Part shown: piece by piece, positions 1 to 64,000 of the stretch | How positions within the stretch are numbered: the first letter of the stretch is position 1 | How the letters are laid out: every line of letters begins with the position of its first letter | From: Ornithinimicrobium sp. F0845 | Lineage (GTDB): Bacteria > Actinomycetota > Actinomycetes > Actinomycetales > Dermatophilaceae | DNA length: 64,000 bases | Assembly: GCF_023015765.1 (NCBI RefSeq) | Contig: NZ_JALKAL010000006.1 | Span: 1-64,000, forward strand | Direction of reading: 5' to 3' | Translations under genes and position numbers: made by a program | The notes under the pieces: generated by a model | The model's input: the letters and a program-made list of their open reading frames with translations, nothing else | The model's database searches: none | What the model was told of the DNA's origin: nothing

Positions 1-412
1 TCTGGGCTGATTGAGGTGGCCCGGCCACGGAAACGATGGGCGTCATCGTCACAACCGCCAACCACCGCTTCTCGAGCTGCGACTAGGATGAGGGCCGTCG
101 CTAAACATCCGGACATCGGCAGTTGAGTGATGTCACGCCCCTCGGCGCGTGAGTGAGCCCCCAGGTGCGGGCAGCCGGATTGCCGGTAGCCCAATCTGGG
201 CGGAAGGACGCACCCGGAGAGGCCTACGCGTGACTGTCGAGGGGCGTGCCCTGCCGTGCCTGATGCTGGGGCCTACGGGCGCACGAAGACCGTGATTCGC
301 GCGTGGTCGGCAGTCACCCAACAAGGACGTTGATGCAGACCGGACCATGTGACACGCCGCATCTGCGATTGGATGAGGGACGGCGACCTCCCGCAACTGG
401 CAAGCTGCTGGT
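1..412. other. Leading region without a confident gene
   Basis: One forward frame is open from base 1 to a TGA near position 126 and could be the tail of a gene that begins outside the window, but its translation shows no motif I recognise. The rest up to the helicase gene has stops in all frames or only composition-driven ORFs, and I see no tRNA-like fold or terminator. An in-frame TGA at 374 limits how far upstream the next gene can start. Confidence 0.4.
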
Positions 413-3400
413 GTGCAGCAGGGAATCTACGAGGCGCTGGCTACTGCGGAACTGATGGCAAGGCTGGGCACGCTGCCTGACGGCACAACAGCCGAGTTCG
501 AGGAAATAGAGGGTGCGGATGAGCCACATACCTTCGCGCGGCACGTCGGCCAGGTCGTGGAGCGGGCGCTGCGCGAGGTCCGTGACGACGACGGTCGTCT
601 CGCGCTCGCGAACAAGCTGCTTGAGCAATTGGCCGCAGACGAAGTCGTGGTCGCGCCAGGCCGTCACCTCACGGTCGTTCGGGGTCCGGGTGTGCCTGGC
701 CAAGCCTCACGCGTCTGGTCGCGGCCAGCCACACCACTCAGCGAGGCGGCGCTGCTCACCAACGCCAAGGGTGAGCCGAATCTCGGGGCTGAGCTGCGGG
801 CAGAGCTAGACGCCGCTGATGGGGTCGACCTCATCTGCGCGTTCGTGAAGTGGCATGGGTTGCGAGTGATCGACCAGCAACTGCGCGGTCTCCGGGAGCG
901 CGACATCCCCTTCCGGGTCATCACCACGACCTATATGGGGGCCACCGAACGAAAGGCCCTGGACCGGCTCGTGCGCGAGCTCGGTGCAGAGGTGCGGATC
1001 CACTACGACGAGGCCATGACGCGACTGCACGCCAAGGCGTGGCTGTTCCGTCGGAACACCGGCTATGACACGGCATACGTCGGCTCCTCCAACCTCTCCC
1101 GCTCGGCACTGCTCGACGGTGTGGAGTGGAATGTCCGGTTGTCCAAGGTGGGCACCCCTGCCCTCCTGGAGAAGTTCGGCGCGACGTTCGAGACCTACTG
1201 GAACGACCCGAGCTTCGAGCCCTATGACCCCGACAACGTGGACCACCGGGATCGCCTCGACGACGCATTAGCGCGCTCGTCAGGGCGTTCCGGGGGACGT
1301 GATGACGGGTGGCAGATCTCGGGTCTCGAGGTGCGGCCGTACCCCTACCAGCAGCACATCCTCGACTCCGTCCAGGCTGAGCGGGAGTTGCATGACCGGC
1401 ACCGGAATCTCGTGGTCGCGGCCACCGGGACTGGCAAGACCGTGATCGCCGCACTCGACTACAAACGGCTGTCGGACCCCACCACGAACACCTACCCGAG
1501 CTTGCTCTTCGTCGCCCACCGCAAGGAGATCCTGGAGCAATCCCGGCGCACCTACTGCGAAGTCCTCGCCGACCCCAACTTTGGGGAACTCTACGTTGAT
1601 GGCGCTCGGCCCGAGCGGTGGAAGCACGTCTTCGCCAGCATCCAATCACTCAACTCCTACGCCGTGTCCGACCTGCCCGCGGACGCCTTCGACATCGTGG
1701 TGGTGGACGAGTTCCACCATGCCGCAGCTTCGACGTATCGCGGTCTCCTGGAGCACATCCAGCCACGAGAACTTCTTGCGCTCACCGCGACACCCGAGCG
1801 GACTGACGGCTTCGACGTGCGCGCCTACTTCGGTGGGCGGACAGCCGCGGAACTACGTCTCTGGGAGGCGCTCCAGGCAGGGATCCTCTCGCCCTTCCAC
1901 TACTTCATGGTCAGCGACGGCACAGACCTGAGCTCGGTGTCATGGGCACGCGGCAAATATGACGAGGCCGAGCTTGAGCGGGTGTTCACCGGCAACGACG
2001 CGCGATCGCGGGTGATCCTCAAGGAGCTGGAGCACAAGGTCGCCGACGTGCACACGATGAAGGCGCTGGGCTTCTGCGTAGGTGTGGCTCACGCGGACTA
2101 TATGGCGAAGGTGTTCAACGACGCCGGCATCAGCGCCCGAGCCGTGAACGGAGACACGCGGCCAGACGAGCGCCGGGCGGCACTTGCTGCGCTGCGGGCA
2201 GGGGAGGTCAAAATCCTGTTCGCGGCGGACCTCTTCAACGAGGGAGTCGACATCCCCGACGTGGACACCCTGCTCTTCCTCCGCCCCACGGAGAGCGCGA
2301 CGGTCTTCTTGCAGCAACTCGGGCGTGGATTGCGTTTGCGACCCGACAAGCCGGTCCTGACCGTGCTGGACTTCGTGGGCAACCAGCGCCGAGAGTTCCG
2401 CTTCGACGCCAAGCTCGGCGCGTTGACCGGACGCCCCAGGGGACGCCTCGCGGGCGATATCGAGCACGGTTTCCCCTACCTGCCCTCCGGATCCCAGGTC
2501 GTCCTGGACCGGCGTGCGCAAGAGGTCGTCCTCGAGAGCCTGAAGACCCAGATCTCCGCGCGGTGGCGCTACCTGATCCAGCAGCTCTCCACGATGGAAC
2601 CCGCCACCTCTCTCGAGGGCTTCCTCACGGACTCGGGGGTGGAATTGCCCGATGTCCTGCGACGCGGCCAGCGCTCCTGGACAGAGCTGCGCGTTGATGC
2701 CGGCCACGCGGACCCCCTGAGCCAGTTAGAACTCAAGCTGGCCAGGCGTGCCCGCGCGTTGGCGCACGTCGACGACCCACTGCGGTACTCGGCATACGGC
2801 GCGCTGCTCCAGGGCGAAGCCGGCGAGTATGACAATCTCTCGGCGGTCGAGAAGCGCCTGGCGGACATGCTCTTCTTCTCCCTGTGGCCCGACGGGGGAG
2901 GCTTCGACTCAGTGGCCGCAGGGATGGCGACCTTGGCAGCGAGCCCGACCGTTCGTGCCGACACAAGGCAAGTTATCGACCTGGCGTTCGAGGACGCCGA
3001 TCGACCGGTGCGGCCGCTGACGGGCCGGTTGGCTCATGTGCCACTCCAGGTGCACGCGCGTTATCAGCGTGAGGAGGTGCTCGCGGCCCTCGGATATGCC
3101 TCCATGTCCCGCAAGCCCAACTCGTTTCGGGAGGGAGTCCTCTATGAGCCGGAGCTCAACGTCGACGCCTTCTTCGTGACGCTGAAGAAGACCGAGGACG
3201 GCTTCTCGCCGACCACGATGTACCGGGACTATCCCATCAGCCGGGAGCTGTTCCACTGGGAATCGCAGTCGGTCACGAGCGTGTCCTCCAAGACCGGTCA
3301 GCGTTACATCACCGGCTCATCCACCGTCCTGATCTTCGTTCGCGAAGAGAGGAAGGACGAGTTCGGCACCAGTCCCTACTTGTTCCTTGGCCCCGCGACG

Positions 3401-3502
3401 TACGTCTCCCACGAGGGAGAGAAGCCGATCGCAATCACCTGGCGACTGGACACTCCGATGCCCGCTGAAGTGTTTGCCTCCGCCAGCGTGGCGGCCGGAT
3501 AG
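413..3502 (+). CDS. PLD-nuclease / SF2 helicase / DUF3427 protein
   Basis: This 1029-residue protein joins a phospholipase-D-like nuclease domain to a superfamily 2 helicase. Residues 130-270 hold a single HxK motif (H206, K208) followed by a GSSNLS segment, as in PLDc_2 nucleases. The helicase core has Walker A ATGTGKT at 337-343, a DEFH box at 432-435, motif III TATPER near 458, and a motif VI of the form QQLGRGLR. The C-terminal 400 residues match the DUF3427 type. The length is normal for this family. The GTG at 413 is chosen because an in-frame TGA lies at 374 and the first residues (GIYEAL) match how homologues begin. Such proteins act on DNA and are found in defence or repair contexts; the exact role is unknown. 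It stands alone, with no methylase or partner next to it. Confidence 0.88.
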   Translation: MQQGIYEALATAELMARLGTLPDGTTAEFEEIEGADEPHTFARHVGQVVERALREVRDDDGRLALANKLLEQLAADEVVVAPGRHLTVVRGPGVPGQASRVWSRPATPLSEAALLTNAKGEPNLGAELRAELDAADGVDLICAFVKWHGLRVIDQQLRGLRERDIPFRVITTTYMGATERKALDRLVRELGAEVRIHYDEAMTRLHAKAWLFRRNTGYDTAYVGSSNLSRSALLDGVEWNVRLSKVGTPALLEKFGATFETYWNDPSFEPYDPDNVDHRDRLDDALARSSGRSGGRDDGWQISGLEVRPYPYQQHILDSVQAERELHDRHRNLVVAATGTGKTVIAALDYKRLSDPTTNTYPSLLFVAHRKEILEQSRRTYCEVLADPNFGELYVDGARPERWKHVFASIQSLNSYAVSDLPADAFDIVVVDEFHHAAASTYRGLLEHIQPRELLALTATPERTDGFDVRAYFGGRTAAELRLWEALQAGILSPFHYFMVSDGTDLSSVSWARGKYDEAELERVFTGNDARSRVILKELEHKVADVHTMKALGFCVGVAHADYMAKVFNDAGISARAVNGDTRPDERRAALAALRAGEVKILFAADLFNEGVDIPDVDTLLFLRPTESATVFLQQLGRGLRLRPDKPVLTVLDFVGNQRREFRFDAKLGALTGRPRGRLAGDIEHGFPYLPSGSQVVLDRRAQEVVLESLKTQISARWRYLIQQLSTMEPATSLEGFLTDSGVELPDVLRRGQRSWTELRVDAGHADPLSQLELKLARRARALAHVDDPLRYSAYGALLQGEAGEYDNLSAVEKRLADMLFFSLWPDGGGFDSVAAGMATLAASPTVRADTRQVIDLAFEDADRPVRPLTGRLAHVPLQVHARYQREEVLAALGYASMSRKPNSFREGVLYEPELNVDAFFVTLKKTEDGFSPTTMYRDYPISRELFHWESQSVTSVSSKTGQRYITGSSTVLIFVREERKDEFGTSPYLFLGPATYVSHEGEKPIAITWRLDTPMPAEVFASASVAAG

Positions 3503-3595
3503 GCAGGCGCGCTCGGTTGCGGTCCTTCAGACAGCGCGTGAGCCCCGGACCACGCGTCCTGGCGGCTGCCTGAGGTGGGCCGGTAGAGACCAGGG

Positions 3596-4471
3596 CTACT
3601 CGAATGGGCTGTCGTCGTCCCCGTCAGCCTGGCGCAGTGCCTCCACGTCTAGCACGTCTGCTCCAAGGGTCAGGGCAAAGGAGGAGATGTTCTGTGGGGT
3701 TCGCGCCTCCCAGATGTTGGTGACGCCGGCCCGGCGGATCAGTGGCAGGTCGAGGCGGGGCTGCTCGAGGTAGCCGTCTCGCAGCAGCACGGTGCGGCTG
3801 GTCTTGGAGGTTCCCTCATAGCCGCTGACGCGGGTGCGGGTGCCGTCGCTCTCGGGCACGATCCGGACCGTCAGTGCGGCACGTTCGAGCCAGTCGCTGA
3901 AGGTGTCCATGGAGGACCCGCCCAACACGAGAGCGCACCCGAGTCTTCTCGGGATGACGTTGAGGTCGAGGCGACGCTCGACCGGGTCGAGGGCCTCGTT
4001 CCAGTAGTGCTCGGAGTTGGAGTAGTCGTCGACGATCACGACCCGAGGAGCCCTCCGCAGCAGTTCGACGGCAACGTCCTCGTGCGCATCGTGGCCGCCG
4101 AACACCTGCAGGTCCAGCACGCGGAGCCGGTCGTCGATCCACGCATCGTGCGCGTGGCTGTCGAGCAGTGCGCGGGGTGGCAGGCCCAGGCCACCGGCCC
4201 CGACGGCGAGCCACATCTCCTCCCTGGTGACTGCGCGTGAGGCGATCAGCGTGGGGTAGCCGTCGCCGGCCGCCCACGCCGCCATCCGGGCCAGGACCTG
4301 CAGACGCAGGTGCTGTGGGCCGCGCACGGCGGTCGTCCTGCCGATTGGGATGCCTTTGGTGACCTCGTCGACCACCGGCCAGCCGCTGCCGATGCGAGGC
4401 TGGTCCGCCGTCAGTTTCTTGCGCAGCTCGGCGATGCTGGGCACGGCATCAAACTCTTCTGTGCTCGCCAT
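3596..4471 (-). CDS. DnaB/RecA-like protein without Walker A (paralogue 1)
   Basis: A 291-residue protein whose layout follows the ATPase domain of replicative helicase DnaB: a segment like 'TGxPxLDxxTGG' at residues 28-41, the P-loop position at 50-57, and a Walker-B-like VVIVDDY at 144-150. The P-loop itself reads RGPQHLRL, so the GKT signature is missing and ATP hydrolysis is doubtful. A paralogue with the same residue numbering lies at 20854-21723; about half of the residues are identical by eye. The ATG at 4471 is preferred over an upstream in-frame start because both paralogues then begin alike. It could be a DNA-binding or regulatory pseudo-ATPase; no family name is certain. Confidence 0.7.
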   Translation of the reverse strand: MASTEEFDAVPSIAELRKKLTADQPRIGSGWPVVDEVTKGIPIGRTTAVRGPQHLRLQVLARMAAWAAGDGYPTLIASRAVTREEMWLAVGAGGLGLPPRALLDSHAHDAWIDDRLRVLDLQVFGGHDAHEDVAVELLRRAPRVVIVDDYSNSEHYWNEALDPVERRLDLNVIPRRLGCALVLGGSSMDTFSDWLERAALTVRIVPESDGTRTRVSGYEGTSKTSRTVLLRDGYLEQPRLDLPLIRRAGVTNIWEARTPQNISSFALTLGADVLDVEALRQADGDDDSPFE

Positions 4472-4533
4472 CGACCGAGTCTGGCAGCGAGGTCTGACAG
4501 GGGCCTGCTGCCTGACGGCTCCGGGGCAGCGGG

Positions 4534-5094
4534 TCAACTGATGATGCCGTGCTGCCTGTTCCACTGCTGAGCGGTGCGATAGCCGTCAACCACGCTAAAG
4601 ACCCACGCACCGAGCCACAACGGCACGGTCAGAAGCCAGATGAACGGGACGAACAAGAGCATCCAAGCCACGACAACCGAGGCGAGGATCAGGAGTCCTC
4701 GGCCTACTTCTCCACCCAGCATGGTGCCGAGTCCCGCAACCAGGAACGACGCCAAGGCATAGAGCACTGGGTTGCGCGGCTGCACCTGCATGACCGGGTG
4801 ACCGGAGTAAGGCATGGGCGGCGAGCCGGTCAGATTCTGCGGTTGGCCCTGGCCGGGCTGCCCGTACTGACTGTGGCCGGGCTGGCCGTACCCAGGTTGT
4901 CCGTATCCGGACTGGGGGTATGGAGTCTGGCCTGGTTGGGGCGGCTGGCCGTACCCGGGCGGTGGTCCCTGCGCGTAGCCCGCAGGTGCCGGTGGCTGCT
5001 GAGGTTGGGCCGGGAGGTGTGGCGTGCTCCCTGGCATCTGCGCCGGCGGGAGATGTCCATCCTGCTGGTGCCAGTCCTCGTTATCCGTGCCCAT
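4534..5094 (-). CDS. Pro/Gly/Gln-rich TM2-like membrane protein
   Basis: The first 100 residues are a low-complexity region rich in Gly-Tyr-Gln-Pro repeats, typical of actinobacterial cytoplasmic tails. The last 80 residues hold two or three hydrophobic spans with the NPxLxxLxSFxxxGxG start and the short polar hairpin expected for a TM2 domain. It is probably an inner-membrane protein of unknown function. The ATG at 5094 gives MGTDNEDW and fits homologues better than a start 23 codons upstream. It is transcribed in the same direction as the DnaB-like gene but ends about 60 bases before that gene starts. Confidence 0.7.
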   Translation of the reverse strand: MGTDNEDWHQQDGHLPPAQMPGSTPHLPAQPQQPPAPAGYAQGPPPGYGQPPQPGQTPYPQSGYGQPGYGQPGHSQYGQPGQGQPQNLTGSPPMPYSGHPVMQVQPRNPVLYALASFLVAGLGTMLGGEVGRGLLILASVVVAWMLLFVPFIWLLTVPLWLGAWVFSVVDGYRTAQQWNRQHGIIS

Positions 5095-5180
5095 CGTCCA
5101 CTCCCCGTCCTCGTCGGCCTCTGAGGAGGGTAGCGCTGAATCGCCGTGGCCGGGAGCACCCACGGACCCAGCGTCGGCCG

Positions 5181-6089
5181 TCAGGTGCGGGCTATGGGGA
5201 GCGGTGGTCGCTGCATCACGTGCTCGCGGAACAACCTCGCCGCGGGCAACATCCGGTGCTCCTCAGACCACGTCAGGCCGATCTCGCGCACGGCGTGGCG
5301 GTCGGCGAGCGGTAGGTAGCGGATCGATGCGGGGGAGTCGGCGGTGTCGTGGGCGGGCGGTGCCGGCAGGACCGACACGCCCAGACCGGCGGCGACGAAG
5401 GCGCGGGCGGTCGCGAGGTCCTCACACACGAAGGCCTGCCGCGGCGTGAAGCCTGCACGGGTGGCCAGGTCGTGGGTGATCTCTCGCAGGACGGAGCCCG
5501 GACGGATCAGGATGAACGGCTCGTCCGCGGCCGCGGCGAGGTGGAGGCGGCTCTGCCGGTCGGCGAGGGCATGGCCGGGCGGCACGGCGAGGAACAGCGG
5601 CTCCTCCAGGAGGCCCGCCCAGCGCACCGGGCCGGGGAGGGGCCGCACGGTCGACAGCTCCATGTCCACCCCGCTCCGAGCCCCGACGGTGGTCGCCGCT
5701 GCCTCCAGCTGGGGAAGGAGCTGGAACTGCACGTCCGGGTGATCCGCGCGGAAGCTGCTGACCAGGTGCGGCACCAGCCACGTCCCCAGCGAGGGATGGA
5801 AGGCCAGGGTGACCGTGCCGGTCTCCGGATCGACCAGCTGGTGCACCGCGGCCAGGCCGTCATCGAGCTCGTGGAGCAGGGCGTCGACGTGCCGTTTGAA
5901 CGCCGACCCCGCGTGAGTCATCCGCAGGGTGCGCCCCACCCGCTGCAACAGTGGGGTGCCGACCTCGCGGTCCAGCCGCGCCAGCGCTCGGGACACCCCG
6001 GGCTGGGTCGTGCCCTCGATCTCGCTGAGCTCGGTGACCGTGATGCCGTCGGCCACCTGCTGGAACCAGCGGAGGTCTCGCGTCTCCAT
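5181..6089 (-). CDS. LysR-family regulator (module 1)
   Basis: A LysR-type transcription factor of 302 residues. The N-terminal winged helix-turn-helix (about residues 1-60, with PGVSRALARLDREVG) is followed by the linker helix and a periplasmic-binding-like effector domain. The start METRDLRWFQ at 6089 is shared with the paralogue at 15233-16186, which is closely similar through the whole length. It is transcribed away from a tiny ORF at 6168. The 78-base gap between them is conserved in the second module, so the regulator probably controls itself and the small gene. The ligand is unknown. Confidence 0.88.
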   Translation of the reverse strand: METRDLRWFQQVADGITVTELSEIEGTTQPGVSRALARLDREVGTPLLQRVGRTLRMTHAGSAFKRHVDALLHELDDGLAAVHQLVDPETGTVTLAFHPSLGTWLVPHLVSSFRADHPDVQFQLLPQLEAAATTVGARSGVDMELSTVRPLPGPVRWAGLLEEPLFLAVPPGHALADRQSRLHLAAAADEPFILIRPGSVLREITHDLATRAGFTPRQAFVCEDLATARAFVAAGLGVSVLPAPPAHDTADSPASIRYLPLADRHAVREIGLTWSEEHRMLPAARLFREHVMQRPPLPIART

Positions 6090-6167
6090 AACATATGAGT
6101 ATGCCGCATGGATAAGATACATAGCACTCATTGGACGCATAAGCCCTGGTCACGCGAGAATAGAGGC
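6090..6167. promoter_or_regulatory. Shared LysR / micro-ORF control region (copy 1)
   Basis: This divergent intergenic segment aligns with 16187-16262. Conserved blocks are CACTCATTGGACG (TTGGAC at 6131-6136) and GAGANxTAGAGGCATGA leading into the small ORF. The distance from TTGGAC to the ATG is 37 bases in both copies. A near-palindrome ATGCCGCAT lies at 6101-6109, next to the LysR start, and is a candidate LysR box; the octamer GTATGCCG overlaps it at 6099. Confidence 0.55.
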
Positions 6168-6404
6168 ATGACAACGACGACTTACCACACCGAGACCATC
6201 GACGACATGCAGACCACCGAGCAGACCGAGCCCCGCGCCGGCCAGGGCCTCGTCCGCCTCCTGCGGGCTATGCTCACCCAGCAGGTCGAGGAGACCCAGG
6301 ACCCAGAGCGCGCCGAGCGTCGCCGGGTCGCCCGCAGGTATGCCGCCTACCCCGCGATGCGTGGGGTCGGTATGACGGCGACCTACCGGGACGCGCCCCG
6401 CTGA
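6168..6404 (+). CDS. Micro-ORF with GMTxxYRDAPR tail (module 1)
   Basis: A 78-residue, highly charged protein without a membrane segment. Its last residues, VGMTATYRDAPR, match VGMTVPYRDAPR at the end of the 59-residue protein encoded at 16263, and a GLVRxL segment near the middle is also shared. Both are read divergently from closely related LysR genes. The conservation of the tail in two otherwise diverged ORFs argues that the frame is translated. Function is unknown; it could be a peptide ligand, adaptor or leader. The ATG at 6168 is chosen because the sequence just before it is conserved with copy 2. Confidence 0.65.
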   Translation: MTTTTYHTETIDDMQTTEQTEPRAGQGLVRLLRAMLTQQVEETQDPERAERRRVARRYAAYPAMRGVGMTATYRDAPR

Positions 6405-6487
6405 CACACCCGCCCGGGTGACAAGGTCACCAGATGGGGCTACCTTGGGACTCCTCGCAGCCGACGCCGTCGTCAGGGGGCCCACTG

Positions 6488-7849
6488 GTGAGCGCTACGC
6501 CGACCACCGAGTCCCAGGAGAGCGCGGCCCCGCGCCGCCCCCGGCTCGTCGAGCGTGAGCTGCTCGTCCCCTTCATCGTCGTCGTCGCGTGTTTTGCCGC
6601 CTGGGGAGTGGCCGCCAACCTCACCGACGTCCTGGTCGGCGTGTTCCGCACCATCTTCGACATGTCGAACCTGCAGTCGTCCGTGGTCCAGTCGGCCTAC
6701 TACGGCGCCTACTTCCTGCTGGCGCTGCCGGCCGCGTTCATCAACAGCCGGTTCGGCTTCAAGGCCGGGATGCTCACCGGTCTTGGTCTGGCCGCCGTCG
6801 GCGGCATCCTCTTCCTGCCCGCGAGCCAGATGCTGGTCTACGAGGCCTTCCTGGTCGCGCTCTTCGTGCTGGCTGCCGGGCTGTCGATCCTGGAGACCTC
6901 CGCCAACCCGCTGATCCTCGCGATGGGTTCGGAGGCCACCGCGACCCGCCGCCTCAACCTGGCCCAGGCCTTCAACCCGGTCGGCGCCAACATCGGTGTG
7001 CTGCTCGGCGCGATGCTGATCCTGCCGGGGCTCACCTCCGAGGCCGCCAAGACGATCATGTCCGCCGAGGAGCTCCGGGCCAGCCAGGAGGCCGACCTCT
7101 TCCTGGTCCTGCGGCCCTACCTCTGCATCGCGGCCGTGCTGATCATCCTCTGGCTGCTGCTGGCCTTCCGCAAGATGCCCGAGCTGCCCGGGGAGCAGGC
7201 CGTGCTCGCCGAGTCGGCGACTCCCGGCGCCGCCTCGGGCGGGGTGGCGGGGCGGCTCTGGCGCAACCGGCGCTACCGCTACGGCGTGATCGCCCAGTTC
7301 TTCAACGTCGCGGCACAGACCTGCGTCTGGACGTTCACCATCATCTACGCCCTCGACGTGGTCGGCGTCTCCACGAGCGCGGCGGGGTGGTATCTGCAGG
7401 CGAGCCTCATCCTGTTCCTCCTTGCCCGGTTCGCCATGGTCTATCTGCTGGGCATCTTCCGCCCCGCCAGGCTGCTGCTGCTGATGGCCGCCTTTGGTGT
7501 CATCTGTTGCCTGGTCGCCATGTTCTCCCTGAACATGATCGGGCTCATCGCGGTCGTGGCGATCTCGGCGTCGCTGTCGCTGATGTTCCCCACCATCTAC
7601 GGGCTGGCGCTCGAAGGGCTCGGGGAGGATGCGAAGTTCGGCGCCGCCGGGCTGGTCATGGCAATCCTCGGCGGTGCCATCCTCCCGCTGGTGCAGGGAG
7701 CTGTCATGGACGCCGTGGGCGACACGGCCTTCGGCTTCGTCGTCCCGGCCGTCTGCCTGGCGGTCGTCGCAGCGTATGCCGTGTTCGAACTCCGCGACCG
7801 CCCTCACCGGCCGGCCGTGCCCGAGACCGCGGGGGAGGCCGCATCGTGA
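6488..7849 (+). CDS. FucP-type sugar:H+ symporter (MFS)
   Basis: A major facilitator with about 12 membrane spans. It carries the FucP-family signatures AAWGVAANLTDVLVGVF in the first span, VQSAYYGAYFLLALPAA in the second, and ETSANPLILAMG followed by RRLNLAQAFNPVGA. The family imports L-fucose or related sugars with protons. The GTG at 6488 follows an AGGGGG ribosome site; an ATG 18 codons upstream (6434) is also possible. The stop overlaps the start of the next gene, a sugar-binding lipoprotein, so the two are translationally coupled. No ABC ATPase or permease is nearby. Confidence 0.85.
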   Translation: MSATPTTESQESAAPRRPRLVERELLVPFIVVVACFAAWGVAANLTDVLVGVFRTIFDMSNLQSSVVQSAYYGAYFLLALPAAFINSRFGFKAGMLTGLGLAAVGGILFLPASQMLVYEAFLVALFVLAAGLSILETSANPLILAMGSEATATRRLNLAQAFNPVGANIGVLLGAMLILPGLTSEAAKTIMSAEELRASQEADLFLVLRPYLCIAAVLIILWLLLAFRKMPELPGEQAVLAESATPGAASGGVAGRLWRNRRYRYGVIAQFFNVAAQTCVWTFTIIYALDVVGVSTSAAGWYLQASLILFLLARFAMVYLLGIFRPARLLLLMAAFGVICCLVAMFSLNMIGLIAVVAISASLSLMFPTIYGLALEGLGEDAKFGAAGLVMAILGGAILPLVQGAVMDAVGDTAFGFVVPAVCLAVVAAYAVFELRDRPHRPAVPETAGEAAS

Positions 7850-8835
7850 GCGCCCGTCACCTCGTCCCGGCCGCCGTCCTCACAGCAGGGCTGCTCCTCA
7901 CCTCCTGCGGCAGCGAGCAGCCGGACGTCACCATCGGGCTGATCACCAAGCAGGAGGCCAACCCCTACTGGGTGACGATGCGCGAGGTGGCCGAGCAGAC
8001 GGCCGCCGAGGAGAACGTCGAGCTGCTCACGGCCACCGGCACGAGCGACGTGGACGTGGACTCACAGGTCGAGGCGCTGCGGGAGATGACCGCCCAGGGA
8101 GCGGACGGCATACTCATCGCTCCCACGGACTCAACGGCCCTGGTCCCGGCCATCGAGGAGGCCCGGGAGGCCGGTGTCACGGTGATCGCCGTGGACACCC
8201 CGACCGAGCCCGAGTCGGCCGTGGATGCGGTCTTTGCGACCGACAACCACGAGGCAGGAGAGCTGGTCGGGGCGTATGCCAGGGCCAAGGCCGAGGAGCT
8301 CGGGCTCGAGCCACGCATCGCCATCCTGGACCTGGCACCCGGCATCTCCTCGGGTGAGCAGCGTCGGGCCGGCTTCCTCGAGGGCTTCGGCATCGAGGAG
8401 GACGACCCCCGGATCAGCGGGTCGCTCGACACGGAGGGGGACCGGGAGCTGGGGGAGACCGCGATGCGCGACCTGCTCGCCCAGGATCCCGGCATCAACG
8501 TCGTCTACGCCGTCAACGAGCCGGCCGCGCTGGGCGCCGTCGCGGCCCTCGAGGAGGTCGGCCGGGACCAGGACGACGTGCTCCTGGTGACGGTCGACGG
8601 CGGCTGCGAGGCCATCAAGGACGCGGTGCGACCCGGCGCCATCGACGCGACCGCGCAACAGTTCCCCGAGAACATGGCCCGCGAGGGAGTGACCGCCCTG
8701 GCCGAGCACGCCCGTGGCGGCGCGGCACCCAGCGGTTTCCTGAACACCGGCGTGGTGCTGATCACCGGCAACCCGGCACCCGGCATCGAGTCCCGGGACG
8801 TGGCCTTCGGCGTGCGCAACTGCTGGGGTGACTAG
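7846..8835 (+). CDS. Sugar-binding lipoprotein (ribose/fructose SBP type)
   Basis: A 329-residue periplasmic-binding-protein-like lipoprotein. The N-terminus is a hydrophobic signal ending in the lipobox LTSC (LLLTSCGSE), so it should be anchored to the outer face of the membrane. The body follows the type I sugar-binding fold: ITKQEANPYW, repeated domain crossover, and DGILIAPTDSTAL. The GTG start overlaps the symporter stop by four bases. A binding protein coupled to a symporter instead of an ABC transporter is unusual; it may deliver sugar to the symporter or act as a sensor. Its stop overlaps the stop of the opposing UvrA-like pseudogene. Confidence 0.85.
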   Translation: MSARHLVPAAVLTAGLLLTSCGSEQPDVTIGLITKQEANPYWVTMREVAEQTAAEENVELLTATGTSDVDVDSQVEALREMTAQGADGILIAPTDSTALVPAIEEAREAGVTVIAVDTPTEPESAVDAVFATDNHEAGELVGAYARAKAEELGLEPRIAILDLAPGISSGEQRRAGFLEGFGIEEDDPRISGSLDTEGDRELGETAMRDLLAQDPGINVVYAVNEPAALGAVAALEEVGRDQDDVLLVTVDGGCEAIKDAVRPGAIDATAQQFPENMAREGVTALAEHARGGAAPSGFLNTGVVLITGNPAPGIESRDVAFGVRNCWGD

Positions 8836-10884
8836 CGCCGGCGGTCGTGCTGCAGGTGCCACCCGGTGTGCGTGTCGGTCTTCGCGAGGTCGGCCGGGGT
8901 GCCGGTGAACTGCACCGTGCCGCCCTGGTGACCGCCCTCGGGGCCGAGGTCGATGACGTGGTCGGCGCTGGCGATGACGTCGAGGTCGTGCTCGATGACG
9001 ACCACGGTGCGGCCGTCGTCGACCATCTCGTGCAGCAGGGTGAGCAGCCGCCCGGTGTCCTGCGGGTGCAGGCCAGTCGTGGGCTCGTCGAGCACGATGA
9101 GGTCGGCCCTGCCGGTCAGCTCGCGGGCCAGCTTGAGCCGCTGTCGCTCACCACCGGACAGCGTCGTCAGGGACTGGCCGAGCGTCAGGTAGCCCAGACC
9201 GACCTGGTCGGCCCGCTCGAGCAGGGCCAGCAGTGCCGGGTCGGTGAAGAACTCCAGCGCCTCCTCGACGGTCATCTCGAAGACGTCGGCGATCGACCGG
9301 CCGTCCACCTGATACTTCAGCACGCCGTCGCGGAACCGCCGCCCCTGGCACGTCTCGCAGGGGATGGTCACCGCGTCGGTGAAGCCGAGCTCGATGGTGG
9401 TGAGGCCGGTGCCCTCGCACGCGCGGCACCCGCCGTCGGAGTTCGGGGAGAACGACGAGGCCGGCTGCCCGGTCCGCCTGGCGAACAGTCGCCGGATCGC
9501 GTCGAGCATCCCGGTCCACGACGCCGGCGTCGAGCGGCTCGCGCTCCTGACCGCGCGCGGTGCGCAGCGCCTGGCCGGTCGGGGTGTCCGCCTCCCTCAG
9601 CTCCTCGAAGGTGCCCTGGAAGAGCAGCTCCCCGCCGTGGATGCCGGCACCCAGCCCGATCTCCACGAGCTGGTCGGCAATCCTCATGATCGCGGGGTCG
9701 TGCTCCACGACGAGCACCGTGTTGCCCTGGTCGCGCAGCCGCTGCAGCATCCGACCCAGCTGGTCGACGTCGCGGGCGTGCAGGCCCGTGGTCGGCTCGT
9801 CGAAGATGTAGAGCAGGTCGTTGAGGGTGCTGCCCAGGTGCCGGACCATCGTGACCCGCTGCGCCTCACCGCCGGACAGGGTCGCGGTCTCGCGTGCCAG
9901 GTGCAGATAGCCCAGCCCCAGGTCGACGAGGCGGTCCAGCCGGGTCGTGATGTCGGCGACGAGCGCGTCCAGCGGGCCGAGGTCCCACGCGCGCATCACC
10001 TCGATGAGGTCGCTGACCTGTATGGCCAGCGCCCGGGGGAGGGTCAGCCCCGCCACGGTCGCCGTGCGGGCGGCCTCGTTGAGCCGCGACCCCTCGCACG
10101 CCGTGCACGGGCCGCTGGTGACCAGCCCGGCATAGGCCTCCTTGGCCCGGCCCCGCAGCGTCGCTGAGTCCTTGGTCAGGTGGGTGCGCCGGAAGAGCAC
10201 CGCGGCCCCCTCGTAGTCGCCCGGCCGGGCCCGGACACCCGTCGGCTCCACCTGGCCGGCCTCGGCCTCCAGCAGCAGGTGCAGCTCCCGCTCACTGAAC
10301 TGCTCGATCGGGACGTCGACATCGAAGAGCCCGCTGTCGGCATACTTCCTCCACGTCGCCATGCCCGGCGCGAAGTCGGGGTGGCGGAACGGGCCCTCGC
10401 GCAGCGAGCGGCTCTCGTCGACGAACTCGGCGAGGTCGAGCACCTTCTCGACCCCGAGGCCCTGGCACTGCGGGCACATCCCGGCCGGGTCGTTGAACGA
10501 GAAGGCGCCGGCGTGACCGACGTGCGGGGTGGACGCGCGAGACCACAGCACCCGCAGCCAGTCGCCGATGTCGGTGACGGTCGCCAGCGTCGACCGCGGG
10601 CCACCCTGCAGGCGGCGCTGCCCGATGACCACGCAGGCCGACAGGTTCTCGATGCTCTCGGTGTCCGGCCGGCCGTAGGACGGCAGATAGCTCTGTGCGA
10701 AGGCGCTGAAGGTCGCGTTGAGCTGCCGCTGCGCCTCCGCCGCGATCGTGTCGAAGACCAGGGAGGACTTGCCCGATCCGGAGACCCCGACCACGACGAT
10801 CAGCGACCGCTTGGTCAGGTCCAGGTCGAGGCCGCGCAGGTTGTTCTGGCGGACGCCGCGCAGGCGCATCGTGTCGAGAGTCAT
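8832..10884 (-). pseudogene. UvrA-like (drug-resistance class) ATPase, deleted and frameshifted
   Basis: The first reading frame (start ATG 10884 behind GAGGAG) encodes a complete first ABC domain: Walker A GVSGSGKSS, the CPQC zinc cysteines, the signature LSGGEAQR and Walker B. It continues to about position 9545 and then loses sense. From there another frame resumes with the conserved SRSTPASWTGMLDAIRR and runs through a second signature LSGGERQR and Walker B to the stop at 8832. The roughly 100 residues that should hold the second Walker A are gone at the junction. The call as UvrA2/DrrC type follows from the lack of the UvrB-binding insertion. Two shorter polypeptides could still be made, but normal function is unlikely unless this is an assembly error. 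Confidence 0.8.
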
Positions 10885-10914
10885 GCTGGCTCCTCGGAGG
10901 GTCGCGGTGAGGTG

Positions 10915-11336
10915 TGCCGGCTGATCGGAACGGACCCGTCGGGGTGGCGCGCGGCGCTGGAGGAGGTGGCCGACGCGAACCGACGGGGAAGTATGACGCC
11001 GAGCTGCGTGCCCTCGAGGGCACCGGGCTGGGTGACGTCCAGATCGACCAGGTGCTCGCCCTGGTCCTGGACCACGTGCGCTCGAGCGCACGGCAGGCCT
11101 TCGCCGCCGACCGGGCGGCGAGCGCGGCGGAGGAGTCGCACGCCGAGTGGTGGAGCCGGGCCGGACCGCTGCTGGCGACCCTCATCACCCCGGAGCGCTA
11201 TCCGGTCGCCTCACGCGTTGGGCAGGCCGCCGGTCGGGAGTTCGACGCCCCCTCGGATCCGCGTCGTGCCTTCACCTTCGGTCTGCGGACCCTCCTCGAC
11301 GGGGTGGAGCAGCTCACCGGCGACCAGGCAGGGTAG
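10915..11336 (+). pseudogene. TetR-family remnant lacking its DNA-binding domain
   Basis: The end of this ORF matches the C-terminal ligand domain of TetR/AcrR regulators: YDAELRALEG, EWWSRAGPLLATLI, then RRAFTFGLRTLLDGVEQL. No helix-turn-helix is present. Just upstream another frame holds GWRAALEEVADANRR (about 10945-10990), which is the preceding part of the same domain, so an internal deletion has also shifted the frame near 10990. The gene sits divergently from the UvrA-like pseudogene; a UvrA2/TetR pair is a common resistance arrangement. Both partners are broken here. Confidence 0.6.
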
Positions 11337-11413
11337 ACGAGGCCAGTCCGAGCGCCTCGGCGACCTGCCGGATCTGCGTGGCCGGATGACCGCGGCTGGG
11401 GGAGTCGCTCCAG

Positions 11414-11599
11414 CTATCGCGTGACGAGAGCCTTCGGGGAAACGGTGACCGTGAACGGATGGCTGAAGGCGTGGTCGGCGTCACCGACGCTGTCAAGCGA
11501 TCCGTCGATGAGCTCGTAGCGATGCCCGTCATCGTGGATTGACTCGAGGTCGCGCACGCGCAGTGCCCGACCATGCGGGAGTGTGGTCACAACAGCCAT
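11414..11599 (-). pseudogene. Uma2-family nuclease remnant (ends joined)
   Basis: The first half, DDGHRYELIDGSL, is the start of Uma2 (DUF820) restriction-like nucleases. The second half, HPFTVTVSPKALV, matches the last residues of the same family. The roughly 110 residues that normally lie between them, including the catalytic core, are absent, and the two ends are fused in one 61-residue ORF. Full-length Uma2 proteins are near 190 residues. This is the third neighbouring gene with an internal deletion. Confidence 0.6.
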
Positions 11600-11721
11600 C
11601 TTGCTCCTTCCGACCATGCGACCGAGACTGTGCCACCCTGGTGCGACGCCGGGTGGGCGTTGTCCACCGTGCCTGGGGCGGGTTCAGGCTTCAGCCCAGC
11701 CCTCATCGCCCGGTTCCGCCC

Positions 11722-11780
11722 AACATGCGATGCGGTGACATTCCGGGTCTTGGCCAACGAATGGGCGGGCATCGCATGTT
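11722..11780. repeat. 12-bp perfect inverted repeat, 35-nt loop
   Basis: AACATGCGATGC at 11722-11733 is repeated in inverse orientation at 11769-11780. It lies about 75 bases before the B3/B4 gene, in a stretch without a gene (11600-11854). A looser direct similarity (GATGCGGTGAC and GATGCTGTGAC) is also present. It could be an operator, a small hairpin or the trace of a lost mobile element. Confidence 0.55.
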
Positions 11781-11854
11781 TGCCGAAACGAGATGCTGTG
11801 ACGGACGTGACGCACCCGTGCACCGCCCGTAGCGCGTCCTCGTAGGCTTCGAGC

Positions 11855-12565
11855 GTGACCAACCCCGAGGACTTGCTCGCCCGTGCCACCGTCGAGCAGG
11901 ACGTGTTCGCGCTGTGCCCCGACTACCGCGCACTGCTCGTCGTGGTCGACGGCATCACGCCGGCGCCCAGCGACGCGGCCAGCGAGGAGCTGCTCCGCGC
12001 CGCCGAGGCCCGCGCCACCGAGCTCCTCGACGAGCAACCGGTCGACCAGCTGCCCCACGTGGCGGCCTGGCGCACGGCATACCGGGCCTTTGGTGCCAAG
12101 CCGCAGCGCACCCGCAACAGCCTGGAGGCCCTGACCCGGCGCGCCCCCGGCGGGCTGCCGCGGGTCAACCGCCTCACCGACGTCTACAACGCGGTGTCGG
12201 TGCTGCACCAGCTGCCGCTCGGCGGCGAGGACCTGAGCCGGTATGTCGGACCACCGCACCTCGTGCGCGCGACGGGGGAGGAGCCGTTCGACACCGTGGC
12301 CGAGGGCGCCGACGTCGTCGAGCACCCCGAGCCGGGGGAGGTGGTGTGGCGCGACGACGCGGGCGTGACCTGCCGACGGTGGAACTGGCGCCAGGCCCGC
12401 CGCACCCAGCTGCACGACGGCACCACGACGGCACTGTTCATCATGGACGCGCTCGGCCCGATGGCCGACGATGCGGTGCAGGCCGCTGCCGACGACCTCG
12501 TCAGTCACCTCTCCGGCAGTATGCCGTCACGCACCTGGCGGAGGTGGCTGCGCCCGGGCGACTGA
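11855..12565 (+). CDS. B3/B4 tRNA-binding-domain protein
   Basis: A 236-residue soluble protein with the B3/B4 fold known from the editing region of phenylalanyl-tRNA synthetase beta chain. Typical blocks are RNSLEALTRR, LPRVNRLTDVYNAVSVL, LPLGGEDL and a late CRRWNWRQ. Stand-alone members are thought to act on mischarged tRNA or related substrates, but this is not established for this group. The GTG start is the only one that keeps the conserved N-terminal helix. It is followed after 60 bases by the sulfatase gene on the same strand. Confidence 0.78.
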   Translation: MTNPEDLLARATVEQDVFALCPDYRALLVVVDGITPAPSDAASEELLRAAEARATELLDEQPVDQLPHVAAWRTAYRAFGAKPQRTRNSLEALTRRAPGGLPRVNRLTDVYNAVSVLHQLPLGGEDLSRYVGPPHLVRATGEEPFDTVAEGADVVEHPEPGEVVWRDDAGVTCRRWNWRQARRTQLHDGTTTALFIMDALGPMADDAVQAAADDLVSHLSGSMPSRTWRRWLRPGD

Positions 12566-12627
12566 GACGACGGCCGGGCGTCTCAATTGGATGAAGATCT
12601 GGCGCGCCGTTTCTGTCCCGGGGATGA

Positions 12628-14733
12628 ATGGCGTACAACGGTGAGGTGGCTACGGCGACGCCCGCGCAGGGCACGCGGACGCAGGCCCGGGCTCGGGAGG
12701 TGCACAACCCCCGCGCGCGGTTCGTCCTGCCCGTCCTCGTCGCGGCCTCGGTCCTGTGGCTGGAGATGGTCCTGCGCGTCCAGTCCGACGCCCCGTTCCT
12801 CAACAGCGGGCTGCTCTACACGGTGGCGTTCGCGGTGGTCGCCGCCCTCGCGGTCTTCCTGGTCGCGAGCTTCCTCCACGGCCTGACCAGGCACGTCGTG
12901 GTGGGCCTCTGCCTCGCGGCGATCACGCTGGTCTACGTGTCGCAGTTCCTCTATTACGACATCTTCCGGACCTATTACACCGTCTTCTCAGCAGCCAACG
13001 GCGGCCAGGCGGCGGAGTTCGCCGACGTCGTGATCGTCAAGGTCCACGAGAACCTCGCGTCGCTCACCCTGATGGCCGTGCCACTGCTCCTGTTCCTGGT
13101 GCTGCCGAAGAAGGCACCGTGGGCCAGGCACCGGTTCAGCTGGCTCGAGCGGGGGATCGCAGGGGGCCTCGCGGTCGTGCTGTTCGCCGCGGCGTTGGGG
13201 GGCATCAGCCTGGGAGACAAGGAGCGCCTCGGCCCCCACGACATGTACTTCAACAACAACGAGCCGGTGGCCTCGGTCAACCAGCTGGGTCTCCTGACGA
13301 CCGAGCGGCTCGACCTGCAGCGCACCGTGTTCGGCTTCGAGCCCGAGCTTGCGCCACCGCCGACGCCGGCCCTGCCCGAGCCCGCCGAGGAGGAGCCGGG
13401 GGAGGCCCCGGCCCCGACCGGCACCGACGAGACTCCGCCGTCAGGTGAGGGACCGGTCTCGGGTGAGGAACGGCATACTCCCGTCGAGGAGCCGGTGGTC
13501 TATGGGGAGAACGCCATGGACATCGACTTCGACGCGCTCATGGAGGAGGCCGGCGACGAGGAGCTCAGGAACATGCACCTCTACTTCAGCTCGCTGCAGC
13601 CCTCGAGTCAGAACGAGCACACCGGCATGTTCGAGGGCTACAACCTGGTCTTCCTCACCGCCGAGGGCTACTCGCACTACGCCGTGGACGAGGACGTCAC
13701 GCCGACGCTCTACAAGCTGACCCACGAGGGGTTCACGTTCACCAACTTCTACAACCCCATCTGGGGGGTCAGCACCTCCGACGGGGAGTATGTCGCGACC
13801 ACCGGGCTCATCCCCAAGAGCGGTGTGTGGAGCATGCTCAAGTCCGGCGAGAACTCCATGCCGTTCGCCATGGGCAACCAGCTGGCCGAGCTGGGCTATA
13901 AGACCCTCGCCTATCACAACCACACCTACGACTACTACGGGCGCGACGTCTCCCACCCCAACCTGGGTTACGACTACAAGGGCGTCGGCAACGGGCTGGA
14001 GGTGAAGAAGACCTGGCCCGAGTCGGACGTCGAGATGATCGACGTGACGACCGACGAGTACGTGAACGACGAGCCGTTCCACGCCTACTACATGACCGTG
14101 AGCGGACACCTGCTCTACAACTTCACCGGCAACTACATCGCCATGAAGAACCGGGACCTGGTCGAGGACCTGCCCTACAACGAGGCCGGGAGGGCCTACA
14201 TGGCCACCCAGATCGAGCTGGACCGGGCGCTCGAGCTGCTCATGGAGCGGCTGGAGGAGGCGGGGGTCGCGGACAACACCCTCATCGTCCTGAGCGCCGA
14301 CCACTACCCCTACGGCCTGGAGAAGGCCGACCTGGACAACCTGGCCGGCCACGAGGTGGACAGCCGCTTCGAGCTGCACAAGAGCAACCTCATCATCTAC
14401 GCCAAGGGGATGGAGCCCGAGGTCATCGACGAGCCGGTGTCCAGCCTGGACATCATCCCCACCATCTCCAACCTCCTGGGTCTGGAGTTCGACTCCCGGC
14501 TGCTCATGGGCCGCGACGTCTTCGCCGGCACGGACCCACTCGTCATCTTCAACGACCGCAGCTTCATCACCGACAAGGGGCGCTACGACAGTCTCGCCCG
14601 CGAGTTCACCCCCGACGAGGGCGTCGAGGTGCCGGATGACTACCGCCAGCTCATCTCCGACGAGGTCGACCGGAAGTTCTACTACTCCGCGCTGATCCTC
14701 GACCGGGACTACTACCGCGTCGTGGTGCCGTAG
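12628..14733 (+). CDS. LTA-synthase-like membrane sulfatase
   Basis: A 701-residue protein with five N-terminal membrane spans (about residues 30-200), an acidic Pro-rich linker (about 230-290), and an extracytoplasmic alkaline-phosphatase-superfamily domain. The likely nucleophile is Thr383 in GVSTSDGEY; NLVFLTAEGYSHY, LSADHYPYG and a late SLDIIPT supply the other metal-site positions. This is the architecture of lipoteichoic acid synthases and phosphoglycerol transferases. In an actinobacterium it probably transfers phosphoglycerol or phosphoethanolamine to a cell-envelope glycolipid. The ATG at 12628 is followed five codons later by a GTG, so the start is not certain. Confidence 0.82.
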   Translation: MAYNGEVATATPAQGTRTQARAREVHNPRARFVLPVLVAASVLWLEMVLRVQSDAPFLNSGLLYTVAFAVVAALAVFLVASFLHGLTRHVVVGLCLAAITLVYVSQFLYYDIFRTYYTVFSAANGGQAAEFADVVIVKVHENLASLTLMAVPLLLFLVLPKKAPWARHRFSWLERGIAGGLAVVLFAAALGGISLGDKERLGPHDMYFNNNEPVASVNQLGLLTTERLDLQRTVFGFEPELAPPPTPALPEPAEEEPGEAPAPTGTDETPPSGEGPVSGEERHTPVEEPVVYGENAMDIDFDALMEEAGDEELRNMHLYFSSLQPSSQNEHTGMFEGYNLVFLTAEGYSHYAVDEDVTPTLYKLTHEGFTFTNFYNPIWGVSTSDGEYVATTGLIPKSGVWSMLKSGENSMPFAMGNQLAELGYKTLAYHNHTYDYYGRDVSHPNLGYDYKGVGNGLEVKKTWPESDVEMIDVTTDEYVNDEPFHAYYMTVSGHLLYNFTGNYIAMKNRDLVEDLPYNEAGRAYMATQIELDRALELLMERLEEAGVADNTLIVLSADHYPYGLEKADLDNLAGHEVDSRFELHKSNLIIYAKGMEPEVIDEPVSSLDIIPTISNLLGLEFDSRLLMGRDVFAGTDPLVIFNDRSFITDKGRYDSLAREFTPDEGVEVPDDYRQLISDEVDRKFYYSALILDRDYYRVVVP

Positions 14734-14778
14734 CCGCGAGGGTGCGCCTCGTGCGGCGTGACGCCGTGCCGACCGGCC

Positions 14779-15192
14779 TCATGACGAGGGCGGTAGGTAT
14801 TCGTGTCGAAGGTCGACGACCCTCGCGAGATGCTCGAAGTCGTGGTCCGCGGCGAGCACGGTGGCGTCGTTGACGATGGCATAGCCCGCGATGAGGATGT
14901 CGAGCGGGCCTGCGGCGCGCACGAGGCCGGCGCTCCGCAGGGCCGCCTGAATGTCGAGCACAAGCGTCTCATCCGGAGCGCGCTCGAGTGGGAATCCCAG
15001 GGAGAACTGCTCCCGATAGTGCGCGTGCTCTCCCGGTGTACGAGCGCTGTGACAGAACTCCAGGACCTGTGGAGGGCAGGTGACGAAGAGGTCGGCGGGT
15101 GCCTGCTCGATGCGCCGCAGTCGTGTGGTGATGGTTGGGTCTCCGGTGGCCAAGCGGGCCCAGACAGAGTTGTCGACCAGGTAGTCAGTCAC
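14779..15192 (-). CDS. PIN-domain ribonuclease toxin, orphan
   Basis: A 137-residue VapC-type PIN domain. The acidic site residues are visible: DNSVWARL at the start, E in VLEFCHSA near residue 45, D in PLDILIAGYA near 98 and D in AADHDFEHLA near 117. VapC toxins are Mg2+-dependent ribonucleases. No antitoxin ORF is found on either side: only 40 bases separate it from the end of the LysR gene upstream. It may be inactive, silenced, or paired with a remote antitoxin. The GTG at 15192 gives VTDYLVDNS. Confidence 0.8.
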   Translation of the reverse strand: MTDYLVDNSVWARLATGDPTITTRLRRIEQAPADLFVTCPPQVLEFCHSARTPGEHAHYREQFSLGFPLERAPDETLVLDIQAALRSAGLVRAAGPLDILIAGYAIVNDATVLAADHDFEHLARVVDLRHEYLPPSS

Positions 15193-15232
15193 GACACCGG
15201 GCGCCGACGACCAGCCACACCGGGACACGTCA

Positions 15233-16186
15233 CTAGAGAACGTAGTCCACCTGCGTGCCCAGGCTCTGCAGCCGACCGGCGGCCTCGACCACGTGCTCGC
15301 GGAACAGGGCGGCGGAGGGCAGCATCCGGTGCTCCGCCGACCACGCGAGGCCGATCTCGCGGACCGCGCGCCGGTCCCGGAGCGGCAGGTAGCGCACCTG
15401 GGCGGAGGACTGCTCGCCCGGACTCGGAGCCGGCAGGACGGAGACGCCAAGTCCCGAGGCGACGAAGGCCCGGGCTGTCGCGAGGTCCTCGCACTCGAAC
15501 GCGACGTTGGGCGTGAAGCCCGCACGGTCCGCCAGCTCCTCCGTGGTCTCGCGCAGGGCCCAGCCCGGTCGGAGCAGCACCATCGGCTCCCCACTGACGT
15601 CGGTGAGGTCGACCGCCGCCCCGCCACCGGTCACAGCACGGTCGGCGACGCGACCCGACGCCAGGCGGTGGTCGGCCGGCACTGCCAGGCACAGCGGCTG
15701 CTCGACCAGGTGCGCCCACCGGACCGCCGGGCCGTGCGGTCGCGACGTCGTCAGCTCCATGTCGACACCGGTGCTGGGCCCGGCCGCAGTCGCCACGAGG
15801 CCGGGCTGGGCGTGCAGGGAGAACCGCACGCCCGGGTGCTCCCGGCCGAAGCTGCTCAGCAGGTCGGGCACCAGCCAGCTGCCCAGCGACGCATGGAAGG
15901 CCAGGGTGACCGTGCCGGCCTCTGGGTCGACCAGCTGCTCCACGGCCGCGAGCCCGTCGTCGAGCTCGTGCAGGAGCGCGTCGACGTGCCGCTTGAAGGC
16001 GGCGCCGGCATGCGTCATACGCAGCGTCCGGCCAACCCGGTGCAGCAGGGGAGTGCCGATCTCACGGTCCAGCCTGGCCAGAGCGCGGGACACACCGGGC
16101 TGCGTGGTCCCCTCCACCTCGCTCAGCTCCGTCACGGTGATGCCGTCGGCCACCTGCTGGAACCACCTCAGGTCTCGCGTGTCCAT
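15233..16186 (-). CDS. LysR-family regulator (module 2)
   Basis: A 317-residue paralogue of the LysR gene at 5181-6089. The winged helix (MDTRDLRWFQQ to about residue 60) is nearly identical, and similarity extends through the effector domain, which ends with a longer tail here. It faces the micro-ORF at 16263 across a control region that matches copy 1. The two modules probably arose by duplication and may bind the same operator sequence, so cross-regulation is possible. Confidence 0.88.
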   Translation of the reverse strand: MDTRDLRWFQQVADGITVTELSEVEGTTQPGVSRALARLDREIGTPLLHRVGRTLRMTHAGAAFKRHVDALLHELDDGLAAVEQLVDPEAGTVTLAFHASLGSWLVPDLLSSFGREHPGVRFSLHAQPGLVATAAGPSTGVDMELTTSRPHGPAVRWAHLVEQPLCLAVPADHRLASGRVADRAVTGGGAAVDLTDVSGEPMVLLRPGWALRETTEELADRAGFTPNVAFECEDLATARAFVASGLGVSVLPAPSPGEQSSAQVRYLPLRDRRAVREIGLAWSAEHRMLPSAALFREHVVEAAGRLQSLGTQVDYVL

Positions 16187-16262
16187 CACATGACTATGAC
16201 GCATGGATTCATGACGTGCCACTCATTGGACGTATAGACGCAGGTCGCGAGAGACTAGAGGC
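16187..16262. promoter_or_regulatory. Shared LysR / micro-ORF control region (copy 2)
   Basis: The 76-base gap aligns with 6090-6167. CACTCATTGGACG is preserved with TTGGAC at 16226-16231, and GAGACTAGAGGCATGA leads into the small ORF, again with 37 bases from TTGGAC to ATG. The LysR-proximal part contains CATGACTATGACGCATGG, the counterpart of the candidate LysR box in copy 1. Confidence 0.55.
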
Positions 16263-16442
16263 ATGAAGACAGCATCAAAGCACCGGACCGACGGACTCGT
16301 CCGGACCCTGCAGACCAAGCGCGCCCAGCGCGCTGCGGACCCCACGCGGTCCGGACGCCGCACCTTCGCGCACCACCTCGCGACCTCCCTCGCCGCTCCC
16401 AACGTCGGCATGACGGTCCCATACCGCGACGCACCTCGCTGA
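16263..16442 (+). CDS. Micro-ORF with GMTxxYRDAPR tail (module 2)
   Basis: A 59-residue basic protein that starts MKTASKHRTDGLVRTL and ends NVGMTVPYRDAPR. The tail and the GLVRxL block are shared with the protein encoded at 6168. The middle is rich in Arg and Ala with no membrane span or cysteine. It is too short to be called by size alone; the paired conservation with copy 1 and the common divergent LysR partner are the evidence. Function is unknown. Confidence 0.65.
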   Translation: MKTASKHRTDGLVRTLQTKRAQRAADPTRSGRRTFAHHLATSLAAPNVGMTVPYRDAPR

Positions 16443-16496
16443 ACCGAGTCCCGGAACGTCCCACGGGCGCTAGCCCACGTCTGACTCATAGGAGTC

Positions 16497-16540
16497 TTGA
16501 CAGGTAGCCACCTTCGGCTACACCATGTAGCCATGGCTAC
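16497..16540 (+). promoter_or_regulatory. TetR promoter with overlapping palindromes
   Basis: A -35 TTGACA lies at 16497-16502. Two related dyads follow: GTAGCC-6-GGCTAC at 16504-16521, and the perfect 14-bp palindrome GTAGCCATGGCTAC at 16527-16540, which contains the ATG start codon of the TetR gene. With a -10 near 16519 the transcript would begin close to the ATG, so it may be leaderless. The arrangement suggests tight autoregulation by the TetR product. Confidence 0.65.
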
Positions 16541-17165
16541 GACCTTTAGCCACACTCGCACGGCGCAACGACGGCAGGCGACCATCGAGGAGCTCCTCGA
16601 CCACGCGCAGGCGATCCTTGACGAGGAGGGCGCCGGGGCCGTCACCGTGTCCGAGGTCGCCCGTCGCGCCGGGATGCGGCCACCGTCGGTCTACAAGTAC
16701 TTCGCGTCCCTCCACGCCATCCACGACGCGCTCTTCACCCGCGGTCAGGTGCTCCTCGTCGAGGCGATCGAGTATGCCGTCCGCGACCGTGAGCCGGGCC
16801 TGGACAGTCTGCTGGCCGGTCATCGGGCCTTCCTGCGGTGGGCGACCACGCAGGTCGGGCTGGCCTCGCTGATGTTCTGGCGCCCGGTCCCCGGATTCGT
16901 CCCGGGTCCAGAGGGCATGGCCACCGCCCGGGTTCTCCTGACGCGCGGGCGCGAGGAGCTCGCCGTCGCCGTCGAGCGCGGCGAGCTGGCACCGGCCGCC
17001 GACTCGGACGAGGCGGCCCGGCTGCTCACGGTGCTCGTCTCGGGCGTCTTTTCCCAGCAGGCGTCCAACCAGCCCCGCGCCGACTTCGACACCGGGCTCT
17101 TCACCTCGTTGACCGACGAGGTGCTGGAGATGTTCGCCCGCCACTACGCCCCCACGGGGACGTGA
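16533..17165 (+). CDS. TetR-family repressor
   Basis: A 210-residue regulator. The N-terminal helix-turn-helix spans about residues 15-60 with VTVSEVARRAGMRPPSVYKYF, and the rest is an all-helical ligand domain. The ATG at 16533 lies within a perfect palindrome that is probably its own operator. It precedes an SRPBCC gene by 45 bases on the same strand, so the pair probably forms one unit in which the repressor controls a lipid- or aromatic-binding protein. The inducer is unknown. Confidence 0.86.
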   Translation: MATTFSHTRTAQRRQATIEELLDHAQAILDEEGAGAVTVSEVARRAGMRPPSVYKYFASLHAIHDALFTRGQVLLVEAIEYAVRDREPGLDSLLAGHRAFLRWATTQVGLASLMFWRPVPGFVPGPEGMATARVLLTRGREELAVAVERGELAPAADSDEAARLLTVLVSGVFSQQASNQPRADFDTGLFTSLTDEVLEMFARHYAPTGT

Positions 17166-17210
17166 GGCGCACGGCATACTCCCTGATCCTCAACGAGAGA
17201 GGACCTGACG

Positions 17211-17714
17211 ATGGGCCAGATCCTGACCACCGACACGGTGGAGCGCGTGATCAACGCCTCGCCCGGGGCGCTCTACGACATCGTCTCCGACGTCACCCGC
17301 ATGCCGGAGCTGTCGCCCGAGATCCGCAGCTGCCGCTGGGTCCGAGGGGCGACCGGACCCGTGGTGGGCGCCCGCTTCCGGGCGATCAACACACTCGGCG
17401 GACCGATCACCTGGCCGAACTGGCCCGTGGTGCTCGTCGCCGACCATGGTCGCGAGTTCACCATCAGTCGCACCGAGCCGCTGTTCGGCACCCTCGAGTG
17501 GCGCTACCGGTTCGTGCCGGAGGGTGATGGGACGCGGGTCATCGAGACCTACGCGGTCACAAAGCCGCTGACGTCGACTGCCTACCTCCTGCTGCGGCTG
17601 TTCGGCGACGCGGACCGTGCCGCGACCCTGCGGCAGGGGATGGCGACGACGCTGGAGCGTCTGGCGGTCGTGGCGGAGCGGCAGGTTCCCACGCCACCGG
17701 CGCAGGAGGTCTGA
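17211..17714 (+). CDS. SRPBCC (polyketide-cyclase-like) protein
   Basis: A 167-residue START/SRPBCC fold protein. It opens with VERVINASPGALYDIVSDVTRMPELSPEI, the standard first strand and helix of the family, and has the late FVPEGDGTRVIETY strand pair and a long C-terminal helix. Members bind hydrophobic ligands in a deep pocket; catalysis is not evident here. A GAGAGG ribosome site precedes the ATG. It follows the TetR gene and ends 26 bases before a convergent hydrolase. Confidence 0.82.
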   Translation: MGQILTTDTVERVINASPGALYDIVSDVTRMPELSPEIRSCRWVRGATGPVVGARFRAINTLGGPITWPNWPVVLVADHGREFTISRTEPLFGTLEWRYRFVPEGDGTRVIETYAVTKPLTSTAYLLLRLFGDADRAATLRQGMATTLERLAVVAERQVPTPPAQEV

Positions 17715-17740
17715 GGCGACCGGCGCTCACGGCGGGCGGC

Positions 17741-18592
17741 TCAGCCCAGCGACTCGGCCAGGCGGACGACCGCGTCGGCCACCGGCGGTCCGAACATCTC
17801 CGCGTCGTTGTGATCGACGCCCTCCAGAACGACCTCCTCCACCAGGTTGCCCCGCGAGTCGGCGACCCGGGCCACCTCCTCGCTCAGCGAGGTCGGCAAG
17901 ACCGAGTCGGCCGTCCCGCGGACCACGCTGACCGGCACGGCGCTCGCGGCCAGGTGCTCGGTGACCGGGAACCTGTCGCGCAGCAGCAGCCCGACCGGCA
18001 GGAACGGGTAGTGGTGTGAGGCGACGTCCGCGAGCTGGGTGAACGGCGAGCGCAGCACCATCCCGGCCGGTGGGTGGTCGGCCTGGAGCCGTGCGACCAC
18101 CCCACCACCCAGCGACTCGCCCAGGTAGATGGTCCGCTCCAGCGGGAAGCCCTCGTCGGCCAGCGCCCGCAGCGCCGCCTCCGCGTCGGTGGCGAGCCCC
18201 TCCTCGGTCGGACTGCCCGGGTTGCCGCCAAAGCCCCGGTAGTCCATCAGCAGCACCGTGAACCCCCGGTCCGAGAGGTCACGGGCGATCCCCGCCCGGC
18301 CCTGGCGGTTGCCGCCGTTGCCCGGTGCGTAGAGCACCGCCAGCTCCCGGTCGGTCCGCGGGTCGGCGGGCAGGAACCAGGCGGTCAGGTCCAGCCCGTC
18401 GTCGGTGCGCAGGGCCAGCTCCCGAGCGTCGGGGAGCACCTCCTCGACCGGGGCGGGAGCAGCCGGGTCGGGGTGGTAGATCAACGAGCGCTGGAACGCC
18501 CAGAAGAGACCCACCACAGTCACCACCACCAGCCCGAGGACGAGCAGCACCCAGGCCACGCTGCGCGGTCCCGTGCGACGACTGTAGGCCAT
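17741..18592 (-). CDS. Membrane-anchored alpha/beta hydrolase (BEM46/YfhR-like)
   Basis: A 283-residue protein with one N-terminal membrane anchor (residues 12-32) and an alpha/beta-hydrolase domain. The oxyanion-side strand LYAPGNGGNRQGRAG, the nucleophile elbow GESLGG, an acid near GTADSVLP and a late VDHND give a full Ser-Asp-His set. The domain should face outside or be membrane associated. The substrate is unknown; relatives are esterases or serine aminopeptidase-like proteins. It is divergent from whiB7 with only 52 bases to the first possible start of that gene. Confidence 0.82.
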   Translation of the reverse strand: MAYSRRTGPRSVAWVLLVLGLVVVTVVGLFWAFQRSLIYHPDPAAPAPVEEVLPDARELALRTDDGLDLTAWFLPADPRTDRELAVLYAPGNGGNRQGRAGIARDLSDRGFTVLLMDYRGFGGNPGSPTEEGLATDAEAALRALADEGFPLERTIYLGESLGGGVVARLQADHPPAGMVLRSPFTQLADVASHHYPFLPVGLLLRDRFPVTEHLAASAVPVSVVRGTADSVLPTSLSEEVARVADSRGNLVEEVVLEGVDHNDAEMFGPPVADAVVRLAESLG

Positions 18593-18677
18593 GTGTCATG
18601 CCTTAGATAGGGCATTTGACGGATGTGCGGGACTACCTTAGACGGTGAGTCTGGAGGCAGTGACGGAGGGAGCGCAC

Positions 18678-18965
18678 GTGCGGACCAGACTCGAGGGAGC
18701 CAACGAACTCATCCATGCCGCCCGCGAGGTGGCCAACCTGCCCTGCCGGCTGGAGCCGGAGCTCTACTTCGCGGAGCTGCCGGAGCAGATCGAGCGGGCC
18801 AAGGCGCTGTGCGAGGGGTGCCCGCTGCGGACGCTGTGCCTGCAGACGGCGCTGGAGGTCCGGGAGCCGTGGGGCGTGTGGGGCGGGGAGCTGATCGAGA
18901 ACGGCAAGATCCTGCCCCAGAAGCGTCGCCGAGGCCGTCCCCGGAAGAACCCGGCTGCGGCCTGA
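18678..18965 (+). CDS. whiB7: WhiB7-type Fe-S transcription regulator
   Basis: A WhiB protein with cysteines at 23, 45, 48 and 54 (LPC, LCEGCP, LC) that bind a 4Fe-4S cluster. The tryptophan turn EPWGVWGGEL follows, and the C-terminus carries an AT-hook, RRGRPRK, which is diagnostic for WhiB7. WhiB7 works with the primary sigma factor to switch on intrinsic antibiotic-resistance genes. GTG codons at 18645, 18660 and 18678 are all in frame; 18678 is preferred because GGAGGG stands seven bases before it and a -35 TTGACG (18616) with a weak -10 near 18638 would start transcription downstream of 18645. The long leader with an attenuator uORF known in other actinobacteria does not fit in this gap. 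Confidence 0.88.
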   Translation: MRTRLEGANELIHAAREVANLPCRLEPELYFAELPEQIERAKALCEGCPLRTLCLQTALEVREPWGVWGGELIENGKILPQKRRRGRPRKNPAAA

Positions 18966-19020
18966 GGTCGTCGACATACTGGTGCTGCCAGAGCCGAGCG
19001 ATCCCACGAACGGAGCGCAT

Positions 19021-19617
19021 ATGACCGACCCATCGTCGTGGCAGGTGACGACGCACGACTGGGGCAGCACCGTGGACCACGACCACCTCGCCGCCATCCG
19101 GGATGAGCTCAGCCTTGGAGGACGTGCCGGTGGTCGTCGGCATCTCATCCTCGAGGTGCTGGCCTACGCCGACGAGGAGGCCGAGGCCCAGGGGCGCACT
19201 GGTCGGGCGACCCTGGCCTATCATCCTGACGGCTCGGTGACGGTCGCCGATGATGGGCGGGGCACCGACACCCGGCGGGACGGCCGGGGGAGGGTCATCC
19301 GCAAGCCGGTGATGGCGACCGCCGACGTGCGGTTCGCCGACCCCGCGGACCGGCCGGTGCTGCCCGACGGTCTGCCACGTGGGGGGATGTCGGCGGTGGC
19401 GGCGCTGAGCCGCGAGTTGGTCCACGAGAACCACCGGGCCGGCGGCTCATGGTCACAGACCTATCGGTTCGGCGTCCCCGACGACGAGCTCCGGGCCATT
19501 GAGGCGTCGGCAGGCACCGGCACCAGCGTCACCTTCGTGACCGACGTCGAGGGGCCGAGCCGCATCGAGGCCCAGGATGTGACGGGCTTCCCCTGGCTCG
19601 AGATCATCGAGCACTGA
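19021..19617 (+). CDS. Stand-alone GyrB-like GHKL domain protein
   Basis: A 198-residue protein that matches the start of DNA gyrase B: HLILEVLAYADEEA at 41-54 corresponds to the N box, DDGRG at 77-81 to the G1 box, and GGMSAVAALSRELVHENHR to the gyrase segment after the lid. The remaining gyrase domains are absent. In the N box the glutamate (E45) is kept but the metal-binding asparagine is replaced by Tyr49, so ATP turnover is questionable. It could be a nucleotide-binding regulator or adaptor. It begins 55 bases after whiB7 on the same strand and may be co-transcribed with it. Confidence 0.7.
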   Translation: MTDPSSWQVTTHDWGSTVDHDHLAAIRDELSLGGRAGGRRHLILEVLAYADEEAEAQGRTGRATLAYHPDGSVTVADDGRGTDTRRDGRGRVIRKPVMATADVRFADPADRPVLPDGLPRGGMSAVAALSRELVHENHRAGGSWSQTYRFGVPDDELRAIEASAGTGTSVTFVTDVEGPSRIEAQDVTGFPWLEIIEH

Positions 19618-19824
19618 CGCTCGAACGCCTCGCGCGCGGTGCGGGGTGACCTGGCGCATGGCCAGCTCCTTCCTGTCGACGTAGCGTGGAGTGAGGGAAC
19701 GTCCTCGAGGACCTGCGACGAGACGGCCCGGCGCCCCATGACCTCCCGGGGTCCTGTCACAGATCGGTCGGCTGACTCGTCTCAAGTCCAGGAGACGTTC
19801 TCGACCGAGGAAGGTGATGGAGCC

Positions 19825-20742
19825 GTGCGTGTATTCGTGGCAGGGGGCAGCGGAGTGCTGGGCCGGCGGCTGGTGCCGCAGCTGGTCGCCCGCGGTCACG
19901 AGGTGACCGCGTCGACGACCGGCCCGGCAAAGGAAGGTCTGCTGGAGGATCTCGGTGCCGACCCCGTCGTGATGGACGGCCTGGACGCGTTGTCGGTCAA
20001 GCAGGCGGTGTCGTCGGCCCGGCCCGATGTCGTGGTCCACCAGATGACAGCCATCGCGCCCAAGCCCGACATGAAGCACCCCGACCGGTGGTTCGCTCAG
20101 ACCAATCGATTGCGCACTGAGGGAACAGACCACCTGCTCGCGGTGGCCCAGGACGCTGGCGTCGAGCACGTCGTCGCCCAGTCGTACGCGAGCTGGAACG
20201 GCATCCGGAGTGGCGGTTGGGTCAAGACCGAGGAGGACCCGCTGGACCCTGGGCCGGCCAGCGCACCCATGGGAGCCAAGGCGATCCGGCACGTCGAGGA
20301 GTCGGTCGGCCGGATCGATGGCGCGGTCCTGCGCTATGGCTGGCTGTACGGGCCGGGCGCCATGGAGGCTCTCGTCGAGCCGCTGCGCAAGGGGCAGTTC
20401 CCGCTCGTCGGCGGCGGTGCCGGGCACACATCGTTCGTGCACCTCGACGACGCCGCGAGCGCCACCGTCCTGGCGATCGAGCAGCGGACCAGCGGGGTCT
20501 TCAACATCGTCGACGACGAGCCGGCTGCAGTCCGAGAGTGGTTGCCCTATCTGGCGCGGGCCGCCGGGGCGAGGCGGCCCATGCGGGTCCCGGCCTGGCT
20601 GGCCCGGCTGCTCGCCGGGGAGTGGGCGGTGACGATGATGACCGAGGGCCGCGCCTTCTCCAACGCCAAGGCGAAGCACGAGCTCGGCTGGGAGCTGCGC
20701 TACCCGTCGTGGCGGGAGGGCTTCGCGGCGGAACTGTCGTGA
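19825..20742 (+). CDS. NAD(P)-dependent epimerase/dehydratase family protein
   Basis: An extended short-chain dehydrogenase of 305 residues. The Rossmann motif GGSGVLGRRL lies at the N-terminus. The usual YxxxK is not obvious at the expected place; a SYASWNG segment followed by GAKAIRHVEESV takes that position, so it may belong to the atypical NmrA/epimerase group. FVHLDDAASATVLAIE is typical of the family. The GTG at 19825 is used because the upstream open frame has no motif and GGAG precedes it. A hairpin CGTCTC-8-GAGACG lies about 50 bases upstream. The substrate is unknown. Confidence 0.75.
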   Translation: MRVFVAGGSGVLGRRLVPQLVARGHEVTASTTGPAKEGLLEDLGADPVVMDGLDALSVKQAVSSARPDVVVHQMTAIAPKPDMKHPDRWFAQTNRLRTEGTDHLLAVAQDAGVEHVVAQSYASWNGIRSGGWVKTEEDPLDPGPASAPMGAKAIRHVEESVGRIDGAVLRYGWLYGPGAMEALVEPLRKGQFPLVGGGAGHTSFVHLDDAASATVLAIEQRTSGVFNIVDDEPAAVREWLPYLARAAGARRPMRVPAWLARLLAGEWAVTMMTEGRAFSNAKAKHELGWELRYPSWREGFAAELS

Positions 20743-20853
20743 GTGCTCCGATCACCCTTGGCCGAGAGGCACCCTCTCGGGCGCGGCCCCGCTGAAGAGG
20801 TCATCGATCCAGGGTTGGATCACTGGACCGAGCGGACGCCGCCCGGGGCCGCC

Positions 20854-21723
20854 CTACGTCGCCTCGTCGCCATCGCCCTCCTCCCACACCATCTCGGTGA
20901 CCTCGGCGCCGAGGGCGCCGGCGAACGCTGCGATGTCCTCTTCCGTGCGCTCGAGCCAGATGTTGGTGACACCGGGCCGACGGATCAGTGCCCGACCCGG
21001 CAGGGGCGCCTCGAGGAATCCGTCGCGCAGCAGCACCTTGCGGTGCTCCTTGGAGAGTCCCTCGTAGGCACTCACCCTGATCCGGGAGTAGTCGTCGTCC
21101 GGCACCAGGCGCACGGTGAGTGCCGCCCGGTCCATGAGGTCGCTGAAGTAGTCCATCGAGCCCATGCCCAGGATCAGGGCGCACCCCAGCGTGCGGGGTG
21201 CCACCTGCAGATCGATGACTCGCTCGCCCGTCCGCTCCGAGAGAGCCTGGTCCCACTCCTCGTCCGACTGCACGTAGTCGTCGATGATCAGCACCCGTGG
21301 CACCCTCTCGTGCACCGCGCGATGGGTCTCCATCGGGGCCATCGCCCCACCGATCACGCGCAGGTCAAGCACCCGCAGCCGGGCGTCGAGCCAGGCGTCG
21401 TGGGTGGTTGTCTCCAGCAGCGCCCGGGGCGGCAGCCCGAGCCCACCACCCGCGACCGCCAGCCAGAGCTCCTCCGCGGTGACCGACCGCGAGGCGATGA
21501 GCGTGGGCAGTCCCTCTCCGGCGGTCCACGCCGCCAGCCGCGCCAGCAGTTGAAGACGCACGTCCTGCGGGCCGCGCACGATCGTCGATCTCGAGAGTGG
21601 GAGTCCGCCGGTGACCTCGTCGAGCACCGGCCACCCGGTGCCGATCCGGGGCCCCTGATCCAGGAGGCGCCGCCGCACCTCGGAGACGCTCGGGACCGGA
21701 CTCAGCTCGCTCTCCTGCACCAT
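20854..21723 (-). CDS. DnaB/RecA-like protein without Walker A (paralogue 2)
   Basis: A 289-residue paralogue of the gene at 3596-4471. Landmarks fall at the same residue numbers: GTGWPVLDEVTGG at 28-40, P-loop position RGPQDVRL at 50-57 without a GKT, LGLPPRALLE near 95-104, and VLIIDDY at 144-150. Conservation of both the fold landmarks and the changed P-loop in two copies suggests that loss of ATP binding is a feature of the family and not recent damage. The GNAT gene upstream on the same strand ends about 60 bases before the start. Function is unknown. Confidence 0.7.
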   Translation of the reverse strand: MVQESELSPVPSVSEVRRRLLDQGPRIGTGWPVLDEVTGGLPLSRSTIVRGPQDVRLQLLARLAAWTAGEGLPTLIASRSVTAEELWLAVAGGGLGLPPRALLETTTHDAWLDARLRVLDLRVIGGAMAPMETHRAVHERVPRVLIIDDYVQSDEEWDQALSERTGERVIDLQVAPRTLGCALILGMGSMDYFSDLMDRAALTVRLVPDDDYSRIRVSAYEGLSKEHRKVLLRDGFLEAPLPGRALIRRPGVTNIWLERTEEDIAAFAGALGAEVTEMVWEEGDGDEAT

Positions 21724-21786
21724 CGCGGAAGTCTGGCACCGAGCACTGACAGTCCCCGCCGGTCGGCCCCCGCCACCGACAGCGGG

Positions 21787-22254
21787 TCAACTGCGCTCTC
21801 GGAACCCCAGCCGGCGATACAACCGCACGGCACCCTCGTTCTCGTCCTCGACCCGCAGGCCTACGACCCGCCCGGGCTCCACCGCGGCCAGCGCTGACCG
21901 CACCAGCAGCTCGCCGAGCCCGCGTCCGCGGTGCGCCGGGTCGGTGAACAGGTCGATGATGAAGACCAGGTCCGAGACGTCGTCCCACGGAGGTGAGTCG
22001 ACGACCAGGATGGCTGCGGCCGCCCGGCCGTCCACCTCGGCGAGCAGGGAGGCGGAAGGCAACCACTCGCCATACTCCCCGTCCCAGCTCGCCCGCACGT
22101 CGGCGATGGCCGTGGCCTCGTCGCCGACCTCACCGCCGGGGAAGGCCGCGGCGTAGAGGCGGCCCACCCCCTCGAGGTCGCACTCACCGATGGGACGCAC
22201 GCCCGGGCTGTCTTGTGGACTCGGCCCGGCGAGTCTCACGAGGGTCAGTTGCAT
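21787..22254 (-). CDS. GNAT-family N-acetyltransferase
   Basis: A 155-residue acetyltransferase. The acetyl-CoA site shows as DPAHRGRGLGELLVRSAL (the R/Q-x-x-G-x-G/A motif), and the C-terminal strand NEGAVRLYRRLGFRER is typical of GNAT enzymes. The ATG at 22254 gives MQLTLVRLAG; the longer open frame upstream runs into a palindromic repeat and is not conserved-looking. The acceptor substrate cannot be told. It follows the EamA gene on the minus strand, with the 43-nt palindrome between them. Confidence 0.8.
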   Translation of the reverse strand: MQLTLVRLAGPSPQDSPGVRPIGECDLEGVGRLYAAAFPGGEVGDEATAIADVRASWDGEYGEWLPSASLLAEVDGRAAAAILVVDSPPWDDVSDLVFIIDLFTDPAHRGRGLGELLVRSALAAVEPGRVVGLRVEDENEGAVRLYRRLGFRERS

Positions 22255-22324
22255 GGGGGCACCATCACACGCGAGGTGAGTCGGGATCCACGGGTTTTGC
22301 CGCTCCGAGGGCGGGCATCGCTGG

Positions 22325-22367
22325 GGGACGTGACGCTGGTGCATGAGGTGAACCAGTGTCACGTCCC
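22325..22367. repeat. 43-nt palindromic element, copy A
   Basis: A 43-base imperfect palindrome that begins GGGACGTGAC and ends GTCACGTCCC. The arms pair over about 20 bases with a few mismatches. It lies seven bases past the stop of the EamA gene (minus strand) and could act as a terminator there. The second copy at 45924-45966 has the same length and the same ends but sits inside dapC. Confidence 0.75.
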
Positions 22368-22373
22368 CGGGGA

Positions 22374-23327
22374 TCAGGGCGTCGGGTTCGGGCGGACCGG
22401 CCGCGGCCGGGCGTCCACGACGGAGAGCAGCAGCAGGGCCCCGCCGATCACCAGCGTCGGCGTGACGTGCTCACCCAGCAGCAGGACCGCCAGGACGGTC
22501 GCCGTCAGCGGCTCGAGCAGCGCCACGATGGTGGCGACGGCGGGGCCGGCGTGGGCGAGACCGGCGAAGTACAGCGTCCACGCCAGCGCCGTCGGGAACA
22601 CCGCGAAGAACACGACCAGGCCGAGGTTGCGCGCGGTCGGCTCGAAGGTCAGCGGCGCGAACGGCAGCGTGCACACCGCCAGCAGCAACCCGCCGAACAG
22701 GAAGCCGTAGCCGGTCACCATCGGTGCGTCCGTGCCCCGGTGCGGACGGGCCGCGACCATCGACAGCAGCGCGAAGGACGCGCCGGCACACAGCGCCAGC
22801 AGTATGCCGAGCAGCGCCTCCCCGGGGTCCGTCCCGGGAGCCGTGGGTCCGCCAACGAGCAGACCCAGCCCGACGATGCCGAGGACCAGGGGGCGCAGCT
22901 GCGCCGCGGTCGGCAGCCGGCGTCGACGGACCGACTGCACGAGCACCACGATCATGGGTGCGGACCCGATGGTGACCAGCGTGGCGATGCTGACCGACGC
23001 CAGGGCCACGCCCCCGAAGTAGGTCGCCTGGAAGAGCGCCACGAGCACACCGGTGACCGCGATCCGGGTGAGCGAGGTGCGGTCGCGAGGGAGCCACCTG
23101 CGCTGGGCCAGGAGCACGAGCACCAGCAGACCGCCGCCGAGTGCGAGGCGGTAGGTCGCGACCGCCGGTGCGCTCAGGCCGGAGCTCTCGGCGAGCGCCG
23201 CTCCCGAGACGCCGCCCGTGCCCCAGAGCAGCCCGGCGAGCACGAGCAGGCCGAAGCCGCTGGGGGCGGCGACGTGCTCGGTCGGGACGGTGGTGCGGGT
23301 GGCCACGGGGACAGCGTGGCACGCCAC
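22374..23327 (-). CDS. EamA-family drug/metabolite exporter
   Basis: A ten-span transporter of 317 residues made of two EamA repeats. The first repeat has LLWGTGGVSGAALAE and the second ends with ALLEPLTATVLAVLLLGEHV, the conserved Glu-Pro turn of the family. Such proteins export amino acids or metabolites. It is followed by the 43-nt palindrome and then the GNAT gene. An internal GTG seven codons in is an alternative start. It is distinct from the second EamA gene at 31497. Confidence 0.85.
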   Translation of the reverse strand: MACHAVPVATRTTVPTEHVAAPSGFGLLVLAGLLWGTGGVSGAALAESSGLSAPAVATYRLALGGGLLVLVLLAQRRWLPRDRTSLTRIAVTGVLVALFQATYFGGVALASVSIATLVTIGSAPMIVVLVQSVRRRRLPTAAQLRPLVLGIVGLGLLVGGPTAPGTDPGEALLGILLALCAGASFALLSMVAARPHRGTDAPMVTGYGFLFGGLLLAVCTLPFAPLTFEPTARNLGLVVFFAVFPTALAWTLYFAGLAHAGPAVATIVALLEPLTATVLAVLLLGEHVTPTLVIGGALLLLSVVDARPRPVRPNPTP

Positions 23328-23380
23328 GCGAAGCGCCCGGTGCCCCGGGATCTCGCAACACCGTGCGCTCGGTCGAGGGC

Positions 23381-25003
23381 TTAGGTCAGGCGGTGGGCGA
23401 AGGCGTAGGCCGCGGCCTCCGTGCGGGACGCCACGCCGATCTTGCCGAAGATGTTGGACAGGTGGCGGGCGACGGTCTTCTCGCTGAGCACCAGCTCCTG
23501 CGCGATCTGGGGGTTGGTGCGGCCGGCGGCGACCAGGCGCAGCACCTCGGCCTCGCGCGCGGTCAGGCCGTCGGGCAGGCCACCGCCCAGCAGCCGCTCC
23601 GCCTCACGACGCGCGGGCTCGGCCCCCAGCTCGGCGAAGGTCCGCGCCGCGACGGACAGCTCCGACTCGGCCGACACCTCGTCGCCCAGGGCTCGCAGCG
23701 CCTCGGCGAGGAGGAGGCGGGCGCGGGCCGCGTCATACCGCCCGCCGATCCCGATCCAGCACCGCCAGGCGCGCCGCAGGCGGGTCAGGGCACCGGACGA
23801 GTCGCCGGTGGCCAGGGCGACCTGGCCGGCGGCATACTCCGCCTGCGCGGTGAGCACGTCGCACCCGAAGGACTCCGCGAGGCCGGTGAGCTCGATCGAG
23901 GCTGACCCTGCGGTGTCCAGGTCGTCGGCCGCGAGCAGCACCTCCACCGCCGGACCGAGCACCCGCGCCCTGGCCACCGGCCCACCCGCCTCGTCGAGCA
24001 GGCGCCGCACGCAGCCCTCGGCGGCGGCGGTCCGGCCCTGGGCCAGCCAGAGCAGCGCACGCCCGGGCTGCGGGTCGTGCCCCTGCGCGGCGGCCTCCTC
24101 GAACGCGGTGTCGGCCCCGTCCAGGTCGCCGGTGAGGCGCAGCACCTCGCCCCGCTCGTAGAGGGCCAGCGCCACGGCCGGCTCCATCCCGTTGGCGGCA
24201 TAGCGTGTCACCGCACGGCCCAGCTCCTCGAGTGCCTCGGGGAAGGAACCGTGCACCCGGTGGATCTGCGCGCGGTGCACGGCGCACTGGCCGGTGAACG
24301 GCACGAGCCCGGGCTGGCCGGCGCACCACCGCTCCAGCGTCTGTGTCCAGGTCGCCATCCGGCCGACGTCCCCGACCTCCTGACACCCCTCGACCATGGC
24401 GCAGTACAGGTGACCGGCCATGATCGGGCTGACCTCGCCGGTGGTCAGCGCCACCATTGCCTCGTCGAGGCGCGCCAGGCCATCGGGCACCCGACCCTGA
24501 TAGATCATGGCCCGCCCCGAGGCGGTGAGTGAGAAGCCGACGAGGTCGGCGTCGCCGACTGTGCGACCGATCTGCCCGATGCGCTCGGCCAGGTCCAGCG
24601 CCGCCACGGGGTCGCCGCCCATCAGCGCGCCGAAGACCTCCGGCACGAGCAGGTGCCCCCGCTCGGGCAGGTCCTCCGGCTCGCCCTCCAGCAGTCGGGA
24701 GGCCCGGGCCACCCAGCCGGCGCCCACGGCCGGCTCGCCGCGCTCGGCGAAGAACATCGCCAGCTCCTGGGCGTCGCGGGCCGCCGCCCGCCGGTCGCCG
24801 TCGGCCAGGCTCGTCGTGTGGGCCGCCTGGCGCGCGTCGATGGCGGTGTCGCGATCACCCACGAGGTATGCCGCGGTGCTGAGCAGGCGCAGGTCCTCCG
24901 GTCCGAGGGTGGTCCGGTCCGCGTCGCGTAGGTGCCGGTGGGCAGCGGCCCAGTCCCCGGCGGCGTGTGCCGCCCGGCCCGCGGCGAGCTCGTCGTGACT
25001 CAT
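23381..25003 (-). CDS. TPR-LuxR transcription regulator
   Basis: A 540-residue regulator. The first 440 residues are Ala/Leu-rich helical repeats of TPR type. The last 65 residues are a LuxR/GerE helix-turn-helix with LTAREAEVLRLVAAGRTNPQIAQELVLSEKTVARHLSNIF. No AAA/LAL ATPase motif is present, so it differs from large LAL regulators. The signal it senses is not visible. It ends about 50 bases past the EamA start and runs in the same direction. Confidence 0.85.
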   Translation of the reverse strand: MSHDELAAGRAAHAAGDWAAAHRHLRDADRTTLGPEDLRLLSTAAYLVGDRDTAIDARQAAHTTSLADGDRRAAARDAQELAMFFAERGEPAVGAGWVARASRLLEGEPEDLPERGHLLVPEVFGALMGGDPVAALDLAERIGQIGRTVGDADLVGFSLTASGRAMIYQGRVPDGLARLDEAMVALTTGEVSPIMAGHLYCAMVEGCQEVGDVGRMATWTQTLERWCAGQPGLVPFTGQCAVHRAQIHRVHGSFPEALEELGRAVTRYAANGMEPAVALALYERGEVLRLTGDLDGADTAFEEAAAQGHDPQPGRALLWLAQGRTAAAEGCVRRLLDEAGGPVARARVLGPAVEVLLAADDLDTAGSASIELTGLAESFGCDVLTAQAEYAAGQVALATGDSSGALTRLRRAWRCWIGIGGRYDAARARLLLAEALRALGDEVSAESELSVAARTFAELGAEPARREAERLLGGGLPDGLTAREAEVLRLVAAGRTNPQIAQELVLSEKTVARHLSNIFGKIGVASRTEAAAYAFAHRLT

Positions 25004-25016
25004 GGGCGCCTCCGTC

Positions 25017-25343
25017 TCAGGAGACTACTCCTGAGACGGAGCGGCGTCCGGACGCCGGGGGCGGCGCACGCTGCCGCGCCCACCATCTGCGTCGCAGCGC
25101 GGTGGCGATCGGTCGCCGGTGCACCTGGCGGGACCAGGCTCTGGCGCGCTCTCGCGGCGCTGGCCCGTGGTGCCTGCGCACGACCGGAAGGGGTGGCCAG
25201 TTCGCGGCGATGATCGCCTCGAACTCCTGCTGCAGCAGCCAGTCCTCGCCGAGCATCAGCTCGAGGAACCGATCGTCGGTGGACCGCGACTCGGACTCGG
25301 TGAGGCCGCAGCGACCTGTCGGATCGGAACGCATCGTCCTCAC
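25017..25343 (-). CDS. Small basic-tailed protein after Hsp20
   Basis: A 108-residue ORF that starts five bases after the Hsp20 stop. A central segment, DWLLQQEFEAIIAANWP, resembles a short helix found in many small actinobacterial proteins of unknown role; the C-terminal half is Arg-rich and looks less constrained. Position directly behind Hsp20 suggests co-transcription. The real protein may be shorter than shown. Confidence is moderate because the tail could be composition-driven. Confidence 0.5.
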   Translation of the reverse strand: MRTMRSDPTGRCGLTESESRSTDDRFLELMLGEDWLLQQEFEAIIAANWPPLPVVRRHHGPAPRERARAWSRQVHRRPIATALRRRWWARQRAPPPASGRRSVSGVVS

Positions 25344-25348
25344 CCCGG

Positions 25349-25792
25349 TCAGGTCGCCAGCGCCGCCTGGCCCTGTCTCGTGCCGTCGCTGGAGATCTGG
25401 ATCTTGCGGGGCTTGGCCTGCTCCGAGACAGGGATCCGCAGGGTCAGCACGCCGGCGTCGTAGGCCGCGTCAATGTGCCCCGTGTCCAGGTTGTCGCCCA
25501 GCACCAGCTGCCGGCTGAAGGTGCCCCGTCGTCGCTCCGCCGCGATCATCTCCTCGGCGTTCGCGCGCATCGGTCGGTCGGCCCTCACCGTGACGACGTT
25601 GCGCTCCACGTCAAGGTCGATGTCGTCGGCCTGCAGTCCGGGCAGGTCGAACTCGACGACGAAGGTGTCACCGTCACGCCAGGCGTCCATGGGCATCGCG
25701 GTCGGCGCCCAGGTGCCGTCACCACGGAACAACTGCTGCGTGACCCTGTCCAGCTCGCGGAACGGGTCAGTGCGCATCAACATCTGTGCCAT
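25349..25792 (-). CDS. Hsp20/alpha-crystallin chaperone
   Basis: A 147-residue small heat-shock protein. The alpha-crystallin domain spans about residues 35-135 with [21 protein letters not shown], the Arg-rich loop [15 protein letters not shown] and the closing [12 protein letters not shown]. The C-terminal IxI-type motif (KIQIS) helps oligomer formation. It binds unfolding proteins in the cytoplasm without ATP. An AGGAG site precedes the ATG. The gene diverges from a MerR regulator across an operator-like dyad, the usual arrangement for stress-controlled Hsp20 in actinobacteria. Confidence 0.92.
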
Positions 25793-25819
25793 GGCTCATC
25801 ACTCCTCTCTTGCGACTGG

Positions 25820-25843
25820 AACCACCTCAAATCTATGGTGGTT
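25820..25843. promoter_or_regulatory. Dyad operator between hsp20 and merR
   Basis: AACCACC at 25820-25826 and GGTGGTT at 25837-25843 form a 7-bp perfect inverted repeat with a 10-base AT-rich centre. It lies 28 bases before the Hsp20 start and 85 before the MerR start, in a locally AT-rich stretch (TATATA at 25855). A MerR-family dimer would suit this spacing, so it is the best candidate for binding by the adjacent regulator. Confidence 0.6.
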
Positions 25844-25928
25844 GTGATAGGTTTTATATAGCACACGTCCACGCATCGTTCAAGCGGCGGTTCGCGGCAC
25901 GATCCGAGCACCGAGCCTGGAGGCACCA

Positions 25929-26306
25929 GTGACAGCACCGGATCCGTCGAAGGGGGTCTACGCCATCTCGGTGGCGGCGGATCTGGTGGGCATGGGCATG
26001 CAGCAGCTGCGGTGGTACGAGGCTCAGGGGCTCCTGGCACCGGAGCGCACGAGTGGTGGGACGCGCCGCTACAGCGAGAACGACCTGACCCGGTTGCGAC
26101 GCATCGACCAGCTGCTCGACTCAGGGCTCAACCTCGCCGGCATCGCCATGGTGATGGATCTCCAGGATGAGGTTCACGACCTCCGTCATGAGCTGACCGA
26201 GCAACAGGCCACGACCGCAGAGTTGACCCAACCGCAGAGCACGACTGCAGGACAAGGCACGACCGAAGAACAGAGCACGACAGCAGAGGAAGGACGAGGA
26301 GCATGA
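25929..26306 (+). CDS. MerR/HspR-like regulator
   Basis: A 125-residue regulator with a MerR winged helix (residues 10-80: YAISVAADLVGMGMQQLRWYEAQGLL, then SGGTRRYSENDLTRLRRI). A short coiled segment and a Thr/Gln/Glu-rich tail follow; no metal-binding cysteines are seen. This is the HspR-like class that represses small heat-shock genes. It faces hsp20 and probably controls it. The stop TGA overlaps an ATG at 26303 that would start the next, frameshifted ORF. Confidence 0.85.
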   Translation: MTAPDPSKGVYAISVAADLVGMGMQQLRWYEAQGLLAPERTSGGTRRYSENDLTRLRRIDQLLDSGLNLAGIAMVMDLQDEVHDLRHELTEQQATTAELTQPQSTTAGQGTTEEQSTTAEEGRGA

Positions 26307-26547
26307 CCAAACGGAGTCTGCCGCCTCCACCGACCCTCTCCACGAGGTCCCCGAGGCTGATGCCGCCGATCAGCACGCGCCCGTCACGCCCACCGACGAC
26401 GACACCGACGCCGCGGACCAGGACGAGCGCTCGGAGAGGTCGACGCTGGAGGCCGACGAGGCCGACGTCTGGGAGCAGAGCCAGGCAGTCGAGACCGAGG
26501 AGGACGGTTATGACCGCGTCGTCGGGGAGCTCCGCCGCCGCGACTGA
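26303..26547 (+). pseudogene. Small acidic protein, frameshifted at its start
   Basis: The ATG at 26303 overlaps the MerR stop, as expected for a coupled gene, but its frame gives a Pro/Arg-rich nonsense peptide. A frame shifted by two bases, from 26308 to the TGA at 26547, encodes a sensible acidic 79-residue protein with EVPEADAADQ and EADEADVWEQ, a pattern seen in small actinobacterial proteins. That frame has no start codon of its own. A one-base loss just after the ATG would explain both facts; a sequencing error is possible. Confidence 0.5.
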
Positions 26548-26656
26548 GCAGGATTCGCGCCCCCGCCGGTCACCGGCACGGAGGTCCCCACCGTGGCGGA
26601 GCGGGTCGCGGTGCGCGCACAGCCGACACCAACGAGCCTGGCGGCGAGTCTCGCCC

Positions 26657-27787
26657 TCAGGCTCGGACTGGTGCGCCAGCCACAGGTCGCCTGACGATCT
26701 GCCGAACCACCCGGGCGGCATCGCGCCCCGCACCGTGGACCAACATCGAGCCGGCCGCGCTCTGGAAGGCCAGTCCGGTGAAGAACAGCCCGGGCTCCTC
26801 CTCGACCGTGCCCCGGAACTCCCGTGGCCAGCCGTGCTCGTCGAAGACGTCGAGTTCGATCCAGCCGAAGTCCTGCCGGAACCCGGTGCACCAGATCACC
26901 GAGGCGACCGGCACCGGACCGCGGTCGCCGACCACCGGCAGGCCACCCTCGACACCGGTCACGTGGTCCTTCACCCAGTCGACGTTGCGGCGGGCCAGGT
27001 CGGCGGTCTGCACCCGCAGCCGGGGGCCGCCGCCGTGCAGCCGGACGTGCTGGACCTGCTTGCGCCCGGGAGGGCCGGTCCGGGTCATCACGTGCATCAT
27101 CGCGAAGAGCATTACCGGCATCACGACCTTGGCGAGCGGGGAGGTGAACGGCACCGGGATCTGCCCGGTGTCCCGCCCGGCCATCATGGTCGCGCGGGTC
27201 GCCGCCACCTCGTAGGCGACGTCGCAGCCGGAGTGCGAGGAGCCCACCACCAGGACCGGCCCGTCGGGCAGCTGCTCGGGGTTGCGGTACTCGCTGGAGT
27301 GCAGCTGCACGACCGAGGGGTCGATCTGGTCGGCGAAGTGCGGCACCGACGGCCTGCGCCCGAAGGTCCCGGTCGCCACCACGACGTTGTCCGCCGACGT
27401 TGTCCCGGCGTCGGTGCTGACCTCGAACCCGGCGCCGGACTCCGGCCGGCGCAACCCGAGCACCCGCGTGCCGAGACGGACCGGGAGAGCCAGCGCGTCG
27501 GCATACTGCTCGAGGAAGTCGGCGAACTCGTCCTTGCTCGGGAAGTGCCACCGCGGGCCCGGGAAGTCGCGCCCGGGCAGGCCGTCGGCCCAGGCCGGGG
27601 TGTAGAGGCGCAGCGAGTCCCACTGGTGGCGCCAGCCGTCGCCGACCCGGCGCGCGGCGTCCACGACCAGACACTCACGGCCGTGCCGTCCCAGGTGGTA
27701 TGCCGTGGCGAGACCAGCCTGACCGGCCCCGATGACCAGGGTCTCCAGGTGGCGACCGTCGAGCTCTGCGTGCTGGGTTGCGTCCAT
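26657..27787 (-). CDS. FAD-dependent monooxygenase (FMO/BVMO-like)
   Basis: A 376-residue flavoprotein with two dinucleotide folds: VIGAGQAGLATAYHLG at about residue 18 for FAD and VVGSSHSGCDVAYEVA at about 182 for NADPH. Family landmarks WDSLRLYTPAWADGLPG and FGRRPSVPHF are visible, and IWCTGFRQDF closes the FAD site. Members oxidise nitrogen, sulfur or carbonyl substrates with O2 and NADPH. The substrate is unknown. It lies alone between the frameshifted acidic ORF and a membrane protein on the same strand. Confidence 0.85.
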   Translation of the reverse strand: MDATQHAELDGRHLETLVIGAGQAGLATAYHLGRHGRECLVVDAARRVGDGWRHQWDSLRLYTPAWADGLPGRDFPGPRWHFPSKDEFADFLEQYADALALPVRLGTRVLGLRRPESGAGFEVSTDAGTTSADNVVVATGTFGRRPSVPHFADQIDPSVVQLHSSEYRNPEQLPDGPVLVVGSSHSGCDVAYEVAATRATMMAGRDTGQIPVPFTSPLAKVVMPVMLFAMMHVMTRTGPPGRKQVQHVRLHGGGPRLRVQTADLARRNVDWVKDHVTGVEGGLPVVGDRGPVPVASVIWCTGFRQDFGWIELDVFDEHGWPREFRGTVEEEPGLFFTGLAFQSAAGSMLVHGAGRDAARVVRQIVRRPVAGAPVRA

Positions 27788-27878
27788 GCCTCGACGTTAG
27801 GAAACGGGGAGGGGCAGGGGCATCGACCGACCTACCCATCCTGGCCGCGGCGGGCATGGGTCAACCCACCCACGCGGC

Positions 27879-28763
27879 TCAGCGCTGGAGCGGGTCCTCC
27901 GGACCCTCGTCCGCCGTGTCGGCGGGCTCCTGGCCCTGAGCGGCCTCCGCCCGTGTCGCCTGGGAGAACAGCAGCCACGCGCCGACCAGCTCGAACGCAC
28001 CGAACCCCAGGAACAGCCAGGTGAGGAAGTCGGTCTGGCCCGCGGAGACGCGCATCACGGCGATCACTGTGAGGAGCACGCCGAAGACGACGTAGACCCA
28101 GCCGCGGCGTCGCAGGGCCTTCGGGGTGCTGCGCTGCTCCAGGAGCTCCTGGCGACGCTCCTGGATGAGGCGGGCGCGTTCGGCCCGAGGATCCAGAGGG
28201 GCGTCATGGTCCTCGTCGTCCGCGACCGAGTCGTGGAGCGCGGCGCCGCTCGCCGCGTCGGCAGACTCGCCGCCCTCCGGGTCGTGGCTGGCGGGCTCCT
28301 CTGCCCACAGGTCGTCCTGGTCCGGGGTCCGGACCGGCGACGCCTGCGCCGCCACGTCGTCGAAGCTGCCGTCGAAGGTGTCGCCCCGCTGCGGGTCGTA
28401 GGCCTCGTAGCCGGTCTCCGCGGCGACGATCTCCACCGCTTGCCGCACCAGGTCCTGCACCGGAGCCCCCGGACCGCCGTAGGGTGCGGAGACCGAGGCG
28501 GACCGGTCGTTGAGGTCGACCCGCAGACCGCTGTCCCTGGTCTGGAGCTGGCCGAGGACGTCCCCGTCGAGCTCCTCGGCGACCCAGGTCCGCACCGGCT
28601 CGGCGAGCTGATCGCGCAGCCGGGCCTCCACGCGGCGGAACGTGGCGACCCCTCGGTTCAGACCGGTCTGGTCCAGCACCGGACCATCGGTCTCGTCGGC
28701 GGCGAGGACCTCGACCCAGTCCTGTCCGGGCGTGCGTGGGTAGAGGAGGATCTCGTAGGTCAT
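27879..28763 (-). CDS. Hypothetical protein with two C-terminal membrane spans
   Basis: A 294-residue protein. The first 115 residues look like a compact soluble domain (YEILLYPRTPGQDW at the start). Residues 115-195 are acidic and probably disordered. Two hydrophobic spans near residues 215-235 and 243-262 end the protein, with a short acidic tail. I do not recognise a family. It ends in the same direction as the zinc-ribbon gene upstream, 18 bases away, and could be in one transcript with it. Confidence 0.65.
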   Translation of the reverse strand: MTYEILLYPRTPGQDWVEVLAADETDGPVLDQTGLNRGVATFRRVEARLRDQLAEPVRTWVAEELDGDVLGQLQTRDSGLRVDLNDRSASVSAPYGGPGAPVQDLVRQAVEIVAAETGYEAYDPQRGDTFDGSFDDVAAQASPVRTPDQDDLWAEEPASHDPEGGESADAASGAALHDSVADDEDHDAPLDPRAERARLIQERRQELLEQRSTPKALRRRGWVYVVFGVLLTVIAVMRVSAGQTDFLTWLFLGFGAFELVGAWLLFSQATRAEAAQGQEPADTADEGPEDPLQR

Positions 28764-28781
28764 GACCCCATTCTGCCGGTG

Positions 28782-29021
28782 TCAGCCCGCGCGATCGTCC
28801 ACGGGAACGTCGCCCTCGCTCTGCTTGGCGCAGTGGGCACAGCAGTAGAAGCGCCCCTCCACCTCGGTGCCGTGACCGATCACCTTGCAGCCGCAGTGCT
28901 CGCAGATCGGGGCCATCCGGTGGATCGCGCACTCGAAACTGTCGAACACGTGGGTGCTGCCGGCGGCGGTTACCTCGAAGCTCTTGTCGTAGTCGTTGCC
29001 GCAGACCTCGCAGGTCGCCAT
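28782..29021 (-). CDS. Metallothionein-like zinc-ribbon protein
   Basis: A 79-residue protein with nine cysteines and several histidines in metal-binding pairs: CEVCGNDYDKSFEV, FECAIHRMAPICEHCGCKVIGHG and FYCCAHCAK. This is the prokaryotic metallothionein-like family common in actinobacteria. It probably holds Zn2+ structurally or as a store. A GAGAGG site lies before the ATG. It runs with the membrane-protein gene that follows. Confidence 0.85.
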   Translation of the reverse strand: MATCEVCGNDYDKSFEVTAAGSTHVFDSFECAIHRMAPICEHCGCKVIGHGTEVEGRFYCCAHCAKQSEGDVPVDDRAG

Positions 29022-29070
29022 GACGTCCTCTCCCGGGCCGGCCGGGGCGCGCGGCCCGACGTCTTCGACG

Positions 29071-30066
29071 CTAGGGCTGCGGGTCAGACTCTGCCACCGG
29101 GCGGGCCACGCTGATGACGACGTTGCCGATCTTCTGCCCGGAGTCGACGTAGCGGTGGGCCTCGACGATGTCCTCCAGCGGGTAGGTGCGGTCGATGAGC
29201 GGTCGGTAGGTCCCCGCGGCGAGGTGGTCGCGGATCTCCTCGACGACGGCCTGGTTGTCCTCGGGGTAGGGGAAGACGACCCGCTGGCGACCGCGCCGCA
29301 CGGTGCCGAGGAGGGCGAGGGGCAGGTTCTGCCAGCCGGGACCGAGCTCGGATGAGACGTAGACGCCGTCGGGTCGCAGCAGACCGCGGCAGCGACCGAA
29401 GGTGCTCTTGCCGACGGCGTCGATGACCACGTGGAACTGCTGCGGCAGGGCGGTGAAGTCCTCCGTCGTGTAGTCCACGACGTGAGCGGCCCCCAGGCCC
29501 CGCACCAGCTCCAGGTGCTCGCCGGCGCACACCGCGGTCACGGAGACGCCCATGTCCACGAGCTGCTGGACCGCCGCCGACCCGATGCCGCCGGTCGCCC
29601 CGTTGACCAGGACGTCGTCGCCGGGGCGCACACCCGCCCTGCGGATCGCGGAGCGCGCGTAGTGGAAGCCCTCGGTCGAGGCGGCTGCCTCGTGCTGACC
29701 GACCCCGGCGGGGACCGTGGCGACCGAGGAGGTCTGGTGCACCACGACATACTCCGCATGGGCGCCGAACCGGCCCTCGCAGTAGCCGAAGACCAGATCG
29801 CCCACGGCGAACCGGTCCACCTGCCCGCCGGTCCCAACCACCTCGCCGGCGAACTCGGTGCCCAGGATCGTGCGCCGGGGTCCGCGCAGGCCGGTGAGGG
29901 ACCGCATGAAGAACGGCCGGGCGGCGCGGTAGGCACAGTCCGTGCGGTTGACGGTGGTGGCGTCGACCCGGACCAGGAGCTCGCCGTCGCCCGGCTCGGG
30001 GACGGGGACCTCGGTGACGGCGACGACCTCGGGTGGGCCGTAGCGGGTGTTCACGGCTGCGCGCAC
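29071..30066 (-). CDS. Zinc-less medium-chain reductase (quinone oxidoreductase type)
   Basis: A 331-residue MDR-family enzyme. The GroES-like N-terminal half (PPEVVAVTEVPVPEPGDGELLVRV) and the NAD(P)-binding half (VLVNGATGGIGSAAVQQLVDMG) are complete. The structural zinc cysteines of alcohol dehydrogenases are absent, which points to the quinone oxidoreductase/crystallin-zeta class. It reduces quinones, enones or related carbonyls with NADPH. It is divergent from the PadR gene at 30188, and the intergenic region holds a strong promoter for that gene. Confidence 0.87.
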   Translation of the reverse strand: MRAAVNTRYGPPEVVAVTEVPVPEPGDGELLVRVDATTVNRTDCAYRAARPFFMRSLTGLRGPRRTILGTEFAGEVVGTGGQVDRFAVGDLVFGYCEGRFGAHAEYVVVHQTSSVATVPAGVGQHEAAASTEGFHYARSAIRRAGVRPGDDVLVNGATGGIGSAAVQQLVDMGVSVTAVCAGEHLELVRGLGAAHVVDYTTEDFTALPQQFHVVIDAVGKSTFGRCRGLLRPDGVYVSSELGPGWQNLPLALLGTVRRGRQRVVFPYPEDNQAVVEEIRDHLAAGTYRPLIDRTYPLEDIVEAHRYVDSGQKIGNVVISVARPVAESDPQP

Positions 30067-30150
30067 GCCCCGACTCTACCGAGCGCGGCGGAGACTCGGA
30101 CGGCTGACGGGTGGATCAGACACTGGTGTGCGTCGGCAGGTGATGTGTAC

Positions 30151-30180
30151 TTGACAATACTGTGTCACACACACTATCGT
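30151..30180 (+). promoter_or_regulatory. PadR promoter with a palindromic operator
   Basis: A consensus -35 TTGACA at 30151-30156 is followed after 18 bases by TATCGT at 30175-30180. Between them, 30157-30177 forms a 21-base imperfect palindrome with arms ATACTGTGTC and CACACACTAT around a single A, so repressor binding would cover the whole spacer. The GTG start at 30188 lies at the expected transcription start, which suggests a leaderless or nearly leaderless mRNA. Confidence 0.7.
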
Positions 30181-30187
30181 GTCTGTC

Positions 30188-30529
30188 GTGAACATCGAGG
30201 AGACGCTGGCCGCGCACAGCCAAGAGATCCGGCGGGGGACCGTCGTGCTCGCGGCGCTCGCCAGCCTGGGGGAGCCGCGCTACGGCTACGCGCTGCTGGA
30301 GCACCTCTCGGACGCGGGGATCGAGGTCGAGGGCAACACCCTCTATCCGCTGCTCCGGCGCCTGGAGAAGCAGGGCCTGCTGGTCAGCGAGTGGAACACC
30401 GACGAGAGTCGGCCGCGCAAGTTCTACTCCCTCACCGCGGACGGCCGCGCCATCCGCACCGCGCTCACCCAGGAGTGGGGCGCCCTCAACACCGCACTAC
30501 AGACACTGACCAGCAGGGGTAACTCATGA
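30188..30529 (+). CDS. PadR-family regulator
   Basis: A 113-residue winged-helix repressor. The PadR core is visible as LAALASLGEPRYGYALLEHL, GNTLYPLLRRLEKQGLL and ESRPRKFYSLTADGR. The GTG at 30188 is preferred over 30179, which lies within the -10 element. The gene overlaps the next by four bases (ATGA). A PadR with a downstream sensor-like membrane protein is a common actinobacterial pair in which the regulator represses both genes. A palindrome between its -35 and -10 is the likely operator. Confidence 0.88.
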   Translation: MNIEETLAAHSQEIRRGTVVLAALASLGEPRYGYALLEHLSDAGIEVEGNTLYPLLRRLEKQGLLVSEWNTDESRPRKFYSLTADGRAIRTALTQEWGALNTALQTLTSRGNS

Positions 30530-31491
30530 GCTCACTGACCGACCGCTACGTCCACGCCGTCACCTCGCAGCTGCCCGAGCGGCAGCGCTCCGACATCGCC
30601 GAGGAGCTGCGCGGCACCATCGAGGACACCGTCGCCGCCAGCCCCGAGGGCACGGACCCGGCCGAGGCCGAGCGTGCCGCGCTCCGTGAGTTGGGCCACC
30701 CGACCACGCTCGCGGACAACTACCGCGGGGAGGTGCGGGCGGTGATCGGGCCGCGCCTCTACCCCGCCTGGCTGCGCACCCTGAAGGCGCTGCTGCTGTG
30801 GGTGCCCGCCATGGTCGGCGTGATCATGCTCGTCCTCGGCGTGATCGACCAGGACCGCCCGCTCGACGTCCTCGGCAGCATCGTGAGCGGCGTCCTCTAC
30901 GCCGCGCTCATGGTGGCCTTCTGGGTCACCGTCGGGTTCGCGATCGCCGAGCGCACGGGGGCGGAGTCCGAGACCCTGGAGATCCTCGGCACCAACGAGG
31001 ACTGGGACCCGGCCGACCTCCCCGAGCCGCAGCGCCGGCAGGTGTCCTGGGGTGACGGCATACTCTCCGTGGTCCTCAACGCGTTCGTGCTCACGATCCT
31101 GCTGCTGCCGGGCCGGCTCGGCGGGGACCTGGACGGCTTCGCGTGGGGACAGATCTTCACCGACACGGCATACTCCCTGCGCTGGCTCCTCGCGGCCGGG
31201 ATGGTCGCCAGCCTGCTGGCCTCGGTGTTCGTGCTGGCCCGCGGACGGTGGACCTGGCCGACCGCCGTCGCCAACCTCGTCGGCACCATCCTGTTCGTCG
31301 GGCCTCTGGTGTGGCTGGCGGCGCGCGACGACCTCTATGCCTGGGACACGCTGCCGGCGGCGTGGCTCGCCGACGGCGGCACCCTGCGCGTCAACGAGGA
31401 GCAGACCCTGATCGTCACCGTCATCGTGCTGGTGGTCATCGCGGTCTGGGACACGTTCGACTCCTTCCGGAAGGCAGCGCGCGAGCACTGA
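30526..31491 (+). CDS. PadR-associated membrane protein
   Basis: A 321-residue membrane protein coupled to the PadR gene. The first 75 residues are a soluble permease-prefix/HAAS-like helical domain (YVHAVTSQLPERQRSDIAEELR, then ERAALRELGHPTTLADNY). About six hydrophobic spans follow. Such proteins are frequent partners of PadR regulators; their biochemical role is unknown. It ends a few bases before the EamA gene, which may belong to the same transcript. Confidence 0.8.
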   Translation: MSSLTDRYVHAVTSQLPERQRSDIAEELRGTIEDTVAASPEGTDPAEAERAALRELGHPTTLADNYRGEVRAVIGPRLYPAWLRTLKALLLWVPAMVGVIMLVLGVIDQDRPLDVLGSIVSGVLYAALMVAFWVTVGFAIAERTGAESETLEILGTNEDWDPADLPEPQRRQVSWGDGILSVVLNAFVLTILLLPGRLGGDLDGFAWGQIFTDTAYSLRWLLAAGMVASLLASVFVLARGRWTWPTAVANLVGTILFVGPLVWLAARDDLYAWDTLPAAWLADGGTLRVNEEQTLIVTVIVLVVIAVWDTFDSFRKAAREH

Positions 31492-31496
31492 CCAGA

Positions 31497-32426
31497 ATGG
31501 GCAGTATGCCGTCGGTCACCTCTCCCGCAGCGGCGCGGTTCGCCCTGCGGGACGCGGCGGCCCTGGTCACCATCGCCGTCATGTGGGGTTCCTCGTTCTT
31601 CCTCATCAAGGTCGGTCTCGAGGACTTCTCACCGGGGTTGATCGCCTGGCTGCGGATCGTGTTCGGGGCGGCTGCCCTGGCGCTGATCCCCGGGTCGTGG
31701 CAACCGCTGCGGCACGGCCGGGACTGGGGTGGCGTGATCTTCCTCGGGGTGGTGTGGATGTCGCTGCCGTTCGTCATGTTCACCCTCGCCGAGCAGCACA
31801 TCTCCTCGGCGCTGGCGGGCATGATCAACGGGGCGGCGCCGTTGTTTACCGCGACCTTCGCCGTGCTGCTGTTCGGCGCGGCCCTGAGTCGGCGCCTGGT
31901 CGTCGGTCTGGCCGTCGGGTTCGTGGGCGTGGTGACCATCGGCCTGCCCAACGTCGACGGGGCGGCCAGCCTGGCCGGCATCGCCATGTGCCTGCTGGCG
32001 GTCGTCTGCTACGGACTGTCGTTCAACGTCTCCGGCCCGCTGCAGGCCCGCAACGGGGCGCTGCCGGTGATCTGGCGGGTGCAGCTCGTGGCGGTCGTGG
32101 TGTCCGCGCCCTTCGGCCTCCCGGGCCTGGCTGACGCCACGCCGAGCCTCGAGAGCGTGGCGGCCGTAGTGGCGATGGGCGCGCTGGGCACGGGGGTCGC
32201 TTTCGCGATGTTCGCCTCGCTCGTGGGCCGGGTGGGCGCGACGCGGGCGTCCGTCACGACCTACCTGGTGCCCGCCGTCGCCCTCGGGCTCGGCGCCGGT
32301 CTGGCGGGTGAGTCCGTGGCGCCCCTGTCGCTGCTGGGCGTCGTGCTCGTGCTGGTCGGGGCCTATGTCGCGACGTCCCGGGGCGGGCGCTCACGGCAAC
32401 CCGAGCCAGTGCGCCAGCGACGCTGA
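31497..32426 (+). CDS. EamA-family exporter
   Basis: A 309-residue ten-span protein with two EamA repeats: VTIAVMWGSSFFLIKVGLEDFSP in the first and TTYLVPAVALGLGAGLAGE in the second. Export of amino acids or metabolites is the usual role. Starts at 31497 and 31506 are both possible. The gene follows the PadR-linked membrane protein by five bases. It ends before the tandem 17-nt array at 32502, which separates it from a convergent gene. Confidence 0.84.
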   Translation: MGSMPSVTSPAAARFALRDAAALVTIAVMWGSSFFLIKVGLEDFSPGLIAWLRIVFGAAALALIPGSWQPLRHGRDWGGVIFLGVVWMSLPFVMFTLAEQHISSALAGMINGAAPLFTATFAVLLFGAALSRRLVVGLAVGFVGVVTIGLPNVDGAASLAGIAMCLLAVVCYGLSFNVSGPLQARNGALPVIWRVQLVAVVVSAPFGLPGLADATPSLESVAAVVAMGALGTGVAFAMFASLVGRVGATRASVTTYLVPAVALGLGAGLAGESVAPLSLLGVVLVLVGAYVATSRGGRSRQPEPVRQRR

Positions 32427-32501
32427 TCTGCGGGGCCGACTGTGCTCAGTCACCCGCCTGAGGAGGCGGACCCTAACCTCCGGGAAGGGTCGTGCGCTTG
32501 G

Positions 32502-32612
32502 GTGTGGGGTCCGTTGCCGTGTGGAGTCCGCTGCCGTGTGGATTCTGTTCTCGTGTGTGGCTTTTGACCCCGTATAGGGACCGAAAGCCACACACCGGCA
32601 CGAAGTCCACAC
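32502..32612. repeat. 17-nt GTGTGGA-type array with central hairpin
   Basis: Four adjacent 17-base units start at 32502, 32519, 32536 and 32553; the first two read GTGTGGGGTCCGTTGCC and GTGTGGAGTCCGCTGCC, and the others diverge. The fourth begins a hairpin: GTGTGTGGCTTT at 32553-32564 pairs with AAAGCCACACAC at 32584-32595. Two more units of the same type follow on the opposite strand, ending at 32612. The array lies in the 318-base gap between the convergent EamA and ICL-like genes, so it may serve as a two-way terminator; the rest of the gap shows nothing else. Confidence 0.75.
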
Positions 32613-32744
32613 AGACGGTCGCGAGGCAGGCCCGCGCAACGCCGGCGCCGAGCTCGAGCTCACCGTTGAAGTGGTGCGCCGCGCTCAGGCGAGTCCCCGA
32701 CCGCAGGGAGCGCCCGTTCGGGAGGGGCAACACCGGTTTCAGGG

Positions 32745-33581
32745 TTAAGACCGCAGCAGCCCGTCCACGTCCGGCAGGTCCTGGAACGCGGTGAACGTCC
32801 CGGACTCGGCGATCTCCCGGGCGGCGCCGAGCCATCCTCCCCAAGCCGCGCGGGCCATCGTGCCGCCGACGCTGATCCGCCGGACCCCGAGCTCGGCTGC
32901 CTCAGCCACGGTGATGAAGGGGGCATTGATGAGCAGGTTGACCGGCTTCGGGGCGACGGCCTCGACGACCGCGCTGATCTGCTCGGTCGTGGTGATGCGT
33001 GGCGCGTAGAGGCAGTCCGCACCCGCCTCGGCGAAGGCCCGCAGCCTGCGGAGCGTCTCCTCCAGGTCCGGCCGGCCCACGACGAAGCCCTCGCTCCGCG
33101 CAGTAAGCAGCACCCCGGTGCCGCTGTCGTCGATCGCCTTACGCGCGGCGGCCACCCGTTCGACGGCCAGCGCTGCGTCGAAGAGCGGCTCCTCGGGGTC
33201 ACCGCTGGAGTCCTCCACCGACAGCCCGGCCACGCCCGTGCCCGTCGCCAGCATGACGTTGGCGTGCACCTCCTCGGGGCTGGTGGCGAACGCGCCCTCG
33301 AAGTCCGCGTTCACCGGCAGGCTCACGGCGGCAGTCAGCGCGCGGAGGTGTGCCAGGGCGCTCTCCAGCGTGAGCCCGTTGTCGGGCCTTCCCAGTGTCC
33401 ACGCGGCCCCGGCGCTGGTCGAGGCGAGGGCCGGGAAGCCCAGCTGCTCCAGGACGACGGCACTGCCGGCGTCCCACGGGTTGGGCATGACGAAGGTCCC
33501 CGACTCGTGCAGGCGGTGGAACGTGGCGACCCGGGTCGCCTGGTCGGTGTTCTCCGTCGGATGGTCCTGGTTCGTGGCCAT
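32745..33581 (-). CDS. Isocitrate lyase / PEP mutase family protein
   Basis: A 278-residue TIM-barrel protein of the ICL/PEPM superfamily. It shows FVMPNPWDAGSA at the start, the SLPVNADFEGAF strand with the catalytic-site aspartate, VAGLSVEDSSG for the metal site and LLTARSEGF. The KKCGH motif of true isocitrate lyase is missing, so it is a carboxyphosphonoenolpyruvate mutase-like or 2-methylisocitrate-lyase-like enzyme that cleaves or forms a C-C or C-P bond in a 2-keto acid. The substrate is not known. Confidence 0.84.
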   Translation of the reverse strand: MATNQDHPTENTDQATRVATFHRLHESGTFVMPNPWDAGSAVVLEQLGFPALASTSAGAAWTLGRPDNGLTLESALAHLRALTAAVSLPVNADFEGAFATSPEEVHANVMLATGTGVAGLSVEDSSGDPEEPLFDAALAVERVAAARKAIDDSGTGVLLTARSEGFVVGRPDLEETLRRLRAFAEAGADCLYAPRITTTEQISAVVEAVAPKPVNLLINAPFITVAEAAELGVRRISVGGTMARAAWGGWLGAAREIAESGTFTAFQDLPDVDGLLRS

Positions 33582-33684
33582 GAGAAGCCTCCGCTCAAGG
33601 GTGCGCGGACGTCATGTCGTTCGCTCCTTCGGAGGTTACGCGCGAGGGGACCACAACCGCCATCTGGCCACCGCCACGGGCCGG

Positions 33685-33879
33685 GTGCGCCTCTCCGCCG
33701 AGGCGGTGACCGGCCCGGGGCAGGCGGTCGCTGCGCCGAGTCCGCACAAGATCCAGGCAGACCAGGGCACGACGATCCACCCCGAGACCAGCCCGTCTGC
33801 GGTTCCGTGGATCGCACTCGCGGCAGGCGTTGGCGTGCTGGCCATCGGGTGGCTGGTCTCGTCGCGACGGTCGCTCTGA
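33685..33879 (+). pseudogene. C-terminal remnant of an NTR-like membrane-anchored protein
   Basis: This frame encodes a short stretch with AEAVTGPGQAVAAP, a variable linker, and a terminal membrane span (WIALAAGVGVLAIGWLV) with a basic tail. The same order, EAVTGPGQPVAAP then span then basic tail, is seen at the end of the complete protein encoded at 42444. The signal peptide and the cysteine-rich domain are missing and there is no start codon with a ribosome site. It is best read as the left-over end of a second copy. Confidence 0.55.
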
Positions 33880-33961
33880 GACCGGCAGCCGTGCGTGCTC
33901 AGCGCCGTCGGGTCGGTCGTCTAAACTCGACGCGGCCAGTTCCCACATCCCGGAGCTCCTC

Positions 33962-34339
33962 ATGCGACGTTCACCGCTCATCGTCCTCGGCACAACGGTC
34001 GCCGTGCTCACGCTGGGTGCGTGCAGCTCGGGCGGAGACGAGTTCTGCACGACCCTCACGGACAGCTCGGCCACGGCTGCGACTGCGTTCGCGCCGCTGA
34101 TCCCCGGCATGAACACCGGCGCTGACGCCCAGGAACGACTCGACCTGCTCACCGCGGCAGAGTCCCACGTGCCCGAGGACCTCGAGGGTGACTTCTTCAC
34201 GTGGAAGGGATACCTGCAGACCGCGGTCGAGACCATCGACAGCGACCCCAGCGCTGTGCTCGCCAAGGGGAGCGCGTCAGACGTCGCGGCGGCGGGCGAG
34301 GCGCTGTCCGACTACTACACCGGCACCTGCATGAACTGA
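33962..34339 (+). CDS. Small secreted lipoprotein
   Basis: A 125-residue lipoprotein. MRRSPLIVLGTTVAVLTLGAC is a signal peptide with lipobox LGAC, followed by a Ser/Gly linker and a mostly helical domain with two further cysteines (FCTTL near residue 28 and the TGTCMN end), which may form a disulfide. No family is recognised. It should sit on the outer face of the membrane. A hairpin terminator starts 39 bases past its stop. Confidence 0.7.
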   Translation: MRRSPLIVLGTTVAVLTLGACSSGGDEFCTTLTDSSATAATAFAPLIPGMNTGADAQERLDLLTAAESHVPEDLEGDFFTWKGYLQTAVETIDSDPSAVLAKGSASDVAAAGEALSDYYTGTCMN

Positions 34340-34377
34340 GCGGGTCCCCCCTCAGCTGACAGCACTGGCACCGACGG

Positions 34378-34402
34378 GTGCTGCCCCTTCAGTGGGCAGC
34401 AC
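34378..34402. terminator. Hairpin between convergent genes
   Basis: GTGCTGCCC at 34378-34386 and GGGCAGCAC at 34394-34402 pair perfectly with a 7-base loop. The hairpin follows the lipoprotein gene and overlaps the last codons of the convergent membrane-protein gene. There is no run of T, as is usual in high-GC genomes. Confidence 0.55.
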
Positions 34403-34904
34403 GGGCGCCGATGGGTGTCGGCGTCTGATCGGTGTGGGTCGTCGGGCGATGTGCGATGAGCAGGCCGCCCAGGATCACCGTCAGCATCATGTTGACGAGC
34501 AGGGTCAGGGCCAACGCCGCGTCCCAGCCTCCTCCGGTCCCGAGCTCGCCCCGGGTCGGTGTCCACGCGATGGCCAGGAGCACGTACGACACCGGCAGCG
34601 CAAGGCCGAGCAGACGCCTCCGCGACCGGGTTTGCCTGTCCGTAGCGCGCTGGATCAGCACGGTGCACGCGAGCACCTCGCTCACAACCGCCGCGACGGC
34701 ACCGAGGGACCAGGGCTCTCCGGCGCCGGTGTCCCAGGCGCCGATCTGGGCCACGCCCGCGCAGAGTGAGGTGCCGACCAGCCAGGGTGACAGCCGCGTC
34801 GTGCCCCGCAACTGCCAGGCGCCCCAGGCGACCATGAAGTAGCCCACGGGGTGCAGGAACGACCCCACCAAGAACCCCGCCCCGATCCAGACGAACGACC
34901 GCAT
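34389..34904 (-). CDS. Hypothetical five-span membrane protein
   Basis: A 171-residue integral membrane protein with five hydrophobic spans (near residues 5-28, 38-60, 65-84, 97-112 and 125-148) and short loops. A basic stretch (RQTRSRRRLL) separates the third and fourth. I recognise no family or catalytic residue. It is convergent with the lipoprotein gene and divergent from the cobalamin locus; a 237-base gap with a tandem repeat array separates it from the latter. Confidence 0.6.
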   Translation of the reverse strand: MRSFVWIGAGFLVGSFLHPVGYFMVAWGAWQLRGTTRLSPWLVGTSLCAGVAQIGAWDTGAGEPWSLGAVAAVVSEVLACTVLIQRATDRQTRSRRRLLGLALPVSYVLLAIAWTPTRGELGTGGGWDAALALTLLVNMMLTVILGGLLIAHRPTTHTDQTPTPIGARAAH

Positions 34905-35022
34905 GCACCGGCCCTACGCCGTGGCCGGCCTCGCGGCCCGGCACCGTCCTGGGCTCAGCTCGGAATGGTGGAGCAAGGCGGTGGCCTTTGCTGGCCCGGC
35001 GGTGGTGCTGTCGGTGCCGGCT

Positions 35023-35107
35023 GTGGATCGCGCCATGCTGTGGATCGCGCCCTGCGGTGGATCGCGCCCTGCGGTAGATCGCGCTCTGCGGTGGACCGGC
35101 CTGGGTG
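35023..35107. repeat. 17-nt GTGGATCGCGC tandem array
   Basis: Four head-to-tail 17-base units begin at 35023, 35040, 35057 and 35074, and a degraded fifth follows. The second and third are identical (GTGGATCGCGCCCTGCG); the others differ at one to three positions. The unit length and the GTGGA start match the array at 32502, so the two may be relatives. It lies 35 bases before the CobC/CobD-like gene. Confidence 0.75.
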
Positions 35108-35141
35108 TGTGCGCACCGAATGGCCTTGGCAAGATCTCGCC

Positions 35142-36035
35142 ATGTCCTCGCAGCGCTCGCCCGTGCCTCCCGCTGGCTCCCACGGAGGGGACGGCGTGGC
35201 CGTGGCGCTGGCGCTGGGTCTCGACCCGCGGGACCTGGTCGACCTGTCGCAGAACATGAACCCGTTCGCCCCGTCGGTGGATCCACTGGTGCTGCGCCAC
35301 CTCGACGCCGTGGGGCGGTACCCGGACCCGCGCCAGGCCACGCTTGTGCTGGCGGAGACCCTGGACGTCGCACCGGAGTGTCTGCTGGTCACCAACGGTG
35401 GGAGTGAGGCCATCCACGTCCTGACCGCGGTCCTGGGAGGCCGGGTCCGCGAGCCGGAGTTTGGTCTGCACCCACGGGGTGGGAGCGGACCGCTCTGGCG
35501 CACCGACCCGCACAGCCCCACCGGTCGGCTAGCTGGCGCGGACGAGGTGGCCGACGTGTGGGACGAGGCCTTCTATGCGCTGGCGACGGGCCGGTGGACC
35601 GCTGGCCGGGCGGGCGTGGTGGTCGGCTCGCTGACCAAGACCTTCCACTGTCCCGGGCTGCGACTGGGCTACGTCATCGCCGACCCTGAGGTCGTCCGGG
35701 CCTGCGCCCAGCAGCAGGCGCACTGGTCGGTGAGCACGCTTGCGCTGAGCCTGGTGCCCGACCTCCTGGAGACCGCTGACCTGCCGAGCTGGTCCCGGTC
35801 GATCCGGGATGCCCGCACGGATCTCGTCGCTGTGCTGGAGTCGCACGGACTGTCCGTGGAGGCGGCAGACGCACCGTGGGTGCTCATCCACGAACCCGGG
35901 CTGCGCGAGCAGCTCGCCCCACAGGGCGTGCTCGTGCGCGACTGTGCCAGTTTCGGACTGGCCGGTGTGGCACGCATGGCCGTGCCTGACAGCGACGGTC
36001 TGCAGATCGTGGAACGGGCGTTGTCGAGGCGCTGA
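35142..36035 (+). CDS. CobC/CobD-like PLP enzyme of cobalamin assembly
   Basis: A 297-residue fold-type I PLP enzyme related to threonine-phosphate decarboxylase CobD/CobC and histidinol-phosphate aminotransferase. Residues LSQNMNPFAPSVDP and TNGGSEAIHVLTAVLGG mark the N-terminal and PLP-phosphate parts; the Schiff-base lysine is in VGSLTKTFHCPGLRLGY. It probably makes the aminopropanol linker of the lower ligand loop. It is shorter than usual (about 330-360 residues). The gene ends just before the cobalamin riboswitch, so it is upstream of the regulated operon. Confidence 0.8.
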   Translation: MSSQRSPVPPAGSHGGDGVAVALALGLDPRDLVDLSQNMNPFAPSVDPLVLRHLDAVGRYPDPRQATLVLAETLDVAPECLLVTNGGSEAIHVLTAVLGGRVREPEFGLHPRGGSGPLWRTDPHSPTGRLAGADEVADVWDEAFYALATGRWTAGRAGVVVGSLTKTFHCPGLRLGYVIADPEVVRACAQQQAHWSVSTLALSLVPDLLETADLPSWSRSIRDARTDLVAVLESHGLSVEAADAPWVLIHEPGLREQLAPQGVLVRDCASFGLAGVARMAVPDSDGLQIVERALSRR

Positions 36036-36047
36036 GAGCGGACCAGC

Positions 36048-36165
36048 CGTCGGGGGGTATGGTGAGCCCGTCGTGCAGACGAAGTCCGGTGAGAACCCGG
36101 CACTGTCCCGCAACGGTGGAGCCTTCGGACCCTGAGTCCAGAAGGCCGAGTCCGGTCGAACTGCC
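36048..36165 (+). promoter_or_regulatory. Cobalamin riboswitch
   Basis: The segment 36081-36118 carries the conserved AdoCbl-riboswitch core: GAAGTCCGGTGAGAACCCGG, then ACTGTCCCGCAACGGTG. A B12-box-like GAGTCCAGAAGGCCGAG follows near 36134-36150. It lies about 110 bases before the btuF start, in the leader of the B12 uptake and assembly operon. When cobalamin is bound it should lower expression. The exact ends are estimated. Confidence 0.9.
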
Positions 36166-36272
36166 CGATGATCCGCACCATTCGCCCTCGAGGACCAGGG
36201 GCCGGTTCGGACGGCGGACCCTGCCGTGGACTGTCGCTCGAGCAGCACCAACCTCGACGACAGGAGACCACC

Positions 36273-37331
36273 ATGACGATGCCCCGCCCCAGAACCCGCG
36301 TTGTGACCGTGCTTGCCGCCGCCACCCTGCTCCTCACCGCCTGCGGTACGGACGAGGAACCCGCCAAGAGCAGCACCGATTCAGCCGCAGATGCAGCAGA
36401 CGCCACCGCGGCAGATGCCGCCGACCCCACGGCAGCGGATGCCGCCAACGCCACCGCGGCGGATGCCGACACCCCCACCGACGCCGACACGGAGACCGCG
36501 CTCGACGCCTTCCCGGTCACCGTCGACACACCCGACGGCGAGGTGACCGTCCGGGAGCAGCCGGAGCGGATCGTCTCGCTCTCGCCGTCGGCCACCGAGA
36601 TCCTCTTCGCCATCGGCGCCGGAGACCAGGTCGTCGCCGCCGACACCTACTCCAACTTCCCGGAGGAGGCGCCCACCACCGACCTGTCCGGCTATGACCC
36701 GAACGTCGAGGCGATCGTCGGCTACGAACCCGACCTGGTCGTCGTGGCCAACGACACCAACGAGCTCGTGGCCTCGCTGAACGCCCTCGACATCCCGGTG
36801 ATCATCAACCCCGCCCCCGCCGACGTCGAGAGCGGCTACGACGGCATGGCGGTGCTCGGTCTGGCCACCGGCCACGTCGACGAGGCGGCGACAGCGATCG
36901 CCGAAATGCGTGCGGCCATGGAGGCGGGTCTGGCCGCGGCCCCGCAGGACTCCGGGATCCGGATCTACCACGAGCTGGATGACACCTTCTTCTCCGCGAG
37001 CAGTCACAGCTACATCGGGTCGGTGTACTCGGCCATGGGCGCCACCAACATCGCTGACGCGGCCGACACCGACCAGACCGGGTACCCCCAGCTCACCGAG
37101 GAGGCCATCATCGCGGCCGATCCGGAGCTGATCGTGATCCCGAGCCAGCTGTCCTACACCCCGGAGGACGTCGCCGCACGCCCCGGCTGGTCCGAGGTGT
37201 CGGCCGTCAAGAACGGCAACATCATCGTCGTCGAGTCCGACATCTCCTCGCGCTGGGGACCCCGCCTGCCGCAGCTCGTCACGTTCGTCGCGGACGTGCT
37301 GACCGACATCGCCGTCCCGGCCGGACGCTGA
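36273..37331 (+). CDS. btuF: Cobalamin-binding lipoprotein (BtuF type)
   Basis: A 352-residue substrate-binding lipoprotein. The signal ends with the lipobox LTAC (residues 18-21). A low-complexity linker of Ala-Asp-Ala repeats covers about residues 30-70 and is encoded by degenerate 30-base DNA repeats. The mature part matches class III (BtuF/FecB) binding proteins: ERIVSLSPSATEILFAIGAGDQVV, YEPDLVVVANDT and a late LPQLVTFVADVL. It lies directly behind the cobalamin riboswitch and before btuC, which supports cobalamin as ligand. Confidence 0.9.
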   Translation: MTMPRPRTRVVTVLAAATLLLTACGTDEEPAKSSTDSAADAADATAADAADPTAADAANATAADADTPTDADTETALDAFPVTVDTPDGEVTVREQPERIVSLSPSATEILFAIGAGDQVVAADTYSNFPEEAPTTDLSGYDPNVEAIVGYEPDLVVVANDTNELVASLNALDIPVIINPAPADVESGYDGMAVLGLATGHVDEAATAIAEMRAAMEAGLAAAPQDSGIRIYHELDDTFFSASSHSYIGSVYSAMGATNIADAADTDQTGYPQLTEEAIIAADPELIVIPSQLSYTPEDVAARPGWSEVSAVKNGNIIVVESDISSRWGPRLPQLVTFVADVLTDIAVPAGR

Positions 37332-37370
37332 GCCGCCGGGGCCAGCAGACCCAGGCACACGGCATACGGC

Positions 37371-38453
37371 ATGGTCGTGATCACACAGACCCGCCCCCGG
37401 GACGGCCTGGAGGAGGCCGCCGAGCGTGCCTTCCGGCTCCGGTGGCCGGCGGTCGCGGGAGCGGTCGCGCTGCTCCTGCTCATCGGGACCCTCTCCGTCC
37501 TGCAGGGGGCCGGGGGGCTCGCCCCCTCCGGCGTCGTGCGCGCCATCGTCGGCGCGCTGCCGGGGATCGAGGTGGAGCAGACGCTGACCCCGCAGCAGGA
37601 GGGGCTGCTCTGGCAGATCCGGGTGCCGCGCACGGTGCTGGCCGCGCTGGTCGGCGCCTCCCTGGCCCTGGCCGGCGCCGGCTACCAGGGGGTCTTCCGC
37701 AACCCCCTGGCAGATCCCTACCTGCTCGGTGTCTCCGCCGGGGCCGGGCTGGGGGCCGTGCTCGCCCTCGGGTTCGGGCTGGACCTGTCGTGGGGGCCGA
37801 TCGGTGCGCTGCCGGCCGCCGCCTTCCTCGGGGCGCTGCTGGCGGTCACCGGGTCGGTCCTGGTGGCGCGCTGCTCCTTCCGCACGCCGGCGACCCTGCT
37901 GCTCGGTGGCATCGCCATGGCTGCGCTGTTCTCGGCGACCCAGACCTACGCGCTGCAACGGCTGGACCAGACACGCGCCCGCGAGGTGCTGTCCTGGCTG
38001 TTCGGACGGCTGGCCACGCACGGGTGGCACCCGGTGTCACTGCTCCTGCCCTACGTGATCGTCGCCGGGGTGATCCTGCTCCTGCACGCCCGCCACCTGG
38101 ACGTGCTGCGTCTGGGAGACGACGAGGCCCGCGCGCTGGGGCTGCACCCGGCGCGGTCCCGGCTGGTGGTGGTCACCGCTGCCACGCTGGTCACCGCCGC
38201 GGCGGTCTCGGTCAGCGGGCTCATCGGCTTCGTGGGCCTGGTCACCCCGCACATCGTGCGGCTGGTCGTCGGGCAGTCCTACCGGATGCTCCTGCCGCTG
38301 TCGGCCCTGGTCGGGGCGGCCTTCCTGGCACTGGCCGACATCGGGGCGCGGACCCTGGCGGCCCCGGCAGAGCTGCCGGTGGGCGTGATCACCGCGTTCG
38401 TCGGAGCGCCCTTCTTCTGCTTCATCCTGTGGCGCGGGAGAGGTGACCGATGA
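37371..38453 (+). CDS. btuC: Cobalamin ABC permease (BtuC/FecCD)
   Basis: A 360-residue FecCD-family permease with about ten membrane spans. LWQIRVPRTVLAALVGASLALAG and FRNPLADPYLLGVSAGA are the family signatures, and GFVGLVTPHIVRLVVG is the ATPase-contact helix. It should work with the BtuF and BtuD products to import cobalamin. The octamer CGGCATAC lies at 37360, ten bases before the ATG. The stop overlaps the ATPase start. Confidence 0.92.
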   Translation: MVVITQTRPRDGLEEAAERAFRLRWPAVAGAVALLLLIGTLSVLQGAGGLAPSGVVRAIVGALPGIEVEQTLTPQQEGLLWQIRVPRTVLAALVGASLALAGAGYQGVFRNPLADPYLLGVSAGAGLGAVLALGFGLDLSWGPIGALPAAAFLGALLAVTGSVLVARCSFRTPATLLLGGIAMAALFSATQTYALQRLDQTRAREVLSWLFGRLATHGWHPVSLLLPYVIVAGVILLLHARHLDVLRLGDDEARALGLHPARSRLVVVTAATLVTAAAVSVSGLIGFVGLVTPHIVRLVVGQSYRMLLPLSALVGAAFLALADIGARTLAAPAELPVGVITAFVGAPFFCFILWRGRGDR

Positions 38454-39244
38454 GCACGACGGCACCGGTGCGCGGCGCGGCCCTCCGGGTGCGCGACGTC
38501 CATGTTGCCTACCGCCAGGTCCAGGTCCTGCGCGAGATCACCCTCGACCTGGTCGCCGGGGAGTGGCTGGGCCTGATCGGGCCGAACGGCTCGGGCAAGT
38601 CCACCCTGTTGCGGGCCGCGGTCGGGCTGGTGCCCAGCTCGGGCCGGTTCGAGGTGGCCTCCGGTGGGCCGCCGCACCCCACCGACCTGTCGCTCATGCC
38701 GCAGGCTCCGGAGCTGCCGCCGGGCATGAGCGTCGTGGAGTATGTCCTGCTCGGCCGCACCGCCCACCTCGGCTGGCTCGGCTCGGAGTCGCGGGCCGAC
38801 CGGCAGATCGCCGTCAACGTGCTGCGCCGGCTCGGGATGAGCTCCTTCGCCGACCGGTCGGTGCTGCACCTCTCCGGCGGTGAGGCCCAGCGGGTGGTGA
38901 TCGCCAGGGCCCTGGCCCAGCAGGCACCTGTGCTCCTGCTCGACGAGCCCACCAGTGCGCTCGACCTGGGCCACCAGGTCGAGGTGCTCGAGCTGGTCGA
39001 TGAGCTGCGGCACGACCAGGGGCTCACCGTGGTCGCGGCCATGCACGACCTGAGTGTCGCAGCACGGTATGCCGACCGGTTGGCTCTGCTCCACAGAGGT
39101 CACCTGATGGCGCACGGGACACCGGAGCAGGTGCTGGAGCCCGAGCTGCTCTCGCAGGTCTACGGTCACCCGCTCCGCGTTCACACCCTCGAGGGTCACC
39201 TCGTCGTCACACCCGCCCCACGGCATACCAAGGAGAGATCATGA
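38450..39244 (+). CDS. btuD: Cobalamin ABC ATPase
   Basis: A 264-residue ABC ATPase. Walker A GPNGSGKST lies near residue 45, the signature LSGGEAQR near 142, Walker B VLLLDEPTSALD near 165, and the switch histidine in AAMHDLS near 200. It couples ATP hydrolysis to cobalamin import through the BtuC permease. Both ends overlap its neighbours by four bases, so the operon is tightly coupled. Confidence 0.92.
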   Translation: MSTTAPVRGAALRVRDVHVAYRQVQVLREITLDLVAGEWLGLIGPNGSGKSTLLRAAVGLVPSSGRFEVASGGPPHPTDLSLMPQAPELPPGMSVVEYVLLGRTAHLGWLGSESRADRQIAVNVLRRLGMSSFADRSVLHLSGGEAQRVVIARALAQQAPVLLLDEPTSALDLGHQVEVLELVDELRHDQGLTVVAAMHDLSVAARYADRLALLHRGHLMAHGTPEQVLEPELLSQVYGHPLRVHTLEGHLVVTPAPRHTKERS

Positions 39245-39816
39245 CCGAGCACGCCGAGCCCCGCACCGAGCGCCCCTACGACCGCCGCGAGCTGCGGTCG
39301 GCACCCTCGCTGGTGCTGGTCAACACCGGCCACGGCAAGGGCAAGTCCACCGCCGCGTTCGGGACCCTGCTGCGCAGCCGGGGCCGGGACTGGCCCACGG
39401 CGGTGGTGCAGTTCATCAAGTCCGGCCGGTGGCGGACCGGGGAGGAGGCCATGATGCGTCAGCTCGGCGTCGACTGGTTCGCCGCGGGTGACGGTTTCTC
39501 GTGGGAGTCGGACGACCTCGACGAGAGTCGGGCCAAGGCCGTTGCGGCGTGGACCTTCTCACGGGCCCTGATCGCCGCTGGCAGCCACCGGATGATCCTG
39601 CTCGACGAGATCTCCTATCCCCTCAACTGGGGTTGGATCGACATCGACGAGGTGACGACCGTGCTGCGGGAGCGCCCGGAGGATGTCAGCGTCTTCCTCA
39701 CCGGTCGCGAGATGCCCGGCCCGATCGTCGAGGTGGCCGACACAGTGACCGAGATGGTGCCGGTCAAGCACGCCTTCCAGCAGGGGATCCGGGCACGCCG
39801 TGGCATCGACTACTGA
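39241..39816 (+). CDS. cobO: Corrinoid adenosyltransferase CobO
   Basis: A 191-residue CobO/CobA-type ATP:cob(I)alamin adenosyltransferase. The P-loop NTGHGKGKSTAAFG is at residues 29-42, VVQFIKSGRWRTGEE follows, and LLDEISYPLNWGW is the catalytic Walker-B-like strand. It adds the 5'-deoxyadenosyl group to the corrin cobalt. The start overlaps btuD and the end overlaps the next gene by 17 bases. Confidence 0.93.
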   Translation: MTEHAEPRTERPYDRRELRSAPSLVLVNTGHGKGKSTAAFGTLLRSRGRDWPTAVVQFIKSGRWRTGEEAMMRQLGVDWFAAGDGFSWESDDLDESRAKAVAAWTFSRALIAAGSHRMILLDEISYPLNWGWIDIDEVTTVLRERPEDVSVFLTGREMPGPIVEVADTVTEMVPVKHAFQQGIRARRGIDY

Positions 39817-41419
39817 GGCCGCCCCGGTGGGGCAGCGCACGGGTTGTCGGACGTCACCGGCGGGCTCCGGTGCGCTCCTGGTCGTCGGTGCCACAAGCAG
39901 CGCCGGGAAGTCCACGGTGGTGACCGCGCTGTGCCGGACCCTGGCCCGGCGCGGGGTGGACGTGGCGCCGTTCAAGGCGCAGAACATGTCCAACCACGCC
40001 GCGGTCACGTCCGACGGCGGCGAGATCGGGCGGGCCCAGGCGATGCAGGCGCTGGCCGCCCGGGTCGACACGGACGTCCGCATGGGGCCGGTGCTGCTCA
40101 AACCGTCCGGGGAGCGGTCCTCGCACGTGGTCGTGCTGGGCCAGGAGGACGGTGTCGCCGACGCCGTCGACTATGGCGAACGCGCCCGGCGGCTGCGTCC
40201 CGTGGTGCTGGAAGCGCTGCAGTCGCTGCGAGCAGAGCACGAGGTCGTGCTGCTGGAGGGCGCCGGCGGAGCGGGCGAGATCAACCTGCTGGAGCGCGAC
40301 CTGGTCAATCTTCCCCTCGCTGCGGCCGCCGGGTCGCCAGCCGTGCTGGTGGTCGACATCGAGCGCGGCGGGGCGTTCGCCGCGGCCTACGGCACGTGGG
40401 CGCTGCTGCCCGAGCGGCTGCGGGCCTGCCTGCGTGGCTTCATCATCAACAACTTCCGGGGTGAGGTGTCGCTGCTGGGTGACGGGCTGCGCGAGCTGGA
40501 GGCGCGCACCGGGGTCCCGGTCCTCGGCGTGCTGCCTCACCTGGGGGACCACGTGATGCTCGGGCAGGAGGACTCCCTGGGCCTGGACCAGCACGTCTTC
40601 GGGCAACTGCGAGGGCGGTCGGGACGGGTCGGTCGCCCGGTCCGAGTTGCCGTGATCCGGCTGCCCCACCTGGCCAACCCCGCCGACCTGGACCCGCTCG
40701 TGCTGGAGCCCTCGGTGGACCTGCGTGGGGCCGCCGTCCCGGACGACCTCGCGAAGGCTGACCTGATCATCGTCCCGGGAAGCCGGGCGACCGTCCTCGA
40801 CCTGGACTGGCTGCGCGCGCAGGGGCTGGACGAGGCTCTGCGTGACCGGGCCGCCGAACCTCACGGCCCGTGGATCCTCGGGATCTGCGCGGGTTATCAG
40901 ATGCTCGGCGAGGTGATCGCGGACGACCTGGAGTCCGGCAGGGGACAGGTGCCAGGCCTGGACCTGCTTCCGGTCGTGACCACCTTCACCGCGCCAAAGA
41001 TCGTCACCCGAGTGCACGGCAGGCTCGCCGCCGACCCGGACGTCGAGGCAGCTGGCTACGAGATCCGCTGGGGCCGACCGCAACCCGCGGCCGGAGCCAC
41101 ACCCTGGCTCGATCTGGACCCGACCGCTGCCCGCGATCCAGGGCTGTCGCTCGTCGACGGCTGCCTCAGCGACGACGGCCGGGTCATCGGCACCTCGGTG
41201 CACGGCATCCTCGACTCGGACCCGTTGCGGCAGAAACTCATCGGGGACGTCGCTGTCGCCCGGGGCCGCGACTTCGACCCGCTGTTGTTCGGCTATGACA
41301 TCGCCCTCGAAGCACACCTGGAGCACCTCGCGGACTGGGCCGAGAAGCACCTCGACGTGCCCGCACTCCTCGAGCTTGCCCGCGCAGCCACCCCGGTTCA
41401 CCAGGCGCCTGGGTGGTGA
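39800..41419 (+). CDS. cobQ: Cobyric acid synthase CobQ
   Basis: A 539-residue glutamine-dependent amidotransferase that amidates adenosylcobyrinic acid a,c-diamide at four side chains. The N-terminal synthetase domain has VVGATSSAGKSTVVTALCR and APFKAQNMSNHA; the C-terminal class I glutaminase-like domain has the nucleophile in GICAGYQMLG (about residue 360) and the histidine in GTSVHGIL. The GTG start lies 17 bases inside cobO. The end overlaps the cbiB start. Confidence 0.94.
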   Translation: MASTTEAAPVGQRTGCRTSPAGSGALLVVGATSSAGKSTVVTALCRTLARRGVDVAPFKAQNMSNHAAVTSDGGEIGRAQAMQALAARVDTDVRMGPVLLKPSGERSSHVVVLGQEDGVADAVDYGERARRLRPVVLEALQSLRAEHEVVLLEGAGGAGEINLLERDLVNLPLAAAAGSPAVLVVDIERGGAFAAAYGTWALLPERLRACLRGFIINNFRGEVSLLGDGLRELEARTGVPVLGVLPHLGDHVMLGQEDSLGLDQHVFGQLRGRSGRVGRPVRVAVIRLPHLANPADLDPLVLEPSVDLRGAAVPDDLAKADLIIVPGSRATVLDLDWLRAQGLDEALRDRAAEPHGPWILGICAGYQMLGEVIADDLESGRGQVPGLDLLPVVTTFTAPKIVTRVHGRLAADPDVEAAGYEIRWGRPQPAAGATPWLDLDPTAARDPGLSLVDGCLSDDGRVIGTSVHGILDSDPLRQKLIGDVAVARGRDFDPLLFGYDIALEAHLEHLADWAEKHLDVPALLELARAATPVHQAPGW

Positions 41420-42477
41420 GCAGCCGCGCCCTCGGGGTGACCGTCGGGCTCCTGCTCGACCGCGTGCTCGGCGAACCGCCGGATGCCTGGCACCCGGTCG
41501 CCTGGTTCGGCACCGCGATGCAACAGGTGGAGCAGGTGCTGTATGCCGACAGCCGGGTCCGCGGGGTCGTGCACGCAGTCATCGGCGCCGGCACCGGCCT
41601 GCTCGCAGGAAGGGTGCTCACCAGGATGTGCGACGTGGCTCCGGTGCCCCGTCCTCTCGGCCGCGCGGTGGCGACGGCGGTGGCTGTGGGGGTGGCGAGC
41701 TCCGGGCGGATGCTGCGCACCACCTCCCACGACATCGAGCAGTTGCTCCTGGCAGAAGACCTGGAGGATGCCCGGGTGCGGGTCACCTGGTTGGTGGGCC
41801 GGGACCCGTCAGGCCTGGACGAGTCCGGGGTCGCGTCGGCGGTGGTGGAGTCGCTGGCGGAGAACACGGTCGATGCCGTGGTGGCTCCTGTCTTCTGGGC
41901 CCTGGTGGCGGGAGCTCCCGGGGTGCTGGCGCACCGCGCCGTCAACACGATGGACGCCATGGTGGGGCACCGCTCGGAGCGCTACGAACTCTACGGCTGG
42001 GCGGCGGCCCGGCTCGACGACGCCATGGCCTGGGTGCCGGCCCGGATCATGGCCGCGGTGGTCGCTGTCGTGTCCGCTCTGACCCCCGACCTGGCGGCGG
42101 CACGCACCGTCGCCCAGGTCGTGCGCCGGGACGCACCGGCCCACCCCTCGCCGAACGCCGGGGTCGCCGAGAGCGCCGTGGCGGCAGCGCTCGGCGTGCA
42201 GCTCGGCGGCGCGCTCAGATACGGACGTCGAGTCGAGGACCGGCCCCTCCTGGGAGACGGGCCTCGGCCCACGGCACACAGCATCAGCCGGGCACGTCAC
42301 CTCGTGGCCACAGTGGAGTGGGTGCTGACGGCCTGTGCCCTGGTGAGCGGCCTGACCGCCCGCCGACTCGCAAGGGGCGGCCTCCGAGCCTTCCCGGAAC
42401 CGACGACGCGGCGGTCACGTCCCAGCCTCGGAGAGGATCGACCATGCCACGCCCACGCACCTGGCCGACGGCCCTGA
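41416..42477 (+). CDS. cbiB: Adenosylcobinamide-phosphate synthase CbiB/CobD
   Basis: A 353-residue membrane protein that attaches aminopropanol or its phosphate to adenosylcobyric acid. LDRVLGEPPDAWHPVAWFG at the start, SLAENTVDAVVAPVFWALV and NTMDAMVGHRSERY are family blocks; four to five membrane spans are visible. GTG codons at 41413 and 41416 both could start it. The last 34 bases overlap the next gene in another frame, and the C-terminal 30 residues are Arg-rich and unlike the family, so the frame may simply run on past the true end of the domain. Confidence 0.88.
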   Translation: MSSRALGVTVGLLLDRVLGEPPDAWHPVAWFGTAMQQVEQVLYADSRVRGVVHAVIGAGTGLLAGRVLTRMCDVAPVPRPLGRAVATAVAVGVASSGRMLRTTSHDIEQLLLAEDLEDARVRVTWLVGRDPSGLDESGVASAVVESLAENTVDAVVAPVFWALVAGAPGVLAHRAVNTMDAMVGHRSERYELYGWAAARLDDAMAWVPARIMAAVVAVVSALTPDLAAARTVAQVVRRDAPAHPSPNAGVAESAVAAALGVQLGGALRYGRRVEDRPLLGDGPRPTAHSISRARHLVATVEWVLTACALVSGLTARRLARGGLRAFPEPTTRRSRPSLGEDRPCHAHAPGRRP

Positions 42478-43112
42478 CCGCCCTGGCCACCGTCCTGTTC
42501 ACGCCAGTCCTGGTGCTGCTCACCCCGACCGCGGCCCTGGCCTGCTCGTGCGGGCCAGCGGACACCGAGCAGCTGCTCGGATATGTCGACACCGTGGCGG
42601 TCGGAGAGCTCACCGCGGTGGAGCCACCGCCGGCGCGCGGCGACGGAAGTGTCAGCAGCGATGACCGGGTCACCTACACGGCCGAGCTGGAGACGGTCTT
42701 CAAGGGCGAACCCGAGGACCCGCTGACGTTCCGTTCCGTCTCGCACGGCGCCTCATGCGGCCTGGAGGACATGCAGGTCGGCCACGACTACGTCTTCTTC
42801 GTCCGCGACGGCGAGTCCGGGTTGTGCGACGGCACGTCCCGGGCCACCCCAGGACTCATTGCGGAGGTCGAGGCGGTCACCGGTCCCGGCCAGCCGGTCG
42901 CGGCGCCCGACCCGGCCACCGCGTCCGACCCGGTCGCGGCGCCCGACCCGGCCACCGCGTCCGACCCGGTCGCCGTGGTTGAGCCCGCGCCGGAGGCCGA
43001 TCCCGAGTCTGCTGCAGCACGGTCCGTGTGGCCGGCACTGGGCCCGGCAGCCGGAGCCCTGGTCCTGCTGGCTGCCGGCTGGCTGCTGTGGCGCAGATCC
43101 TCTCATGGATGA
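42444..43112 (+). CDS. Secreted NTR/TIMP-like protein with C-terminal anchor
   Basis: A 222-residue exported protein. A signal peptide ends at ALACSC, and the mature chain starts with the Cys-x-Cys typical of netrin/TIMP-like domains; further cysteines are in ASCGLEDM and GLCDG. Then comes a linker with two perfect 12-residue repeats (PVAAPDPATASD) and a C-terminal membrane span with a basic tail. It is probably anchored outside the cell. It overlaps the end of cbiB, but a link to cobalamin is not evident. A truncated relative lies at 33685-33879. Confidence 0.75.
   Translation: MPRPRTWPTALTALATVLFTPVLVLLTPTAALACSCGPADTEQLLGYVDTVAVGELTAVEPPPARGDGSVSSDDRVTYTAELETVFKGEPEDPLTFRSVSHGASCGLEDMQVGHDYVFFVRDGESGLCDGTSRATPGLIAEVEAVTGPGQPVAAPDPATASDPVAAPDPATASDPVAVVEPAPEADPESAAARSVWPALGPAAGALVLLAAGWLLWRRSSHG
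42894..42965 (+). repeat. Perfect 36-nt tandem repeat in the NTR-like gene
   Basis: Two identical 36-base units run from 42894 to 42929 and 42930 to 42965, and a third begins. They encode the 12-residue linker repeat PVAAPDPATASD. Identity at every base points to recent slippage expansion. Confidence 0.85.
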
Positions 43113-43123
43113 CATCATTAGGA

Positions 43124-43137
43124 GCATCAATTGATGC
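43124..43137. promoter_or_regulatory. VapB operator palindrome
   Basis: GCATCAATTGATGC is a perfect 14-bp palindrome 23 bases before the vapB start, flanked by further GATG/CATC half-sites. Ribbon-helix-helix or AbrB-type antitoxins bind such dyads to repress their own operon, so this is the probable VapB/VapBC site. Confidence 0.65.
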
Positions 43138-43160
43138 GATAGATGATGAGGAGGAGTGTC

Positions 43161-43358
43161 ATGAGGACGACAGTGACCATCGATGACGATCTGCTGGCAA
43201 GGGCCAGTGAACTGACTGGCACCACCGAGAAGGCTGCACTGCTGCGGGAAGGGCTGGAGACACTGGTGCGGGTGGAGAGCGCCAAGAGACTCGCTGCCCT
43301 CGGAGGGTCGGACCCAGAGGCGGTTGCCGCACCGCGGAGGAGGGGCGGCGCGGCGTGA
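43161..43358 (+). CDS. vapB: VapB-type antitoxin
   Basis: A 65-residue ribbon-helix-helix antitoxin. MRTTVTIDDDLLARASELTG is the beta strand and first helix of the VapB/MetJ-like fold, and TEKAALLREGLETLVRVES the second helix; a basic toxin-binding tail follows. The ATG at 43161 follows a GAGGAG site. It overlaps the toxin start by four bases. A perfect palindrome lies just upstream. Confidence 0.86.
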   Translation: MRTTVTIDDDLLARASELTGTTEKAALLREGLETLVRVESAKRLAALGGSDPEAVAAPRRRGGAA

Positions 43359-43726
43359 TCCTGGTGGACACATCAGTGTGGATCGACCACCTGCACAAGA
43401 CCGAACCGCAGCTCGTCGAGCAATTGGATGGTGACGAGGTCGGTGGTCATCCTGCGGTCATTCAAGAGCTCGCACTCGGGGCGATCGCCCAACGTGATGA
43501 CGTGCTGGGCCTCCTGGGGAGCCTGCGTCAGTTCCCGGTGTTGAGGCACGACGAGTTGCTGACGCTCGTGGGTGCTCGTCGCCTGTGGGGCCGAGGCCTC
43601 AGTGCCGTGGACGCGCAGCTGCTGGGGTCCGTGGCGATCGTGGGCGGCGCAAGGATGTGGACGCGAGACGAGCGCTTGCGTGTTGCGTGCCAGGATGTTG
43701 GGATCACCTGCTTCGTCGAGCGGTGA
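43355..43726 (+). CDS. vapC: VapC PIN-domain toxin
   Basis: A 123-residue PIN ribonuclease. LVDTSVWIDHL holds the first aspartate, an acidic residue lies in VIQELALGAI (Glu near 38), LSAVDAQLLG gives the third (near 93) and WTRDERL the fourth (near 106). VapC toxins cleave tRNA or rRNA when the antitoxin is lost. The GTG start overlaps the antitoxin stop. The module is intact and sits between the cobalamin locus and the convergent dap operon. Confidence 0.88.
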   Translation: MILVDTSVWIDHLHKTEPQLVEQLDGDEVGGHPAVIQELALGAIAQRDDVLGLLGSLRQFPVLRHDELLTLVGARRLWGRGLSAVDAQLLGSVAIVGGARMWTRDERLRVACQDVGITCFVER

Positions 43727-43733
43727 AGCCAAC

Positions 43734-45038
43734 TCAGGAACTGGTCGAGCCGCCCAGCCAGACCTGCTCGGGCACCGGGTGGCCCAGGAAGTTGGTCATC
43801 GCCTGGGTGAACCCGTACGCCCCGGCCTGACCGAACACCAGCAGGTCACCGGGCCGCAGCGGTCCGAGCTCCGCCGTGCCGACCCGGTCTAGTGAGGTGC
43901 ACAGCGGCCCCGCCAGGGAGTATGTCGTGCGCTCACCGGCCCCGCCTGGCTCACCGTCCTCCGCGGTCCGGGGCCGGAGCCGGTCCGGGACCGACTGCAC
44001 CGGGAAGGACTGACCCGTCATGAGCGGACGCAGCAGGTGGTTGATCCCGCCCTGCAGGATCGCGAACGTCGTGCCGCGGCTCTCCTTCACCCGCACGACA
44101 CGCGTCAGGTAGACGCCGGTCGGTCCGGAGACCCACCGGCCCGGCTCCAGCACGATGTCGCCGGTGAACCACGGATTGGCCTCCAGCAGCTCAGCCAGCC
44201 CGGCGCCGAGGGCGGCGATGTCCAGCTCGGGGGAGCCCACGGCATACGGGATGCCCAGGCCACCACCGAGGTCGATGAGGTCGAGGTCGTGACCCAGGAG
44301 CGACTGCAGCCGCTGCCCGATCCCCAGCGCGGTGGCGTGGTTGGCCACGAGCCGGCCCGCGTCGAGCTCGTTGCTGGCCGAGAAGACCTGCAGTCCCGAC
44401 AGACGCACCTGGGGGTAGGCGGCGCACGCGGCCACGAAGTCGGCCAGGTCCTCCTCGTCCACACCGAACGCCGACGGACCGGAGCCGCCGATGATCGAGG
44501 CCGTCTCGCTGACGCCCTCGAGGGGGTGGACGCGCACGTTGACCGCCAGCGGGACCGTGCCGTGGTGCCAGGCCGCCAGCCGCTCCACGTCCTCGATGCC
44601 GTCGACCTGGATGCGGGCACCGGCTGCGAGAGCGGCGCGCAGGTCGGCCTCGGACTTGGCGGGGCCGGCGAAGACCATGCGACCCGGCACGGCCTCACTC
44701 GGACCGGCCTGCCAGCCGACCTCGTCCCGTGCGGTGCCGACGGCGACGACCTCACCGGCCGAGGCGCAGTCGAACCAGGCGCCCAGCGAGGCCAGCTCGG
44801 CCAGGAGGGGGGCGCCGGGGTTGGACTTCACGGCATACGCCAGGCGCACCCGGTCCGGCAGCGCCGACCGCAGGCTCAGGAAGCGCTCCCGGGCCAGATC
44901 CAGACGGTAGGCGAAGCACGGGGTGCCCAACGTCTCGGCGACCAGGAGGGCGGCCGAGTCCGTGAGGGCGAACAGGTGGTGGTCACCCGACACGGCGGTC
45001 AGAGAGCCCGCGGCGGTCGTGATGGCGGTGGTCGTCAT
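43734..45038 (-). CDS. Type III PLP-dependent decarboxylase (not canonical LysA)
   Basis: A 434-residue alanine-racemase-fold decarboxylase. The PLP lysine lies in RVRLAYAVKSNPGAP (about residue 70) and the PLP-phosphate glycine turn in LGGGLGIPY. In true LysA the PLP region is followed by a GxHxHIGSQ segment; here the matching site reads LQVFSASNELDAG, a form seen in BtrK-like and other special-metabolism decarboxylases. It ends the dap operon and overlaps dapC by four bases. It may decarboxylate diaminopimelate, or an amino acid made from it or on a carrier. Confidence 0.78.
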   Translation of the reverse strand: MTTTAITTAAGSLTAVSGDHHLFALTDSAALLVAETLGTPCFAYRLDLARERFLSLRSALPDRVRLAYAVKSNPGAPLLAELASLGAWFDCASAGEVVAVGTARDEVGWQAGPSEAVPGRMVFAGPAKSEADLRAALAAGARIQVDGIEDVERLAAWHHGTVPLAVNVRVHPLEGVSETASIIGGSGPSAFGVDEEDLADFVAACAAYPQVRLSGLQVFSASNELDAGRLVANHATALGIGQRLQSLLGHDLDLIDLGGGLGIPYAVGSPELDIAALGAGLAELLEANPWFTGDIVLEPGRWVSGPTGVYLTRVVRVKESRGTTFAILQGGINHLLRPLMTGQSFPVQSVPDRLRPRTAEDGEPGGAGERTTYSLAGPLCTSLDRVGTAELGPLRPGDLLVFGQAGAYGFTQAMTNFLGHPVPEQVWLGGSTSS

Positions 45039-46198
45039 GGCACCTCCCAGAACGGCGCCATCCGCTGCAACCCCTGCGCCAGCAGCCGGGGGTCGCCGCC
45101 GCAGGAGACCCGCACGAAGCCCTCACCGGCCGCGCCGAAGGCGGTGCCCGGCACGACGATCACGTGACCCTCGTCGCGCACCCGCCGGCAGAAGCCGAGG
45201 GTGTCGCCGACCGCCCACTCCGGCACCGGGATCCAGGCATAGAAGCCACCGGCGGGCGCGGCCACCGGGCGGACCGCCACGGGACCGGTCTGGGCGATCG
45301 ACCAGCGCTGGATGAGCTCGCGCCGGGTCTGCCGCAGCACCTCCGCGGAGTTGCGCAGCAGGGCGGTCGCGGCCAGCTGGCTCGGCCGGGCCGCGCTGGT
45401 CGTCATCGCGTTGTGCACCAGCCGCGCGGGCTCCAGTAGCGCCGGGTCGCCGACGGCCCAGCCGACACGCAACCCGGGGGCCGCCCAGCCCTTGCTGACC
45501 GAGGACACGACGACACCGCTGGTGCTGACATCCCGCAGCGAGGCCGGGCGCGGCCCGAGGTGGACGTCGCGATACACCTCGTCCGACACCAGGACGGCAC
45601 CCGCCGCGCGGCACGCCGAGGCGACCGCGGCCAGCGCCTCGAGGGAGGCCCCACCACCGGTCGGGTTGCCGGGGTGGTTGATCACCGCGAGCCCCACGTC
45701 GCCCTCCAGCAGCGCGAGGAACGTCTGGGTGTCGAGGTCGCCGCGCGGGCCGAGCGCATACGGCACCGGGACGCCGCCGGCCAGCCGGGCCAGGGTGGAG
45801 TATGCCGGGAAGCCGGGATCGGGGACCAGCACCCGTTGGCCGGGGGAGACGTGGGCGAGGAACAGCGCGGTCAGCGCCGCCTGGCTCCCCGCCGTGACCA
45901 TCACCTGGTCGGCGACGTCACCAGGGACGTGACACTGGTGCACCGGGTGCACCGATGTCACGTCCCCCAGCAGGTGGTAGTCGCCGATGGCCGACACCAG
46001 CTCGGGGATGCCGCCGATGGGGCCGTAGCCCAGCGGCTCCTCACGGGCAGCGCACTCCTCCAGCGCCCGACGCGCCGGCTCCGGCAGCGCCCAGCCGGGC
46101 ACCCCGAGACCGAGGTCGATCGCCTCCGGCGGGGCACCCACGGACATGGCCCGGATCAACGACGGCGACAAGGACGTGACTCGGGTCGCCGTGCTCAT
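45035..46198 (-). CDS. dapC: Succinyldiaminopimelate aminotransferase (DapC type)
   Basis: A 387-residue fold-type I aminotransferase. The PLP lysine is K236 in SSVSKGWAAPGLRVGWA; NHPGNPTGG and SDEVYRDVHLG supply the other cofactor contacts. In a dap operon it should transfer the amino group to N-succinyl-2-amino-6-ketopimelate. Residues 78-93 (from GDVTSVHPVHQ to CHVPGDV) are encoded by a 43-nt palindromic element and look like an in-frame insertion just before the conserved VMVTAGSQAAL. Both ends overlap its neighbours by four bases. Confidence 0.85.
   Translation of the reverse strand: MSTATRVTSLSPSLIRAMSVGAPPEAIDLGLGVPGWALPEPARRALEECAAREEPLGYGPIGGIPELVSAIGDYHLLGDVTSVHPVHQCHVPGDVADQVMVTAGSQAALTALFLAHVSPGQRVLVPDPGFPAYSTLARLAGGVPVPYALGPRGDLDTQTFLALLEGDVGLAVINHPGNPTGGGASLEALAAVASACRAAGAVLVSDEVYRDVHLGPRPASLRDVSTSGVVVSSVSKGWAAPGLRVGWAVGDPALLEPARLVHNAMTTSAARPSQLAATALLRNSAEVLRQTRRELIQRWSIAQTGPVAVRPVAAPAGGFYAWIPVPEWAVGDTLGFCRRVRDEGHVIVVPGTAFGAAGEGFVRVSCGGDPRLLAQGLQRMAPFWEVP
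45924..45966. repeat. 43-nt palindromic element, copy B, inside dapC
   Basis: The same 43-base palindrome as at 22325-22367: it starts GGGACGTGAC and ends GTCACGTCCC. The arms of about 21 bases pair with two mismatches around one central base. It lies in the dapC coding region and keeps the frame open because a few flanking bases (GACGT on both sides) appear duplicated. On RNA it would form a long stable hairpin in mid-gene. Confidence 0.75.
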
Positions 46199-47061
46199 CG
46201 CAGCGCCTCCTCGAGGACGGTCGAGGCGTCGGTGGAGCCGTCGCGGTACTTCACGATCACCGGCGCATACAGGGAGATCCCCAGCGACTCGGCATACTGC
46301 CCGCGGGCGGGACGTGAGCCGGGGACGACGACCGCACCGGCGGGCACCTCGCCGCGGACCTCGCGGCCGTTGACCAGGTCGTAGATCACGGTGCGCGAGG
46401 TGAGAGTGACGCCCGGGGCGAGGACCGCGCGCTCGCGGACGACGACCCCCTCGTAGAGCCCGCACTGCGCCCCGACGAACGCGTCGTCCTCGACGACGAC
46501 CGGGGTGGCCCCGATCGGCTCGAGCACGCCGCCGAGCTGGACGGCGGTGGACAGGTGGACGCGCTCGCCGACCTGGGCGCACGAGCCGACGAGCACGTGG
46601 CTGTCGACCATCGAGCCGGTGCCGACCCACGCACCGGTGTTGAGATAGCTCGGCGGCATGACGACGGTGCCCTCGGCCAGGCCGGCCCCGCGGCGCACGG
46701 AGGTGCCGCCCGGCACGAGCCGGATGCCGTGGGCCGGGTCGATCTGTCGCGGCGGCACCAGCGACTTGTCGACCGCACCGCCCGGCCAGCCGGGCACCGC
46801 GATGGTCTCGCTGAGCGCGAAGGCGGCCAGGATGCCGGACTTCACCCAGGCGTCGGCGTGCCACGTGCCGTCGGCGTCCCGCTCGGCAGCCCGGACCGCG
46901 CCGGACTCCAGCGCGTCGAGGAACTCCCCGAGCCGTTCTGGAGCGGTCGGATCCTCCCGCAGCTCCGCGACCGGCCGGGAGAGGTAGTCGACGAGAGTCG
47001 TGCCTGTCGTGGTCATGGCGGTCGTGGTCGTGGTCGTGGCGGGCGTGGTCGTGGCGGTCAT
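46195..47061 (-). CDS. dapD: Tetrahydrodipicolinate N-succinyltransferase DapD
   Basis: A 288-residue hexapeptide-repeat acyltransferase. The left-handed beta-helix shows in AEGTVVMPPSYLNTGAWVG, GSMVDSHVLVGSCAQVG and VEDDAFVGAQCGLYEGVVV. It succinylates tetrahydrodipicolinate to start the succinylase branch of DAP synthesis. The first 20 residues are a Thr-rich stretch from a low-complexity DNA repeat, so a start at a later ATG (M16) is possible. The start overlaps dapA and the end overlaps dapC. Confidence 0.9.
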   Translation of the reverse strand: MTATTTPATTTTTTAMTTTGTTLVDYLSRPVAELREDPTAPERLGEFLDALESGAVRAAERDADGTWHADAWVKSGILAAFALSETIAVPGWPGGAVDKSLVPPRQIDPAHGIRLVPGGTSVRRGAGLAEGTVVMPPSYLNTGAWVGTGSMVDSHVLVGSCAQVGERVHLSTAVQLGGVLEPIGATPVVVEDDAFVGAQCGLYEGVVVRERAVLAPGVTLTSRTVIYDLVNGREVRGEVPAGAVVVPGSRPARGQYAESLGISLYAPVIVKYRDGSTDASTVLEEALR

Positions 47062-48047
47062 GACGCCACCGCCGTCCGCAGCTCGACGGCCGGTGCGGTG
47101 GGTGCTCCGGGGGTCAGCGCGAGATCGGACAGGGCCGCCTGGATCCGTGCCCAGGTGTCGGGCGCGGCGGGCACCAGCGGCAGCCGCACCATGCCGGTGG
47201 CCAGGCCGAGGCAGGCCAGCGCGGCCTTGAGCGGCACCGGGTTGGTCTCGGAGAACAGCGCGGACATCAGCGGGGCCAGCTCGGCGTTGAGCTCGCGCGC
47301 GCGGACCAGGTCGCCGGCGACCGCACTGTGGACCAGCTCCGCGGTCTGCGTGGGCGCGACGTTGCCACAGACCGAGACCAGCCCGGTCGCACCGACGGCG
47401 ATCGCCGGCAGGGCCAGGTCGTCGTCGCCGGCCAGCACGGCCTTGCCGGCGGGCGCCTCCTGGCAGATCCGGACCATCTGGCGCATGTCGCCCGAGGACT
47501 CCTTGACGGCCACGACCTCCGGGATCGCCCACAGCTCGCGCAGCGTCTCCGGCGTCAGGTTCGAGCCCGTCCGACCGGGCACGTTGTAGGCGATGATCGG
47601 CACGCCCGGCAGCTCCTCGGCGATCGCCCGGAAGTGCGCGACGATCCCGGCGGGCTGCGGCTTGTTGTAGTACGGCGTCACCACGAGCAGCCCGTCCGCG
47701 CCCGAGGCGACGGCGGCGCGGGCCAGCTCCACGGCATACGCCGTGTTGTTGTGCCCGGTGCCGACGACCAGGGGCACGCCGGGGGCGGCCTCGCGGGCGG
47801 TGCGCACCAGGCCGGCGCGCTCGCACTCGTCGACCGTGGCGGCCTCGCCGGTGGACCCGAGGACCACCAGGAAGTCGGCGCCGCCGGCGACGACGTGCCG
47901 GACGAGACGGTCATAGGCCGCGAGGTCCACGGCGGGCCGCATGCGGGAGGAACCTCCGCCGACGGCCGGCTTGGCGGTCGACTCCGTCCCTGTGGTGAAC
48001 GGGGTGGCCAGCGCCACGCCGAGGCCGGTGAACTGTGCACCGCTCAT
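47058..48047 (-). CDS. dapA: 4-Hydroxy-tetrahydrodipicolinate synthase DapA
   Basis: A 329-residue TIM-barrel aldolase that condenses pyruvate with aspartate semialdehyde. FLVVLGSTGEAATV gives the Thr of the catalytic triad, PIIAYNVPGRTG the tyrosine, and VAVKESSGD the Schiff-base lysine. The N-terminus carries an insert of about 20 residues, rich in Gly and Ser, between the first strand and helix. An AGGAGG ribosome site precedes the ATG. It follows dapB by 26 bases and overlaps dapD. Confidence 0.92.
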   Translation of the reverse strand: MSGAQFTGLGVALATPFTTGTESTAKPAVGGGSSRMRPAVDLAAYDRLVRHVVAGGADFLVVLGSTGEAATVDECERAGLVRTAREAAPGVPLVVGTGHNNTAYAVELARAAVASGADGLLVVTPYYNKPQPAGIVAHFRAIAEELPGVPIIAYNVPGRTGSNLTPETLRELWAIPEVVAVKESSGDMRQMVRICQEAPAGKAVLAGDDDLALPAIAVGATGLVSVCGNVAPTQTAELVHSAVAGDLVRARELNAELAPLMSALFSETNPVPLKAALACLGLATGMVRLPLVPAAPDTWARIQAALSDLALTPGAPTAPAVELRTAVAS

Positions 48048-48073
48048 GGTTCCTCCTTCTGTGTGGGTGTGGG

Positions 48074-48835
48074 TCATGCAGTGGTCGGTCGGAACAACGG
48101 GTCGAGGACCTCGGCGGCGAGGTCGTCGAAGGTGAAGGTTCCGCGACGGCCGTGCAGCCAGCGGACGGCGGTGAGGGCGCCGAGGGCGAAGACGTCGCGC
48201 GAGTGCGCCTCGTGGGTCACGGTGATCGACTCGACGGCGCTGGTCAGGTGCACGTCGTGGCGCCCGACGACCTCGCCCAGTCGCAGGCTGGCGGTCTGGA
48301 CGTCCTGGCCCGAGGCCTCGGCGAGGGCGTCGCGCAGCAGGAGCGCGGTGCCGCTGGGCGCGTCGACCTTGCGCGTGTGGTGGATCTCGCTGACCGCGAG
48401 GTCGCCGCCCTGGAGTGCGGCGTAGCCACCGAGGGCGAGGCTGATCCGGCGCAGCAGGGCGACCGTGAGGGAGAAGTTCGGGGCAGTGAGTATGCCGATC
48501 GCCGGGCTCTCCCCGGCGCTCGGCTGGGCGTGGGTCGCCTGGGCGTGGGTCGCCTGGGTGCTCGGGCCGGTGGTGCCAGCGTCGTCGTCCAGGAGGGAAC
48601 GGTCCCAGCCGGTCGTGCCGATGACGAGGTCGGTGCCGGTGCGGCGTGCCCAGCCGATGCGGTCGGCGACGGCGCCTGCGTGGCTCACCTCGAGGGCGAC
48701 GTCGACGGGGGAGAGGTCCTCCGGCGTGTCCTGGCCGACCAGCCAGGCCACCTCGAGGTCGCCGCTGCGCTCGACGGCAGCGGCGATCGCGGAGCCGAGG
48801 CGGCCCCGTCCGAAGATCCCGATCTGCAGCGGCAT
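48074..48835 (-). CDS. dapB: 4-Hydroxy-tetrahydrodipicolinate reductase DapB
   Basis: A 253-residue reductase. The dinucleotide motif is IGIFGRGRLGSAI at the start, and the catalytic EIHHTRKVDAPSGTALLL lies near residue 150. It reduces the DapA product with NAD(P)H. A linker of about 18 residues with the repeat THAQATHAQ lies near residue 100 and comes from 15-base tandem DNA repeats; it is not usual in the family. It is the first gene of the dap operon. Confidence 0.92.
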   Translation of the reverse strand: MPLQIGIFGRGRLGSAIAAAVERSGDLEVAWLVGQDTPEDLSPVDVALEVSHAGAVADRIGWARRTGTDLVIGTTGWDRSLLDDDAGTTGPSTQATHAQATHAQPSAGESPAIGILTAPNFSLTVALLRRISLALGGYAALQGGDLAVSEIHHTRKVDAPSGTALLLRDALAEASGQDVQTASLRLGEVVGRHDVHLTSAVESITVTHEAHSRDVFALGALTAVRWLHGRRGTFTFDDLAAEVLDPLFRPTTA

Positions 48836-48867
48836 GCGAATGAGTATGGACCAGTTCGAGAGTGTCG

Positions 48868-48935
48868 CTGACCACTAAAAGTGCTGGTCAGATAGGGTTT
48901 TCGGTGATTGGTGATCACTGCAGGAAAATTTCCTG
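48868..48935 (-). promoter_or_regulatory. Two dyads upstream of the dap operon
   Basis: CTGACCA at 48868-48874 pairs with TGGTCAG at 48885-48891, and CAGGAAA at 48921-48927 pairs with TTTCCTG at 48929-48935 around a single A. The stretch is locally AT-rich and stands 33 to 100 bases before dapB. They look like protein-binding operators. I see no lysine riboswitch or T-box core here. No clear -35/-10 pair could be fixed. Confidence 0.5.
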
Positions 48936-49078
48936 TCGGGTCGGTGGCCTGACTGGTTCGCTCTGCTCAAACCGGTGGAAGTTCGGACTGTGAGGCAGGT
49001 CTCACGGGACGCCGAGAGGCGAGCACCGCCGTCAGTCCGGGCTGGGTGCGGCGTCCACGTTGTCCTCCGCGCCAGGGG

Positions 49079-49145
49079 TGTCGGTGCACAGGGTCGGCTG
49101 CAGCGCCGGGGATGTCGGTGCACAGGGTCGGCTGCAGCGCCGGGG
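49079..49145. repeat. 34-nt tandem duplication
   Basis: The 34 bases from 49079 are repeated from 49113 without change up to 49145. Each unit begins TGTCGGTGCACAGGG. It lies in the roughly 650-base gap between dapB and the gene at 49484, where I find no convincing ORF. Confidence 0.8.
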
Positions 49146-49315
49146 TAGCGCGAGTCAAGCACCTCGAGCAGTCCTGGACGTCGTCGGACCCCGGCGGCCA
49201 GGTCATCGACGCCGCCATGGGCCCGGTGAGCAGGCCGTCGGTGTGACACGGACTCAGCCTTTGAGAGCGGTCCGGCAGATCCTTCCGACTGGTCGCCCGT
49301 GCCCGCCCGGTTTCC

Positions 49316-49378
49316 GTGCGAGCAACACGCCGTCGGTGCGAGCACTAGGACCTCACTCCGACGGCGTGTTGCTCGCAC
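49316..49378. repeat. 21-bp perfect inverted repeat
   Basis: The 21 bases at 49316-49336 (starting GTGCGAGCAACACGC) are exactly complemented at 49358-49378, with a 21-base loop. The loop itself repeats GTGCGAGCA. The hairpin would be very stable. It could terminate transcription, or mark an old insertion end; no transposase is nearby. Confidence 0.75.
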
Positions 49379-49483
49379 CGATTAGGTGACGCCCCGCCGC
49401 GGGTCGATGGCCGTCTTATGCATCGGGCTCGACGCGACCACTCGGCGCGTTGTGCGTCGTGCTGGCTGTGCTGGGATGAGCAG

Positions 49484-49831
49484 GTGGCTGACGTCGAGGA
49501 CGTGCGCGCGTTCGCGCTGACGCTCGAGCGCGCCTACGAGGTGTTCGTCCGTGGGCGGCGCAAGTTCCGGGTCGGGTCGCTGGTCTTTGTGGCCTTCTCC
49601 GACGACGAGGAGATCATCGAGTTCGGCTTCCCCAAGGAGGAGCGGGACGGCCTGATCGCCAGCGACCCGGACACCTTCTCGCTCCCGTCGCAGAGCGACC
49701 TGCGTTTCAACTGGGTCCGGGCGCGGATGGACCGGCTCGACCCGGCCGAGGCCCGGGAGTTCGTCGTCGAGGCGTGGCGGATGTGCGTGGCCCCAGAAGG
49801 TGGCCAGGGCCTGGGACGAGGCGCATCCTGA
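49484..49831 (+). CDS. MmcQ/YjbR-like protein
   Basis: A 115-residue small protein. ADVEDVRAFALTLERAYE at the start, a strand pair FRVGSLVFVAFSDDEEIIEFGF and the closing RFNWVRARMDRLDPAEAREFVVEAWRM fit the MmcQ/YjbR (CyaY-like) fold, thought to bind DNA. The GTG at 49484 leaves the conserved N-terminal helix; the longer open frame upstream is Cys/Arg-rich and not typical. It stands alone, with repeats on its left and a toxin-antitoxin pair facing it on the right. Confidence 0.7.
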   Translation: MADVEDVRAFALTLERAYEVFVRGRRKFRVGSLVFVAFSDDEEIIEFGFPKEERDGLIASDPDTFSLPSQSDLRFNWVRARMDRLDPAEAREFVVEAWRMCVAPEGGQGLGRGAS

Positions 49832-49930
49832 CGGACCGTGAGACGGCGGGCATCCGGGGTGGCCGGGACATCTTCGCCGACCCCTTCATTCCGCCAGTCG
49901 CAGCCGTCCTCGCGGTTGACGCCAGTGACG

Positions 49931-50311
49931 CTAGATCGCGTGCAACGCCAGGCTCGGGTCGAGGGCGCGCAGGTCGTCGGGGTCCGTCGTCACAACCGTC
50001 GTCGCCATCCGCCGAGCGCAGACCACCACGTGCGCGTCAGCAATGTCGCGGGTGCGGGTGCGAGCGAGGAGGCGCGCGACCTGCGTTGCCTCCACCCGGT
50101 CCAGCGGCACGACCTCGGTCAGCGGTTGGCGCAGCAGTCGCGCCAGTCGCGCCTGTCGTGCGGGGTCACGGACGGCCTGCGCCAGGGCTGGTGCGGGGAC
50201 CACGACCCGCGCACCCACCGCTGTGGTGCGTGCGAGAAGCAGCAGGACTCGTCGGTCGCCACGGTCGAGTTGGATGAGAGGCCCGGCATCGAGGGTGATC
50301 CCAGTGCTCAT
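49931..50311 (-). CDS. PIN-domain protein (VapC-like toxin)
   Basis: A 126-residue PIN protein that starts MSTGITLDAGPLIQLDRGD, with the first aspartate in LDAG. A later RTRDIADAHVVVCARRM and VTTDPDDLRAL supply the remaining acidic site. Its ATG overlaps the stop of the antitoxin-like gene by four bases. The motif spacing suits the DAG-type PIN toxins of actinobacteria. It is a second toxin-antitoxin pair in the window. Confidence 0.78.
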   Translation of the reverse strand: MSTGITLDAGPLIQLDRGDRRVLLLLARTTAVGARVVVPAPALAQAVRDPARQARLARLLRQPLTEVVPLDRVEATQVARLLARTRTRDIADAHVVVCARRMATTVVTTDPDDLRALDPSLALHAI

Positions 50312-50568
50312 CCGGATCCTCGCCGCGCCGCGCCCCTGCCCAGGATGTCGTCGGCCCAAGCTCGTTCCTCGTCCGTCATCGGCCCACCCGTGTGCTCCAA
50401 CGCTTCGGTCAGCATGTCCGCCCAGCCCCCGATGTCGTCGAGCGCCAGCCTGACCGCGTGCTGGACGAAACCCGAGACCGTCTCGGCCTGACCTGCGCTC
50501 ACCAGCGCGCGGATCGACTCCACCTGCTCCACCTGCAGGGTCACCGTCACCTTCTGCGTGGTCGCCAT
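50308..50568 (-). CDS. Ribbon-helix-helix antitoxin
   Basis: An 86-residue protein. MATTQKVTVTLQVEQVESIRALVSAGQAETVSGFVQHAVRLALDD shows the beta strand and two helices of a ribbon-helix-helix DNA-binding fold; the acidic C-terminus should wrap the toxin. The ATG at 50568 follows repeated CCATAC half-sites that may be its operator. It overlaps the PIN gene. Confidence 0.75.
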   Translation of the reverse strand: MATTQKVTVTLQVEQVESIRALVSAGQAETVSGFVQHAVRLALDDIGGWADMLTEALEHTGGPMTDEERAWADDILGRGAARRGSG

Positions 50569-50585
50569 ACCAACCACCATACTGG

Positions 50586-51093
50586 TCACCACAGCCCGGC
50601 GCCGTTCACCAGGACGACTTCTCTGATCTCGTTTTTCTCGGCGACGAGGAGGAACAACTGCCCGTCATCCCGCTCCGCTGCGATCGTGCCGCTGACGACG
50701 TGGTCAAAGGTGAAGTCCGCGAAGTCCTCACGTCCGTCGCCCTCTGCGTGGGTGCCGGGTCGCAGGAGTGATCGACGAGGTATTGCAGGGCAACACATGC
50801 ATTGTTGGACTTTGCCGACGAGACCCAGTGCAACTGCCGGCCATCGACAGACGGCTGCCAGTCGCAGTAGGACAGACCTCCGTTGCGGGACCGTGCGGGG
50901 AAGCTGGTGACGGCACCGGTTTAGTGACGAGAGGGTGGTCGTCCGGAACAACTCCCGGGTTCATGGGTACCTCGTACGGATCGGCGTACAGCGGTCGATG
51001 CGAGCGGCGGAAGGACCGCAGCCAGGCCGTCTCTTCAGGGTTGAGGGGCGGCTCGATACGGAGTGCGCCCAGGTGGTCCGTGTTGTAGCCCAT
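50586..51093 (-). pseudogene. Small WxxYLxDH-family protein broken by frameshifts
   Basis: Three frames must be joined to read this gene. From ATG 51093: MGYNTDHLGALRIEPPLN and FRRSHRP. From about 50870 another frame: GLSYCDWQPSVDGRQLHW and ALQYLVDH. From about 50745 a third: DFADFTFDHVVSGTIAAERD and the end at 50586. The order is that of a widespread actinobacterial family of unknown function (about 170 residues, with a W...LQYLIDHFL core). At least two frameshifts are present, so it is probably dead. Confidence 0.6.
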
Positions 51094-51160
51094 GTTCGTC
51101 CTTCGCGGTCGTCGTTGGTCGGCCACCACGACACCACAGGGACGCCTGGGTCGAGCGGTC

Positions 51161-51181
51161 TTGTCCACAGCCTGTGGACAA
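51161..51181. promoter_or_regulatory. Inverted pair of DnaA boxes
   Basis: TTGTCCACA at 51161-51169 and TGTGGACAA at 51173-51181 are each perfect matches to the actinobacterial DnaA-box consensus and face each other across three bases, giving a 21-base palindrome. The site lies in the 125-base gap between the divergent broken gene and the ORF at 51219. No dnaA or dnaN is nearby, so this is not a typical oriC. Confidence 0.6.
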
Positions 51182-51218
51182 GGATCAAGGGCGCTTGTTC
51201 TTGCGGCACGCTCAGCGC

Positions 51219-51707
51219 ATGACGCCTCGAAACGAACCCTGGACTCTGTCCGACCCTGCACGGATCCTGACGGAGATCCTTGATCGCGTCGGCGGGAGGC
51301 CGGGGCTGGCTCATATCGCGTACGTGAGGGGCCACCCGCAGGAGGTGCAGGGCATCCGGACCGTCACGACCCCCTCGCCGGACTGTGGGTCGGAGGCAAG
51401 CGCGCGCGAGGATCCGCCAATGCCTCTCGAGAGCCAGATGCAAGCGATTGCGACAGATCTTGCGCCCTTACGCACGTTCGACGGCGAGCGGTGGAGTGAG
51501 ATGGACGGCGGCCTGGTCACGGTGGTCTGCCGCGAAGGGCGGGTGGTCAGCACGGCCGACGAGCACCAGTTCTTCCCGGCCTGGCGTTACAGCAACCACA
51601 TGACGGCCGCGTTCGACGGCGATATCTTCGCCGTAACGCCACACGGCTGGACCGGGACCCTGAGCGAAGCGTGCGGGCTGGTCCCGGCGCTTCAGCCCAC
51701 CGATTGA
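51219..51707 (+). CDS. Hypothetical protein
   Basis: A 162-residue ORF starting MTPRNEPWTLSDPARILTEIL. The first half contains IAYVRGHPQEVQGIRTV, and the second half FDGERWSEMDGGLVTVVCREG and FFPAWRYSNHMTAAFDGD look like a folded domain. I recognise no family, signal or membrane span. It stands behind the DnaA-box pair and ends convergently with the MOSC gene. Its lower-GC codon use fits the accessory region. Confidence 0.5.
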   Translation: MTPRNEPWTLSDPARILTEILDRVGGRPGLAHIAYVRGHPQEVQGIRTVTTPSPDCGSEASAREDPPMPLESQMQAIATDLAPLRTFDGERWSEMDGGLVTVVCREGRVVSTADEHQFFPAWRYSNHMTAAFDGDIFAVTPHGWTGTLSEACGLVPALQPTD

Positions 51708-51726
51708 TGCGTCGAGCGGGTCAGCC

Positions 51727-52266
51727 TCAGACCCTGGTGAGCCGATGGTGGGGTTCGGGTGGCAGGGCCACCGTGATCTCGTCATCGGCCCGGACGGTGC
51801 CGCCCCGCGAGACGATGCCCATGACACCGGTCAGCCGCTCCAGGTCGCCCTCGGGGGTGGTGCGCAGCACGTGCTTGAGCAAACCAGGCTGGAAGTCGTT
51901 GATCTGTCGGCACGGGTTGCGCAGTCCGGTGACGGTGATGACGGCCTCGCCGATGGTGAGGCGTGTGCCCACGGGTACATCGAGCAGTGCGATGCCCCGG
52001 GTCGTGATGTTCTCGCCCAGCTCGCCGGGGGAGACGCGATGGCCGACGGCCGCCAGGTGCTCGAGCAGCTCGGCGTGGATCAGGTGGACCTGGCGCAGGT
52101 TCGGCTGGTCGGGGTCGGCACGGACCCGGCTGCGGTGCCTCACGGTGGCGCCCGCGTGTGCGTCGCCCATGACGCCGAAGCCCTCCACCAGCTCGATCTC
52201 ACGCACCGTGGGCTTGCTGAAGCCGTGACGGTCACTGCGGTGGACGGCCACGACGAACGGGTGCAT
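51727..52266 (-). CDS. MOSC-domain protein
   Basis: A 179-residue protein with a MOSC (MoCo sulfurase C-terminal) domain. The first residues VVAVHRSDRHGFSKPT, the block LGENITTRGIALLDVPVGTRL and the conserved cysteine in LRNPCRQINDF define the family. Such proteins move sulfur or bind molybdenum cofactor; some detoxify base analogues. The ATG at 52266 is chosen because the preceding open frame has no family residues. It is divergent from the DUF222 gene. Confidence 0.86.
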   Translation of the reverse strand: MHPFVVAVHRSDRHGFSKPTVREIELVEGFGVMGDAHAGATVRHRSRVRADPDQPNLRQVHLIHAELLEHLAAVGHRVSPGELGENITTRGIALLDVPVGTRLTIGEAVITVTGLRNPCRQINDFQPGLLKHVLRTTPEGDLERLTGVMGIVSRGGTVRADDEITVALPPEPHHRLTRV

Positions 52267-52380
52267 GTGGCCATTGTCCGGCACGACCTGGTAGGTCTCG
52301 GACGGCGGCTCATGCACGTCGCTCGATTCGTGTTTGCCCAGGTCAAAGCATTGTCAGTGGTGGGTGTTTAGATCGTTTGT

Positions 52381-53862
52381 ATGACGAACACGGAGGTCAC
52401 GGAACCGACTGGGGTGGTGCCCGGGTCGGGTGCTGGTGTGCCTGGGTCGTGCCCGACGGAGCGGTCGTCCTCGGCGTGGTCGGGGGAGGCGAGTGCCCAG
52501 GAGTTGGCGTCGTGGGCTGCGTGGGAGGTGCAGGTGCGCACCGAGGAGGGTGATCTGGACAGCCCGGAGTTCTGGGCGCTGGTGGCCGAGGTGGACGCTG
52601 CCACGTCCCCAGGTACACCGGGTGCTACGGAAGCCTCGGGGTGGGTGGATCCGGTGCAGGAGCTGGCGGGTGGGTTGGCCACAGCCGCACGGGGCCTGGA
52701 CCGGGCCGCGCTAGGCGAGCAGGGTCTCGTCGGGGTCTTCGATGCCGGGATCGAGGAGGGGCTGGAGGCTGCGGGGCGGGTGCGTGACCAGTTGACCGGC
52801 GTGACGATGGGGTTGGCGCTCGAGGCGTTTTCCCGGGGGTTGCACTCGGCGGTGGGGCTGACGTTGGTGTCCTGGCTGCGGCAGCGGTGCCCGTGGTTGT
52901 CCAAGGCCGAGGCGGCCCAGGTGCAGGACGTGGCGCGGGCGGGCGAGACGTTCTGGGGCAAGGACCTGGCCGCGGTGGTGGTGGCGGGCCGCACGGGAGT
53001 GCACCGGGCGGCGTTGGTAGCGCGCACCATGCGGCGCCTGGTGGGGTGCCTGTCGGCCGAGGACGCGGTGGCGTTTACCGAGATCGCGACGGCGGCGGCG
53101 TGCAACACCGGGCTGAGCGATGCCGAGCTGGAGGTCGTCTGCAAGAAGCTGCTGATCGACCTGCTGGACAAGAAGCCGCGGGATGAGGCCAAGCGGACCG
53201 CCCAGCAGTTGCGGTGCGTTCGGCGCCGCCGGTTGGGGACCGGGATGACGCGGTACACGGTGGATGCCCCCGAGTCTGACGTGCCGTTGTTCGACGGGGT
53301 GCTGACCGGTCCGTTGGCCGCGCCGGCGCCACAGGAGGACGGGGGGCTGGACCTGCGCGGCGCGGGGCAGCGGGGGTATGACGCGCTGCTGATGGTGCTG
53401 AACCGGGGCCTGTCCAACCCGGGGGCACCGCCCTCCTCGGGGCGGGCGTCGGTGATGATCACGATCAAGGCCGATCCGGACACCGGTCAACCCGGTGGGC
53501 CGGGGGTCTCGCACACCGGGACGGTGCTGGATGCCGAACAGACAGGTCGGTACGCCTGCATCGGTGACCTGACCCCGGTCGCATTGGGACAATACGGTGA
53601 GCCGTTGGCGTTGGGACGCACGGTCCGGTTGGCCACACCGGGACAGTTCAAGGCACTCATGGTCCGGGACGGTCAATGCACCTACCCGGGGTGCGATGTA
53701 CCTGGGACCTGGTGCGACAGTCATCACCTCGTCTGGTGGTGCCGTGGAGGCACCACCGACCTAGCCGTCCTGGTGCTGCTCTGTCCCCGGCACCACACCC
53801 TGGTCCACGACCAAGACCTGATGGCCACAGTCACCGGGTCCATCGTCACCTGGCACGTCTGA
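52381..53862 (+). CDS. DUF222 / HNH endonuclease (13E12-type)
   Basis: A 493-residue protein of the multi-copy actinobacterial DUF222 family. The N-terminal two thirds is helical (DUF222). The C-terminus has the HNH nuclease: RDGQCTYPGCDVPGTWCDSHH, W-C-R-G-G and LLCPRHHTLVHD, with the zinc cysteines and the catalytic HH pair intact. These genes behave as repetitive, possibly mobile elements, though movement has not been shown for most. A nested hairpin terminator follows the stop. Confidence 0.9.
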   Translation: MTNTEVTEPTGVVPGSGAGVPGSCPTERSSSAWSGEASAQELASWAAWEVQVRTEEGDLDSPEFWALVAEVDAATSPGTPGATEASGWVDPVQELAGGLATAARGLDRAALGEQGLVGVFDAGIEEGLEAAGRVRDQLTGVTMGLALEAFSRGLHSAVGLTLVSWLRQRCPWLSKAEAAQVQDVARAGETFWGKDLAAVVVAGRTGVHRAALVARTMRRLVGCLSAEDAVAFTEIATAAACNTGLSDAELEVVCKKLLIDLLDKKPRDEAKRTAQQLRCVRRRRLGTGMTRYTVDAPESDVPLFDGVLTGPLAAPAPQEDGGLDLRGAGQRGYDALLMVLNRGLSNPGAPPSSGRASVMITIKADPDTGQPGGPGVSHTGTVLDAEQTGRYACIGDLTPVALGQYGEPLALGRTVRLATPGQFKALMVRDGQCTYPGCDVPGTWCDSHHLVWWCRGGTTDLAVLVLLCPRHHTLVHDQDLMATVTGSIVTWHV

Positions 53863-53863
53863 A

Positions 53864-53922
53864 GACCCCGCCCCGCAGCCCGACCTCACGGTCGGGCCCA
53901 CAGGCATGCCCGGGGCAGGGTC
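53864..53922 (+). terminator. Nested hairpin terminator
   Basis: Directly after the DUF222 stop, CCCGACC (53879-53885) and GGTCGGG (53890-53896) form an inner hairpin with a 4-base loop. GACCCCGCCCC (53864-53874) and GGGGCAGGGTC (53912-53922) form an outer stem with one mismatch. Confidence 0.65.
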
Positions 53923-54072
53923 ATCCAGCGATCAAGGGCGGCCGGCCAGCCGTGGCTGATGGGGTGGGCCAGCGATTGCGGGGCTCTGCGGGCTCTGCCA
54001 ACACTGGCAGGGCCGCCGCCCTGAGCTGTCCGAGGGCCTGCCCGAAGACCCTGCCCGCCAGTCAGGAGTGAC

Positions 54073-54312
54073 GTGACCACGAACATCTTTGTCCTGGGGA
54101 TGACCGACCTGCAGCGTGATGAGCTTGAGACGATCCGGGGAGCCGACGCCTACCGTTTCCACGGTCTGCTCGACTACGACCAGCTCGCCATCGTGTGCCA
54201 CTGGGACTTCCCGAGCTCCATCATCGGTCCGATCCTGTCGGCCGAGCGTGACCTGCCCGCACCCTCCCTGAAGAGTCTGCTGCCGACGAGCCGGACTGAC
54301 ACGCCGACCGGC
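54073..54312 (+). pseudogene. ATP-grasp N-terminal remnant fused to DUF2071 gene
   Basis: The 80 codons from GTG 54073 (behind GGAG) match the pre-ATP-grasp domain of carboxylate-amine ligase-like proteins: MTTNIFVLGMTD, GADAYRFHGLLDYDQL and then HWDFPSSIIGPILSAERDLPAPSLKS. About 40 residues that normally lie between the last two blocks are missing, and the ATP-binding domain is absent. The frame runs straight into the following DUF2071 gene, so a chimeric protein of 340 residues could be made. Confidence 0.6.
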
Positions 54313-55095
54313 ATGAGCGCGCGGCATCCCTCGCACCGCGTGCGGGTCCCGGTCAACCTGCAGACCTGGAGTCACCTGACCTTCCTGCACTGGGAGTATG
54401 CCGTCGAGACCGTCCAGGAGCTCGTGCCGGAGAGGCTGCGGGTGCAGGCGTGGGACGGGCGCACCTGGGTGGGTGTCATCCCGTTCGCGATGAGCGACGT
54501 GCGCGCGCCGGGACTGCCGCCGCCCCCGGGCTGGGGCTACTTCCCGGAGCTGAACGTGCGCGCCTACGTCCGCTCCGCCGACGGTCGTGAGGGCATCTGG
54601 TTCCTCACGATGCTGGTGCCCCGGGTCACCTTCCAGGCGGCGCTGAGCACCATCGGACTGCCCTATCACCGGTCCGACTGCACGATCCGCGTCATGGGGG
54701 ACCGGTGGACGCGTGACCGGATCCTGGGGGACCCTGCTGCGAGCGACCGCGTCACGTGCGCCCGGTGGGACTACCGCTTCGGCGAGCCCGCCCTGACCCG
54801 GCCGCCGGCCGACGACTGGTTCCGCGCCCGGGTGGACGTCGGACCGCCGTTGGCCGAGGCCGACCGCACCCCGCTGGTCGACAGTCTCACCGCTCGGTGG
54901 TGGGCCTTCCACCGCCGAGGGATCCTGTGGCACGCACCGGCCAACCACCCGCCGGGGCCACTGCACGAGGCCTCCGTGACGGGACGGCTCACCGCACCGC
55001 TGCGGCACGCCGGGCTCCCGGAGCCGCTGGGCCCCCCGATGATCCATGCCTCACCCGGTGTGCGCACGAAACTGGGCTCGCTGCGTCCTGCCTAG
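54313..55095 (+). CDS. DUF2071 (YqjF-like) protein
   Basis: A 260-residue protein. HRVRVPVNLQTWSHLTFLHWEY is the usual start of the YqjF/DUF2071 family, followed by GRTWVGVIPFAMSDVRAPGLPPPPG, FPELNVRAYVR and a C-terminal strand set. The family is related to acetoacetate-decarboxylase-like folds, but no reaction is established. The ATG at 54313 fits homologues; translation may instead begin at 54073 and add an unrelated ATP-grasp fragment. Confidence 0.8.
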   Translation: MSARHPSHRVRVPVNLQTWSHLTFLHWEYAVETVQELVPERLRVQAWDGRTWVGVIPFAMSDVRAPGLPPPPGWGYFPELNVRAYVRSADGREGIWFLTMLVPRVTFQAALSTIGLPYHRSDCTIRVMGDRWTRDRILGDPAASDRVTCARWDYRFGEPALTRPPADDWFRARVDVGPPLAEADRTPLVDSLTARWWAFHRRGILWHAPANHPPGPLHEASVTGRLTAPLRHAGLPEPLGPPMIHASPGVRTKLGSLRPA

Positions 55096-55191
55096 CGGCT
55101 GCTTATCCTCGGGCGGCTCCTCCTACGGCGTAGCGGCTACTCCTCCTCGGGCGACCCGTCCGAGGTGGGCGGCCACGAGGCAGCGCCCCCG

Positions 55192-56001
55192 TCAGTCCAC
55201 CAGCGCGAGCAGTGTGACGTTGAGCAGCGCGATGCCGATCGCAGCCAGGAACGGTGCGCGTCCGCCAGCGGTCGAGGCGGGCACGGTGAGCACGACCGCG
55301 GCGCCGACCGCCACCCAGGCCCAGGCGGGCGTGGGACCTGCCGGCTCGACGGCGAGCAGGACGGTGCCTGCCAGGAGCAGCAGCGGGGCCAGCACCCGAG
55401 ACCAGCGGCCGCCGAGCCGGTGCGGCAGACCTCGTATGCCGTGGCGCAGGTCCTCCTCCAGGTCCGGCAGGACGTTGAGCAGGTGGGCGCCGACCCCGAG
55501 GAGGGCGCCGACCGCGACCACCCACCACGGTGCGGCGCCCCGGCCGACCGAGAGCCAGACGAAAGCAGGCAGGGTGCCGAACGCCACGGCATACGGCAGC
55601 CAGGACCAGACCGTGGCCTTCAACCCGGCGTTGTAGGCGAGGCCCGACCCGACGACCGGCCCCACGTGGAGCACGAGGCCGGCCCAGCCACCGGCCACGA
55701 GTGACAGCACCACGGTGAGGGTCAGGGCGGTGAGCACGGCCGCCCGGACGGTCCGCGGCGAGACCGCACCGAGGGCCAGGGGCTTGTCGCTCCGGCCGGC
55801 GGCGCGATCCCGAGCGGCATCGACCAGGTCGTTGTGCCACCCGATGACCAGCTGGCCGCACAGGACCGCGGCGACCACGACCGTCACCTCCCGTGCCGTG
55901 CCCGAGCCGATGGCCAGCAGCAGGCTGAGGACCGTGACCGCCACCGTGGGCAGCGGGTGGCAGGCCAAGGCCAGGCCGCGGGCCGTGCCGGGGGTGCTCA
56001 C
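55192..56001 (-). CDS. UbiA-family prenyltransferase
   Basis: A 269-residue membrane enzyme with about eight spans. The first Asp-rich motif is in HNDLVDAARDRAAGRSDKP and the second in VLPDLEEDLRHGIRG; they bind the Mg2+-prenyl diphosphate. UbiA enzymes prenylate aromatic or quinone acceptors. The GTG at 56001 faces the polyketide synthase gene at 56068, so the two probably share a control region. Together with the next three genes it matches the enzyme set for prenylated alkylquinones. Confidence 0.85.
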   Translation of the reverse strand: MSTPGTARGLALACHPLPTVAVTVLSLLLAIGSGTAREVTVVVAAVLCGQLVIGWHNDLVDAARDRAAGRSDKPLALGAVSPRTVRAAVLTALTLTVVLSLVAGGWAGLVLHVGPVVGSGLAYNAGLKATVWSWLPYAVAFGTLPAFVWLSVGRGAAPWWVVAVGALLGVGAHLLNVLPDLEEDLRHGIRGLPHRLGGRWSRVLAPLLLLAGTVLLAVEPAGPTPAWAWVAVGAAVVLTVPASTAGGRAPFLAAIGIALLNVTLLALVD

Positions 56002-56067
56002 GCCCCGAGCGTATGACCCCGGGGACATGGGGAAGCGGGTGACGTGGGCAGTCCGTACGCTCGGAGG

Positions 56068-57150
56068 ATGTCCGTGATCGCGGCCGTGCGCGGCGTCCTC
56101 CCCGAGCACCGCTATGCCCAGGAGGAGCTCACCGCCGGCCTGGCCGCCCTCGTGGGGCTGGGGCCCGAGCACCTGGCGGTCCTGGAGCAGGTGCACCGCA
56201 ACGCGGGGGTCGACCAGCGGCACCTGGCGCTGCCGCTGGAGGCTTATGAGGAGGTCACGGCAGACTTCGGCCGCTCCAACGACGCCTTCATCGAGGCAGC
56301 CACCGACCTCGCGACCCGTGCCGTCCAGGACGCGCTCGACGCCGCAGGCCTTCGTGCCGAGGACGTCGACCTGCTCGTGTCCACCACGATCACCGGCCTG
56401 GCCGTGCCCTCGCTCGACGCGCGGCTCATGGCCCGGCTGCCGCTGCGCGAGGACCTGCGCCGCATCCCGATCGTGGGACTGGGCTGCGTCGGCGGCGCCG
56501 CCGGTGTGGGCCGGGTGCACGAGTGGCTGGCCGGCCACCCGGACGGCGTCGCGGTGCTGCTGGCGGTGGAGGTGTGCAGCCTGACGCTGCAGCGGGACGA
56601 CACCTCGACGGCCAACCTCGTGGCGAGCGGCCTGTTCGGTGACGGCGCAGCGGCCGTGGTGATGTTGGGGGACCGGGCCGCGGATCGGCTGGCTCCCGAC
56701 GGGATCCGGGTGCGCGGCAGCCGCAGCCGCCTCTATCCCGGCACCGAGCGGGCGATGGGCTGGGACGTCGGGTCCACCGGCCTGCGCATCGTGCTCGGCG
56801 CGGAGGTGCCCGACCTGGTCCGCGCCCAGGTGAGGGGGGACGTGGACCGGTTCCTCACGGCATACTCGATGGGCCGTCCGGATGTCGGATGGTGGGTCGC
56901 GCACCCGGGTGGACCCAAGGTCCTGGACGCGCTGGCCGAGGCGCTGGAGGTGCCGCCCGAGGCGCTCGGCGTCACCTGGCGGTCGCTGGCCCGGATCGGC
57001 AACCTGTCCTCCGCATCCGTTCTGCACGTGCTCGCCGACACCCTCCGGGAGGCCCCGCCGGAGCCCGGCAGCGCCGGGGTGCTGCTGGCGATGGGTCCCG
57101 GCTTCTGCCTGGAGACCGTGCTGCTGAGCGCGCCGGGAGAGGCCGGATGA
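56068..57150 (+). CDS. Type III polyketide synthase
   Basis: A 360-residue chalcone-synthase-family enzyme. The catalytic triad is visible: Cys140 in GLGCVGGAAG, His279 in WWVAHPGGPK and Asn312 in RIGNLSSASV. It should extend a fatty acyl-CoA starter with malonyl-CoA to make alkylresorcinols or pyrones; the product class follows from relatives, not from the sequence alone. It leads an operon with a methyltransferase and an FAD enzyme, and overlaps the former by four bases. Confidence 0.92.
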   Translation: MSVIAAVRGVLPEHRYAQEELTAGLAALVGLGPEHLAVLEQVHRNAGVDQRHLALPLEAYEEVTADFGRSNDAFIEAATDLATRAVQDALDAAGLRAEDVDLLVSTTITGLAVPSLDARLMARLPLREDLRRIPIVGLGCVGGAAGVGRVHEWLAGHPDGVAVLLAVEVCSLTLQRDDTSTANLVASGLFGDGAAAVVMLGDRAADRLAPDGIRVRGSRSRLYPGTERAMGWDVGSTGLRIVLGAEVPDLVRAQVRGDVDRFLTAYSMGRPDVGWWVAHPGGPKVLDALAEALEVPPEALGVTWRSLARIGNLSSASVLHVLADTLREAPPEPGSAGVLLAMGPGFCLETVLLSAPGEAG

Positions 57151-57665
57151 CCTCGCTGACCTGGTATGCCGTGCTGCTGGGTCTCGTGGTCCTGGAACGC
57201 CTCGCGGAGCTGGTCCTGTCGAAGCGGCACGCCGCGTGGGCGCTGGCCAGGGGTGGGGTGGAGACGGGTCGTGGGCACTATCCGCCGATGGTCCTGCTGC
57301 ACTCGCTGCTGCTGCTCGGCTGCTTGGCGGAGGCGTGGTTGTTCGACCGGGAGTTCCTGCCGTGGCTGGGGCTGCCGATGCTGGTCGTGGTCCTGCTCGC
57401 CCAGGGCCTGCGCTGGTGGTGCATCGCGACCCTGGGCCGGCAGTGGAACACCCGGGTCATCGTCGTGCCGGGCCTGCCGCTGGTCCGGCGCGGTCCGTAT
57501 CGGTGGCTGCGGCACCCCAACTACGTCGCGGTGGTGGGCGAGGGCGTGGCACTGCCGCTCGTGCACACCTCGTGGGTGACCGCCATCGTGTTCACGGCGC
57601 TGAACGCCTGGCTGCTCACGGTGCGGATCCGGACCGAGGACACCGCGCTGGCGAGCGTGTCCTGA
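57147..57665 (+). CDS. Isoprenylcysteine-methyltransferase-like membrane protein
   Basis: A 172-residue ICMT/PEMT-family protein with four to five spans. The SAM-binding end is RRGPYRWLRHPNYVAVVGEG, with the RHPxY motif typical for the family. In type III PKS operons such proteins methylate phenolic or carboxyl oxygen on a lipid-like substrate. It starts within the PKS stop codon and ends one base before the FAD gene, so the three genes should be co-translated. Confidence 0.86.
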   Translation: MTSLTWYAVLLGLVVLERLAELVLSKRHAAWALARGGVETGRGHYPPMVLLHSLLLLGCLAEAWLFDREFLPWLGLPMLVVVLLAQGLRWWCIATLGRQWNTRVIVVPGLPLVRRGPYRWLRHPNYVAVVGEGVALPLVHTSWVTAIVFTALNAWLLTVRIRTEDTALASVS

Positions 57666-57666
57666 C

Positions 57667-58752
57667 ATGGGTCCGGTGGCGGACGCCGATGTGGTGGTCA
57701 TCGGCGGGGGACCGGTGGGCCTGGCCACGGCGTTGTATGCCGTGCGTGCGGGCCTCGTGCCCGTGTTGCTCGAGCCGCGCGCGGCGCCCATCGACAAGGC
57801 GTGCGGCGAGGGGCTGATGCCGGGTGCCGTCGCCGCACTGGGGCGGTTGGGTGCGCCAGTGACCGGACGTCCCTTCCTCGGCATCCGGTATGTCGACGGC
57901 GCTCGGTCCGTCGAGGCGAGGTTCCGCGGCGGACCGGGGCTGGGCGTGCGCCGGACGGAGCTGCACGCCGCCCTGGCCGCCGCGGCGGAGCGGGCCGGTG
58001 TCGAGGTGGTGCCCCGGGCGATGTCGGCGCTGACGCAGGACCCCACGGGGGTGCGGGTGGACCTGGACGGTGCGGGCCCGTCATCCGGTGTGCGGTCCGG
58101 TCCGTCGGCGTCGGTCCGCGGCCGCTTCGTGGTCGCCGCGGACGGGCTGCACTCGCCGACCCGCCGGTTGCTCGGGCTGGACGTGCCGCCCCGCGGGGTC
58201 CGGCGCTTCGGGTTGCGCCGCCACTTCCGCGTCGGCCCGTGGACCGACCTGGTGGAGGTGCACTGGTCACCTGCGGGGGAGGCCTATGTCACGCCCGTCG
58301 CCGACGACGAGGTGGGCGTCGCGCTCCTGGGCTCCGGACGTGGCTCCTGGCAGGACCGGCTCCAGGACTTCCCGGCGCTGCGCGAGCGGTTGGCGGGGGC
58401 CGAGCCCACCTCGACGGTCCTGGGTGCGGGGCCGCTGCGCCAGCGATCCCGGTCGCGCCGTGCGGGACGGGTCGTCCTCGTCGGTGACGCCGGTGGCTAT
58501 GTCGACGCGCTCACGGGGGAGGGTCTGGCGGTCGGACTGGCCCAGGCGAGGGCGGCCGCCACCGCTCTCGCGGCGGGCCGTCCGCAGCTCTACCCGCGAG
58601 CCGCCGCCCGGGTGAGCCTGCCCAGTGCGGCGCTGACCTCAGGGCTCCTGGCGTCCACCCGCACGGCACCCGGCCGTCGGGCGGTGCTCACAGCGGCCCA
58701 CCGGGCGCCCTGGCTGTTCGACCAGGCCGTCAACGCCCTGGCGCACGACTGA
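57667..58752 (+). CDS. FAD-dependent aromatic hydroxylase-like enzyme
   Basis: A 361-residue flavoprotein of the geranylgeranyl-reductase / UbiH-like group. VVIGGGPVGLATALYAVRAG is the FAD fold, VVAADGLHSPTRRLLG is the DG motif that also contacts NAD(P)H, and RVVLVGDAGGYVDALTGEGLAVGL closes the FAD site. It could hydroxylate the alkylresorcinol ring to a hydroquinone or reduce a prenyl chain. It is the last gene of the PKS operon. Its end overlaps the convergent cyclase by 23 bases. Confidence 0.85.
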   Translation: MGPVADADVVVIGGGPVGLATALYAVRAGLVPVLLEPRAAPIDKACGEGLMPGAVAALGRLGAPVTGRPFLGIRYVDGARSVEARFRGGPGLGVRRTELHAALAAAAERAGVEVVPRAMSALTQDPTGVRVDLDGAGPSSGVRSGPSASVRGRFVVAADGLHSPTRRLLGLDVPPRGVRRFGLRRHFRVGPWTDLVEVHWSPAGEAYVTPVADDEVGVALLGSGRGSWQDRLQDFPALRERLAGAEPTSTVLGAGPLRQRSRSRRAGRVVLVGDAGGYVDALTGEGLAVGLAQARAAATALAAGRPQLYPRAAARVSLPSAALTSGLLASTRTAPGRRAVLTAAHRAPWLFDQAVNALAHD

Positions 58753-60115
58753 GGTCTCCCGGTCGGTCCTGTGGTGCCTGGTCGTGATCCGCGGCGAACA
58801 CCTCCCACCTGCCCGGCACCCCGGACAGGACGTGCGTGCCGTGCGGGCGCAGCTCCCTGCCCGAGCCGAGGACCAGGTCGCGCACCGTGCCGGTGACCAG
58901 CACGTCGCCGGCACCGCCCAGGGCGGCCACCCGCGCAGCCACGTGCACGGCCACGCCCCGGACCTCCCCACCGGAACGGATCACCTCGCCGCTGTGCAGC
59001 CCCGCACGGATGTCGGTCCCGTGGCGGTGCAGGTGCTCGCTGATGGCGATCGCGCAGGTGATCGCACGACTCGGGAGGTCGAAGAGCGCGAGGAACCCGT
59101 CCCCGGCCGTGTCGATCTCCGTGCCACCGTGGCGGGCCAGCAGCGCCCGGACCTCCTGGTGGTGCCAGTCCAGCAGCTCGCGCCACCGCCGGTCCCCCAG
59201 GGCGGCGGCGCGGGCCGTCGACCCCACGACGTCGGTCATCAGCAGGGTGGCGACCATGCGGTCACCGTCGGCGCCGGTGCGGGTGCCGGCGACGAACTCC
59301 TCGACCTCGTCCATCAGGGTGTCGGTGTCACCGAAGAATGCAGCCAGCTCGTCGCCGGGGACCTCCACGTAGCGTGCGTCGGGCAGGTGCTCGGCGAGCC
59401 ACCGCACCGCTGCGGCCGGGACGAAGTCGTTCCCCCTCCGGTGCAGGACCAGCACGGGCACGCGGACCCGGTCGAGCAGCTCACGCACGTCGACCTCGAG
59501 CAGCAGGCGCAACAGTGCTGCGGCAGCGTTCGGGGTGGCCGACATCCGCTCCCAGCGGCGCCACCAGGCCGCGACGCGCGGCTCCTGGCTCGCCCCCGGC
59601 GCGATCCACGGCAGGAGGTGGCCCGAGCCCCACTCGCCCTGCTCGACCGCCGCCGCGAGCCGCTCCACCGCAGCCGGCTCAAGCCCTGCCGGGTGTCCCG
59701 GACGCGGACGGGTGGAGGCCATCGCCTCTCCCAGGACGAGTGCCTCGACCCGCTCGGGGTGACGAGCCGCGAGGGCGAGTGCGACGGCGGCCTTGTCGAG
59801 CCACCCCACGACGATCGCCCTCTCGCTGCCCGCGGCGTCCAGGACCGCGACCAGGTCTGGGACGAGGTCGTCGACCGATGGCGCGTCGGTGGGCCGGTCG
59901 GACAGACCCGTGCCACGGGCGTCGTACACGATGAGTCGACCCAGGCCGGCGAGGCGCTCGAGGAAGTGGACCGTCTCGGGCAGCTCCCAGAGCAGCTCCA
60001 GGTGGGAGACCCACCCGATCCCGACGACCACGTCACGGGGGCCGCTGCCCGCAGTCTGGTAGGCGATATCGACCGCGCCGGACCGGGCGTACCGGACGTC
60101 ACCCGGCGTCAGCAC
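58730..60115 (-). CDS. Alpha/beta-hydrolase-class III cyclase fusion
   Basis: A 461-residue protein. Residues 1-270 follow an alpha/beta hydrolase (YDARGTGLSDRP, VLVLHRRGNDFVP), but the nucleophile elbow reads GWLDK at 104-108 where GxSxG is expected, so it is probably not a hydrolase. Residues 285-440 are a class III adenylate/guanylate cyclase: LLMTDVVGSTARA with the first metal aspartate, and IDTAGDGFLALFD with the second. The hydrolase part may sense a small ligand and drive cyclic nucleotide synthesis. The GTG start at 60115 overlaps the octamer GTATGCCG. Confidence 0.85.
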   Translation of the reverse strand: MLTPGDVRYARSGAVDIAYQTAGSGPRDVVVGIGWVSHLELLWELPETVHFLERLAGLGRLIVYDARGTGLSDRPTDAPSVDDLVPDLVAVLDAAGSERAIVVGWLDKAAVALALAARHPERVEALVLGEAMASTRPRPGHPAGLEPAAVERLAAAVEQGEWGSGHLLPWIAPGASQEPRVAAWWRRWERMSATPNAAAALLRLLLEVDVRELLDRVRVPVLVLHRRGNDFVPAAAVRWLAEHLPDARYVEVPGDELAAFFGDTDTLMDEVEEFVAGTRTGADGDRMVATLLMTDVVGSTARAAALGDRRWRELLDWHHQEVRALLARHGGTEIDTAGDGFLALFDLPSRAITCAIAISEHLHRHGTDIRAGLHSGEVIRSGGEVRGVAVHVAARVAALGGAGDVLVTGTVRDLVLGSGRELRPHGTHVLSGVPGRWEVFAADHDQAPQDRPGDLSRAPGR

Positions 60116-60253
60116 GGCATACTGCCTGGGCCGTTGCGGTCTTCATCGCCCCAGCGTGCCAGAACGGGCGGGCGTGCTCCTGCGGGCGGGCGGGGCCGCT
60201 GTGGGTGTGACTCGCCGCACAGTAGCCCCGGACCGGGAAGATTGTTGAAGCAT

Positions 60254-60268
60254 CATCTTTTGAAGATG
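60254..60268 (+). promoter_or_regulatory. Hairpin/operator before the FMN reductase gene
   Basis: CATCTT (60254-60259) and AAGATG (60263-60268) form a dyad directly before the ATG at 60271. TTGAAG also occurs twice, 16 bases apart. The dyad takes the place of a normal ribosome site, which suggests control by a repressor or an mRNA structure. Confidence 0.45.
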
Positions 60269-60270
60269 GC

Positions 60271-60819
60271 ATGACTTCTCACAAGATCGGCATCATCGTC
60301 AGCTCCTCACGACCCACCCGCATCGGCCCCAAGGTGGCCCGGTGGGTGTCCGAGCTGGCTCCCTACGGCAGCGAGGTCGACCTGATCGACCTGGCCGAGG
60401 TGGACCTGCCCTTCCTGGCCGAGCCGGAGCAGCCGGCCACCGGCAACTACACCCTGCCCAGCACCGTCGCCTGGTCCGAGCAGATCCGTGGCTACGACGC
60501 CCTTATCATCGCCGTCCCGGAGTACAACGCGGGCTACCCGGCCGTCCTCAAGAACGCGATCGACAGCCTGCACGCCGAGTGGGCCGAGGTGCCCATCGGC
60601 ATCGTCGGCTACGGCTGGGGCGCCGCCGCGGGTGCGGCCCGCCAGCTGGGCGAGGTGCTCGACCGGGTCAAGGCCGTGCGCCTGGACGGCCCCGGCCTGA
60701 GCTTCGGCCAGGACCTGACCATCGAGGGCGAGATCCTCGACGCCGCGCCGGTCGACGGTGTGCGTGGTCTCTACGACCAGCTCGTCGCTGCGGTGCGCGA
60801 GAAGCAGGCCGCTGCCTGA
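60271..60819 (+). CDS. NADPH-dependent FMN reductase
   Basis: A 182-residue flavodoxin-like reductase. GIIVSSSRPTRIGPKVARWV is the phosphate-binding loop for FMN, and VPEYNAGYPAVLKNAIDSL is the second FMN contact and dimer surface. Members reduce free FMN, quinones or azo compounds with NADPH. A strong terminator follows at 60849. The sequence before the ATG has no clear ribosome site but an inverted repeat. Confidence 0.9.
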   Translation: MTSHKIGIIVSSSRPTRIGPKVARWVSELAPYGSEVDLIDLAEVDLPFLAEPEQPATGNYTLPSTVAWSEQIRGYDALIIAVPEYNAGYPAVLKNAIDSLHAEWAEVPIGIVGYGWGAAAGAARQLGEVLDRVKAVRLDGPGLSFGQDLTIEGEILDAAPVDGVRGLYDQLVAAVREKQAAA

Positions 60820-60848
60820 CGGGTCCCCCGACTGATTCATCCCCACCT

Positions 60849-60883
60849 GTGAGGCGGTGGCGCCGAGTGCGCCGCCGCCTCAC
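60849..60883 (+). terminator. Strong hairpin terminator
   Basis: A 15-base stem (left arm 60849-60863, right arm 60869-60883) with one G-T pair and a 5-base loop lies 30 bases after the FMN reductase stop. No T run follows. Confidence 0.7.
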
Positions 60884-60893
60884 GGCTGTCCGG

Positions 60894-60951
60894 GAGTATG
60901 CCGTGGCTCAGGTAAGCTGCGACGTTGGCCAGCCTGCCCCACGGCATACTC
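60894..60951. repeat. Inverted pair of the octamer, 13-bp arms
   Basis: GAGTATGCCGTGG at 60894-60906 is exactly complemented by CCACGGCATACTC at 60939-60951, with a 32-base loop. Both arms contain the dispersed octamer. The right arm ends eight bases before the GTG of the next gene, so the hairpin could affect its translation or transcription. Confidence 0.75.
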
Positions 60952-60958
60952 TCGTCCC

Positions 60959-61618
60959 GTGACCGACTCCGCTGACCAGACCCCGCTCGTCCTGCTCCAC
61001 GGGCTCGGCCAGGCGCCGATGGCCTGGGAGGACGTGGTCGTGCCGCTGTACCCGACCCGCCGCCTGCTCACGCCGTGGGTGCCCGGGCTGAAGCCGACGG
61101 AGAAGAAGCCGGTCCCGGTCGCCGACGCTGCCGCGAAGCTCGACACCGACCTGATGCTCGAGGGTCTGGAGCAGGTCGACCTGTGCGGCGTGTCCTACGG
61201 CGCGGTGGTGGCCACCCGGCTCGCCGCGGACTTTCCGGGACGGGTGCGCCGGCTGGTGCTGATCGGGGGACAGGTCAAGCCGCCGCGGGGCCTGATGACG
61301 CTCCAGGCCGGGATGCTCAAGCTGATGCCCGCCTCCCGCCTGGCCGACTCCAGCGTCTCCAAGGAACGGCTGATGCAGACCCTCGAGGTGGTGCGGCAGA
61401 TCGACCTGACCGACGCCCTGCCGAGGATCACCGCTCCGACGCTGGTGCTGGTGGGAGCCAAGGACCGGCCGAACCAGCCGGCGGCCCGGGCGCTTGCGGC
61501 GGGCATTGCCGGTGCCGAGCTCCGTGAGGTGCCCGGGGCGGGGCACCAGGTCAACGTCGAGCAGCCGAAGGAGCTGGTGGAGATCCTGCGCGAGTTCCTG
61601 GACGACGCGGGGGAGTAG
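60959..61618 (+). CDS. Alpha/beta hydrolase
   Basis: A 219-residue hydrolase. PLVLLHGLGQAPMAWEDV is the oxyanion strand, GVSYGAVVA the nucleophile elbow, VLVGAKDRPN the acid and GAGHQVNVE the histidine, so the triad is complete. The cap is short. The GTG at 60959 is used because the upstream open frame crosses the octamer hairpin. The substrate is unknown. Confidence 0.82.
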   Translation: MTDSADQTPLVLLHGLGQAPMAWEDVVVPLYPTRRLLTPWVPGLKPTEKKPVPVADAAAKLDTDLMLEGLEQVDLCGVSYGAVVATRLAADFPGRVRRLVLIGGQVKPPRGLMTLQAGMLKLMPASRLADSSVSKERLMQTLEVVRQIDLTDALPRITAPTLVLVGAKDRPNQPAARALAAGIAGAELREVPGAGHQVNVEQPKELVEILREFLDDAGE

Positions 61619-61729
61619 GCGGGCGAGTTAAGTCCGGGTCCGTGCGTCCGTCGGCCGCGGGGTCAGGAGACGTAGTTGTTCTGTCGTGCCCATGACGATC
61701 GCTCACCGGGCTCAACACCCCGTCCTCCA

Positions 61730-62206
61730 TCACCGTGCCAGGACCACCACGCCGTCCTCGTCGCTCACCACGGTCGCGCCCGGCGTGAAGACCGCGCCGC
61801 CGAACCCGACCGGGATCCCCGTCTCGCCGGTGCCGCCCTTGCGGGACTTGCGCGGGTTGGTGCCCAGGGCCTTGATGCCGATGTCGATCGAGGCCAGGGC
61901 CACGGCATCCCGGACGACGCCGTTGATGATGGCGCCCTCCCAGCCGTTCTCGGCGGCAAGGGCCGCCATCTGGTCACCCATCATCGCGCAGTGCAGGGAT
62001 CCGCTGGCGTCGACCACGACCACCTTGCCGTGGCCGGGCTGGGAGATGACCTCCCGCAGGACCGAGTTGTCCTCGTGCGCACGCACCGTGACCACCTCGC
62101 CCTGGAACCGCGCGCGACCCCCGAAACTGCGCAGCTGCAGGTCGCAGGAGGCGAGCGCCTTACCGTGGGTGTCACAGAGGTCTGCGGTGGGGGTGAACTC
62201 GCTCAT
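61730..62206 (-). CDS. rraA: RraA family protein
   Basis: A 158-residue protein of the RraA/HMG aldolase family. TADLCDTHGKAL opens it, and GDQMAALAAENGWEGAIINGVVRD plus the RDAVALASIDIGIKALG segment are the family core, with the metal-binding RD pair. RraA inhibits RNase E in proteobacteria; in actinobacteria the more likely activity is 4-hydroxy-4-methyl-2-oxoglutarate aldolase or oxaloacetate decarboxylase. The ATG at 62206 matches the family length. Confidence 0.88.
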   Translation of the reverse strand: MSEFTPTADLCDTHGKALASCDLQLRSFGGRARFQGEVVTVRAHEDNSVLREVISQPGHGKVVVVDASGSLHCAMMGDQMAALAAENGWEGAIINGVVRDAVALASIDIGIKALGTNPRKSRKGGTGETGIPVGFGGAVFTPGATVVSDEDGVVVLAR

Positions 62207-62261
62207 GGTCGGGGCCTTTCGTCCGCGGTTCCTGCAGTATGCCGTGCGCCGGCTCGGGCGC

Positions 62262-63350
62262 TCAGACGGTGGTGAAGGGGAACGCCTCGAACAGCCTCGG
62301 GAGTGCAGCCTCGGCACGCTTGGGCAGGCCGTCGAAGGGCTCCAGCTCCAGCGCGCGCCTGCCCGGCCGGCCGCCACGCTTCCACAGGGCACGGACCTGC
62401 CCGTCGACGACGACGCTGCGGCGGAACATGCCGTTCTTGCCGGGCGACAGCAGGAGGACCTCCGCCTCGGACATCGCGAAGGAGCGGTCCTGGTAGCCCA
62501 GGATGAACTCGTCGAATCCGGGCAGCAACCAGGGCTTCCGCAGGTCCTTCGCGTGCTCGGTGACCTCGTCGATCAGACCGGGGCGCCAGTATGCCGGCTC
62601 GTCGGCGTCGTCCTGATCGAGGTCGCGGGCGGCGTCGGGCAGGGCCGCGCGGATCTCCTTCAGCGGCAGCTTGGTCCACCAGGCGAAGTCCCGGATGGTC
62701 GCGGGTCCGTGACTGGTCAGGTAGCGGCGCAGGAGCTCGGTCACCGCCGCGATCCGGTCCCCGTTGAACCGGCCCTCGAGCCCGGAGCCGGGAGGCACCC
62801 AGTCCCGGGCCAGCACGATGTTCTGGTCGGTGCCGTTCCACGGTCCGTAGAACGCGAGCGTCTCCGAGACGAACTGGGCCAGCAGGTGATAGCCGCGCCC
62901 TCCTGAGGTGGGCTGTCCGATCGAGTCCCAGAGCTCCATGACCTGGCCGCGAGACAGACCCGTCGGGTGGTCCTCGAGCGCGGTGACCAGGGCGTCGCGT
63001 GCCCGGGCGATGTGGGGGCTGGTGAGTCCCAGGTCCGACTGCCGTCGCTCGGCGCCACGCAGCGCGGGACCGGCGCACAGCTGACCCATCCACGTCGCGT
63101 CCGCGGCCGCGAGGAGGAAGACGGTGCCGCGCATCGGGTAGCCCCGCACGATGCGGCCCGCATCGAGATCCTCGACGACGTCCGCGACCGTCCCCTCCCG
63201 CGTGCGAAGTGCCGCCGAGGCGATGACCCCGGGCAGGTCCTGTCCCTGCATCGCCCCCAGGGCCGCGACCGCGTCGGCCGGTCGCGCGAACGGTCGGGTG
63301 ACGACACCCTGCGCCACAAGCCTGCGTCGACCCAGCTCCCTGTCCGGCAT
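62262..63350 (-). CDS. Winged-helix DNA-binding protein (YcaQ/AlkX-like)
   Basis: A 362-residue protein of the HTH_42 family. RRRLVAQGVVTRPFARPADAVAALGAMQGQDLPG at the start and RGYPMRGTVFLLAAAD follow the family; LLPGFDEFILGYQDRS and FRRSVVVDGQVRALWKR lie in the C-terminal half. Relatives YcaQ and AlkX are DNA glycosylases that remove crosslinks or bulky alkyl bases; the QxQ-type motif there appears here as MQGQD. A repair role is plausible. It runs in the same direction as rraA. Confidence 0.82.
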   Translation of the reverse strand: MPDRELGRRRLVAQGVVTRPFARPADAVAALGAMQGQDLPGVIASAALRTREGTVADVVEDLDAGRIVRGYPMRGTVFLLAAADATWMGQLCAGPALRGAERRQSDLGLTSPHIARARDALVTALEDHPTGLSRGQVMELWDSIGQPTSGGRGYHLLAQFVSETLAFYGPWNGTDQNIVLARDWVPPGSGLEGRFNGDRIAAVTELLRRYLTSHGPATIRDFAWWTKLPLKEIRAALPDAARDLDQDDADEPAYWRPGLIDEVTEHAKDLRKPWLLPGFDEFILGYQDRSFAMSEAEVLLLSPGKNGMFRRSVVVDGQVRALWKRGGRPGRRALELEPFDGLPKRAEAALPRLFEAFPFTTV

Positions 63351-63438
63351 GGCGCCCAGCCTCACACGTCCACGACGGAAGTGACCACCGGATACCGGCT
63401 CGTCGTGCACGTGGTGCCGCCTCGGCCGACGCCGGGCC

Positions 63439-64000
63439 CTACGTGCCGCCGACCTGTTCCCCGGCGCGCAGGCAGTATGCCGTGTGGTCCGGTCCGAGGT
63501 CGTGTCCGGGCGGGAGGTCCTCGGCGCACTCGGGAATCACCAGCGGGCGGCGGGTCCGGAAGACGCAGCCCGAGGGCGGGTCGATCGGGGAGGGGATGTC
63601 GCCCTCGAGGATGATCCGGCGCCGTTGCCGCTCGGCGACCGGGTCCTCGAGCGGGATCGCCGAGATCAGCGCCTGGGTGTAGGGGTGGCCGGGCGAGCGG
63701 TACAGGTCCTCGCGCGGCGACCGCTCCATGATCCGCCCGAGATAGAGGACCAGCACCCGGTCGCTCATGTGCTCGACCGAGGCCAGGTCGTGGCTGATGA
63801 ACAGGTAGGACAGCCCCATCTCCTGCTGCAACTGCCGGAGCAGGTTGAGGATCTGGGATTGGACCGAGACGTCCAGCGAGGCGGTCGCCTCGTCCAGGAT
63901 CAGCAGCTCCGGCTCGGCCGCCAGCGCCCGGGCGATGCACACACGCTGCCGCTGTCCGCCCGACAGCTCGTGCGGGTAGCGGTCCAGGAACCGGGAGGGC
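63439..64000 (-). CDS. Oligopeptide ABC ATPase (OppF/DppF type), partial
   Basis: The C-terminal 186 residues of an ABC ATPase; the start is beyond the window. [32 protein letters not shown] gives signature and Walker [21 protein letters not shown] the switch histidine, and the tail [16 protein letters not shown] with CVFRTRRPL is the oligo_HPY extension of dipeptide and oligopeptide importers. The cysteines for a possible Fe-S site in this tail are only partly present. Other opp genes are probably to the right. Confidence 0.9.

Follow-up and report, generated by a model that had tools for sequence, protein, structure and literature searches.

The window, that is the whole 64,000-nt stretch of DNA analysed here, carries on its minus strand a row of genes (43734-48047) related to lysine biosynthesis. 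It starts with dapA (4-hydroxy-tetrahydrodipicolinate synthase, 47058..48047; TIGR00674, 271 bits for a cut-off of 206) and dapD (tetrahydrodipicolinate N-succinyltransferase, 46195..47061; NCBIfam NF008808, 274 bits for a cut-off of 204). The latter is the upstream neighbour of a gene for a DapC-like class I/II PLP aminotransferase of 387 aa (45035..46198), which is followed by a gene for a PLP-dependent decarboxylase-like protein (43734..45038; TIGR03099, 240 bits, under the cut-off of 478). The aminotransferase matched 99 PDB sequences (best E 2.6e-31), which places it in class I/II of the PLP aminotransferases. It had been named DapC in an initial reading of the sequence alone (hereafter the sequence-only reading). 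The genomic context speaks for this name, with dapD and dapA passing curated cut-offs, but the DapC models do not, their scores lying well under the cut-off (DapC_actino, TIGR03539, 101 bits for 356; TIGR03537, 106 bits for 454). Among the matches listed (25 of the 65 obtained), no curated NCBIfam cut-off is reached by this protein, and 'DapC' is thus a contextual name. Since neither the aminotransferase nor the decarboxylase-like gene passes a curated cut-off among the models listed, the row may represent a specialised rather than a housekeeping lysine cluster.

Within the aminotransferase gene lies a 43-nt palindromic element (45924..45966), with arms at 45924-45944 and 45946-45966. In the minus-strand reading it encodes residues 78-92, immediately ahead of ADQVMVTAGS; the sequence-only reading had given about 78-93. 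Self-complementarity extends to 38 of its 43 positions, the 21-nt arms being 90% complementary, and RNA folding of a 61-nt stretch around it gave z values of -3.8 and -4.3 on the two strands. A second palindrome of this size with the same ends had been described and was indeed located, at 22325..22367. It is intergenic, flanked by two minus-strand genes, with the 3' end of the right-hand gene 6 nt away; it was not seen beside the orthologue of that gene in the relatives G005 and G006, where the left flank gives no alignment. With up to 2 mismatches allowed, the window contains 17 matches to a 14-nt half-site pattern, for 6.1 expected. The full pattern derived from both window copies was found at four places of the genome (up to 3 mismatches) and at none for the reversed control, which disposes of the objection that further copies might be lacking. 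These four one-unit copies of the genome of the window (G000 in the comparisons below, where G002, G005, G006 and so on are relatives) are C56:22325, C56:45924, C56:92036 and C1:26195. Their cores agree mutually at 82-95%, the core of the aminotransferase copy matching the other three at 82-92%. The elements have terminal inverted repeats, as expected of MITEs, and the palindrome is free of stops in two of its three frames.

The short target duplication proposed by the sequence-only reading, GACGT on both sides, did not hold: one GACGT begins at 45914, 10 nt outside the left end, another at 45926, within the element's own arm, and none is present outside the right end of 45924-45966. CTGG, noticed by eye on both sides in coding orientation, overlaps the last base of the element and carries no weight at such a length. 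At unoccupied sites, the flanking sequences have diverged so far that the exact limits of an insertion cannot be drawn. Other long inverted repeats are present in the window, at 32536-32612 and 60891-60954 (arms of 36 and 22 nt). An isolated one at 49313-49381, before the gene at 49484, has 30-nt arms that are 90% complementary and 9 nt apart; no second copy of it was found in the sequence searched.

The element adds about 14 residues (78-92) to the aminotransferase. A match to this protein was obtained in all 31 genomes of the genus, the best one in G017 and G024 being merely a 34-36% relative. The spacing between GxPELV and VMVTAGS is 43 residues in G000, 58 in G006, 29-30 in G005, G002 and G007, and 26-53 in the remaining 24 of the 29 loci compared; since lengths spread from 26 to 58 residues, this segment is a variable one. 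DNA alignment indicates that the aminotransferase gene lacks the element in G005, G002 and G007. In G006, a 44-nt element is inserted at the identical codon and followed by further extra residues, both the codon position and the GDV on either side of the insert being the same as in G000. The proposed in-frame insertion is thus borne out against close homologues, being absent from three of the four nearest relatives and present at the same codon in the fourth. Homologues of distant genera carrying the same residues had been named as the finding that would speak against it; G005, G002 and G007 are already without the insert. Sequence comparison therefore supports the view that, relative to three of the four nearest relatives, residues 78-92 stem from a dispersed palindromic repeat inserted in frame.

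The alternative that the extra residues are a vertically inherited variable loop, with no insertion at all, would accommodate both the 26-58 residue range over 29 loci and the G006 element at the identical codon. It is nevertheless very improbable, given the 82-92% likeness of the core to the three remaining one-unit copies in G000, and given that the two element-bearing species are not sisters. The latter point comes from trees of the 4-kb locus and of about 15.6 kb of syntenic sequence (support 72-100), and it implies that the codon common to G000 and G006 requires losses or repeated insertion. In the AlphaFold2 model (25-row alignment, mean pLDDT 87), only residues 1-4 and 79-92 have a pLDDT below 50. 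As modelled, the insert apparently gives the aminotransferase an additional flexible loop, a low pLDDT being expected anyway for an insert covered by few alignment rows.

The 43-nt form is the shortest, one-unit member of a modular family that forms arrays, a feature overlooked in the sequence-only reading. Between conserved outer arms (GGGACGTGACAYYGGTG and CACCRRTGTCACGTCCC) stand n tandem hairpin units, each about 30 nt long, and the inward-facing half-site pairs of six genomes correspond to 1 to about 9 units per element. A covariance model trained on 15 copies of the one-unit type also matched the longer objects. Element lengths in G000 are 43 (four copies), 72, 128, 130, 130, 159, 186, 186, 216, 244 and 276 nt, with one broken copy in addition. 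Those of the relatives are mostly 44, 74, 104, 134 or 164 nt (exceptions 42, 45, 133, 135 and 194), and the same series prevails in G002, G007 and G017 taken together, with 133, 135 and 194 as exceptions. Units are usually alike inside one array and different between arrays; in one array, the unit CATTGGTGTGCTGAGGCGCACCACCCGACC is repeated 4.8 times with a 99% match. The fold of a five-unit array reaches -104 kcal/mol (z -9.1). Beside one six-unit array (L150, about 1870-1975), a repeat of roughly 40 nt with the core GGGCAGTGCTCACGCACGCAACAA stands in three near-tandem copies; no copy of it was found in the large stretches searched.

The positions GACGTGACA of the arms are near-invariant in an alignment of 44 elements (the 46 listed copies minus one broken copy and one with a differing anchor), and the neighbouring positions vary. 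Covariation was weak in the first 15 copies from the genus, the paired percentage being reached by 99 of 500 shuffles. It was moderate in the 44 elements, with 677 Watson-Crick cells for a shuffled mean of 659 and maximum of 678, and 26 both-side changes for a shuffled mean of 14.6 and maximum of 26. Mismatches of the G.U and A.C types are about equally frequent (20 and 23, the orientation of the element being arbitrary), and a strand-specific RNA signal thus appears to be absent. No Rfam family matched the element; the nine sources searched at the gathering threshold gave two tRNAs only.

The 46 listed copies, an incomplete inventory, are distributed over seven genomes (15 in G000, 9 in G007, 6 each in G002 and G006, 5 in G017, 3 in G024 and 2 in G005), three further G024 loci with half-sites and an array in G011 standing outside this list. 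Strong matches to the model (E <1e-9) were obtained in G000, G002, G005, G006, G007 and G024, with arrays also in G017 and G011; at E <=0.1, 23 of the 31 genomes give a match, most of them weak. Of 186 genomes of the family, 9 have an 18-nt half-site, and all 9 belong to this genus; the isolated match in G013 looks like chance. In a collection of 84,980 species genomes, from which the window's own genome is possibly absent, four contigs carry the one-unit palindrome pattern: one belongs to Ornithinimicrobium cavernae and three to a single Actinomycetales MAG. At the sensitivity used, the repeat is restricted to part of a single genus, apparently Ornithinimicrobium as delimited by GTDB.

Another genus of the same bacterial family provides a comparable object. 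Its genome G077 contains eight or more palindromes of 60 bp (L030-L036) that share the GACGTGAC ends but not the interior. This interior covaries strongly, 8 of 27 pairs having changed on both sides (0 of 500 shuffles). Two of eight lie between convergent, four between co-directional and two between divergent genes, the last being a point against the explanation preferred below. The sharing of ends is partly ascertainment, since these palindromes were found by that motif. The arrays might be read as binding sites for a sequence-specific nucleoid or regulatory protein, with the arms as its motif and the unit number tuning the effect. The near-constancy of GACGTGACA in 44 elements and the recurrence of the arm motif in this differently built palindrome family would both agree with such a role. 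The elements were, however, collected through that very motif, which makes their constancy partly a product of ascertainment, and the gene-internal copies are difficult to account for, so that this reading looks unlikely.

The reading as a dispersed hairpin repeat gains from the comparison of sites between species. Comparison of flanks gave nine orthologous site groups, defined by homology of at least one flank, and 19 single sites. The number of units varies between species in seven of the nine groups (for example 9/6/5/5/3, or, at one site, 2, 4, 3, 5 and 2 in G000, G002, G007, G017 and G005, respectively). The other two, the aminotransferase site and C56:92036 (five species), are one-unit throughout. 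Two G000 arrays were traced to seven relatives: L154 is absent from G024 and G002, and L152 from G017 and G002, though both flanking genes align in each case. At these places, more than 1 kb of other sequence separates the flanks in G007 (both arrays) and in G006 (L152).

Some copies are read as protein. The C1:26195 copy is read in frame, in one species, as part of the linker joining the two domains of an ECF-type ATPase. In the gene following this ATPase (L131, L137, L129 and L126), an array is read as a C-terminal tail in G000, G002, G005 and G017, taking the form of ten-residue repeats in G017; in G007, the gene stops before the array. Inside genes, the element is probably near neutral in effect. 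The ATPase linker of relatives (L171, L173, L175 and L176) contains another short repeat, around GACCGAGCGC, of which G017 has several copies, and which may be a second dispersed repeat family.

Gene context, taken from an in-house gene-calling script based on codon usage rather than from a published caller, could be assigned to 24 independent intergenic sites. Three intragenic groups were omitted. So was one group flanked by a tRNA, around which the orientation of the neighbouring protein genes changes with the species: convergent in G000, co-directional in G006 and G007, divergent in G002 and G017. The 24 sites comprise 16 convergent, 8 co-directional and 0 divergent ones, compared with 39, 158 and 67 among 264 background gaps (at least 40 nt, about 500 kb), a convergent enrichment (16/24 against 39/264) with a Fisher p of about 1e-7. 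The sites are thus strongly biased towards the 3' ends of genes and towards convergent pairs. This bias, together with the retention of orthologous places in up to five species and the very stable fold of the five-unit array, raises the possibility of a functional 3'-end signal (a bidirectional terminator or an mRNA-stabilising hairpin) selected between convergent genes, the gene-internal copies being strays. Several observations make this doubtful. The aminotransferase copy, considered as a terminator with a T-run, has no such run, and inspection by eye showed no T-tract in the 12 nt that follow the elements examined. Over 104 kb of G000, the nine convergent gaps that reach 40 nt are all without a listed copy, sites are gained and lost between species, and termination does not need arrays of about 9 units. 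Neutral tolerance downstream of genes predicts the same bias, as argued for BOX elements in PMC3049150.

The copies at the same aminotransferase codon in G000 and G006 may result from independent insertions at one preferred target instead of a shared ancestral insertion; we give the independent origin somewhat less than an even chance. Each copy is nearest to a copy of its own genome (92.3% and 92.5%, against 87.5% between the counterparts), and their hosts are not sisters. On the other hand, C56:92036, probably ancestral in view of its presence in five species, behaves likewise, its G000 copy being 95% identical to another G000 copy against 80-85% to four counterparts, and the agreement in codon position and bilateral GDV would also fit a single event. 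Judging from the sequences, within-genome homogenisation of copies is visible and not universal, the G024 and G002 counterparts of C56:92036 being 98% alike. Similarity is thus no guide to one versus two insertions in the aminotransferase.

As a whole, the locus is best explained, with a probability of about 0.72, by a modular hairpin repeat, here in its one-unit form, which is dispersed, non-autonomous and genus-restricted and is tolerated in a variable loop. We infer that this repeat has been mobile. Copies would spread by a putative trans-acting enzyme recognising the arms, or by recombination, and the unit number would shift by replication slippage or unequal exchange. The aminotransferase copy presumably survives because two frames are open, the gene has grown by a whole number of codons, and the extra residues would form a disordered surface loop. 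Between genes, the element may incidentally serve as a 3'-end hairpin. In a more speculative and improbable extension, the unit would have settled at 30 nt, equal to ten codons, in several species with few exceptions. This would allow the repeat to expand and contract within coding sequence without frameshift, as in the ten-residue repeats encoded at the end of the gene following the ECF-type ATPase, and the same enzyme codon would have been entered twice through a putative sequence-specific mobilising enzyme.

Several sites are common to up to five species, which leaves present-day mobility presumptive. The RAYT-like transposase suggested by the sequence-only reading was not encountered: RAYT or IS200/IS605-type Y1 transposases (PF01797) were found in none of the 31 genus genomes, while 5 of 14 control genomes were positive. 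A search for an autonomous parent or IS with matching ends among the half-sites (up to 2 mismatches) of six genomes gave none; inward-facing pairs at IS-like distance were considered, neighbouring elements aside, with 0-3 per genome and strand in the reversed control. A phage or plasmid vehicle was discarded, as the five-unit array had no match in plasmids and phages, the one-unit palindrome pattern was absent from viral contigs, and the half-site occurred in three viral contigs, none with an inward-facing partner nearby. The initial idea of a small non-autonomous element tolerated in an enzyme thus stands as regards the dispersed repeat and its in-frame position, without the RAYT and the target duplication.

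No earlier description of the family was found in open PMC papers on Ornithinimicrobium repeats or on actinobacterial hairpin or BOX-like repeats. It is best read as a new family of BOX-like architecture, judging from the published descriptions of BOX and of the Rickettsia palindromic elements. The middle modules of BOX elements are about 45 nt long. The family described here differs in its modules of about 30 nt and minimal form of 43 nt, its G+C-rich composition and its phylum, and in that no IS with matching ends was found for it in six genomes. As in the BOX elements of Streptococcus pneumoniae (boxA-boxB(n)-boxC), conserved ends surround variable tandem middle modules (PMC3049150). The same paper extends the likeness to a unit number that varies between genomes at one site, to over-representation between convergent genes and to a non-autonomous character; BOX is reported there as gene-disrupting, whereas copies here lie in frame within apparently intact genes.

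The sequence-only reading had also invoked the Rickettsia palindromic elements. The resemblance holds for the in-frame location in proteins and not for family membership, size and build being different. These elements are dispersed palindromes fused in frame into conserved enzymes, as in the present case, and measure 105-146 bp according to PMC2229807, against 43-44 nt, or arrays growing by about 30 nt, here. The GTAG/CGTC REPs are described in PMC3733652 as small palindromes located mostly between unidirectional and convergent genes, with some intragenic, and the CGTC repeats, like the present family, are without known transposase. The rule given there for CGTC REPs is an unpaired CGTC tag, an 8-9 bp stem and a 4-5 nt loop. 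In contrast, CGTC here pairs with GACG within a stem of at least 17 bp, an unpaired GTAG/CGTC tag is absent, and, unlike in REP/RAYT systems, no RAYT is found in the genus (0 of 31 genomes). According to PMC3733652, REP-type families are known mainly from Proteobacteria, Cyanobacteria and some other phyla, REP-like sequences being mentioned for M. tuberculosis. A candidate transposase for the present family would have ends sharing GGGACGTGACA. Its orthologous sites provide a test set for multiplication without a recognised transposase and for protein remodelling, in a G+C-rich actinobacterial family whose modules expand in the manner of BOX and which enters protein genes as the Rickettsia elements do.
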